From positions 1-36,220 of IMG/VR virus record IMGVR_UViG_3300025889_000044: a stretch of DNA of 36,220 bases; one strand, given 5' to 3'. The notes beneath the pieces were generated by a model. The model had not been told where the DNA came from. It worked only from the letters and a program-made list of their open reading frames with translations, and ran no database searches. The position numbers and the translations under genes were made by a program. Within the stretch, counting starts at the first letter, position 1, and each line of letters starts with the position of its first letter. This stretch comes from a virus. Below, in pieces: positions 1-36,220 of this stretch.

Positions 1-66
1 GAGGAAATATGAAACTAACTCCAAAGGATGCAGAAAAGGTTCGGGCGCTTCATAGTCAAATCATGG
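1..66. repeat. Left copy of 66-bp terminal direct repeat (contig closure)
   Basis: The first 66 bases are identical to 36155-36220. The repeat runs from the ribosome binding site of the first gene into its coding sequence. The gene at 35785-36156 ends just inside the right copy, so joining the ends gives an uninterrupted operon. This is most simply an assembly overlap of a circular or circularly permuted genome, not a biological short terminal repeat. Confidence 0.95.
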
Positions 67-263
67 CGATTGCTGACAAGGTCGGCATGAGCATGGAGGA
101 CGTGATTGATTCTGCCGTTGAGGGTGAAGAATCAGAAATGGAAGATGAATCCATGATGGTTGAGCAGTCCCCCGAGATGGAAGAGGATGAGGAAGAAGAG
201 AAGCCAATGGACAAGGCTAAGATTGCTCTGATCGTCGGCAAGATGCGCCGTGGGGCTGAATGA
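9..263 (+). CDS. Small acidic phage protein
   Basis: 84 residues preceded by a clear GAGGAA ribosome binding site 2-7. The N-terminal third is charged and helical. The middle, about residues 38-67, is almost entirely Glu/Asp/Met with a run of acidic residues, and the C-terminus is basic. Its stop overlaps the ATG of the tail adaptor gene (ATGA), so the two are translationally coupled, and on the circular map it directly follows the 123-residue gene at 35785. I recognise no family. The acidic core could act as a small scaffold or chaperone for tail or ejection proteins, but that is inference from position. Confidence 0.75.
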   Translation: MKLTPKDAEKVRALHSQIMAIADKVGMSMEDVIDSAVEGEESEMEDESMMVEQSPEMEEDEEEEKPMDKAKIALIVGKMRRGAE

Positions 264-1189
264 GGACAATCGAACAGCTCATTTCTGCTAGCCGCAGATC
301 CACTGGAAACCTGGACTTCAGCGATAACGCTGGAGTAGGTGACGAGGAGTTTCTTCAAGCGCTTAATGACGCTCAAGAAGAGATCCACGCGCTCATTAAC
401 GTGATGTTTCCCACCATCCTCATGGCCTCAAAGCAAGTGGATGTTCAGGCTAATGTCGAGGCTTACTCCATACCAGCTGACTGCTATATGGGCACGAGGC
501 TAGACTTTGTAGAGTATGCTCCAAGCGGTCTTGCTCAAGACTATTACCCTATTCGCAAGGGCGCCACAAAAGATAGAATCAACGGTCAGGCGGGAAACCC
601 AGCTTTTTATATCAGGCAGGGCTCTAACATCCTTTTGCAGCCTCCTCCTCAAAACGGCGGGAAAATCAGACTCACCTATCAGCGCACGATCCCTGTGCTG
701 GATAAGCGTAGAGCTACTGTAGCTAGTGCTACAGTCTCTGGTAACTCTATCGTGAGCCTTTTCATGGATACGAGCACCGAGTTTGATCCAGAAGCTCTAG
801 CAGAGCAGAACTTTCTGACGATTATTGATAAAAATGGCGTGGTGAAGATGCGCTATATCCCTGTTGACTCTATTAACGGAGGAACGGGAGAAGTCACTGT
901 AGGCGCAGGGTTTACCTTTGAAGATGGGGAGACTATCTCCACGGGTGACTATGCTGTGCGCGGGAAGTATTCGAGCACCCACAGTCAGCTTCCCGATATC
1001 TGTGAAAAGTATCTGATTGAATACTGCAATATGCGTATCTTTGTGCGCGACTCTTCTACCGATCAGGCAGAGGTTGCGGCACTAATGGCTAAGATTGAAG
1101 CGACGTTGAAACAGGCTTTCGCAGAGCCTGACAATGATCCTGACCGAATCCCGATTCTTGATCCGAGCTATCTCGGATATGAACTTTAA
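260..1189 (+). CDS. Head-tail adaptor / tail tubular A-like protein
   Basis: 309 residues. The helical N-terminus (FLQALNDAQEEIHALIN) is followed by a beta-rich middle with the pattern of podoviral adaptor proteins of the T7 gp11 or P22 gp4 type: a helical hairpin, then strands containing YSIPADC and RLTYQRTIP, then a C-terminal helix that counts residues of a ring subunit. Immediate coupling to the very large nozzle-like gene downstream supports this. The start is the ATG overlapping the previous stop. In the virion it would form the ring between portal and tail nozzle. The family call rests on pattern and synteny, not on a search. Confidence 0.65.
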   Translation: MRTIEQLISASRRSTGNLDFSDNAGVGDEEFLQALNDAQEEIHALINVMFPTILMASKQVDVQANVEAYSIPADCYMGTRLDFVEYAPSGLAQDYYPIRKGATKDRINGQAGNPAFYIRQGSNILLQPPPQNGGKIRLTYQRTIPVLDKRRATVASATVSGNSIVSLFMDTSTEFDPEALAEQNFLTIIDKNGVVKMRYIPVDSINGGTGEVTVGAGFTFEDGETISTGDYAVRGKYSSTHSQLPDICEKYLIEYCNMRIFVRDSSTDQAEVAALMAKIEATLKQAFAEPDNDPDRIPILDPSYLGYEL

Positions 1190-1201
1190 GCTGGGGGGCT
1201 T

Positions 1202-3715
1202 GTGGCGAGTCAGTATCAATTTGTAAAACGCTATGAGAACTTTTCCGGCGTTGACTACAAATCTTCAGACCTACGCTTTCCCGAACAGTATGCGACTGAG
1301 CTTCGCAATGTAAAATTTTCACAGACTGGCTCACTTGAGAAAAGAAAGGGCTATCAAGGCTCTGCCGCTCCCAAGGGTGGTTGCGGTGTGTTTACCTATC
1401 GCAAGTATTCTCCTACTGGAGCAGAAGAGTTTGAGATTATCGCGGTCGATAACAACCTCTGGAAGCTCACAGAGAGCGTCTTGACGGTCACTTACACTGG
1501 AGCCAACCCAACGTGTGATATTTCGATCATCTTTGATGTCGATACGGCTCAGTATCGGTGTCAAATTCTTGAAGGTTCTACTCAGGTTTTAGACTTCGCT
1601 CTTGGGGTTGGTATTGATGAGGTTCTGCCAGTCACGATGGCGAATTTGGTGAGCGCTATCAATGCCCTGACAGGCTTTACGGCATCCGCAACGGGCGTTA
1701 CAGCGACTCCAGCGGCATTCTCTGACGTAGTGCTCAACCATGACCTGATCTCGGCTCCATTGACCAACCCAAGCCGCTATTGGGTAGCGGTAAACTCCCC
1801 TGGTACGGTCCTGCCAGGTAATGCGACCTATAAAAATGACGTTAACTTTGAGAATACGTCAGCCGTTCAGCTTCAAAACTGCCTTTATCTCTCAAACGGG
1901 TATGACGAGGTTATTAAGTACGACGGTCAGAATGCATATCGTGCTGGGGTACCTACTCCTGGCACTGTGACCACCAATGTAGTACTAGATGCGTCAGGAT
2001 TCACGGGTAATAGCTATATTTACAAAATACAATACCTGCAAAAAGACGCACAGGGAAACGAGACTGCCGGTAATTATTATCAGACTGATCCGGCGCTCAA
2101 TATCGCCTCTGCTAGCCGCGTAGAGCTTACCATTCCAAACATCTTAGCAGCCTCAGGCTTCAATACTAACTGTGCCGTGGTCGCTGGAGCTCAAGCCGTC
2201 GTGAATACGATTGCAGTAGATAACGGAGCAGGTGGACCGCAGACGCTTACGGTCGGAGACACTGCGTACTTCTATGATGCCGTGAGCCTTGCCTATGTTG
2301 AGCGTGAGGTTACTGCCGCCACTGGAGCTAGCATCACGATTGCTGGAGCTCCTGTTACGGTTGCAGATAACGATGTCATTTCAAACAATCTTAGAATCAC
2401 TATCTGGAGATCTAAGACCTCAGTTAGTGCTCCCACGGTTTGGTATGCGGTGGCAGAGATCCCAAATAACTCGTTTACAGCTAGTCAGGTCTATACCGAC
2501 AAGGCTCAAGACGCAGCTCTTGGGGCTATATTTCTCGAGCCTGTGACGGATAGAAGCCCCCCAGCTAAAGGGCGATATATCTCTAGCTTTCAGAACATCA
2601 TGCTCACTGCTGGAGATCTTGAATATCCAAACATCGTGAGCTTTAGCGACATTGAAAGCCCTGAGTATTTTCCTACGCCGGATAATCAGTTCGTGGTCAA
2701 TGATTTACTGGGCGACAGGATCACGGGTCTAAGTCCGTCCAATGAGTTTTTCATTGTGTTTCAGTCCAGAGCCATTCACTCAGTATCCGGTGAGCTTTCG
2801 ACACTATCCTTCCGAGTAGACCAAGTTGCTAATGACATTGGGTGTGCTGCTCATGCCTCTATCAAAGACATTAGAGGCGCTCTGTTCTTCATGAGCTTAA
2901 ACGGGCCTAGGGTAATTAAGGGTGGCCAGGTCCCACAGGGTCTTGGGCCATTTGATAACAATCCTTTCGTAAGCCGAATTGATCCGCGCTTTGACCAAAT
3001 TAGTGAGCTTGATGACGAGAAGATTTTCCAGCTCAAGCGCTCTGTAGGGTTTCACGATAGAATCGGTCAGCGCTATCTGTGCTTTGTTCCATGCGAGTCA
3101 TTAGTGGGGGTAGATCGTGAAGCGAACGCCAACAGCATCATGTTTGTCTATGACTATCCACGGGACTCCTGGCTTGAGTGGGACAATATCAACGCTGCTG
3201 GTGGGATTACCGACTTGTCCGATGACTTGTTTTTTTCCGAGCGGCGTTACTCAGGAACAAGTCTTGCGGTCGATTCATGCCTATATCGCTTTCATACCAC
3301 TAACACCTATCTGGACTACGCAGACAATGTATCGCCCATTTCGTGCTACTGGAAAAGTGCATGGGACTTTCTCGGTGAAGCCTCAATCCTAAAGAGCTTC
3401 CTAGCTCTAAGAATCTTCTCTACTGAAGAGATTACCAATAGCTTTACGCTCGGCGTCAAAACAGAGATTAACTGGATCAGGGATACGCAGAGCAGCCTGG
3501 ATGTGCAGGTGGGCTCGGGTGGATATGGCGAGGATCGCTGGGACCTTGACGCTTGGGGTAGCCCTGTAGAGCCTACGTTGACGCGTAAACTGAACAACAA
3601 CCGAGTGAAGAGCTTGAGGGTTGTATTTGAAAACTCAGAAGCTCAAAAGAACATTCTGGTGACGGGATATGAGCTAGAGGTTGCGGCACCCTATAAGCCT
3701 AGGTTTGTAACATGA
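1202..3715 (+). CDS. Tail nozzle / stabilisation protein (tail tubular B-like)
   Basis: 837 residues, GTG start with a GGGGGG-type ribosome binding site in the 12-base gap. The N-terminus contains the pattern ENFSGVD...ELRNVKFSQTGSLEKRKGYQ, typical of podoviral nozzle proteins (T7 gp12, P22 gp10-like), in which the first residues pack on the adaptor ring. The rest is beta-rich, consistent with stacked propeller and barrel domains; segments such as GDRITGLSPSNEFFIVF and RPI-free hydrophobic strands recur. Following the adaptor gene directly is the classic order. No signal peptide or enzyme motif is visible. Confidence 0.7.
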   Translation: MASQYQFVKRYENFSGVDYKSSDLRFPEQYATELRNVKFSQTGSLEKRKGYQGSAAPKGGCGVFTYRKYSPTGAEEFEIIAVDNNLWKLTESVLTVTYTGANPTCDISIIFDVDTAQYRCQILEGSTQVLDFALGVGIDEVLPVTMANLVSAINALTGFTASATGVTATPAAFSDVVLNHDLISAPLTNPSRYWVAVNSPGTVLPGNATYKNDVNFENTSAVQLQNCLYLSNGYDEVIKYDGQNAYRAGVPTPGTVTTNVVLDASGFTGNSYIYKIQYLQKDAQGNETAGNYYQTDPALNIASASRVELTIPNILAASGFNTNCAVVAGAQAVVNTIAVDNGAGGPQTLTVGDTAYFYDAVSLAYVEREVTAATGASITIAGAPVTVADNDVISNNLRITIWRSKTSVSAPTVWYAVAEIPNNSFTASQVYTDKAQDAALGAIFLEPVTDRSPPAKGRYISSFQNIMLTAGDLEYPNIVSFSDIESPEYFPTPDNQFVVNDLLGDRITGLSPSNEFFIVFQSRAIHSVSGELSTLSFRVDQVANDIGCAAHASIKDIRGALFFMSLNGPRVIKGGQVPQGLGPFDNNPFVSRIDPRFDQISELDDEKIFQLKRSVGFHDRIGQRYLCFVPCESLVGVDREANANSIMFVYDYPRDSWLEWDNINAAGGITDLSDDLFFSERRYSGTSLAVDSCLYRFHTTNTYLDYADNVSPISCYWKSAWDFLGEASILKSFLALRIFSTEEITNSFTLGVKTEINWIRDTQSSLDVQVGSGGYGEDRWDLDAWGSPVEPTLTRKLNNNRVKSLRVVFENSEAQKNILVTGYELEVAAPYKPRFVT

Positions 3716-4056
3716 GGTTTTTAGGTCTTAAAATCTTCCGAGGTGGCGATACGCTTGACGATGCGTTAAATTATTTATCAGTAGACCTAGCAAACAGCTT
3801 GCGCGACCTAACTACAGGTCTAGGCCGGTTGAAATTGCTGGATAACTTTGAAGGGTTCGAGGCTCAGGTGAGCTTTCCAGGAGCCGGAGAAGTAGCAATC
3901 CGGCACAATCTTGGCTTTGTCCCCTCTCAAAGAATTATTGTCAGAGCTACGGCGTCGGATATTGTAGACGGTGACACGGCTTGGAGCACTAGCTTTGTTT
4001 ATTTGAAGAAAACTGGATCAGGGTCGGCTACGGCTACCGTGATCTTTTTGAGGTAG
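3712..4056 (+). CDS. Small virion protein with a fibre-type beta domain
   Basis: 114 residues, ATG overlapping the stop of the nozzle gene (ATGA). After a helical N-terminal half, residues about 46-114 form a compact beta domain: a GEVAIRHNLGFVPSQRIIV motif, then a Trp-containing loop and the terminal strand ATVIFLR. I know this pattern from short phage tail/fibre-associated proteins, where a His-Asn-Leu-Gly turn precedes a Pro-Ser-rich strand. It is probably a minor tail component or fibre attachment protein; the exact role is not shown. Confidence 0.65.
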   Translation: MRFLGLKIFRGGDTLDDALNYLSVDLANSLRDLTTGLGRLKLLDNFEGFEAQVSFPGAGEVAIRHNLGFVPSQRIIVRATASDIVDGDTAWSTSFVYLKKTGSGSATATVIFLR

Positions 4057-4061
4057 AACTT

Positions 4062-4691
4062 ATGGGATGGTGGAGTCGCATTAGAGATAGAGTAGTTGTT
4101 CCTGCCATAAGAGCGGCGGCAGCCCCACTTATTATTGGTCCCGCTGGTGTTTCAGAGCAAGTAAGGGCGGTAAGTGGTGCTGTGTCTCCTGAGCAGGGGC
4201 AATCTGTTCAGCTTCCTTCTGGGCCAGCTATCTCTCCAGAGCAGATGGCTCAAATTACCGCTGCTTTGCCACAGGTTCAGCTTCAACGCTTGGGTGCGCC
4301 AGAAGAACAGGCAACACGCGAAAGAATTGCTAGAGACTTGATGACCGAACAGCAATCCGGTCAGCGTCAGCTTTTAGCCCAGCAAGCAAAGCAAGGTGTT
4401 CGCGGTGGTGCTGCCGCAGCCCAACAATCTCAGCTTGCACAGCGCATTGCTGCTCAAAGAGCAGCTCAGGAACAGGGCGCGATGGTACAGCAAAGAATGT
4501 TCAACATTGAGCAAGCTCAAAAGGAACAGTTTGGAAACATTGCAAGTGAAATTGCAAGACGGCAACTTGCCGCATCATTGGCAGGACAACAAGCACAGGT
4601 TCAAGCCGCTAGGGAGCTTGGGCAAGCTCAACTTGCTGCGATTCAACAGCAGGGTGGCGGAGGCGGTCTGTTTAGTTGGTTAGGGCTATAA
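4062..4691 (+). CDS. Ala/Gln-rich putative internal virion (ejection) protein
   Basis: 209 residues with GAGG ribosome binding site 4048-4053. The first 35 residues are basic and then hydrophobic with small side chains (AAAAPLIIGPAG). From residue 75 on the protein is extremely rich in Gln and Ala, giving a long amphipathic helical region, and it ends in a Gly run and a hydrophobic tail (GGGGGLFSWLGL). That composition fits proteins packed inside the capsid and ejected with DNA. It precedes two further proteins of the same style. The small genes at 35558 and 35785 share the Gln/Ala character. No enzyme motif seen. Confidence 0.65.
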   Translation: MGWWSRIRDRVVVPAIRAAAAPLIIGPAGVSEQVRAVSGAVSPEQGQSVQLPSGPAISPEQMAQITAALPQVQLQRLGAPEEQATRERIARDLMTEQQSGQRQLLAQQAKQGVRGGAAAAQQSQLAQRIAAQRAAQEQGAMVQQRMFNIEQAQKEQFGNIASEIARRQLAASLAGQQAQVQAARELGQAQLAAIQQQGGGGGLFSWLGL

Positions 4692-4692
4692 T

Positions 4693-5649
4693 ATGGCAAA
4701 CACTGAACTAGCGAAACTACTGAATCTTCAAATGGCTCAACCTGAACAAAAGGCTGAGATGAGTCAAAATGATATGCTTGCCCAAGCTATCATCGGTCTA
4801 GCTCCTATTCTTGCTGGAGCCGCTCTAGGTGGCGCTCAGGGCGGTGCCGCTGGTGCTCAGGCTGGAATGACTGGATTACAAGCTATCAAAACAGGTAAAA
4901 AAGAGGCAGAGGAAAAGGCTGAAAAGCTAGCCACGAAAAGAAAAGAAGCGCTAACTCAGGCCCTTGCGCTCTCAAAAGAAGATCGGGCCGAAAAGGCCGC
5001 ACAAAGAGCAGAAGAGCGGCAGATTTCAGAGTTGGCATTGTCTCAGAAAAAACTGAAACTAGAGCAGGATAAGTTTTTGGCAGAAATGGGTTCTAGTAAA
5101 AAACAGATTGAGAAACTGCCTGTAGAAAATAAATCAATGGTCGAGGGACTCTCAAAAGATAGTGCAACCAAAACCGCGATTGCTAATGAAATTGCTCAAG
5201 CCATTGCTCAATTTGATGACCCAAATGTAAGCGAACAGCAAAAAATTAAAATAGGACAAAGTTTGTTAAAGGTTCTCAATTCGACGCAGGGATCAGATGC
5301 CGTCGGCGCTGAAGAGGCTAGACGTTTGGGCAGTTTGCTTGAATATCAAGTATTTAACCTATTTCAGCCAGGGCCGATGTTTGGCCGCGATTTATCAGCA
5401 TTTAGAGATCAAGCGGCAAGCACTGTTAACCGTTTAAGCGGCGCTGTAGAGGCGAACAAAAATCTAATTAGACAAGCGATGTCCGGTCAGGCTGTTAATG
5501 TACCAAAAATATCGCTGAAAGAAGCCGAGAAAAAAGAACCGATGCCACTTCCTACGGGTTTGGGCCCTAGAGATGCGTTTGCAGCTCCAGTTAAACCAGA
5601 CTTTAGAAACATGACTAATGAAGAACTGAAAGCATATAGGGATCAATAA
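4693..5649 (+). CDS. Putative internal virion protein with coiled coil
   Basis: 318 residues, one base after the preceding gene. Residues 28-60 are an Ala/Gly-rich hydrophobic segment (IIGLAPILAGAALGGAQGG), which could insert in a membrane. Residues about 66-130 are a Lys/Glu/Ala coiled coil. The C-terminal third is mixed and ends with a Pro-rich stretch before a short helix. The hydrophobic glycine-zipper-like segment followed by coiled coil is common among podoviral ejection proteins that line a trans-envelope channel. Its stop overlaps the start of the 860-residue gene by one base (TAATG). Confidence 0.65.
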   Translation: MANTELAKLLNLQMAQPEQKAEMSQNDMLAQAIIGLAPILAGAALGGAQGGAAGAQAGMTGLQAIKTGKKEAEEKAEKLATKRKEALTQALALSKEDRAEKAAQRAEERQISELALSQKKLKLEQDKFLAEMGSSKKQIEKLPVENKSMVEGLSKDSATKTAIANEIAQAIAQFDDPNVSEQQKIKIGQSLLKVLNSTQGSDAVGAEEARRLGSLLEYQVFNLFQPGPMFGRDLSAFRDQAASTVNRLSGAVEANKNLIRQAMSGQAVNVPKISLKEAEKKEPMPLPTGLGPRDAFAAPVKPDFRNMTNEELKAYRDQ

Positions 5650-8231
5650 TGGCCAACAGAGAGCAGTTAATCAAAGAGGCCGAAGCAAAATGGGAGCGTG
5701 AGCAGCTTATCCAGCAAGCAGAGGCTAAATGGGCGTCTGAAAATGCTCCAGAGCCTACCGGTCCTGGCTTGCCAGAAACGATTGAGACCGCTGGAAGGTC
5801 TGTTTTAGAAGGTGTAACGTCTGGGATTTCTGAGCCAGCTATTAGTGGCGTCAATGCTGTTCTTGGCAATCTTATTGAGTCTGGCTTTGATGCTGAGAGT
5901 CTTAAAGACTTTTTTTCGAAGTCTATTGATACAGCAAGAATCGAAAAAGAATTTTCACGAGATGTAGAGAGGCGTAGGGCATTAGAAAAGCAAATGCCTG
6001 GTACTGCGTTAACTTCAGAAATTATTGGTAGTTTATCTCCTGTTGGTCCTGCGTCTTGGATTGCTAAAGGAGCCACTAAAGCGGCTCAGGCTATTGTCCC
6101 AGCTATTAAAGGTGTCGATGTTGTTTCCCGTGTTGGAAAGGCCGGTGCAGAGGCGGCTCTATCCGGCGCAGGGATGGAGGCCGCAAAACAAGCCGCACAG
6201 GTGCCGACTGGTTTTATTACGCCAGAGGAACAACTTAACATCCTTGAAACTGGTGAGTTTGGTGCAAAGATCGGTGGTGGAATTGCTGCTACTGGTGCAG
6301 CACTTCGTGGCGGAGCCAAGTTAGGAAAAATGACTCTTGGAGCCCTGCTTGGGCCATCCATGAAAACTATTGAAAAATATCTGGCAGATCCAGAAACACT
6401 TGCACGAGCAAAGTCTCCAGCTCAAATTAAAGCGCTTGTTGATGAAACAGTTGCAAAGGTTGAGGCTGACATTAGAGATGGAAAGCTGTCAGTAGAAAAA
6501 GCAAAAGAAACATTAGACGACGCAAAAAAGATTTACTCTGATACTGTCCAAGCTAAAAAAGCTGATATTGCCGATGCGTTTGCTGACGCCAAACAAAACC
6601 TTAGGTTTGCACAAGAAGAGGCTTTAAGACCAATAAAACAAGCCAGACCACCAGTGGAGCTTAAGCAGGATGTGCTAGACGCTGCTGCTGAAATTAAAAA
6701 AAGAGTCGGAGAAGAGTCCAAAAAGTCTTATGAGATTTTGGATCAGATGCAAGCCTTAGTGAAAAGAGGAGAGGCTCCATCTGCTAATCTTGGTGATATT
6801 CCTGATAGAATTAAGGCTATTCAAGACACTTTAAGGATTGGGACAAAAGTTGCTCCAGACGAAGAGTCAAAGGCTGCGTTCAGGTTGCTCAATCAATACA
6901 GAGAGCAGTGGGGTCATCTTTGGAAAGAAACTGTCCAATGGCCGCAAGTTAAGCAAATCGTTCAGGCTATTGACCGAGATATCAGAAAGTTTTCTGACAG
7001 ACAAAATCCGGCTCAGTTTTCTGATTTAAAAGTTGCCAAGCTAATGGACCTAAGAACAAGCATTGATAATTTGGTCAAAAGCACCAGTGATGATCTTGGT
7101 TTAGGGTATACAAAACAAATGAAGCAAGTCTCTGATTTAAGAAAGCTTCAAAGCAAAATGGATAACTTTATCGGCAGAGAGCAATCTCTACAGGGTAAGC
7201 TAGACGGCATTTGGAGACCCTCAAAATCAGAAGATGCAAAACTACTTGCAGATATTGGTGACCAAGTAGGAATAGATCTTAGGTCTCCGATTGAAAACTA
7301 TATTCAAACTAAAAAGACGGCTCTCAATCCTGCTGCTATTCGAGAGATTGTTGAGGGATTGCCAGAATCAGAGGCTCTTAGAAAGCTAGAACAAACTAGA
7401 GCTGCAATAAAGCGTCCCGGTGGAGTTGAGGCGCTTGCAAGAGGCGAAGCAAGAGCAGTTCAAACTGCTGAAATGAAACTAGCTCAAGCTAGAGCATCGG
7501 CTGAAGAAGCACAAAAAGCTCTTAAAGATCTTGGTCCTTTTGCTAGGCCTGATAGCAATATCAGTGCAATCAGAACCGCAGTAGCAGAGCGCAATCCTCA
7601 ATATGACCTGTATTTGAAAAACTTGACTTCGGCTAGTGGGCAAGACTTTGCTCAAATGATTGATGATCTAAGAGTGGCTGAAGGTTTTGCAAAAGAATTT
7701 ACCCAAGGATCAAAAAGGGTCAACCTATTCGGCGCTATTGGCGCTGGTACTCTTGGGGTAGCAACAGGAGATCCTGTGGCTATTGCTATAGCTACTGGAT
7801 TTGGTGCTATTGCTGGCGGCATGATGGACCGATTTGGAGGAAAAGTAACCCAGCTTGCACTTGATGGAATCATCAAAATCAGGGGGATGCCAACAGTTCA
7901 AAAGCTAAATCAGGCTTTGAGCGGTCTTCCTGATGAGGTCAAAGAGTACGTTGTGAGAGACCTTGTGAGAGCGGCCACTATGGTCAGAAATGAGAATGTC
8001 AGAGTAGATGCCGCACAGATGGAGCAAACCTATCAGGATATTAAAGCCTCAAAAATGGATGCGGTTTCTAAGTCTAAAGCATTAGAGCAGATGGAAAAAA
8101 CCGGCACGATCAATTCTGAGGTTATTAAAAAAATAATGCTAGATCAGTCACCATCCGCACCAATTAGAAAACAGCAACCGAGTAAGCGCGCGCTAGAGGC
8201 TGACAAGCCAGACGCGCTTAGGCGTCGATGA
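5649..8231 (+). CDS. Large putative ejection protein
   Basis: 860 residues. The N-terminus carries two near repeats (REQLIKEAEAKWE and REQLIQQAEAKWA). A Gly/Ala-rich hydrophobic region lies around residues 130-240 and a second one near 690-735 (GAIGAGTLGVATGDPVAIAI), separated by a long, highly charged, helical central part with few aromatic residues. No protease, peptidase or transglycosylase motif was found within it; the lytic transglycosylase is a separate gene immediately downstream and overlaps it by four bases. Length, helical content and position match the biggest internal core protein of podoviruses (gp16-like role), but I cannot assign a family by eye. Confidence 0.65.
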   Translation: MANREQLIKEAEAKWEREQLIQQAEAKWASENAPEPTGPGLPETIETAGRSVLEGVTSGISEPAISGVNAVLGNLIESGFDAESLKDFFSKSIDTARIEKEFSRDVERRRALEKQMPGTALTSEIIGSLSPVGPASWIAKGATKAAQAIVPAIKGVDVVSRVGKAGAEAALSGAGMEAAKQAAQVPTGFITPEEQLNILETGEFGAKIGGGIAATGAALRGGAKLGKMTLGALLGPSMKTIEKYLADPETLARAKSPAQIKALVDETVAKVEADIRDGKLSVEKAKETLDDAKKIYSDTVQAKKADIADAFADAKQNLRFAQEEALRPIKQARPPVELKQDVLDAAAEIKKRVGEESKKSYEILDQMQALVKRGEAPSANLGDIPDRIKAIQDTLRIGTKVAPDEESKAAFRLLNQYREQWGHLWKETVQWPQVKQIVQAIDRDIRKFSDRQNPAQFSDLKVAKLMDLRTSIDNLVKSTSDDLGLGYTKQMKQVSDLRKLQSKMDNFIGREQSLQGKLDGIWRPSKSEDAKLLADIGDQVGIDLRSPIENYIQTKKTALNPAAIREIVEGLPESEALRKLEQTRAAIKRPGGVEALARGEARAVQTAEMKLAQARASAEEAQKALKDLGPFARPDSNISAIRTAVAERNPQYDLYLKNLTSASGQDFAQMIDDLRVAEGFAKEFTQGSKRVNLFGAIGAGTLGVATGDPVAIAIATGFGAIAGGMMDRFGGKVTQLALDGIIKIRGMPTVQKLNQALSGLPDEVKEYVVRDLVRAATMVRNENVRVDAAQMEQTYQDIKASKMDAVSKSKALEQMEKTGTINSEVIKKIMLDQSPSAPIRKQQPSKRALEADKPDALRRR

Positions 8232-8743
8232 TGCTATCCAAAACCTGGATCGCAAGACTACCTCTGAATGTAATCTATGAGACTGCTATCGATGCTGGTG
8301 TCCCCTGGACTCTTGTCGCTGCGATTGTCCAAACTGAGAGCGGTGGTGATCCCATGGCCATTCGGTTTGAGCCCGACTATAAGTATGTGTTTAAGGTGAG
8401 CGAATTCGCCAAGAATAACGCCATTACACAGACAACAGAGCTAATGATTCAAAAGAGCAGTCTGGGTCTCTGTCAGGTTATGGGGGGCTTGGCTAGGGAG
8501 CTAGGGCATCAAGGCAGTCTGCTTGAGCTTCTCATTCCAGAGATCAATCTAAAATTGGCGACTAAACACATCAAGAATTTGATCATCAAGTATCCGATCA
8601 GAGATGACATGATTGCCGCTTACAACGCTGGAAGCCCGATCAAGAATCTGGACGGCAAGTATCGCAATCAAGGATATGTTGATAAGGTGGTTGGGTATCT
8701 GAACGCTCTCAATGAAACTTTTGAGTACGCAAAGAAAGGGTAA
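8228..8743 (+). CDS. SLT-type lytic transglycosylase (endolysin or ejection lysozyme)
   Basis: 171 residues. The fold-specific motifs of goose-type/SLT lysozymes are in order: catalytic Glu37 in the QTESGGDP block, the GLCQVMGG block at about 80-87, and AAYNAGS at 130-136. It would cleave the glycan strands of peptidoglycan with formation of anhydro-muramic ends. No signal peptide is visible, so it needs a holin for access, or it travels in the virion with the ejection proteins encoded just upstream. Two tandem ATGs (8228, 8231) are possible starts. The gene overlaps the ejection gene and is followed three bases later by the holin-like gene, which favours an endolysin role. Confidence 0.85.
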   Translation: MMLSKTWIARLPLNVIYETAIDAGVPWTLVAAIVQTESGGDPMAIRFEPDYKYVFKVSEFAKNNAITQTTELMIQKSSLGLCQVMGGLARELGHQGSLLELLIPEINLKLATKHIKNLIIKYPIRDDMIAAYNAGSPIKNLDGKYRNQGYVDKVVGYLNALNETFEYAKKG

Positions 8744-8745
8744 AT

Positions 8746-8958
8746 ATGGAAAGTCTATTGATGATGTTGGCAGCACTGCATCCCGCTATCCCATTGGTTC
8801 TCGCAGCCCTGGGGGGCCTCGTTGTTCTCGGTCAGGCTTATGTTGCTTTAACCCCATCGCAGGCTGACGACGCTTGGGTAGCGAAACTTGAGGCTATGCC
8901 TATTGTAGGCCCACTGCTTCAGGCTTTGAGAGCTTTTGCTCCCATCCAAAAGAAGTAA
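8746..8958 (+). CDS. Small membrane protein, holin candidate
   Basis: 70 residues. One strongly hydrophobic segment at about residues 10-34 (HPAIPLVLAALGGLVVLGQAY), a short polar linker, then an amphipathic C-terminal helix (MPIVGPLLQALRAFAP) and a basic tail. This matches small phage holins and pinholins in size and layout. It sits directly after the transglycosylase and before other membrane or lipoprotein genes, which supports a lysis role. The next gene starts at its stop codon (TAATG overlap). Confidence 0.6.
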   Translation: MESLLMMLAALHPAIPLVLAALGGLVVLGQAYVALTPSQADDAWVAKLEAMPIVGPLLQALRAFAPIQKK

Positions 8959-9170
8959 TGGGTAACATTATTACGGCGCTCAAGGCGTTACCGGATCTTA
9001 TCAATCTTCTGGTAACCCTTGGGCGTCTCCTTAAAGAGACCTTTGGCGACAATCCTGGAAAGTACATTGTTGACGCTCATGAGGTTTTTACTGGGCTAAG
9101 AAATGCTAAGACCGCTGAAGAAAAGCAAGCTGCTGCTCGCGCTATTTCTGATCTCATTAAGCGCCTGTAG
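8958..9170 (+). CDS. Small helical protein of the lysis cassette
   Basis: 70 residues starting at the ATG that overlaps the holin-like stop. The first 28 residues are amphipathic to hydrophobic (LKALPDLINLLVTLGRLL) and the remainder is a charged helix with a KTAEEKQAAARAI stretch. No clear membrane span or enzyme motif. The start of the lipoprotein gene (9103) lies inside its 3' end in another frame, so this cassette packs overlapping reading frames. Possibly a holin regulator or antiholin; that is inference from position only. Confidence 0.55.
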   Translation: MGNIITALKALPDLINLLVTLGRLLKETFGDNPGKYIVDAHEVFTGLRNAKTAEEKQAAARAISDLIKRL

Positions 9171-9345
9171 CGGTATCAAAGTAACAGTCTGTGTAGTTGA
9201 CGCACAAGGTAATGTATTGCAGTGCTCTCCTCCAAAAGGAGAGGGCTTTACTATTCCTCTGTCTCAAGCGGATAATTATGTCTGCCTGTCGCCAGACGAC
9301 ACTGAAACACTCCTAATTTATTTGAAAGAGAAGTGTTCTAAATGA
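9103..9345 (+). CDS. Small lipoprotein of the lysis region
   Basis: 80 residues. Basic N-terminus, hydrophobic core LLLALFLISLSAC and a good lipobox LSAC with the lipidated Cys at residue 22, so it should be exported and anchored by signal peptidase II processing. The mature part (about 59 residues) has four further Cys residues and ends with a YVCLSPDDTETLL motif that I associate with short podoviral lipoproteins. Its first 68 bases overlap the preceding gene in another frame. Location in the lysis cassette suggests an outer-membrane spanin-like function, although it lacks the usual Pro-rich Rz1 composition. Confidence 0.65.
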   Translation: MLRPLKKSKLLLALFLISLSACSGIKVTVCVVDAQGNVLQCSPPKGEGFTIPLSQADNYVCLSPDDTETLLIYLKEKCSK

Positions 9346-9533
9346 CTGTCCAACAGCTTCTTTCGCTCCTAACTGCCACTATACTTTCTAGCATCTCTGT
9401 GGTGGCTTGGGCTTATGATAAGTTTGAGACGAAAGAGGCGAGCGTGGAAAGGATCGTCAGGATCGAAGCAAGGCTTGACCGTATCGAAAACAAAATCGAC
9501 CGCATCCTTGAGCGAGCGCCAAATCGAGAGTGA
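9342..9533 (+). CDS. Short membrane-anchored coiled-coil protein
   Basis: 63 residues, start overlapping the lipoprotein stop (ATGA). Residues 4-24 are a hydrophobic anchor (LLSLLTATILSSISVVAWAY), followed by a charged coiled coil with clear heptads (VERIVRIEARLDRIENKIDRIL). The order lipoprotein then membrane coiled coil is the reverse of classical Rz/Rz1, but the pair could serve as outer and inner partners of a small spanin. Equally it could be a holin accessory. The VRR-NUC gene begins within or near its 3' end in another frame. Confidence 0.6.
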   Translation: MTVQQLLSLLTATILSSISVVAWAYDKFETKEASVERIVRIEARLDRIENKIDRILERAPNRE

Positions 9534-9858
9534 GATCCTACTCAAGCTAAACCAACTCCCGAATACATATGCCTGGAAGAATCATTCGATGGGTGTATAT
9601 GACCCCATGAGAAATACCTTCAGGAGGCTCTCAGGTTTTGCCATTAAAGGCGTTTCAGACATTCTAGGTATCCACCAAGGCAAGATGCTCTGCCTTGAGG
9701 TTAAATCGGAAAAGGGAAGGGTTAGGCCGGAACAAAGGGCCTTCCTAGATCGAATGAGCAGCCTTGGAGCTATTTGCGGCGTTGTGAGGTCTTGGCAAGA
9801 CGCTCAAGACGCTTTGCAGGGCTCAAGACCTGACAATCCCGACACGTCGGTTCTTTGA
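9415..9858 (+). CDS. VRR-NUC domain nuclease
   Basis: Up to 147 residues. The conserved core begins near SERQIESEILLKL and contains the PD-(D/E)XK signature: an early Glu, then VSDILGI and LCLEVKSEKGRVRPEQ, the latter pair giving the Asp and Glu-x-Lys of the active site. VRR-NUC proteins are stand-alone phage nucleases that cut branched DNA, comparable to Holliday-junction resolvases. The start is uncertain: the first ATG (9415) gives a basic N-terminus that merely shadows the upstream coiled-coil gene, whereas TTG 9508 begins right at the domain. Neither has a strong ribosome binding site. The 3' end overlaps the convergent zinc-ribbon gene by 89 bp. Confidence 0.8.
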   Translation: MISLRRKRRAWKGSSGSKQGLTVSKTKSTASLSERQIESEILLKLNQLPNTYAWKNHSMGVYDPMRNTFRRLSGFAIKGVSDILGIHQGKMLCLEVKSEKGRVRPEQRAFLDRMSSLGAICGVVRSWQDAQDALQGSRPDNPDTSVL

Positions 9859-10297
9859 GCTTGCTGGTCGTGCTCTTGCCGCACCAGTGACAGGGTTGCT
9901 TGCGACAGTCCGAGCAGATTCCGCTCGCGTGGACGTATGAAACAATCCCACACTCATCACAGATCATTTGACTGTCTTTGAGCTTCTTAGGCCCGCGATG
10001 GTGGTCCATTACTTCTTTTTCTTTTTGCTCTTTTTCTTCGATAGCCCTGCTTGATTGAGAGCGATTGCTATGGCTTGCGCTCGGTTGAATCCCTCTCCCA
10101 TGAGAGTTCCGATGTTGGTCCCGACAGTCTTTTGGCTTTTGCCCTTCTTGAGCGGCATTGATGAAGTCCCTTTCATCATAACAATAAGCGCAGACTGGGC
10201 ACTTGCGCCAATGTAAAAGTGAAGGATGCAGCTCAGGTACTCCGGCGTGACATTCTGGGCAGATGCTATACTGGGATGAACCTTGGACCATATTCAT
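9770..10297 (-). CDS. Zinc-ribbon protein (long frame; internal start at 10009 likely)
   Basis: From ATG 10297 this frame gives 175 residues with three Cys clusters: an N-terminal zinc ribbon (CPEC ... CPVCAYC), then two C-terminal ribbons (CDECG ... CSDC and CHWCG ... CRDC). The middle, about residues 45-95, is polar, low-complexity and lies exactly opposite a more convincing small gene in another frame (10009-10158). The ATG at 10009, overlapping that gene's stop (TAATG), begins a clean 79-residue two-ribbon protein. The long frame may be one protein, or a short N-terminal ribbon gene plus the 79-residue gene. Zinc-ribbon proteins of this sort often bind nucleic acid. It is the last gene of the recombination operon. 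Confidence 0.6.
   Translation of the reverse strand: MNMVQGSSQYSICPECHAGVPELHPSLLHWRKCPVCAYCYDERDFINAAQEGQKPKDCRDQHRNSHGRGIQPSASHSNRSQSSRAIEEKEQKEKEVMDHHRGPKKLKDSQMICDECGIVSYVHASGICSDCRKQPCHWCGKSTTSKLKEPTCRDCQVLSPAKRLERLAKTSQRRK
10009..10158 (-). CDS. Small basic phage protein of the MPLKKGKS type, nested gene
   Basis: 49 residues starting with MPLKKGKSQKTV, continuing TNIGTLM...AQAIAIALNQAG and ending in a Lys/Ser tail. This pattern (basic start, NI-x-x-L, QAIAIAL-x-x-AG, Lys tail) is one I recognise from many short phage and prophage proteins; function unknown. An AAAGGG ribosome binding site (10168-10173) precedes ATG 10158 by nine bases. Two ATGs further upstream (10176, 10179) are possible but lack a site. 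The gene lies wholly inside the zinc-ribbon frame in another register, and its TAA overlaps the ATG at 10009. Confidence 0.75.
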   Translation of the reverse strand: MPLKKGKSQKTVGTNIGTLMGEGFNRAQAIAIALNQAGLSKKKSKKKKK

Positions 10298-11216
10298 CGA
10301 TCCAGGCAAATCCTGGAGTCCAATTAGTGATCTTCTGTGGGCTGTAGCTCAAAGCCTTGCTCTCAGGATCTCCAGCTACTCCAGAGTTGCACTCCCATCT
10401 GACTTGACCGCGCATCTGACGAAAGACTGCTCCACCCACATGGGTATGACCTACGATGCAATTATAGAGGGTATAACTTGCGTGATCGCCTAGCTTTGAG
10501 CGGTATCCATGATGAACCATGATGTTTCCAGGAAGCATTAACTCTTGGCGTGGGTCGAAGATTGTTTCCACACCTTCAAAACTGAATAGCCGCTGAATCA
10601 TTTCCTCAACCCAGTCTTCAGCAGCGGGATACGCTTCCAGCACTCGCTTTAGTGCTCTAGCGTCATGATTGCCAAGCATCTGTACGCAGCGAGCTTTTGG
10701 ACATCGCTTTTTAATTTCCTGCCAAAATACTTCATTGGCCTTTCGGCTAAGTTCCTGCTCATCTCGAGGCGTGTAAATGTTTAGGCTTCTGGGGTACTTG
10801 CTGTGCGCGTACATATCCCAAGCATCGCCGTTGATGATGACGATTTCGGGCTGATGACGCTCACAATAGGCATAGAATGCGTCAATCACTCTTTGATTGC
10901 AAAAGGGCCAATGAATGTCACTAATGACAGCAATCTTAGGCCATTTCTCAATCTTCTCTTGTTCTCGAGGCTGAAACGCATCAAGGACTTTCTTGATGTC
11001 TTTTTCGAAAACCTTGTTGGTAATTTTAGTTCTACGATCTGAATAAGTATCTAACCCTGCTGCTTGCAGCAGTGCCGAGTAGCTGCCAACTTTTTTTAAT
11101 TTGTTGTTCGCTCCAGTGACCCGAGTTTCAAACTCTGCTCTGGTGGGACTTCGACCAAGCTCCAGGGCTAGGTCTTTGACAGCCGCCACAAGCACATGGA
11201 GTAGGTCTTCTGCCAT
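10266..11216 (-). CDS. Calcineurin-like metallophosphoesterase with N-terminal DNA-binding-type repeat
   Basis: 316 residues. The catalytic domain (about 94-316) has all the blocks of the calcineurin-like fold in order: SDIHWP (Asp100, His102), NGDAWD (130-134), GNHDAR (182-187), VHHGYRS and GHTHVGG. The second metal site is intact, so it should be an active phosphodiesterase or nuclease. The N-terminal 60 residues resemble the short helical repeat attached to homing endonucleases (LGRSPTRAEFE, then SYSALLQAAGL), suggesting DNA targeting. It lies in the recombination operon next to RecT, SSB and the exonuclease, so a role in DNA-end processing is reasonable inference. No strong ribosome binding site is seen at ATG 11216. 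Confidence 0.85.
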   Translation of the reverse strand: MAEDLLHVLVAAVKDLALELGRSPTRAEFETRVTGANNKLKKVGSYSALLQAAGLDTYSDRRTKITNKVFEKDIKKVLDAFQPREQEKIEKWPKIAVISDIHWPFCNQRVIDAFYAYCERHQPEIVIINGDAWDMYAHSKYPRSLNIYTPRDEQELSRKANEVFWQEIKKRCPKARCVQMLGNHDARALKRVLEAYPAAEDWVEEMIQRLFSFEGVETIFDPRQELMLPGNIMVHHGYRSKLGDHASYTLYNCIVGHTHVGGAVFRQMRGQVRWECNSGVAGDPESKALSYSPQKITNWTPGFAWIDEYGPRFIPV

Positions 11217-11228
11217 GAGGAGAATCGT

Positions 11229-11247
11229 CTAGGCAAAATCAGCCTAG
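11229..11247. other. Inverted repeat at end of the 33-residue membrane gene
   Basis: CTAGGC (11229-11234) and GCCTAG (11242-11247) form a six-pair stem with a seven-base loop on either strand. On the minus strand it begins at the TAG stop of the 33-residue gene. There is no T-run after it, so it is not a good intrinsic terminator; it could be a processing or attenuation hairpin before the metallophosphoesterase gene. Confidence 0.5.
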
Positions 11248-11345
11248 GGCAAGTCCTTTGTGGCGTACTTAAGAAACGCGGCCACAGCGTAAATGACAAG
11301 ACAATAGATAGCGACACCAGCGCCAAATACTAGCCAGATCATCAT
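11244..11345 (-). CDS. 33-residue single-span membrane protein
   Basis: A micro-protein starting MMIWLVFGAGVAIYCLV and continuing through a hydrophobic span to KYATKDLP. Essentially the whole length is one transmembrane helix with a short basic C-terminal tail. The ATG overlaps the stop of the upstream 78-residue gene (ATGA), which argues for real translation by coupling. Function unknown; a second protein of the same kind lies at 16193-16291. Confidence 0.6.
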   Translation of the reverse strand: MMIWLVFGAGVAIYCLVIYAVAAFLKYATKDLP

Positions 11346-11578
11346 TCTGAGGCTTCTCCAACTTTTGTAACTAGCTCATCAAAAAGCTCATCATGTTTCT
11401 TGGGGTTATTCCGTAGAAACAAATGAACCTCCCGCAACAGATCCTTATGTGAATCAATCATTGCAAGCAGAGCGTCAAAATCCTCACTGCTCTTGTCTGG
11501 TCCCAAGATCTTATTCAAGGGAGCATCACGCAGCTTCCTTGCTGCGTGTCTCGATTTCATTTCAGCCAGCGTCGTCAT
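11342..11578 (-). CDS. Hypothetical helical protein
   Basis: 78 residues from ATG 11578 (MTTLAEMKSRHAARK), chosen because a GGGGG-type ribosome binding site lies eight bases upstream; the longer frame to 11602 runs through the zinc-knuckle gene. Mostly alpha-helical, with a basic N-terminus and an acidic C-terminus (ELFDELVTKVGEASE). No family recognised. It overlaps the 46-residue zinc-knuckle gene upstream by 17 bases and the 33-residue membrane gene downstream by four. Confidence 0.7.
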   Translation of the reverse strand: MTTLAEMKSRHAARKLRDAPLNKILGPDKSSEDFDALLAMIDSHKDLLREVHLFLRNNPKKHDELFDELVTKVGEASE

Positions 11579-11702
11579 ACAGGTAACCCCCACCACATTC
11601 ATAGCAAGTCTCTACAATCCTAGGCTCTGCTTGAACAGTGACCCAACCTTTGCCGTTGCAAGTTAGACAATCATCAGCCCCGAAAACCGCCGAAGTCTCC
11701 AT
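11562..11702 (-). CDS. 46-residue DnaJ-type zinc-knuckle protein
   Basis: Short gene with METSAVFGADD, then two CxxCxGxG-like knuckles: CLTCNGKGW and CYECGGGY. This is half of a DnaJ-style four-knuckle zinc domain, enough to bind one zinc ion. A GGGAG ribosome binding site lies six bases before ATG 11702, inside the 3' end of RecT, which it overlaps by 29 bases. Similar mini zinc-knuckle proteins are frequent in phage early operons; function unknown. Confidence 0.75.
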   Translation of the reverse strand: METSAVFGADDCLTCNGKGWVTVQAEPRIVETCYECGGGYLYDDAG

Positions 11703-12543
11703 TTTCGCTCCCTTCTGATTTAAGTCCTGCAATCATGGCTTCCTCAAACGTCTGGCTAGTGCAGACATTGGCGAGCTGCATTACTTCAGCAAGAGTCAGA
11801 GCCTTTGAGTCAGCCTTTCCAAATGCCGCCTTACTATACTGTGTCAACTGATCTTTATTCCAACCCGACTTTTTGAGTCGGTCAAGGAAAGGTTTTTTAG
11901 CGCCCACCGGGGTTTCGGCCACAGGAGCGGCTGGAGCGGGATCGGCAGAGACTTCAACCTCACTTTTGTTAGTGGGATGGGAAGTGGAGACTGGAGCCTC
12001 TGCCGATTTTGCTTCTGCTACAGGGGTAGCCAGAACTTCTGATTTAACTTCTTGCATGGGGGGCTTTGCGTCAAAGTCTTGAACTTCTTCTGGGGTGTAG
12101 ACACCTACAGCAACACCTGGATAGATCGTCTTAACACCTTCGGAAATGACTCTCGAGCGCAGCATCTGGCGTGGGTATTGACGCCAAACATCCTTGCTAG
12201 CTAATCCTGCTGCCATAGCTTGCTGGATCGTCCAGGTGATCGTGGCAGTACCGCCCTGAGGGTGAGAGAACTTGCCGCTCACTTCCTTGTCGTCATACTT
12301 CAGCCATTCGACCTTTCCGCCAGCAGCTTGAAAGCGGGCTAGCATTGCATCGGCTTTTAGTGCCGGTCTGCCTTGGATTACGTGATAATCTCGGGCTGCA
12401 ATAGCAGGGTGCATTCCTTCAGCTTGAGCGATCAGCATTAGGGCCATTGCTTGCTCGGGACTCTTCATGCCGAACAGACCACTCTTCGCAATCGCTAGGG
12501 CCATAGTCTGAATGTCGTTTACGGATACAATTTGGTTCGTCAT
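11674..12543 (-). CDS. recT: RecT-family single-strand annealing protein
   Basis: 289 residues with a strong AAGGAGA ribosome binding site. The N-terminal two thirds carry the RecT pattern: PEQAMALMLIAQAEGMHP, ARDYHVIQGRPALKADAML, WTIQQAMAAGL and YPRQMLRSRVISEGVK. The C-terminal third is Pro/Ala/Glu-rich and low complexity, then a short helical domain. RecT binds single-stranded DNA and anneals complementary strands. With the exonuclease (13271-14062) and SSB (12890-13258) in the same operon it forms a complete RecE/RecT-type recombination module, here probably central to replication and genome circularisation since no polymerase is encoded. Confidence 0.92.
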   Translation of the reverse strand: MTNQIVSVNDIQTMALAIAKSGLFGMKSPEQAMALMLIAQAEGMHPAIAARDYHVIQGRPALKADAMLARFQAAGGKVEWLKYDDKEVSGKFSHPQGGTATITWTIQQAMAAGLASKDVWRQYPRQMLRSRVISEGVKTIYPGVAVGVYTPEEVQDFDAKPPMQEVKSEVLATPVAEAKSAEAPVSTSHPTNKSEVEVSADPAPAAPVAETPVGAKKPFLDRLKKSGWNKDQLTQYSKAAFGKADSKALTLAEVMQLANVCTSQTFEEAMIAGLKSEGSENGDFGGFRG

Positions 12544-12585
12544 AGCTATCTCCTTTGGGGTGGTTGTCTGATATTATCCACTACC

Positions 12586-12621
12586 GGAAAAGTAAAGGGG
12601 AAAGCGTTGCCGCGTTTCCCC
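12586..12621 (-). terminator. Intrinsic terminator or attenuator upstream of recT
   Basis: Bases 12597-12621 form a hairpin: seven pairs (GGGGAAA with TTTCCCC), a single bulge, three more GC pairs and a four-base loop. On the minus strand it is followed by TTTACTTTT (12588-12596), a U-rich tract. It sits between the 59-residue gene and recT, so it would end or reduce transcripts from the SSB/exonuclease genes. A GATAAT hexamer downstream (near 12571-12576, minus strand) might provide recT with its own weak promoter. Confidence 0.65.
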
Positions 12622-12684
12622 TCTACAGACCCCCAAAAAGAGCGCATGGCTCAGATCAGGAGTCACACTTAGCACTGGCGGTAT

Positions 12685-12864
12685 TTATGCGCCAGCTTGT
12701 TTTTTTTGATCCTGAATTCCAGCCTTGGAATACTGACCAGCATCTTTGCCCTTCACATCGCCTTGAGAATCGAGCTTGCTCGATCCCTTGACTCCCATCT
12801 TGGACTTGTCGCTCGACTTGGCCATGGCCTTGCCGGAGTAAGACTCATCAGATTTCATTTTCAT
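12685..12864 (-). CDS. 59-residue Lys/Ser-rich protein
   Basis: Starts MKMKSDESYSGKAMAKSSDK and ends QDQKKQAGA. A perfect GGAGG (12873-12877) lies eight bases before ATG 12864, so translation is well supported. The sequence is dominated by Lys, Ser, Gly, Asp and lacks hydrophobic core residues, so it is probably disordered and nucleic-acid associated. It follows SSB by 25 bases. No family recognised. A six-pair hairpin (12675-12695) spans its stop. Confidence 0.75.
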   Translation of the reverse strand: MKMKSDESYSGKAMAKSSDKSKMGVKGSSKLDSQGDVKGKDAGQYSKAGIQDQKKQAGA

Positions 12865-12889
12865 GGTAGGTACCTCCGCAAACAGTATA

Positions 12890-13258
12890 TCAAAAAGGGA
12901 TATCTTCGTCAGTGATGGTCGTTTGAGGTACTTGAACTGGCGCTTGAGGCTGGGTCATGGAGCTGATGACCTTGTAAGTTCTAACGATTCCCTCGAGACT
13001 CGCTTGTGGCTCATTGTTCTTTTTGCTCATCCAGGCTTTCGCTTGGGGTTCGCAGACAACCTCCACAGTATCGCCAACATTCAGATGGCGCTCCATGCCT
13101 CGAGCGATGTCGCCGAAGCCGGTGAGGTTAATTTTCCTACTGTACTGCGACCGCTCTGGCTTTACCTCTACAGTCACTCGGCAATAGTTCACCCCTTTGG
13201 CGCTCACCTTGCCCTCAGGGTATTTCTCTACTCTTCCTGTTAGTCTCATTTCTAGCAT
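12890..13258 (-). CDS. ssb: Single-stranded DNA-binding protein
   Basis: 122 residues. The N-terminal 90 residues have an OB-fold pattern with strands MLEMRLTGRVEKYPEG and NYCRVTVEVKPE, and the C-terminal tail is Pro/Gln-rich and ends in the acidic tip TDEDIPF. That tip is the hallmark of bacterial-type SSBs and docks host repair proteins. Alternating strands end with the TVEVVCEPQAKAW region. Position between the RecE-like nuclease and RecT supports the role. The short OB domain diverges from host-type SSB. Confidence 0.85.
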   Translation of the reverse strand: MLEMRLTGRVEKYPEGKVSAKGVNYCRVTVEVKPERSQYSRKINLTGFGDIARGMERHLNVGDTVEVVCEPQAKAWMSKKNNEPQASLEGIVRTYKVISSMTQPQAPVQVPQTTITDEDIPF

Positions 13259-13270
13259 GGTCGTTCCTCC

Positions 13271-14062
13271 TTAGTACAAGGCCCACTTGGGGAGCCCGAT
13301 CGTGTCAATTCCGCTTGCGTAACCTGGCCAGTCGTTTCGCTTAAGGCATTGAGCAAGATGACCCAGCTCCGCTTGCATAGTTGCAAAACCTAGAGCCAGT
13401 GCCTCTTGGTCAATCAGATATACAGCAGTAAGATAAGGTGGCTCTTTTTCTACTGCGATGAAATAAAACTCGCTGGTAGTAGGACCACCACTGCACGTCT
13501 GTGCGTTAAGATACATTGCAGCTTGTACATGGTAACGAAATGAGGCCATAGACTTAGAAAACTCGGACGGCGAGGCGCATTGAGTCGTCTTGACGTCCAC
13601 GATTGCGCCCTTTGTGGTCACAAAATCTGCTCGGCCCTTACAATCAAGGCCGCTAAACGTGTCCTTCCAGGTATATGAAACTTGAGCTGTGCCGCTCGAG
13701 AGAAGCTCACTGGCAGCTTGATGGGATCGCACTGAGGCGGCCATTGCCTTGATGCGCGATAGCTCTTCGTTCTTTATCAGGATCTTGCCTTGATTCTGTG
13801 CCTCGAATTCGTCCCAAGCTTTGGTGCCTCGCCTTACGTCAGGAGCAACTGCGTAAGTGGTCTCAAATATCTGCGGGGTTAGTAGCAGCGTATCAAACGC
13901 GCTACCCGTAGCCATAGCTGGAGTAGGGTCTGGCCGGTTGCCGTCAATGACGACGTGCTTATAATGCGCTGGGCTCTTTGAAAACCAGTCCAGAGCACTT
14001 TTGCTCACTGCGTTGATCGCTCGGTAGTCTGCGTCTGCAAGATTGTCTATTCGTTTATTCAT
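13271..14062 (-). CDS. RecE/Cas4-like PD-(D/E)XK exonuclease
   Basis: 263 residues with TAGGAGA ribosome binding site. The N-terminus (NAVSKSALDWFSKSPAHYKH) and GSAFDTLLLTP are typical of the RecE C-terminal nuclease family. The active-site residues are Asp146 in CKGRADFV, then Asp156 and Lys158 in IVDVKTT, followed by the Gln/Tyr helix FRYHVQAAMYLNAQ. Proteins of this type resect one strand of double-stranded DNA and hand the tail to RecT. It is coupled by position with SSB and RecT downstream. No helicase domain is attached. Confidence 0.88.
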   Translation of the reverse strand: MNKRIDNLADADYRAINAVSKSALDWFSKSPAHYKHVVIDGNRPDPTPAMATGSAFDTLLLTPQIFETTYAVAPDVRRGTKAWDEFEAQNQGKILIKNEELSRIKAMAASVRSHQAASELLSSGTAQVSYTWKDTFSGLDCKGRADFVTTKGAIVDVKTTQCASPSEFSKSMASFRYHVQAAMYLNAQTCSGGPTTSEFYFIAVEKEPPYLTAVYLIDQEALALGFATMQAELGHLAQCLKRNDWPGYASGIDTIGLPKWALY

Positions 14063-14110
14063 ATACTCTCCTAAATGAAAGGGGTCGTCACAGGATACGC
14101 CTGTGCAAAG

Positions 14111-14350
14111 TCAACTACGTCCAATTTGTTCTGTAACCGCCGACCCCTCCTCTGGCGTGAGACTGCGAGGTGACTCGCCAGAAACCTTGGCCCGAAGATC
14201 CGCAAGTGCGGTCTCCTGGGGTATTTCAAAAATGTACGCAATGTCATGCGACAGACCGTTGACCATCTCGGCAACAATCTCAGGAGCCATGTCACTGGGA
14301 GCATTAACGGTTGCAGCAAAGAAGGTCAGTGCTCGCTCATAGGTAGTCAT
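14111..14350 (-). CDS. Hypothetical early protein
   Basis: 79 residues (MTTYERALTFFAATVNA...), helical, with acidic and hydrophobic faces. Its ATG lies 14 bases inside the 3' end of the 130-residue gene, consistent with coupling. The reverse shadows of this interval in other frames look random. No family recognised; its place in the recombination operon suggests an early accessory function. Confidence 0.65.
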   Translation of the reverse strand: MTTYERALTFFAATVNAPSDMAPEIVAEMVNGLSHDIAYIFEIPQETALADLRAKVSGESPRSLTPEEGSAVTEQIGRS

Positions 14351-14729
14351 CGTCTAGCTCCTCTAGCAGTGCCAAAATCTCATCTTGATGCTCAGTGGAC
14401 TCATGATAAAGCTTGCCGAGCAGGGTTTTAATTCTCTGATTTCTTACCCGCCGATCTAATATGTCGCAGTAGGCGGCGATGGCTTGGTCTTGGGCGTCAG
14501 AAATCATTTTCTTGAAAGTAGTCGAATCGACCTGGGAATCGACCATTCTATTATACTCCGCTCTGGCCTCACGCATCATTCTTGGGGGAATTATTACATG
14601 AGCGAACCAATGCACATCCTCCCAGTAATCAACCTTGTCCGAGTAATTTAGAGGAGAGAGGTCAAAAAAATTCGCACGCTGAAGACCACAAAAGTGAGCA
14701 ATTAAAGTTACTTTCTGTTCGTATTTCAT
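14337..14729 (-). CDS. Hypothetical early protein
   Basis: 130 residues, mainly helical, with a Trp/His-rich central segment (DYWEDVHWFAHVIIPPRMM) and a strongly acidic C-terminus (ALLEELDDDYL). It begins four bases inside the 3' end of the preceding zinc-finger gene (ATGA-type overlap). No catalytic or binding motif I can name. Acidic C-terminal tails occur in proteins that mimic DNA or contact SSB-binding partners, but nothing more specific can be said. Confidence 0.7.
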   Translation of the reverse strand: MKYEQKVTLIAHFCGLQRANFFDLSPLNYSDKVDYWEDVHWFAHVIIPPRMMREARAEYNRMVDSQVDSTTFKKMISDAQDQAIAAYCDILDRRVRNQRIKTLLGKLYHESTEHQDEILALLEELDDDYL

Positions 14730-15298
14730 ATGTCACCTCGAACCTTTTTTAAAATTTTGCCCAAAAAGTTCACGCTTTTGCTGTTTTTGACCATCCATTC
14801 AAGATAATCCAAAAGAGATTTACCCTGACTCGATAGGCCAGCAGATGGATGCGGGTCAGCTTTTAACCTCTCGGCATTTTGCTCACAAAATCTCTGAAGG
14901 TCTTTTTTCAATGCTTCGAGCTTTGCGGCTTTTCGTGCATCGCGCAGTTTTTTTTCATGAGCTTTTTTAGCCTTTTGCAGCTTACTAAGTTCTTGGTAAG
15001 GAAGGCCACACTTGGCAATGCAATCGCTTCCAACGCCGTATAGCTTTCCATCTCCGCGCCGCACAATGCAAATAAATGAGATGCTATGGTGGCAGTGGGC
15101 GCAGGTTCCGGCGCCGGCTTCTAAATTTGGAAGCCTTGCCATTGCAAAGTCGTATCCCATCACATTCCCAGCCCCTAGGGCGCTCAGGGCTTCGCCAAGA
15201 TTGAAAGTGTCAATAAACCGATATGGGCCAGCCCCTAGCGTGCGTTCAAACGGGTGGGCGGTAATTTCCGGCGCCTTTTGTTGAATAATTTTTTTCAT
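14726..15298 (-). CDS. Zinc-finger protein with Lys-rich helical region
   Basis: 190 residues. After a short N-terminal part comes a metal site CAHCHHS ... GVGSDCIAKC (about residues 65-107), a pattern seen in phage and bacterial proteins annotated only as DUFs, then a very basic coiled region (KAKKAHEKKLRDARKAAKLEALKK). A GAGGTGA ribosome binding site precedes the ATG. First gene of the minus-strand recombination operon, immediately downstream of the tandem repeat at 15361-15401, so it would be the earliest product of that unit. Possibly a nucleic-acid-binding regulator. Confidence 0.75.
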   Translation of the reverse strand: MKKIIQQKAPEITAHPFERTLGAGPYRFIDTFNLGEALSALGAGNVMGYDFAMARLPNLEAGAGTCAHCHHSISFICIVRRGDGKLYGVGSDCIAKCGLPYQELSKLQKAKKAHEKKLRDARKAAKLEALKKDLQRFCEQNAERLKADPHPSAGLSSQGKSLLDYLEWMVKNSKSVNFLGKILKKVRGDI

Positions 15299-15360
15299 AT
15301 CGTCACCTCGCAGAATCCATATCTCACAATTCCATATAATAGTCTACAGAAATCGTCAGA

Positions 15361-15401
15361 TATTAGAGCGCATATAACAGGTATTAGATCGAATATAAGC
15401 T
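15361..15401. promoter_or_regulatory. Two-copy 21-bp tandem element, candidate operator
   Basis: TATTAGAGCGCATATAA (from 15361) and TATTAGATCGAATATAA (from 15382) match at 14 of 17 positions and are spaced 21 bases, two helical turns. The second copy contains the near-dyad ATTAGATCGAAT. They lie in the only AT-rich, gene-free stretch (15299-15404) of the minus-strand region, about 65-100 bases upstream of the start of the recombination operon. A TATTAT hexamer (minus strand, 15335-15340) is a possible -10, without a convincing -35. Likely a regulatory site. Confidence 0.5.
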
Positions 15402-15404
15402 AGC

Positions 15405-15677
15405 TTAGGCCAGACGCCAAATGCGCGTTCCTGAGTTCTCTTGTCTTGTCATATACTTACGTCCAAGGTCCGTTGAAAACTTGGAGCAGATGACCTGGAT
15501 GTTCTTCCGGCTCAGGAAATCCTCAGGGACGTATAGGCTATCGCCTACGTCCATTTCCATGAGCGGCAGACGCATCCTGCTACCTCTATCCGAGCGGGTT
15601 TTCTTCAGTCGTCGCTTCACTACAGGAGCAGGGATGCCGGACTCAATTCGGAGAATCATAAGCAGCGTATAGCGCAC
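15405..15677 (-). CDS. Small phage protein of the VGDSLYVPEDF type
   Basis: Up to 90 residues. The core has IPAPVVKRRLKK, then MDVGDSLYVPEDF and a C-terminal ICSKFSTDLGRKYMTRQENSGTRIWRLA-like ending, a layout I recognise from short hypothetical proteins of many phages (x-VGDSF-x-VP ... RVWR). Start uncertain: GTG 15677 lies three bases after the upstream stop, ATG 15659 begins MILRIESG; neither has a Shine-Dalgarno, so re-initiation is likely. No function known. Confidence 0.7.
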   Translation of the reverse strand: MRYTLLMILRIESGIPAPVVKRRLKKTRSDRGSRMRLPLMEMDVGDSLYVPEDFLSRKNIQVICSKFSTDLGRKYMTRQENSGTRIWRLA

Positions 15678-15680
15678 ACG

Positions 15681-15842
15681 TTAGTTAATGCCAAGATCGC
15701 TTGGACCTGTGTTGTCCTTTTTCTTTCTTCTGGGAGGAGCAGGAAGATAGGCAGCGCAATCCTCGCACACCCAGGTCAGCACGTTTTGATAGACTCTCCA
15801 AGCTCCTTCTTTAATGAGCTTTGAGCAGGTGTAGCAGCGCAT
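15681..15842 (-). CDS. 53-residue zinc-ribbon micro-protein
   Basis: Begins MRCYTCSKLIKEGAW, followed by WVCEDCAAYLPAPPRRKKK: a clean CxxC ... CxxC pair with a basic tail. ATG 15842 (or the tandem ATG 15845) overlaps the stop of the 101-residue gene. A single zinc ribbon plus Arg/Lys tail suggests nucleic-acid binding. It is one of several mini zinc proteins in this genome. Confidence 0.75.
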   Translation of the reverse strand: MRCYTCSKLIKEGAWRVYQNVLTWVCEDCAAYLPAPPRRKKKDNTGPSDLGIN

Positions 15843-16147
15843 CATCGACACAGCGATTCAATCTCCCGATCCATATTCTCGACACTTAGATAACCCCAGC
15901 ACGACGCTTGAGCCACGGGCATTACCACTTGCATACAAGCGCCCATCGTTTCAGGATCCTCGGCAAGCTGGCTACAGCGCTCTTGAGCAGCCCGAACAGC
16001 TAGGCCCTTACAAAACTCCTCTGCAAGGTTGCGCTTGGCTTCTAGCTTCACGCAAGCTGGGTCTTTAGGCTTGAGATAAGCGGCAGCTCCCAATACAAGC
16101 AGGGAACCTAGTAGGCAGGATAAAACGATTTTATGGCGCTCAGTCAT
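15842..16147 (-). CDS. Membrane-anchored Cys-rich protein
   Basis: 101 residues from ATG 16147 (MTERHKIVLSCLLGSLLVLG), chosen because AGGAGG lies just upstream (16154-16159). A single N-terminal anchor or uncleaved signal (residues 6-23) is followed by a soluble part of about 78 residues with six Cys residues, suggesting an exported, disulfide-bonded domain. No lipobox. Function unknown. Possible roles are superinfection exclusion or envelope modification, as for other exported early products, but this is speculation. Confidence 0.7.
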   Translation of the reverse strand: MTERHKIVLSCLLGSLLVLGAAAYLKPKDPACVKLEAKRNLAEEFCKGLAVRAAQERCSQLAEDPETMGACMQVVMPVAQASCWGYLSVENMDREIESLCR

Positions 16148-16192
16148 GGGGGGCCTCCTAAAGAGAGCGTACACAAATCAGGGGAAACAATC

Positions 16193-16291
16193 TTATTCGT
16201 CGTCTGGCAAGGATGGGACAAATAGAACAAAGCAGACCAAGAAGCCGATAAAGAAACCCAGCATCCAGGTCAAAAAATGGCTATCGTCCAT
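16193..16291 (-). CDS. 32-residue single-span membrane protein
   Basis: MDDSHFLTWMLGFFIGFLVC continuing through Phe/Leu/Val to PSLPDDE. Acidic ends flank one transmembrane helix. ATG 16291 overlaps the 3' end of the ART-like gene by 11 bases, implying coupling. It resembles 11244-11345 in size only. Function unknown. Confidence 0.6.
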   Translation of the reverse strand: MDDSHFLTWMLGFFIGFLVCFVLFVPSLPDDE

Positions 16292-17381
16292 CGTCATCCT
16301 GACGCGCTCTGTCAATCAGCGTTTTTAGCTGACCATCTTCTTTTTTTATAGCAATTTTGCCAACTGGCTTTTGTGGGTGATAGCCCCATTCAAGCCAACT
16401 GTTTCCATCTGTGAAAAGATCCCTAGCAGTCACTAGCTTTTTTTGAATTTTATATTTGCCGCCCAATGAGGATTCGCCATGTTCTTTTGCATAATCTCGA
16501 ACCGTCGTTACCCAATCTCCAGGCTGAATTGACGAAACAGTGCTGTCTTTCGGAACGGCTCTGTAGATTGTAACTTGTCTATCTGGATTTCCGTGAAGCC
16601 TCCTAATGACTGAAAGAGCTTCAGAATCCATTGAACCTTCTGCTCCAGTTGAATAAAAACGTAATCCTTCAGGACCGTAAACGTCTTTCGGATATGCACC
16701 CACGACGTCCCAGGCAGGAGCGCCTTCTTCGGGTCCTGGGGGGCTATGAGCGCCTCCTCTTTCAATAGACCAATCTTTAAGTTCTCTTTTAATTCCTTTG
16801 GACTGATCAAGAAGCGCTTGAGCTTGTTTATAGTCTTGATTTTGAAGGGCTTTTAAATAATCGCTATTTATCGAGTCAAGAGACCGTGATAATTTTGGAG
16901 CGCTTTGTGCTATTTTTTTTGCAATCTTGCCCACTGTTCCTGCCACCATCGGCATTGCAAGACCGGCAGCGAGCTTCCCAGGTAAGAGATTACTAGGATC
17001 AGCTACAAACTCAGTTGCAAGTCCTCCTAGCTTCTCAGGTAGCGCTGACACGGCTCGGTCACGACCGATCATCGATTTCCAAAGATCAAGAGCCATAGTG
17101 CTCTTCGGCATCTTCTGTTCCATGATGTATCGGAATAACTCTTCACCTTGGGGGGCTTCTGGAGCCTGAGGCTGAAGTTGCGCTTTCATAGCCTCAACTG
17201 TCTGATAGAGCTCCTCACCCTTAGCGGCGCTCTCTACACCAGCAAGACCCGCTCTACCTAGTTTCATGATCGGGCTATTCTCAGGATCAAATGGCGTAGT
17301 TTGAGGTAGAAGTCCCTTAGCTTTAAGTTTCTCCATCATGTCCATTAGCGGCATCTCCAGGTCATGTGTAGACTGTGTCAT
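16281..17381 (-). CDS. Putative ADP-ribosyltransferase-like polyvalent protein
   Basis: 366 residues. Residues 1-120 are helical; 131-158 is a small hydrophobic Gly/Ala/Met segment. The C-terminal domain from about 238 contains RFYSTGAEGS, VTIYRAVPKDS (Arg274), the IQPGDWVTTVRDYAKEHGE block and NSWLEWGY (Glu331). This sequence order resembles the ART-like domain found in phage and mobile-element polyvalent proteins, where Arg and Glu sit at the NAD-binding and catalytic positions. If active it would modify a host target by ADP-ribosylation, possibly delivered or made early. The assignment is from motif memory and is uncertain. First gene of its operon, preceded by the structured region 17382-17930. 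Confidence 0.55.
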   Translation of the reverse strand: MTQSTHDLEMPLMDMMEKLKAKGLLPQTTPFDPENSPIMKLGRAGLAGVESAAKGEELYQTVEAMKAQLQPQAPEAPQGEELFRYIMEQKMPKSTMALDLWKSMIGRDRAVSALPEKLGGLATEFVADPSNLLPGKLAAGLAMPMVAGTVGKIAKKIAQSAPKLSRSLDSINSDYLKALQNQDYKQAQALLDQSKGIKRELKDWSIERGGAHSPPGPEEGAPAWDVVGAYPKDVYGPEGLRFYSTGAEGSMDSEALSVIRRLHGNPDRQVTIYRAVPKDSTVSSIQPGDWVTTVRDYAKEHGESSLGGKYKIQKKLVTARDLFTDGNSWLEWGYHPQKPVGKIAIKKEDGQLKTLIDRARQDDDGR

Positions 17382-17424
17382 GAAATCGGTCGCCTGTCTT
17401 TGGGTTCAGATTCCTGAGAAGTCA

Positions 17425-17874
17425 CACCACTCCCTAACTGGTAGCCCATAGAGCTTTCCAGCTAGAGAGTGATGGCTTTGAAAAAAAACGGTCACTTGTC
17501 TTTTGGGACGAGTTCCGTCGAAGCCACAGGGAGCACGATCAATATGCTTCCCATCCGAGTGTTGCTTAAGGCGGATTGTCCCCACCCCTGCGCCTGGCCT
17601 CACTCGCATGATCCCAAGCCGTTGCCCAAGCACCCCAGTCCCTTCACGGGACCGCTGGCCTTTTCAGCCGCCGACTCTCAGGACCATCCCCCTGCCAGTG
17701 CCGCTCTGCGCGTCAGTAACGGCATCATCCAGTGATCGCTTCGTTTGCATTACCCGATCACTTTTGTGTTGAAGTCTGATGCAACCAGTAGTTTACTGGC
17801 TCCATCAGCTCCATCACAAGACTGACCCTACCTCAGCTCTCCTACCAGACGCAAGTCTTCGGGTTGGGGTAGGG
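17425..17874 (-). ncRNA. Candidate large structured RNA in gene-free 550-bp region
   Basis: Between 17382 and 17930 I see no credible gene; forward frames there are short and low in coding character. Instead there are at least nine inverted repeats: 17826-17832/17868-17874 enclosing 17847-17858; 17776-17781/17803-17808 enclosing 17785-17789/17795-17799; 17731-17738/17755-17762; 17699-17703/17720-17724; 17638-17642/17648-17652; 17529-17535/17545-17552; 17425-17432/17467-17474 enclosing 17434-17441/17458-17465. In the last two stems single mismatches become G-U pairs only when read on the minus strand, so the transcript is probably minus-strand. It could be a stand-alone RNA or the leader of the ART-like gene. 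Ends are approximate. Confidence 0.6.
17481..17517 (-). terminator. Possible intrinsic terminator inside the structured region
   Basis: On the minus strand, 17517-17489 folds into an imperfect hairpin (CGG/CCG outer pairs, ACU/AGU and GUC/GAC inner pairs) followed directly by eight Ts (17488-17481). It would release an RNA of roughly 400 nt before the last stem pair and the ART-like gene. The stem is interrupted by mismatches, so efficiency is doubtful; it may instead act as an attenuator. Confidence 0.4.
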
Positions 17875-17930
17875 ATACAAAAAAACAAACCCAGCTTTTC
17901 TGTAGCTCAATAGCCGCTCATACTTATTGC

Positions 17931-18419
17931 ATGGTCAGAGCGCTTCTTATCGCTTGTAGCCTTTTATACCCGTCTCACTCCCTAGCCGATGCCATCTTGT
18001 TTCGATACGGGCTAGGTTTTGGCGCGCCTGGTCAAACAGGTAGAGGCGAAGTCAAATGGTTCAGTATTGGACTTGAGAAGGACCACAAGCAGCCTTGGGT
18101 GTCTCAAGCAGAGATCGGTGTGATTTCAGATATGAAGCAGGGCTTAGGACGTAACTCAGGGCTCTTTGTGAGCTACGCAGCCGGACCTAAGATGCAACTA
18201 GGCCCTGTGCAGACTAGATATCTTTGGGGAGTAGGCTACCTCAGCCACCCCGATCAGCTTCTTTCTAGTCACTTCCAGTTCACTCATGACCTGACTATCG
18301 GGCTATACGACCGCACTTCGGGGTTAAGCCTTGGCTATAAGCATATCTCCAATGCAGGGATTACCCTACCCAATCGAGGGAGAGACTTCGTTACTCTAAG
18401 GGCAGAAACTTACTTTTAG
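17931..18419 (+). CDS. PagL-like lipid A 3-O-deacylase (outer-membrane beta barrel)
   Basis: 162 residues. A signal peptide (MVRALLIACSLLYPSHSLA, cleavage near residue 19) is followed by a barrel of about 143 residues with alternating strands and a terminal Phe (RAETYF), as in outer-membrane proteins. The LGYKHISNAGITLPNRGRDF block matches the PagL active-site segment: His138 and Ser140 correspond to the catalytic His and Ser, and Asp152 sits where PagL has its Glu, with identical spacing (14 residues from the His). PagL removes an acyl chain from position 3 of lipid A. No Shine-Dalgarno precedes the ATG. It would alter host LPS during infection; it is not a usual phage structural gene. Confidence 0.8.
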   Translation: MVRALLIACSLLYPSHSLADAILFRYGLGFGAPGQTGRGEVKWFSIGLEKDHKQPWVSQAEIGVISDMKQGLGRNSGLFVSYAAGPKMQLGPVQTRYLWGVGYLSHPDQLLSSHFQFTHDLTIGLYDRTSGLSLGYKHISNAGITLPNRGRDFVTLRAETYF

Positions 18420-18456
18420 GGTTGCCTTTTCGATTAAATCAGTCGAATCATGAATC

Positions 18457-18753
18457 ATGATGTATAATAGCCGTTCGGATGATGCGCTCAAAACCGAACT
18501 AGAGTACCTGCGAGAATATGTTAATCGTGTGTTTGGGAAACCCTTAATCAAGGATACCTTTCAAACTCAGATCCAAGACATTATCGACCAGAAGATCCAA
18601 GACTATATCTTCCAGCGTTATCGTGACTGGACCGCTCCTGAGCTCGCTAGACTTCGAGACCAATGGGAAGTTGAGCAAAGCACTCCAGTAGAGCAAGAGC
18701 CTGTCAGACGACGCGGTAGGCCAGCTAAAGTTGAGCAAGCTAGTCGGGGTTAG
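18457..18753 (+). CDS. Small protein with AT-hook-like C-terminus
   Basis: 98 residues with tandem ATGs (18457, 18460) and no clear ribosome binding site. The helical N-terminal two thirds (ALKTELEYLREYVNRVFG) resemble an oligomerisation coil; the C-terminus has RRRGRPAK, an AT-hook-like DNA-binding motif. It lies directly ahead of TerS and may be a DNA-recognition accessory of packaging, or an independent regulator. A perfect TATAAT overlaps its start codon region (18463-18468), so transcription of TerS might start there. Confidence 0.65.
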   Translation: MMYNSRSDDALKTELEYLREYVNRVFGKPLIKDTFQTQIQDIIDQKIQDYIFQRYRDWTAPELARLRDQWEVEQSTPVEQEPVRRRGRPAKVEQASRG

Positions 18754-18755
18754 GT

Positions 18756-19202
18756 ATGCCAAGACTAGGTGGACGAGCGAAGGGTACGCCAAATAAAAAC
18801 GCTTTGCCTCTCAAAGAGATGGCAGAAAAGCTGAATTGTAACCCGTTCGAGATCCTGCTTCGGTTCGCAATGGGTGACTGGAATGGGCTCGGTTACAAGG
18901 CTGAATCGACCTACGCACCTACGCAGAAGGGCGAGGTAATCGAGAAGCCCACCATCCCACCAGAATTGCGCGTTAAAGCCGCTTCTGAGGCTGCGCAGTA
19001 CCTTTACCCTAAGCGAAAGGCTATCGAGCACTCAGGTGAGATTACGAGCGTCCAGGTCGAGAAGCTCAAGCCAGAAGAGATCAACAGCATCCTAAGAGGA
19101 GATCCGTTCCTTGGAAACAACAGAAACGAAACACCTCAACCAAGTACTGAACGACTTGCGGTTACAGTTGCAGCAACTTCAGGCGGTAGCACTGAGGCTT
19201 GA
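18756..19202 (+). CDS. Terminase small subunit
   Basis: 148 residues. The N-terminal MPRLGGRAKGTPNKN segment is the classic start of many phage TerS proteins, followed by a helical DNA-recognition region (LPLKEMAEKLNCNPFEILLRF) and a central oligomerisation part (RVKAASEAAQYLYPKRKAIEH). The C-terminal 40 residues are polar and flexible. TerS binds the packaging site and activates the large subunit encoded 1 kb downstream. Its 3' end is shared with a 54-residue gene in another frame. Confidence 0.82.
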   Translation: MPRLGGRAKGTPNKNALPLKEMAEKLNCNPFEILLRFAMGDWNGLGYKAESTYAPTQKGEVIEKPTIPPELRVKAASEAAQYLYPKRKAIEHSGEITSVQVEKLKPEEINSILRGDPFLGNNRNETPQPSTERLAVTVAATSGGSTEA

Positions 19203-19275
19203 AGCCGAGCGTGACGCTCACATGGAAGTGATTAGGCAACTATTTCACTCTGTGATACCAGGCGGGCATGACTAA
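19111..19275 (+). CDS. 54-residue coiled-coil protein overlapping terS
   Basis: TTG start at 19111 with AGAGGAGA (19095-19102) eight bases upstream. The protein is a continuous heptad coil: NQVLNDLRLQLQQLQAVALR then LEAERDAHMEVIRQLF. It overlaps terS by 92 bases in another frame and the next gene by eight. Strong ribosome binding site and perfect leucine periodicity argue that it is real. Possibly a TerS or scaffold partner; function unknown. Confidence 0.7.
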   Translation: METTETKHLNQVLNDLRLQLQQLQAVALRLEAERDAHMEVIRQLFHSVIPGGHD

Positions 19276-20161
19276 ACGCATTGTGTCGGTATCAGGTGGT
19301 AAGGATTCAACCGCTCTTTACCTGTGGGCTATTGAACAATGGGGCAAGGATGGCTTTCTGGCCGTATTTGCCGACACCGGACACGAGCACCCTGTTACCT
19401 ACAACTACCTGCGTAACCTGCCAGCAATGGCCAACGGGCCCGAGATTGCGTGGGTGAAGGCTGATTTCACAGACAAGGTGAAAGCTAAGGGAAGGCCGCC
19501 ACAGGGCGTTCCGTTCCTTGATCTTTGGATGTGGAAGGGCAGAGCACCAAGCGCAAAGGCTCAGTTTTGCACCGAGCACCTAAAGCTGCGGCCCATTCAG
19601 GCTTGGCTAGAAGGCTGGCGCAAGGACTCCGATATTGTGGAAATGTACGTTGGTATTAGGGCCGCTGAGAGTGAGCGCCGGTCTAAAATGCCTCCCCAGG
19701 AATGGTCTGACATTTATGAATGCGAAATGTTCCGCCCAATGCTTACTTGGTCTGAAGAACAGGTGTGGGCCATGCTTGCCAAGCACAACGTTCCGCCAAA
19801 CCCGCTTTACCAACATGGATCGGCTCGGGTGGGCTGTTATCCGTGCATTCATTCAAGAAAGTCAGAACTGGCCATGATGCCCGACTGGGCATGGGAACGG
19901 CTGGCCAAATGGGAACGGCTGGCCGGCAGAACATGGTTTGCCTTCGGGGACATTCCCCTGACCAATGACCAAAAACTTGAGTTAAAAAAAGCCCAAGGGG
20001 ACACGGCTTTGACCGCCGCCCTAAAAGACAAGTTTAGCCCGCGTGTGATGGAGGTCCGCGAGTGGACCAAAACGAGCCGAGGCGGCAAGCAATTTGATAT
20101 GTTCGCTGCCGACTCGGCTGACGTGCCCACTTGCATGAGTACATGGGGAGTTTGCGAGTGA
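19268..20161 (+). CDS. PAPS-reductase-family protein
   Basis: 297 residues. SGGKDS (9-14) is the PP-loop of N-type ATP pyrophosphatases. ADTGHEHPVTYNYL and FCTEHLKLRPIQ (Cys101) are conserved blocks of the PAPS reductase/DndC-like group, and VGCYPCIHSRKSEL (Cys190, Cys193) resembles the Cys-rich metal or cluster site. It would adenylate or reduce a sulfur-containing substrate. Phages carry such genes in several contexts, including sulfur metabolism and DNA or tRNA modification. Here it interrupts the terS-terL pair, with its stop overlapping the terL start, so it is expressed with packaging genes. Substrate unknown. Confidence 0.88.
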   Translation: MTKRIVSVSGGKDSTALYLWAIEQWGKDGFLAVFADTGHEHPVTYNYLRNLPAMANGPEIAWVKADFTDKVKAKGRPPQGVPFLDLWMWKGRAPSAKAQFCTEHLKLRPIQAWLEGWRKDSDIVEMYVGIRAAESERRSKMPPQEWSDIYECEMFRPMLTWSEEQVWAMLAKHNVPPNPLYQHGSARVGCYPCIHSRKSELAMMPDWAWERLAKWERLAGRTWFAFGDIPLTNDQKLELKKAQGDTALTAALKDKFSPRVMEVREWTKTSRGGKQFDMFAADSADVPTCMSTWGVCE

Positions 20162-21546
20162 CTGAATCGCATCCAGAGATTGAGCGCATTGCTAGCGGCA
20201 TTGATGCTCTCCATAGGCTCTGGACGCCTCATCCAGCACAGGTAGAGATCGGTAGACCGCTAATCCGTGGCGAGACTAGGGAAGTATTTGCTCAGTGTGG
20301 GAGAAACTTCGGTAAGACTGAACTTGTTAGCTACCTGCTATGGCGCTTTGCTTGGACCTACGCTGGTTCCGAGAACTACTACTTCGCGCCGTTTATGAAG
20401 CAGGCCAGGGAAATTCTGTGGGCCTCGAGGCGCGTGCAGACTTTCGGACCTGAGAGCTGGGTTAAGGAGATCAATAACACCGAGATGCGCGTGACCTTCC
20501 AGAACGGCAGCTTCATCAAGCTCGACGGCTCCGACAACGTGGATGCATACCGAGGTGTTAAGCCTAAGGGCCTATCCGTGTTCGATGAGTTCAAAGACTT
20601 CCGTGAGGAGTTCTACGACGCATACGATCCTAACCGAGCAGCTTTTAACAGCCCGCTGATGATTATCGGTACGCCCCCCGAGCTAGAGGGGCAGTACACC
20701 AAGCTTGCACAGGACTTTGAGCGTGATCCATCCAAGCGCTTCTTCCAAATGCCCACTAACGTCAATCCGCACATTAGCCCTGCCTGGCTCGAGCGTAAGA
20801 AGTCCGAGCTGTACGCGCTAGGTGAGGGTGATAAGTGGGAGCGTGAGTATCAAGCTAAGTTCGTTCCAGGCGGCGCTAACTCCATCTTCCCGATGCTCTC
20901 TAAGGCTATGGTGCAGCCTCACTCTGAGCTTATGGCTAGGCTCTGGAGAGATCGCAAAAAACTAGAATGGATTCTCTGGTGTGACCCTGCCGCCGCTTCG
21001 TGCTTTGCCGTTCTATTCGTGGCAGTCAATCCCTACACGAAGCAGCTATATTGCCTAGATGAGATCTATGAGCTTCAGCAAGGTCAGATGACTGTGGGTA
21101 AGATATGGCCACGAGTCAGGCATATCAGAGACGATCTGTTTGATATGGCAGAATGGCGTCAGGGATACGATGAAGCATCTACCTGGTTCGCTAGCGAAGT
21201 GCTTGATGCCTACGGTGAATCTCTTGAGCCAACTCAGAAGATGAAGAGTGATAAGGTCACAGGCATTGGTCTGATTAAAGACCTCATGCTCCAGGGGAAG
21301 CTCATCCTGTCAGATCGCTGCACCAAGCTATACTGGGAGCTTGAGCGCTACCGGAAGGACTCAAGTGGTAAGATCCCAAAGAAAGACGACCACCTAATTG
21401 ACTGCCTTAGGTATACGATTGAATCGACGCATTATACAATCAGGGAAGAGCCGGAGATTATTGCCGATCCTTTGACGCAAAAAAGAGGCTTTCGGATTGA
21501 GGATGATTTTCCAGACTTGTTTTCTCGGGAGTTTGACCTAGGATGA
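20158..21546 (+). CDS. Terminase large subunit
   Basis: 462 residues from GTG 20158, which overlaps the previous stop and has GGGGAG (20145-20150) seven bases upstream; a TTG nine codons earlier is less likely. Walker A-like CGRNFGKTE at about 47-55, Walker B GLSVFDEF (138-145) with the catalytic Glu, the GTPP coupling motif at 171-174, then an RNase H-like nuclease domain starting with WCDPAAAS (Asp near 276) and a late Asp in DDHLIDCLRY. It is the ATP-driven packaging motor and cutter. Confidence 0.93.
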   Translation: MTESHPEIERIASGIDALHRLWTPHPAQVEIGRPLIRGETREVFAQCGRNFGKTELVSYLLWRFAWTYAGSENYYFAPFMKQAREILWASRRVQTFGPESWVKEINNTEMRVTFQNGSFIKLDGSDNVDAYRGVKPKGLSVFDEFKDFREEFYDAYDPNRAAFNSPLMIIGTPPELEGQYTKLAQDFERDPSKRFFQMPTNVNPHISPAWLERKKSELYALGEGDKWEREYQAKFVPGGANSIFPMLSKAMVQPHSELMARLWRDRKKLEWILWCDPAAASCFAVLFVAVNPYTKQLYCLDEIYELQQGQMTVGKIWPRVRHIRDDLFDMAEWRQGYDEASTWFASEVLDAYGESLEPTQKMKSDKVTGIGLIKDLMLQGKLILSDRCTKLYWELERYRKDSSGKIPKKDDHLIDCLRYTIESTHYTIREEPEIIADPLTQKRGFRIEDDFPDLFSREFDLG

Positions 21547-21550
21547 GGCC

Positions 21551-21760
21551 ATGCAAGTTACTTTAATTCTTTCTTTGTTAGGTTTGTTCTGCCTGTTAAG
21601 CCTCATCGCCTTTGCAATGGGGCTCATCGCATGGATTGAAGTGAAGGCCATGCAGAAGTCTACTCACTCGATCCAGTATGTTCCTGCTGGCACCGACTTT
21701 GAGAAGGTGACGAAGGATTTAGAAACGAAACTCAACAAAGATCTATTTGAGGCCGTATGA
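21551..21760 (+). CDS. Small membrane protein between terL and portal
   Basis: 69 residues. One hydrophobic helix at residues 5-28 (LILSLLGLFCLLSLIAFAMG), then a polar C-terminus with Lys/Asp/Glu. Its stop overlaps the portal start (ATGA), so translation is coupled. Unusual place for a membrane protein; could be a second holin-like or a superinfection-related protein. No family recognised. Confidence 0.65.
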   Translation: MQVTLILSLLGLFCLLSLIAFAMGLIAWIEVKAMQKSTHSIQYVPAGTDFEKVTKDLETKLNKDLFEAV

Positions 21761-24006
21761 CCACACAGCCAGGCTATTTCTTCGACAATTTGGAAGATGG
21801 ACTCGATCAAAGCTATTCTCATCCTAGATATCAGCTCTACTCAATCGACCTAGACGATCCTAGCAACAACAAAGACATTCTGTCTTGGTTGCAAAGTGAG
21901 CTTGGCTATCTCGAGCAGGAGAATGAGCCGCGCATTAGGGTTATGCGTCGCAATCTCGCTCTCTACAAGGGAGTGCAGTATCAAGAGCTAGAGAGCCGAA
22001 TTGATGCCCGTGATCGTGGGAATGATCGCGCTCAGGTGACTCGCAAGGTGGTGTGCAATCACCTTTATGACTTGGCAAAGAATCGTGCATCTCGTTTGAT
22101 TAAGTTTAAGCCCGCTGTGGCTATCTTGCCGACTAACGATGAGCTTTCTGACAAGGTGGCGGCCAAGGTAACAAAGCAGCTCCTCGATCACATTTGGTAT
22201 ACGCAAGACTTCGAAGGGAAGATCCAGTCTCAGCTTGTGACTAATGCTCTAGTCATGGGTGAGAGTTATTTGTTCGTAACCTGGGATGATCAAAAAGGTG
22301 ATCTATCCCCTAGCTATGTTGAAGCCGCTAGGAAGCATGGCGCCAATAAGATCCCGCTTTTGGATCAAAATGGTCAGGTGACCAAGGATGGTCAGGGCAA
22401 TGAGATCTATGTCGACTCACCAGTCAGAGTAGGTGACGTAGATTATAAAGTCGTGCTCGCCTCTGAGGTATTGCTTCAGAAGAAACAAAAGTTTGTAGAT
22501 GTGGATTATTGCTTCATGCGTGAAGTTGTTCACGTCCAAGAGCTTCGGGCTAAGTATCCTGACATGGCCTCTAAAATTAAGGACGTTGATGGTGCTCAGG
22601 TCTATGACTACGAGAAGATGGAGCTCCGACCGGCGCGTAATGAGCAGGTGGTTTACACGTTCTGGCATCGCCGAAGTCCTTTGATGGATAAGGGTCGCAA
22701 GATCGTGTTCATCAAGGATTGCATCCTCGAGAATGAGCAGATGCCGTTCTCTCATGAGCAGCTTCCGTTCATTAGGTTCACTGACATTGATTACCCTGGT
22801 GAGCTGTACGGGGTTTCGTTCTTTGAGAACATTAAGCCTCTTACAGGCACCTACAATAACCTGACAAATATGCTGCTCAGGAACATCTTGCTAGCCTCGC
22901 ATCCGAAATGGATGGTGCCCGCTGGATCGGTTGCTCTTGATCGGCTTGGTAATGATATGACTATCGTCCAGTACAAGGGCCCACAGCCTCCTGTTCTGGC
23001 CACGGCAGCTACCGTCCCTGGAGATGTGTTTAATTTCCGCGAGAAACTAAAAGAAGAGTTTCAGCAGATCTCTGGAGTCTTTGGAGTCTCCCGCGGTGAG
23101 CCGCCTCCTGGAATTAAGGCAGGTGTTGCACTTCAGTTCTTATCCGAGCAGGAGTCTGAACGTTATAACGAGCTGGTGCTCAAGTATAACGACCTGATCG
23201 TGGGCATTGCTCAGATGACGCTTGCCGTCGCTGGTGACTACTACGATGAGTCAGACGAGCGCATGATTCGTGTCATCGGCAAAAACAATGAATGGATGAC
23301 CAAGTTTTTTGACGTAGCTAATCTTGAGAAGGACTATGACGTGCGAGTGCAGAATAGCTCTGCCCTGCCACGCTCTGTAGCTGCTAGGACTCAGACGCTA
23401 CTTGATCTTAACGAGCGCTTTCCTAATCAGTTCACTGGAGAGCAAGTCATTGACCTGCTTGATCTAGCTCAGGCTGATAAGTTCATTGACGCTGCTACGG
23501 TGGCCGTCAGAGCTGCACAGGCTGAGAATGAGGAGCTACTGAAGGTGGGTAAGGATTCTATTCCCGAGGATCAGTTAGCCCCCCGAGAGTATGAGAATCA
23601 TATTCTCCATTGGCGTGAGCATACTAGGGCGGTGCAGGAGTACAGCTTCAAGTACCAGACTCCACCAGAGGCGCAGGATAGACTTATCAATCATATTAGG
23701 GCTACTGAGATGTTGATGGTGGATCAAGCAGCTAGAAACCCTGCTTTCGAGGCAGAGCTTGGGAAGCTGCCTATGTTCCCCATGTTTTTCACTGCTAGCC
23801 CCCCAGCACCAGCACCAGCTCCTATGCCAGTAGAGGCAATGCCTCTCGGTCAGGATGCTATGGGAGCAGCTATCGCGCAGCCTCCAGGCTTGCCAGTGAA
23901 TCCAGCTTTGGGTGGGGAGGCGCAAGCCCTTGCTCAAGAACCAATGCCACCCGTGGAGGCTCAACTAGCTCCAGGCGGCGCAATTCAACCCACAGGAGGG
24001 GTGTAA
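21757..24006 (+). CDS. Portal protein
   Basis: 749 residues, the size of P22-type podoviral portals. Features: N-terminal RNLALYKGVQYQE region, KNRASRLIKFKPAVAILP, HRRSPLMDKGRKIVFIKD, FTDIDYPGELYGVSFFENI and the helix GVALQFLSEQESERYNEL preceding a long helical stem; the last 70 residues are Pro/Ala/Gln-rich and probably flexible. It forms the dodecameric DNA gate between capsid and tail adaptor. Position between TerL and scaffold is the standard order. Confidence 0.88.
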   Translation: MTTQPGYFFDNLEDGLDQSYSHPRYQLYSIDLDDPSNNKDILSWLQSELGYLEQENEPRIRVMRRNLALYKGVQYQELESRIDARDRGNDRAQVTRKVVCNHLYDLAKNRASRLIKFKPAVAILPTNDELSDKVAAKVTKQLLDHIWYTQDFEGKIQSQLVTNALVMGESYLFVTWDDQKGDLSPSYVEAARKHGANKIPLLDQNGQVTKDGQGNEIYVDSPVRVGDVDYKVVLASEVLLQKKQKFVDVDYCFMREVVHVQELRAKYPDMASKIKDVDGAQVYDYEKMELRPARNEQVVYTFWHRRSPLMDKGRKIVFIKDCILENEQMPFSHEQLPFIRFTDIDYPGELYGVSFFENIKPLTGTYNNLTNMLLRNILLASHPKWMVPAGSVALDRLGNDMTIVQYKGPQPPVLATAATVPGDVFNFREKLKEEFQQISGVFGVSRGEPPPGIKAGVALQFLSEQESERYNELVLKYNDLIVGIAQMTLAVAGDYYDESDERMIRVIGKNNEWMTKFFDVANLEKDYDVRVQNSSALPRSVAARTQTLLDLNERFPNQFTGEQVIDLLDLAQADKFIDAATVAVRAAQAENEELLKVGKDSIPEDQLAPREYENHILHWREHTRAVQEYSFKYQTPPEAQDRLINHIRATEMLMVDQAARNPAFEAELGKLPMFPMFFTASPPAPAPAPMPVEAMPLGQDAMGAAIAQPPGLPVNPALGGEAQALAQEPMPPVEAQLAPGGAIQPTGGV

Positions 24007-24009
24007 GTG

Positions 24010-25215
24010 ATGTCCGAATCAGCAACGCAGACGACTAACGTCGAAACTGCATCCATTCAGGAACCTATCGAAGTAGTCGGTGGCGATAGCCCAGTGAGCT
24101 TTGATGAGATGGAGGCTGTCAGTAATTGGCGCGCTCGCATCTCTAAGAATGAGCCTGAGGTTAAGACCGCTAATCGTCGCAAGGATGAGGGCGATTTTCT
24201 TGATGAGATCCTAGGTGACGATAAGCCCAGCAAAGAGGCTAAGACTGAAGCCAAGGCTGAGAAGAAGTCTGATAAGTCAGACGACAAAGAAGAAAAGACC
24301 GAGAAGGTTGCCAAGAAAAACACTCAGGCAGAACCAGAGAAGGCGCTGAAGTTTAAGGTTGGCGAGAAGGAAGTCGAGCTAGCCGCTAGCGCTATGGTCC
24401 CAGTGAAGATCAACGGCAAGGTGACCGAAGTACCGATCCAAGAGGTTATCAATCGATATAGTCAGCAAAAGCATTTGGACGATATCTATCGGACCTATAA
24501 GACTGAGAAGGCTCAGTTCGACACAGAGCGTCAGAAGATTAGTGATGTGATCAGCAAGTCTTATGAAATGCTGTCACAAAAAAAGGACTTGAGAGGCTTC
24601 GTCGAATACATGAGCGAAGCTCTCGGGGTGGATGGGCAGAAACTTTACTCGGAAGCGGTTGATAAAATTCGACAAGCATTTGAGGAAGAGTCTACACTTA
24701 CACCAGAGGAACGACGACTTAAACAGCTTGAAGAGGAAAACACCTTCTACAAGACCAAGGCAGAAGCACAGAGGACCGCTGAAGCGGAATCCAAGAAGGC
24801 TAAAGCTCTAGAGTCCCAAGTAGAACAGGTGATGACCAAAGCAGGTCTGGATAAATCGACGTTCGTTCAGGCTTACGATGAACTCGTGCAGTCTGGCATT
24901 GAAGCTGCGAAGCTCACTCCTGAGATGGTCGGGCAGTATTGGACCAACAAAAGGACGGTCGAAAAGATCGAAACGAGGCTTTCGGATATCAATGCAGAAC
25001 TTGCAACTGAGGAAAACATCGAACGCCTGGCTACTCTTGCGATTCAAACCGGCGCAACTGAGCAGGAGATCGAAGAGGTAATCCAGCAGCTTTATGCGAA
25101 CCAAGCAGAGAAGAAGCTGGCTAAGAAGATTAACAAAACCCTGAAGGCAAAGGAGTCCGCGCCAGCGAAAAGAGCTGGATCAGACCCGATGTTCTTCGAC
25201 GATCTAACATTCTGA
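24010..25215 (+). CDS. Scaffold protein
   Basis: 401 residues from ATG 24010, with GGAGGGGTG (23997-24005) upstream; the first in-frame GTG at 24007 is right on the portal stop. Very rich in Lys/Glu/Asp, with an acidic-basic segment (about 65-105), a folded part (110-165), and long coiled coil (about 165-345), ending with the small motif DPMFFDDLTF. Such a composition and position directly before the capsid gene is typical of podoviral scaffolds, which are expelled before DNA packaging. No protease motif. Confidence 0.8.
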   Translation: MSESATQTTNVETASIQEPIEVVGGDSPVSFDEMEAVSNWRARISKNEPEVKTANRRKDEGDFLDEILGDDKPSKEAKTEAKAEKKSDKSDDKEEKTEKVAKKNTQAEPEKALKFKVGEKEVELAASAMVPVKINGKVTEVPIQEVINRYSQQKHLDDIYRTYKTEKAQFDTERQKISDVISKSYEMLSQKKDLRGFVEYMSEALGVDGQKLYSEAVDKIRQAFEEESTLTPEERRLKQLEEENTFYKTKAEAQRTAEAESKKAKALESQVEQVMTKAGLDKSTFVQAYDELVQSGIEAAKLTPEMVGQYWTNKRTVEKIETRLSDINAELATEENIERLATLAIQTGATEQEIEEVIQQLYANQAEKKLAKKINKTLKAKESAPAKRAGSDPMFFDDLTF

Positions 25216-25228
25216 AAGGAATAAATGT

Positions 25229-26662
25229 ATGGCACAGTTCTCACTTACTACTGCCAGCAACCTGTTTAAGATTAAATACGGTAAATAGCTTGCCGCTCTG
25301 CTCAGTAATGAGCAGATGAAAACTTCCGAAAATCGGGGAAGGCTGAAACGCTAATCCCGAGGTTGACGACTAGGATGGCCGCAACCGTAACGCATAGGGT
25401 CAGGATGAATAGACCCCACGAGTCGGAAGCATCCCACGGGATGAAAAGATATGCTGACCTCACTGGAAAAGAACGGTGAGAACTATCGGATAAAAAGCCG
25501 GTAGGGTAACAATGCGAAGCTCGCAGAAAATACTTATAACTCAGCTAACGTCCTTCTTGGTCGCGTCAAGAAAGACTTTGATTTCGTTGGTAAGCGCATG
25601 GACATTGCTGTCCCAACCTCGTTTGCTGGTGGCGTGGGCTCTGGCTCGCTCCCTACTGCAAACTATGCAGCAATTCAGGACGCAGTGATCGAAGCCAAGA
25701 AGATGTACGCTGTCGGTCAGGTTGACCGTGAAGCAATCAAGGCAAGCTCTTCCAATGAAGGTAGTTTCATTGAGTTGACGAAGTTTAGCACTCAGAAGGC
25801 AGTTGAGAGCTGGATGCGTAACATGAGCCGCGCTCTTTTCAATGACGGCTCTGGATCGCTTGGCCAGTTCTCTGGCAATGCTTCTTCTGGGACTGCATCG
25901 GAGCCGGTCATCACTGTGACCGCTGCAAGCTGGAAGGAAGCAAACTGGGAAGAAAAGGATTTCGTCAACGTCAACACCCTCGCTTCAGTGTGGGAAGTTG
26001 TTTCCGTTGATCCTGCTACCCGCGAAGTGTCCCTCAGACGCATCTCTGGATCGGATGATCTGACCGCTATTGGTGCAGGTACGCACACCGTATATATGCA
26101 AAACTCTAAGGATAGCGATCCTCAAGGTCTCAAGGGCGTGCTTGATGCAACCTCTGGCTCGCTCTATGGCGTGACCGTTGGTCGCCGTTGGCAAGCCGCT
26201 GCACAGATCGCAGCCGGTGGAGCTGGTATCACCCCAGATGCCCTTAACCAGGGCATGATGGAGATTCAGCGAAAATCTGGTAAGGTGCCTAACCTCATCA
26301 TCACCAGCTTCACGCAGTATCGTAAGCTGTTGAACCTTCTCGAAGACCAGAAGCAGTACTTGTTGGACCCACGCGCAAGCGACCTGGTCGGCAAGATTAG
26401 TTTCCGTGGTCTTGAGTTTATGTCGGCAGCAGGCCCCGTTGGTATCTTCCCAGAGCGATTCTGCGAAGACGACCGAGTTTACCTTCTCAATGACCATCAT
26501 ATTACACTGAAACACCGGCCTGACTTCGGATTCTTTGACGATGATGGAACCGTATTCCTGCGTGATGCTGGTTCTGACAGCTACAGCTTCCGATATGGAG
26601 GCTACCTTCAGGCTTACATCGTGCCTTCGTTCCACGGTGTGATCTCGGGACTCGCAGTTTAA
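25229..26662 (+). CDS. Major capsid protein, split by a group I intron
   Basis: Two exons, join(25229-25282, 25517-26662), coding for 399 residues. Exon 1 (AAAGGA site 25215-25220, ATG 25229) encodes MAQFSLTTASNLFKIKYG; unspliced, it would stop two codons later at TAG 25286. Exon 2 opens KLAENTYNSANVLLGRVKK and continues in frame through MDIAVP to the stop. Following the scaffold and preceding small head proteins, a protein of this size is the capsid subunit; sequences such as GVTVGRRWQAAAQIAAGGAG and the C-terminal beta strands (RYGGYLQAYIVPSF) fit a HK97-type or related coat. Capsid production therefore depends on RNA splicing. Reading the gene from the ATG at 25598 would drop 45 residues. 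Confidence 0.88.
25283..25516 (+). ncRNA. Group I self-splicing intron without endonuclease
   Basis: 234 nt with all canonical helices in order. P1: exon CGGU (25279-25282) with GCCG (25292-25295), U-G at the splice site. P10: AGCUU (25287-25291) with the first bases of exon 2 AAGCU (25517-25521). P2 hairpin 25298-25315 with a GUAA loop. P3 25323-25329/25423-25429, seven perfect pairs. P4 25333-25338/25355-25360. P6 25361-25365/25382-25386. P7 25398-25403/25454-25459. P8 25430-25435/25438-25443. P9 25459-25463/25476-25480, and a last stem 25483-25489/25498-25504. The intron ends with G 25516. Only about 20 bases separate P7 from P3, with no room for an ORF. Confidence 0.93.
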
Positions 26663-26669
26663 TCCGGTT

Positions 26670-26693
26670 GGGGGTGGGAGTAATCTCACCCCC
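26670..26693 (+). other. Strong GNRA-loop hairpin after the capsid gene
   Basis: GGGGGTGGGA and TCTCACCCCC form ten pairs closed by a GUAA loop. One pair is G-U on the plus strand only, so it is an RNA of that strand. No T-run follows, so it is not a usual terminator; it probably protects or partly terminates the abundant capsid mRNA. The next gene's ribosome binding site (GGAGGG) begins 17 bases later. Confidence 0.7.
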
Positions 26694-26719
26694 GCCTATA
26701 ACTCCACGGAGGGTTATCT

Positions 26720-27046
26720 ATGTTACGCGAAATTAAAGGTTCACAGCGTTTGGCCAGGATGCTCGCTATCAAGGTAGATGGCGTGAGTCCTGCTATTCTT
26801 ATCGGCAAACAAGACGTTAGCCTTACGGACAATGGAACGGGTGATTACACCCTGACGCTTGCCAAGCCATTGGCTCGTGCTCCAGTGGTTGTAGCTACCT
26901 CGCAGACTGCCGACGCAGTGTGTGAAGTTGCTGCCGCTTCTGCAACGGCTGTTCAGGTGCTTGTTAAAGACCCTTCTACTCTCGCTGCTAAGGACGCCAT
27001 CATTCATGTGATGATTCTTGGCTCTGACGCAGTAGACGAAACCTAA
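26720..27046 (+). CDS. Small head protein, decoration candidate
   Basis: 108 residues, GGAGGG site at 26708-26713. Beta-rich, with the VSLTDNGTGDYTLTLAKPLARAPVVVATS pattern found in short virion proteins, followed by Ala/Val strands. Gene order (capsid, then this) suggests a decoration or capsid cement protein. No exact family assigned. Confidence 0.65.
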   Translation: MLREIKGSQRLARMLAIKVDGVSPAILIGKQDVSLTDNGTGDYTLTLAKPLARAPVVVATSQTADAVCEVAAASATAVQVLVKDPSTLAAKDAIIHVMILGSDAVDET

Positions 27047-27057
27047 TAGGGGAGGGT

Positions 27058-27142
27058 GACCGCCTGTAACTCAGTGGTAGAGTGGCGCTAAAGCGACGGC
27101 TTAGGTGCATGACGGTGGTTCGATTCCACCCAGGCGGTCCCA
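27058..27142 (+). tRNA. tRNA-like element with atypical anticodon arm
   Basis: 85 nt. Acceptor strands 27058-27066 and 27131-27139 pair over up to nine bases, the D arm is ACTC/GAGT with an AGTGGTA loop, the T arm is GGTGG-TTCGATT-CCACC, and CCA is encoded. But the span between the D and T arms is 30 nt and contains no normal 5-bp/7-nt anticodon arm; the best stem there (27089-27092/27102-27105) carries a bulged A and a tetraloop, or a C-A mismatch with C at position 33. I cannot name an anticodon. The acceptor is also one pair too long for a standard tRNA. It may be a tRNA mimic, a decaying tRNA, or an mRNA processing site. Confidence 0.55.
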
Positions 27143-27149
27143 CTATAAT

Positions 27150-27491
27150 ATGGCAAGTGTTCAAAAGATTGATCTTTATTCGGCTTCAGTAACAGCAAAC
27201 GCTTCAGGATCAGCGCTATCTCTTGATTCTTTACAGACCGATTTTGTTGCGTATTTGAACGTGTCGGCTCTTGGGGCTGGCACGACTGCTACCGTTAAGG
27301 TGGAACGTAGTCCAAATGGGTCAGACTGGTTCGATTGGATTACTTTCACTGGAGCAGCCGCCGTGGGTAAGCAGATCAAGGACGCCACGGCTCCTGGGCT
27401 TAGTTATGCAAGAGCCTCTGTGACGTTTGTGGGTGGCACCACCACTGCTACGCTCGCCGTGACTCTGCATTGTGACAAAAAGAGCAAATGA
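27150..27491 (+). CDS. Small head or head-completion protein
   Basis: 113 residues from ATG 27150, seven bases after the tRNA-like element; the frame can be extended to a GTG inside that element (27105), but this would translate the T arm. Beta-rich: VQKIDLYSASVTANASGSALSLDSLQTDFVAYLNVSALG, then strands with Gly/Thr. The layout (thin strands, small residues) resembles minor capsid or decoration proteins. The possible ribosome binding AGGCGG lies in the acceptor stem. Confidence 0.65.
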   Translation: MASVQKIDLYSASVTANASGSALSLDSLQTDFVAYLNVSALGAGTTATVKVERSPNGSDWFDWITFTGAAAVGKQIKDATAPGLSYARASVTFVGGTTTATLAVTLHCDKKSK

Positions 27492-27907
27492 GCCGAGTTG
27501 ATCTATATCCAGCATCTACAGCGGCACCCGATGAGGCGCTGCTTCAGACCGGCACAGCCATCGGAGCCAAGGTCGGGGCAGATGTTAACATCCTCAACCC
27601 TATCGAAGGTTCTGTTCAATTCCAGGGTCTTAGAACCCAGGGACGCATTACGCATATTGCCCTGACTGCGGGAGCTTGGACGCCACTTCCTGCTAGCGCA
27701 TTGACTGACAGAAATAGTATTGCAATCCAGAACATTACTGGCACTGGAGCCGTTGTACTAATTAACTACAGCCCGCTTGCACCAAGCACCGAAGGGTTTA
27801 GAGTGCCTGACGGTGGGTTCAAGTCTATGGCTATCACTGACTCTATCAATGTATATGGGAGGATGCTCGCTGGCTCTGGTACTGTAGTAGTAGAGGAGTT
27901 AGCATGA
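27488..27907 (+). CDS. Small beta-rich virion protein
   Basis: 139 residues, start overlapping the previous stop (ATGA). Strand-rich with many Gly, Thr, Ala; motif TGTGAVVLINYSPLAPSTEGFRVPDGGFKSM suggests a jelly-roll-like or Ig-like small virion protein. It continues the run of coupled head genes. No specific family. Confidence 0.6.
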   Translation: MSRVDLYPASTAAPDEALLQTGTAIGAKVGADVNILNPIEGSVQFQGLRTQGRITHIALTAGAWTPLPASALTDRNSIAIQNITGTGAVVLINYSPLAPSTEGFRVPDGGFKSMAITDSINVYGRMLAGSGTVVVEELA

Positions 27908-28302
27908 CGCTCTTTTCTAATGCCTTTCTTCCAGCGCAAGACAAGGCAAACTCTGTCCTTACCGGGATACCTTTGGATGCTTCTGTAGTTTTAGGTGATG
28001 CAGTAAAGATTATTGGTGGTGTCGCCTATCCAGCTCAAGCAGACACGCTAGAAAACTCTAATGTGCTCGGAGTAGTAGAGCAGATAGATGGAATGACTGG
28101 TCAGATCCGCGTGGCTGGAGTGACGCTTCCTATTTATAGCGGTTTAGAAGAAGACAAAGAGTATTTCCTGAGCGATCAAGTTGCTGGGGGGCTTCAAGAC
28201 GTACCACCTACGGCTTCTGGTGCGGTGTTACTGCGTATCGGTCAGCCCTACGATGGTGAGCGTTTGTTCGTCCTTAAGGGCGAGAGAACGGTGAGAGCAT
28301 GA
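27904..28302 (+). CDS. Small virion protein (DUF2190-like pattern)
   Basis: 132 residues, coupled by ATGA overlap. The pattern GDAVKIIGGVAYPAQADTLENSNVLGVVEQ and VAGVTLPIYSGLEEDKEYFLSDQVAGG resembles small capsid-decoration proteins with repeated SH3-like strands. Likely a decoration protein or fibre-attachment protein. The family name is tentative. Confidence 0.6.
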   Translation: MTLFSNAFLPAQDKANSVLTGIPLDASVVLGDAVKIIGGVAYPAQADTLENSNVLGVVEQIDGMTGQIRVAGVTLPIYSGLEEDKEYFLSDQVAGGLQDVPPTASGAVLLRIGQPYDGERLFVLKGERTVRA

Positions 28303-28886
28303 AGCTCTTACAGCTAGGACTGAATGGTAACTTTCAAGAGGTAAATGTCAGCACTGGAGGAAGTGCTAACTTCGCTGAGGAAGTTAAGACCATAGGCTCT
28401 GCGGATGTGGCACAGGGGTTTATCTATACTAACCTTGCAGCCTTAGAGAACAGCATTGAAGTTACTATTGAGGGAGCGGTGCTAGTCGAGGACCTCGACT
28501 ACTCGGCGCAATACCTTACCGATAGAGCCAAGATCATTTTTATCAATGAGTACGCTTCTGGTGGATTGTCCGAGATTTCGGTTGGTGAGAAATTTCACAT
28601 TCAATACGCCACAGCTGACTCACAACTGGAGTTTATCAAGGACTATGTCGTCTTGGACGGAACTGATGTTGCTAATGGCTATTTTGATTTGGCTGTTATC
28701 GCAAAGCCTAACAGCTTAGACCTGGTCTACGAAAACACTCAGATGATTCAGAATGTGGACTACACCACTACCGATCTACCTGATAGGACTAGGATTTCAT
28801 TCTTGGGTGAATTCCTTCCTGGGGGCTTGTCTGCATTAGAATCAGGCGAGACAATCCACTTTCAGTTCTGCATTAAGCCGGACTAA
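28299..28886 (+). CDS. Two-module virion protein
   Basis: 195 residues. After a short head, two repeats of one module (about residues 27-107 and 110-195) follow, each with the scheme: helix/strand, DVA-x-G-(F/Y), then DLDY or VDY, a D-R-(A/T) turn and a GG-LS-x-(I/L)-x-x-GE-x-(F/I)-H-(I/F)-Q ending. The same module appears a third time at the C-terminus of the next gene (fibre, about residues 610-692). This suggests a shared oligomerisation or receptor-contact domain. The start overlaps the previous stop. Confidence 0.65.
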   Translation: MKLLQLGLNGNFQEVNVSTGGSANFAEEVKTIGSADVAQGFIYTNLAALENSIEVTIEGAVLVEDLDYSAQYLTDRAKIIFINEYASGGLSEISVGEKFHIQYATADSQLEFIKDYVVLDGTDVANGYFDLAVIAKPNSLDLVYENTQMIQNVDYTTTDLPDRTRISFLGEFLPGGLSALESGETIHFQFCIKPD

Positions 28887-28910
28887 AACCAACAAAAAGG
28901 GGTGGAAGTA

Positions 28911-30989
28911 ATGGCCATTTCAGGCAAAAGAATAATTCTGGCTAACGACCAGGCGTTGCGGGCAAAAGATCAAAGCGGGAATGTTGTTGAACTTCTTAAA
29001 ATTAACTCGAGCGGTGCTCTTGCTGGACAAGTAGCAGATGAGCTAGCTGATAAGGCGCTAGCAAGTGATGTAACGACTCTGCAGTCTAAGATGGACACTG
29101 CCGAGTCAGAGATCGATCAGCTTCAGTTAGACATGACTGACAAGGCGTCACTTGCAGACGTAACGAGTCTCGAGGGACGTGTCCTTACAACTGAAGGCGA
29201 TATTATTTCTCTTCAGTCGGATGTGTCGACGCTCAACGGAGACTCTAGCGTTTCTGGTTCTGTCGATTTCAAAGTAGCTGCTGAAGCTGTTCTGAGAGAG
29301 TCCGGTGATACTGCTACCCTTGCTGCCGCCAATGCATATACTGATTCAAAGGCAGTCATTGTTTCGATTGCTCAGATCGTTCACGTTGCAAAAGACGGCA
29401 TTGATGTAAGCGCAGATGGTTCGATCAGCAAGCCGTTTTTGACGATTAGCGCGGCTTTGTCGGCAATCACAGATGCGAGTCCGAGCAAGCGTTACGCGAT
29501 TAAGGTTGCTCCTGGTTCATATACCGAAACATCTCTGGAAGTGAAGGCAAACGTCTTCATTATCGGTGAGCAAAAGGAAACGGTTCGGATTAGCGGACCG
29601 GTGTCGATGGGAGCTTGGGCTCAAGACAACGCTGGATCTGATGACCGAGCTGGTGTTTCGATGGTTACGTTGCTTGGCGCTGCCAATTTCGATTGGTCAG
29701 TGGCGAGGTCTAGGGCTGGCAAGCTCTACATGAATGAAGTGGTCTTTGCGTCAACTTTAAACCTGTACGGCTACGATAACGCGATTGCTCAGGCGCAATT
29801 TGATTCATGCGTGATCTTTGGGAATGTTACTATTAGCGGGGTCAATGTCGGTGTTTTTAGCAACAATGTTTGCTTCGGAAACATCACGCTGAACCAACAT
29901 CCCAATGGCGGCATGGCGTCGATTCTTTCGGCTTCTGGTGGATATTGCAGTGGCACACTTACTCAGACTACTACTGTCGATGATTTCAATCGTAGGTGTT
30001 CGAGCTTCCTTCGTGGATTTGGTTCTGAAAATCTTATTGTGGATGGACCGTCCTCGTATGCCGATGTTGACTTGAATAGCCAAGGCAAAAGCAGCACGCA
30101 AAAGCTAAATGGCGGTCAGATTATCGCGCTTACTCCGAGAATCAGCCATGATCTCGAAACGCAGATGATTAAGCCTCTTGCCAACAACGCTCATAATATG
30201 GGCGATTGGGGCAAGCAGTTCATGTTCAATTTCGCATATGTTCATGCGTCGTCTGGAACAGAACTTTACCTTGCTTCTGTCGATAGTGCATATGATGCGG
30301 CTGGCTCATCTGCTGGGTATGGGATTTTTATTGAAGCCGACAGCTACGGTTTGAAGCCGGACGTTAGCGGTGGAGATATCAACCTAAAAACCAGTACAGT
30401 CAGTGGAACTGGGGTAAGAGGAAAGATCAAACTTGATTCCAGAGAAGTTGATCTTAGCTCTGCCAAGATTGTCAGCCTTGCTGATGGTGTGGATTCTCAA
30501 GATGCCGTTACCAAATCGCAGCTTGATTCAGGGTTGGCAGATAAAGCGGCGCAGATTGATTTGGATGCGTTGGGGATTCGTGTCGATAGTTCTGAGTCAG
30601 ACATTATTCAGCTCCAAACGGATGTTTCTGCAAAGCTTGATAGTTCACTAAAGGGTGCAGCGGACGGCGTTGCAGAACTTGATGCTACTGGCAAGGTGCC
30701 AGCATCTCAGTTGCCAACTATCAATTCGGTTGTGGCAGTTAAAATGGCTGCAATTACTCTGACTGCACAACAGGTAACTGATGGATATTTGGATCTGACT
30801 CACGACGCTCTGTCTGGATCGATCTCTGTATTTTGTGAGCGTGTGGCTATCCTTGAGGACTTTGATTATACCGTCAGCAGTGTTGGCGGAGTGTCTCGAC
30901 TCACTTGGATTGGACCATCGGCTGCTGGAGCTGAGGAAGAGTTTGCCGAAGGCGATATTGTTTATATCCAATATCTCAGACAAGCATAA
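28911..30989 (+). CDS. Tail fibre/spike with coiled coil and beta-helix
   Basis: 692 residues from ATG 28911. N-terminal GKRIILANDQALRAKDQSG resembles a fibre anchor. Residues about 45-120 are a heptad-type triple coil (TLQSKMDTAESEIDQLQLDM). From about 160 comes VHVAKDGIDVSADGSISKPF, then IKVAPGSYTETSLEVKANVF, the start of a pectin-lyase-like right-handed beta-helix. After about 490 a second coil (DAVTKSQLDSGLADKAAQID) leads to a C-terminal module shared with the previous gene. The layout (anchor, coil, beta-helix, module) suits a host-surface recognition or degrading fibre. A GGGGTGG site precedes the ATG. Confidence 0.75.
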   Translation: MAISGKRIILANDQALRAKDQSGNVVELLKINSSGALAGQVADELADKALASDVTTLQSKMDTAESEIDQLQLDMTDKASLADVTSLEGRVLTTEGDIISLQSDVSTLNGDSSVSGSVDFKVAAEAVLRESGDTATLAAANAYTDSKAVIVSIAQIVHVAKDGIDVSADGSISKPFLTISAALSAITDASPSKRYAIKVAPGSYTETSLEVKANVFIIGEQKETVRISGPVSMGAWAQDNAGSDDRAGVSMVTLLGAANFDWSVARSRAGKLYMNEVVFASTLNLYGYDNAIAQAQFDSCVIFGNVTISGVNVGVFSNNVCFGNITLNQHPNGGMASILSASGGYCSGTLTQTTTVDDFNRRCSSFLRGFGSENLIVDGPSSYADVDLNSQGKSSTQKLNGGQIIALTPRISHDLETQMIKPLANNAHNMGDWGKQFMFNFAYVHASSGTELYLASVDSAYDAAGSSAGYGIFIEADSYGLKPDVSGGDINLKTSTVSGTGVRGKIKLDSREVDLSSAKIVSLADGVDSQDAVTKSQLDSGLADKAAQIDLDALGIRVDSSESDIIQLQTDVSAKLDSSLKGAADGVAELDATGKVPASQLPTINSVVAVKMAAITLTAQQVTDGYLDLTHDALSGSISVFCERVAILEDFDYTVSSVGGVSRLTWIGPSAAGAEEEFAEGDIVYIQYLRQA

Positions 30990-31073
30990 CGCGCAGCATT
31001 ACATGGGGGGTTGCGATCTTAAAGAGATACTGAGATCATAGATCTCGGTCGTAACTAATCTCTTCCTATCTCA

Positions 31074-31114
31074 GGGGGTCTTCTGCCAGGAAGGTGGAAG
31101 GCCCCCTCCCTTTT
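31074..31114 (+). terminator. Intrinsic terminator after the fibre gene
   Basis: GGGGG (31074-31078) pairs with CCCCC (31102-31106), enclosing CTTC/GAAG pairing (31080-31083/31097-31100), then TCCCTTTT follows. It would end the long head-gene transcript. Upstream, a perfect GAGATC/GATCTC hairpin (31032-31046) may assist. Confidence 0.72.
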
Positions 31115-31115
31115 C

Positions 31116-31144
31116 TTGCCAGTGAAGTAATCTGCGTTTACTAT
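31116..31144 (+). promoter_or_regulatory. Sigma70-type promoter for the last fibre operon
   Basis: TTGCCA (31116-31121), a 17-base spacer and TACTAT (31139-31144); five and four of six positions match the consensus. Transcription would start near 31151, 39 bases before ATG 31190, which has GGGAGGA (31180-31186). It lies just after the terminator. The downstream sequence GTTC...GTTAAC...GAAC (31146-31164) is a possible operator. Confidence 0.6.
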
Positions 31145-31189
31145 TGTTCCAGTTAACAAAGAACGTCCACCAAGGAACGGGAGGAACTT

Positions 31190-32983
31190 ATGTCAACGCC
31201 AAAGGGCTGGCCTACTCAGGAAAAAGATCAAAGACTCATTCCGCAGTTTGCAACTGTGGAGCCTGTTCATACGCTTCAGCATGGCCTGAGCGTTCTTGCT
31301 CATCAGTATGTTGCTGAAGTTGCAACAGATGCAGCGGAAGCTGGATCATCTGCCATCGCTATCGTAGCTACTGCTCATGTAGCGCAAGCTGGCGATGTGA
31401 TCCGCCTTACCTCAGGCGCTCTTTCTGGCCGTGAAATAAAGGTCTACAGCACTGCTGTTGATAGCATTGTGCTAGCGGAAGAGCTGCCTAGCGCCGTAGC
31501 GACGGGCGTTACCTTTCAGATTCTTCGTCACAAGTATCCGGTTGTAGAGCCTACTGGAGAAATTAAAATCTCTGGTTCCTTTACCGCTACTGAAGAAGCC
31601 GTTGCTGCTGATGGTGGCGCGCTTCCTGCCAAGGTTAAGGTGGCTGGCGGATATGATGGCTCTGCTGTTCAGGTGCTTGCAACAGACGCAAGCGGTCATC
31701 TGCAGGTTGACGTTCTTTCTATGCCTGCTGTTTCAGGTGGTGCTACGGCAGCAGCTCAAATAGATGGAACTCAAAAAACTAGGATTACGAGCGGCGGTAG
31801 TGATGCTACCGTTGATGCGCTTGGAAATGTTCTTAATAATTTGACATCGCAAGCACTAACCGTAAAGGGCTCTGTTTACGGCGTTCCGTTGTCTGGTGGT
31901 AATCCGGTCGTTTTAAGAACGACTGATTCTATTGGTAGATTGAGTGTTGATGTGAACACCATGCCAGCTATTTCTATCCCTGCTGGAGCATCTACCTACG
32001 CAGCTCAAACTGATGGAACCCAAAAAAGTCAGATCGTAGACGCTGCCGGTGACATTGCCGATGTTAAGCTGCTTTCTGTTAATCTTGATGGAACTGACAA
32101 GGGGCTTGTCACTAATACAATTATTCATGGTGAGACCACGGGCGGCGGCGGTGGATATGTTGACGTAAAGGTAACTCCATCGGGTGCGCTTAACACTGAA
32201 AGTACGATTGCTGGCCTTGACGCGGCAGTGCTAGGTCAAGACGTGATGGCCAACAGCTTGCCGGTTGTTATTGCCTCAGATCAAACGACTATTCCTGTTT
32301 CTATGGCATCTGCGCCGCTTCCAACAAACGCAGCCACAGAAACGACTCTGTCCGCGCTTAACGGTAAGGTAATTGCTTGTGACACTGGAAACGTGACTAT
32401 CGCCTCTAGTTCACTTCCTACTGGAGCGGCAACGGAAGTTACGTTGTCTGCTCTCAACGGGAAAGTAACTGTTTGTGATACGGGAAGCGTTACGATTGCT
32501 TCATCTGCTCTTCCAACTGGTGCAGCCACAGAAACGACTCTTTCAGCATTGAATAGCAAGATGCCGTCGCAGGGTCAGGCGCTTATGGCGGCTTCTGTTC
32601 CGGTGGTTATCTCAAGCGATCAGACGGCTATTCCGGTAAGCGGTAGCTTCACTGCTGGAAAGCTCTCGGTTGTGGATCTACTTGACGCCAACATTCTCGA
32701 CACGTCTAGCACCAACATTCCTGGCAGCGCCTCGAGTCCTGTTGAGGTTATCGCCTCGACTGCGGCTGAAATTAAAGCCATTCAACTACTAGACACGACT
32801 GGCGCATTTGTTGGAGTCTATGTCGGTGGTTCTGGTTCCGAGGTTCTGAAGTTCGTCATGGGTCCTGGCTCAGATCAGACTATTGAACACAACATTCCTG
32901 CTGCTTCTCGTGTAAGCCTGAAGCGATTGGATTCAACCGCTGCCGTATCTTCGGGTATCGTAGCATTTAACTGTCTCGGATAG
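31190..32983 (+). CDS. Long fibre protein with 32-residue tandem repeats
   Basis: 597 residues. The N-terminus has a helical and beta anchor (MSTPKGWPTQEKDQRLIPQF) and a strand-rich domain; residues about 100-330 are shallow beta repeats with AAAQIDGTQKTRI and AAQTDGTQKSQI copies. Residues 377-458 hold two full and one partial copy of a 32-residue unit, LPTGAATETTLSALNGKVTV-type. The final part (480-597) folds into a beta domain. Units with LPTGAATE-x-TL-x-AL are typical of phage fibres. The gene starts a separate operon with its own promoter and ends in a 6-pair hairpin (32972-32988). Confidence 0.72.
   Translation: MSTPKGWPTQEKDQRLIPQFATVEPVHTLQHGLSVLAHQYVAEVATDAAEAGSSAIAIVATAHVAQAGDVIRLTSGALSGREIKVYSTAVDSIVLAEELPSAVATGVTFQILRHKYPVVEPTGEIKISGSFTATEEAVAADGGALPAKVKVAGGYDGSAVQVLATDASGHLQVDVLSMPAVSGGATAAAQIDGTQKTRITSGGSDATVDALGNVLNNLTSQALTVKGSVYGVPLSGGNPVVLRTTDSIGRLSVDVNTMPAISIPAGASTYAAQTDGTQKSQIVDAAGDIADVKLLSVNLDGTDKGLVTNTIIHGETTGGGGGYVDVKVTPSGALNTESTIAGLDAAVLGQDVMANSLPVVIASDQTTIPVSMASAPLPTNAATETTLSALNGKVIACDTGNVTIASSSLPTGAATEVTLSALNGKVTVCDTGSVTIASSALPTGAATETTLSALNSKMPSQGQALMAASVPVVISSDQTAIPVSGSFTAGKLSVVDLLDANILDTSSTNIPGSASSPVEVIASTAAEIKAIQLLDTTGAFVGVYVGGSGSEVLKFVMGPGSDQTIEHNIPAASRVSLKRLDSTAAVSSGIVAFNCLG
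32318..32563 (+). repeat. 96-bp tandem repeats in the fibre gene
   Basis: Units begin at 32318, 32414 and 32510; period exactly 96 bases (32 codons). The third is partial, about 54 bases. Protein identity is high, but third-codon positions differ widely between units, so the duplication is old or the codons have diverged. Confidence 0.8.
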
Positions 32984-33006
32984 AGACACTAGGGAGACCT
33001 ACTTAA

Positions 33007-35037
33007 ATGCCAGCAACAATTTTCTCGGGTAATAACGTCAAGGCGCTCAAGTCGAACCTCGATTTGAACGGCGTAACCAAGATCCTGTCGGTCAATGCCG
33101 ATCCTGCATCAGGCGCAGGTGTGGCTGCTCCGCTCGGGTCTATCGCCATGGATTACCTGGCTGGTAAAGTCTACAAAAAGACTGGATCGCTTGATACCGA
33201 GTGGCAGGAGCTTGGCTCAGGCATCGGCGGGATTAACTACATTGAAAACTCCGACGCTGAGAGTGGCACTTCTGGCTGGAGCACTTACAATGATGGTGGT
33301 TCACAATCACAACCTGTAGATGGCACTGGTGGGACTGCTAACATCACTTGGAATAGGCGCGTTCCAACTGCTCCACTCAAGCCTCTTCGTGGTGTTGCAG
33401 ACTTCAGTCTAGTTAAAGATAACGCCGATCGAAGAGGCCAAGGCGTGAGCTACGACTTCACGATTGACTCGGCAGATCAGGCAAAAATCCTGACCATCTC
33501 GGCAGACTATGAGGTGCTCTCGGGCACGTTTGCTACTGGTGATCTCGCTGTCTATATCATCCAAGATCCTGCCGGTACTCCTGTGGTTCTTCAGCCCGCT
33601 GGATACCAGGTCACTGCCGCAACTGTTGGAAACAAGGTCAGGCTTGCGGCGACCTTCCAGACGGCAAGCGACGTAACAAGCTACAGGCTTTGCATCCATG
33701 TCGCTTCTACAAGCGCATCGGCTTACAGCCTTGCAATCGACAATGTGAGCGTTAGCCCACAGCAGGTGGTTTACGGCGCTCCTGTGACGGATGAAAAACA
33801 AGCAAGCGGCATTTCTTATGAGGGGCTTGGGACGGTAACGCTTGAGTCAGTCTGGGAAAGACAAGTTGGTAATAAGTGGCATATTAGGGGTTATTTGAAA
33901 ACCGGAACTACCACGGCTTCAGTTGCCGCTATTGTTCTTCCAAGCGGGAAGACGATTGATACCTCTAAGATTTCTTCGACGACTAACGTCAATCGTTTAG
34001 GGACGTTTAACAGAATTGAAACAGGCGGAACTGCCACAACTCCTGACGGCGAGCTTTTTTTCGACGGTAGCACTACAAATAAGCTGTTTTTTTGCTTTCA
34101 GTCGGCATCTAATCAATTTACAAAAGCAAATGGCAACGTTCTTTTTTCATCTGGCGATGGAATAGCATTTGAGGCGGAAATTCCCATCCTCGGCTGGTCA
34201 TCCTCAGTCGTCGTAAGCTCCTCGACGGATACTAGGGTGGTGGCTGCTCGCGCCTCTGGAGATCCCGCTTCTGCCACTAGCGGTAATCCAATCATTTTCC
34301 CGACTACCGCTTTTGATACGCATGGCGCCTATAACTCCAGTACTGGTCGCTACACTGCCTCTGTTCCGGGGTTTTACAGAATCTCTGGAGCAATCATTCC
34401 GGGCACTGGCGGAGCTGTTGGTCTTTTTGCTTATGTAAATGCCGTAAGCGTAGCAAGAGCTGGAAATACTGACTCTAACACCTCTGGAGTATTCACTGTT
34501 CTGGTTCAAGTTAACGCTGGCGATTTAATTGATATTAGACCCAATGCCACACTCGACGCTGGAAGTGGGTCGGTCATTAACTTCGAACGTCTCTCCGGTC
34601 CCTCGCAGATCGCTGCTAGTGAAACGGTGGCGGCGAGTTATTCCGCTTCAACTGGTTTGGTTGTTGCAGATAACACTGCGATTCTGTTTGATACAAAACT
34701 CATAGATTCTCATGGTTCTTACAATTCAGCTAATGGAAGAATTACGGCTCAGATCTCTGGAACTTATGAAATAGGAATGACAGTTTATTCCGGTACATCA
34801 AATAGGCAATTTACTGTTTTTAAAAATGGGACCTTATTTAGGGGAATGGCAATATCTCTTGGATCAACAGCAACGGGAACACAGGGTCATTTTTCAACAC
34901 TGGTTCCAATGATTGCGGGTGATTATTTAGAAATAAGAAATAGCTCAGGCGCATCGGCTACATTGGCATCATCTAACTTTGTTGGAGCTACAATTTCCAA
35001 CTCTAACTTTTTCAACTTCAAGCGGGTGGGTAACTAA
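33007..35037 (+). CDS. Receptor-binding fibre with carbohydrate-binding-like and two C1q-like domains
   Basis: 676 residues. N-terminal about 75 residues are a fibre anchor with LNGVTKILSVNADP and the YKKTGSLDTEWQEL motif. Residues about 80-255 form a jelly-roll of carbohydrate-binding type, beginning NYIENSDAESGTSGWSTY. Residues about 270-400 are a further beta domain. Then two C1q/TNF-like modules follow: FDTHGAYNSSTGRYTASVPG at about 440-460, and FDTKLIDSHGSYNSANGRIT at about 563-582, each with the C1q order of strands and a V-x-AGD-x-(I/L)-(D/E)-IR-x-x block. It would bind glycans or proteins at the host surface. Confidence 0.78.
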   Translation: MPATIFSGNNVKALKSNLDLNGVTKILSVNADPASGAGVAAPLGSIAMDYLAGKVYKKTGSLDTEWQELGSGIGGINYIENSDAESGTSGWSTYNDGGSQSQPVDGTGGTANITWNRRVPTAPLKPLRGVADFSLVKDNADRRGQGVSYDFTIDSADQAKILTISADYEVLSGTFATGDLAVYIIQDPAGTPVVLQPAGYQVTAATVGNKVRLAATFQTASDVTSYRLCIHVASTSASAYSLAIDNVSVSPQQVVYGAPVTDEKQASGISYEGLGTVTLESVWERQVGNKWHIRGYLKTGTTTASVAAIVLPSGKTIDTSKISSTTNVNRLGTFNRIETGGTATTPDGELFFDGSTTNKLFFCFQSASNQFTKANGNVLFSSGDGIAFEAEIPILGWSSSVVVSSSTDTRVVAARASGDPASATSGNPIIFPTTAFDTHGAYNSSTGRYTASVPGFYRISGAIIPGTGGAVGLFAYVNAVSVARAGNTDSNTSGVFTVLVQVNAGDLIDIRPNATLDAGSGSVINFERLSGPSQIAASETVAASYSASTGLVVADNTAILFDTKLIDSHGSYNSANGRITAQISGTYEIGMTVYSGTSNRQFTVFKNGTLFRGMAISLGSTATGTQGHFSTLVPMIAGDYLEIRNSSGASATLASSNFVGATISNSNFFNFKRVGN

Positions 35038-35561
35038 TGCCGTACACTACGCTCAACCTAGGTCTACAGCTCACGATACCTACAAGTGGTACCCGTAACT
35101 GGGCATCCACTCTGTATAGCACTACCTGGACTAAGATCAGTCAGCACAGGCACACGGGGAGTGGTGACGGTAACCAAATGGTCACCGCCTCCTATAGCAA
35201 TTTATCCGTGACTAGCGCGAAGCTGGCAAAGCACATTGCTCTAGGGCAAGCGTCGTCTACTATGACTCCGTCTGGAACTACTCAGACGGTGGATCTTGAT
35301 AACGGTAACACTCAGAAGATTGATTTGAGCAGTGCTACGGGTAACGTGACTCTGACCATCTCCAACGCTCAGACGGGTGGTCTTTATCGCCTGTTTCTGA
35401 TCCAAGGAGCTACGGCAAGAGATATCGTTTGGCCAGCTTCTGTGAAGTGGCCGCAGGGTCAGGTCGCTATTCTTTCAACTTCGGCAGGTGCTGTCGATAT
35501 TGTAGAATTATACTGGGACGGATCTAACTATTACGCCGATTGGCAGGTGGGGTGGGCATGA
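35037..35561 (+). CDS. Fibre-tip protein with metal-binding-type His motif
   Basis: 174 residues, start overlapping the previous stop (TAATG). N-terminal WTKISQHRHTGSGDGNQM contains the His-x-His-Thr-Gly motif of phage fibre tips, in which His residues line up to bind metal along the trimer axis. The remaining strands (KIDLSSATGNVTLTISNAQ and YRLFLIQGATARDIVWP) form a terminal beta domain similar to the tail-fibre-associated DUF seen in many fibres. It probably forms the adhesin tip or trimerises with the preceding fibre. Confidence 0.7.
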   Translation: MPYTTLNLGLQLTIPTSGTRNWASTLYSTTWTKISQHRHTGSGDGNQMVTASYSNLSVTSAKLAKHIALGQASSTMTPSGTTQTVDLDNGNTQKIDLSSATGNVTLTISNAQTGGLYRLFLIQGATARDIVWPASVKWPQGQVAILSTSAGAVDIVELYWDGSNYYADWQVGWA

Positions 35562-35785
35562 CTGGTTTAGAGGTTGGCGCACTAATGGCAGCAACGCAGT
35601 TGATTGGTGGTCTGCTTGGGAATAAAGCGGCAGCCGAACAGCAAAAGACCCAAGGCATTTTGCAAGCAGGTCAAACTCAGTTCGGCCTTGAGCAGCAAGC
35701 AAGACAAGCTGCAGAGGCACAGCAACAAGGCGCTCTTGGTAATCTAGTAGAGGCTTACAGGTCCGCCTTGATGGGGGGTCGATAA
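35558..35785 (+). CDS. Small Gln/Ala-rich virion protein
   Basis: 75 residues from ATG 35558 (GGTGGGGTGG upstream). N-terminal hydrophobic helix (LEVGALMAATQLIGGLLGNKAA), then a Gln-rich amphipathic helix ending in LVEAYRSALMGGR. The style matches the ejection proteins at 4062 and 4693. Its stop overlaps the next gene's start by one base (TAATG). Confidence 0.65.
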   Translation: MTGLEVGALMAATQLIGGLLGNKAAAEQQKTQGILQAGQTQFGLEQQARQAAEAQQQGALGNLVEAYRSALMGGR

Positions 35786-36156
35786 TGGCGCTCGTTCAAC
35801 CTCAAGTATTTTCAATGCCTCAAATGACCCTGGCTAACGGGCAAGTGGGTCAACCTGAACAGAGTGATTTGGCCAAGTTGATTGAAAAGCTAAATAAAGA
35901 CAAAGCTGAATCCCAAGCCATGCAAGAAAAGAAAGATACCGCTACCCTCCAGGGAGCAGGCATCCAGGCCGCTGGTTCTTTGGCTAGTAGCCTTTTAACT
36001 CAAGCTGCGGCGCGAGAACGAGCCATGCAACAGGCAGAGCTTGAGTCTGGAAAGAACGTGGCAGAGCTTCAGGCAAAGAGTATGCAAGAAAGTGGTAAAG
36101 CCCAACAGGACGCTTTTGCGCGTCTCATGGGTTCATTTAGATCAGCAATGGTGTGA
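35785..36156 (+). CDS. Small Gln/Ala-rich virion protein, ends at contig junction
   Basis: 123 residues. N-terminal hydrophobic/aromatic segment, then a long Ala/Gln/Glu helix (AAGSLASSLLTQAAARERAM), ending LMGSFRSAMV, which resembles the end of the preceding protein (YRSALMGGR). Stop TGA 36154-36156, with the ribosome binding site of the first gene right behind, so the operon continues through the closed junction to the genes at 9 onward. Confidence 0.7.
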   Translation: MALVQPQVFSMPQMTLANGQVGQPEQSDLAKLIEKLNKDKAESQAMQEKKDTATLQGAGIQAAGSLASSLLTQAAARERAMQQAELESGKNVAELQAKSMQESGKAQQDAFARLMGSFRSAMV

Positions 36157-36220
36157 GGAAATATGAAACTAACTCCAAAGGATGCAGAAAAGGTTCGGGC
36201 GCTTCATAGTCAAATCATGG
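36155..36220. repeat. Right copy of the 66-bp terminal direct repeat
   Basis: Identical to bases 1-66. It contains the GAGGAA site and the first codons of the acidic-protein gene. Confidence 0.95.

Follow-up and report, generated by a model that had tools for sequence, protein, structure and literature searches.

A predicted self-splicing, endonuclease-free group I intron in the major capsid gene of a P22/SU10-like virus

How can a phage make its major capsid protein from a gene whose reading frame closes after 19 residues? The question is raised by a 36,220-base virus record (G000, the whole of which is called the window here), whose gene set is P22/SU10-like, with P22- and SU10-type portal matches, an SU10 adaptor, and a weak SU10 capsid match. 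The capsid gene starts at the ATG at 25229 and, if left unspliced, yields only a 19-residue peptide ending at the TAG at 25286-25288. Exon 1 (25229-25282, plus strand, as for the intron and all its elements) comprises the 18 codons of MAQFSLTTASNLFKIKYG, ends in TAC GGT, and gives the same N-terminus as in intronless relatives. Exon 2 (25517-26662), which begins with KLAENTYNS, was assigned through its relatives and a match to the phrog_14242 major head protein (E 2.7e-15). The 234 nucleotides between them (25283-25516) are, as judged from the sequence, almost certainly a self-splicing group I intron that carries no endonuclease gene. Their removal leaves a single frame of 399 residues with no internal stop, the predicted junction being ...TACGGT joined to AAGCTCGCA, which reads KYG/KLAENTYNS in the protein. 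The first-pass annotation had already proposed this in-frame product and the need for splicing, and both hold. It had also extended the feature to 25600, which takes in coding exon 2 beyond the intron end at 25516, and had placed the stop directly after the exon; the stop is real but is the second intron codon, with one codon intervening.

The intron was located by comparison with empty sites, by introns at the same site in relatives, and by a match to a covariance model built here (model R1; 25278-25536, 279.8 bits, the window being one of its training sequences). For the exon 2 segment at least 80 relatives were found among viral contigs; 71 alignable ones of these read straight through the site, with MAQFSLTTASNLFKIKYG followed by KLAENTYNSANVLLG, or a close variant, uninterrupted. 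Both splice sites are thus fixed independently of folding, and the proposed position of a 234-nt intron after codon 18 proved exact to the base. At the identical site an intron is present in four contigs (L016, L053, L025, and L032). Those of L016 and L053 are identical, which leaves three distinct sequences, or four with the window. All same-site introns have a stop (TAG, TAA, or TGA) at their second codon, and the last intron base is a G in all four distinct ones. A wider pattern scan for the KYG/KLAEN site revealed no further intron-bearing contigs, and two candidates found with a P1 pattern (L205 and L206) were chance matches without an intron. The annotated phage records contain no relative of the capsid protein. 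Two capsid relatives were found in the genome_contigs metagenome bins (L207 and L208), neither of which matches the intron covariance model. Exon 1 ends in TACGGT in all four distinct intron-bearing genes vs 8 of the 71 intronless ones (Fisher p 0.0004, relatedness ignored). P1 requires a CGGU at the exon end for its pairing; either selection for this pairing or co-conversion during transfer would produce the enrichment.

An alignment of the four distinct same-site introns served for drawing helices P1 to P10. There, 259 of 260 base-pair cells form standard pairs (99.6%), and sliding the partners by one to three columns reduces pairing to only 33-43%. Compensatory change on both sides is found in 30 of 65 pairs, including pairs in P3, P7.1, and P10, compared with 16.5 +/- 2.3 in shuffles. 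In an alignment of 34 introns 96.0% of the cells are paired and 52 of 63 pairs have changed on both sides, but the fitting of this alignment followed the model structure, which makes the four-intron test the fairer one. The stand-alone fold has -88.1 kcal/mol, against -64.6 +/- 4.0 for shuffles (z -5.84; none of 200 as low). The earlier drawing of core helices from P1 to P10 has the support of covariation.

In P1 (25279-25295) the exon bases CGGU and the intron bases AA pair with UUGCCG in all four distinct introns, and the U25282.G25292 wobble at the 5' splice site is conserved in each. The P10 strand GCUU (25288-25291) pairs with AAGC (25517-25520), the first four bases of exon 2, and covaries with it: in L016 exon 2 begins with AAGU and the guide reads ACUU, an A-U replacing the G-C. 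P2 (25297-25316) is a hairpin of eight base pairs, five of them with compensatory change. The 5' strand of P3, CUUCCG (25323-25328), pairs with CGGAAG (25424-25429), four of the six pairs being compensated; in L032 the helix reads GGGGCG/CGCCCC. P4 and P5 (25334-25359), P6 (25361-25386), P8 (25430-25443), and P9 (25459-25480) were placed by the same-site alignment and its covariation test, and P9.1 (25483-25504) carries the loop motif GGATAAAAAGCC. The 5' strand of P7, CGCAUA (25391-25396), pairs with UAUGCUG (25450-25456), with U25455 bulged. Among the four same-site introns P7 does not vary, but covariation emerges when L052, L099, and others join the comparison (GCAUA/UAUGC vs GCGUA/UACGC), an A-U to G-C compensation being seen in 10 of 33 rows of the 34-intron alignment. 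The G25392-C25454 pair beside the bulge, presumed to be the guanosine-binding pair, does not vary in any of the 33 rows that have letters at this place. A candidate P7 of GGUCAG/CUGACC was rejected when comparison made GGGUC..GACCC a separate hairpin, P7.1 (25397-25416), in which four of five pairs show compensatory change. The group I core of P3, P4, P6, P7, and P8 can be drawn in full; P7 covaries in 34 sequences and the others in four. Together with the U.G in P1, the terminal G, and the G-C site in P7, this covarying core supports group I identity. P7.1 is the one covarying stem between P7 and P3; extra P7.1/P7.2 stems are a trait of subgroup IA. The group I intron in the thymidylate synthase gene td of T4 belongs to subgroup IA2 and has CGACUA/UAGUCUG as P7. 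The intron described here shares with it the bulged P7 with a G-C guanosine site, the extra stem between P7 and P3, and the plan of P1 U.G and P10. It differs in the P7 sequence, in the lack of an endonuclease frame, and in its capsid host gene.

Based on these features, the intron is real, precisely placed, and very probably functional, and we infer that it splices catalytically in the cell as follows. The capsid transcript would fold into the P3-P9 core, and P1 would hold the exon 1 end CGGU on the internal guide GCCG, the U.G wobble falling on the 5' splice site. There a P7-bound guanosine would attack, and the freed exon 1 would then attack after the last intron G, exon 2 being held through its AAGC by the GCUU of P10. 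Ligation would restore the 399-residue capsid protein. In unspliced RNA the stop in the second intron codon would halt translation at 19 residues, and the same stop plausibly keeps ribosomes off the folding core.

The first-pass annotation had suggested a check against the Rfam group I model. RF00028 matches the intron over its full length (E 0.0099 for the small stretch), but with 19.5 bits at a cutoff of 50, and a scan of the whole window with Rfam reported a tRNA alone and no group I intron. The gathering score is a detection threshold and not a defining trait. Even at E 1, RF00028 does not pick up the introns of L016, L025, L032, L052, and L099. Because such clearly homologous introns are missed as well, a miss says nothing against the intron, and its proposed use as a refutation is unsafe. 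As a separate observation, a tRNA-like gene lies at 27059-27142, downstream of the capsid gene and a gene for 108 residues. It has syntenic counterparts in L016, L032, L052, and L010, but no two of them share a called anticodon (aag, gac, cgg, gaa, and one irregular). Possibly the element is only tRNA-like and does not serve in decoding.

The motif in P9.1 is common to more than 100 viral contigs, as is the 3'-stem motif GGATAAAAAGCCNNNNNGGTAACAA, and the loop motif marks a large family of phage group I introns (L081-L160). According to the covariance model, each of the 80 listed motif loci contains the ribozyme, several of them more than once; the window and the five other intron-bearing records have one match each. 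Members that were tested (L099, L052, and the same-site set) are missed by Rfam or stay under its cutoff. Clostridioides, Staphylococcus, and Enterocloster phages contain weak DNA matches, most of which fall in the last third of the intron. Judging by 52 downstream frames, the host genes are mostly those for the tape measure protein, the large terminase, and the major capsid protein. Outside the same-site set, the introns most closely related to it are those of L099 and L052, both in capsid genes. In L052 (888-1149) a related intron splits a related capsid gene at a different position, HRPDFG/FFDDDG, and in L099 (4176-4439, minus strand), the closest one outside that set, the intron splits a distant capsid homologue at EREAI/ASRND. 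Capsid hosts were also confirmed singly for L090, L110, L112, and L158. The first-pass annotation had considered a capsid host uncommon, which does not apply within this intron family and not in the literature either, as group I introns in capsid genes are already published (PMC3706429). One is the intron in the major capsid gene of mycobacteriophage LittleE, reported to be efficiently spliced in late expression, which is likened here by description, and which contains an HNH endonuclease, unlike that of the window (PMC3706429). Another, according to its citation in PMC3706429, lies in a capsid-subunit gene of the lactococcal phage Tuc2009, so that a capsid gene is the host there, too. In being short and interrupting an essential gene the intron also resembles those of the Jug phages, which average about 206 nt, with mostly stand-alone endonucleases and metatranscriptomic support for the splicing of 37 of 76 introns; however, the Jug phages, which are huge and come from the gut, carry about 18 introns per genome, compared with one match per phage record here (PMC12363816).

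How does an intron without its own endonuclease reach this site? Inside the intron there is no open reading frame of 60 or more residues (the longest stop-free stretch has 70 codons), and hence no endonuclease gene, as had been noted before; the same-site introns of the relatives encode no homing endonuclease either. Elsewhere in the family, an endonuclease VII type gene lies between the intron halves in L112 and L111, and HNH_3 genes accompany the ribozyme at the L119, L138, and L136 loci; therefore, endonuclease-bearing and endonuclease-free forms of the ribozyme coexist. Among relatives listed, the closest to the window's capsid (L001, exon 2 protein 96% identical) has no intron. The intron-bearing rows are scattered over the capsid tree, which places the window beside L001, puts L016 and L025 into one clade of six rows together with intronless ones, and assigns L032 to a different clade. 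The intron tree joins L025 to L032 (100/99) and the window to L016 and L099 (94/99), and the identities agree with this (window-L016 75%, L025-L032 79%, L016-L025 69%). This patchy distribution and the conflict between gene and intron trees are suggestive of horizontal movement, and we infer that the introns move between phages at KYG/KLAEN by recombination or by an endonuclease from elsewhere.

That a free-standing endonuclease cuts the intronless capsid site and mobilises the intron in trans, a process described as collaborative homing (PMC3984707), is a possibility that we consider rather unlikely. The patchy presence at one exact site would fit, as would the grouping of L025 with L032 and of the window with L016 and L099 against the capsid pairing of L025 with L016, but this conflict is borderline (AU p 0.0496 against a single same-site clade and 0.059 against L016+L025, 223 columns). 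HNH_3 genes do occur in two intronless near relatives of L032, L028 and L033 (G011:17448 and G013:14113), but at a distance of several kb from the capsid gene. The window and the five other intron-bearing records yielded neither an HNH_3 nor a GIY-YIG domain, and those five no HNH domain either; the search covered the phage records themselves, most of them fragments. Among the window proteins no standard homing-endonuclease catalytic domain was detected, the nearest candidates being a VRR-NUC protein (9415-9855) and a phosphoesterase (10266-11216, minus strand). The latter is calcineurin-like and has an N-terminal homing-endonuclease-associated repeat, an odd pairing.

The ribozyme might instead be kept because it regulates the capsid gene, splicing responding to growth state, GTP, or translation and thereby setting the timing or level of the shell protein. 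The second-codon stop in all four distinct same-site introns points in this direction, and a review takes in-frame stops to indicate that stalled ribosomes may help the RNA to fold and splice (PMC3984707). However, the same review describes such stops in many group I introns, so they are not specific, and L099 has no stop at that place. Most close relatives, including L001, do without the intron, which is thus dispensable, and regulation seems improbable. It is harder still to imagine that the intron is dead and the capsid protein made from the internal ATG at 25598, where an open reading frame of 354 residues begins: the N-terminal residues ahead of this ATG are conserved across the capsid family and the core pairs have been maintained through compensatory change, so that we give this reading next to no weight. 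A functional, self-splicing intron remains by far the best explanation.

For annotation, the consequence is that a pipeline would start the capsid protein at the internal ATG, giving a truncated product, and would overlook the N-terminus as well as the ribozyme. This intron lineage escapes standard Rfam screening, yet with a simple motif it can be recognised in more than 100 viral contigs, and such screens therefore undercount phage introns. We tentatively suggest, at somewhat less than even confidence, that one group I lineage has landed repeatedly in the HK97-type capsid genes of SU10-like phages, entering at KYG/KLAEN in the window set, at HRPDFG/FFDDD in L052, and at EREAI/ASRND in L099, and that the same site may have been reached more than once by introns without their own endonuclease. 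With its near-twins that have and lack the intron, this capsid family is well suited as a natural experiment on the spread of endonuclease-free introns.
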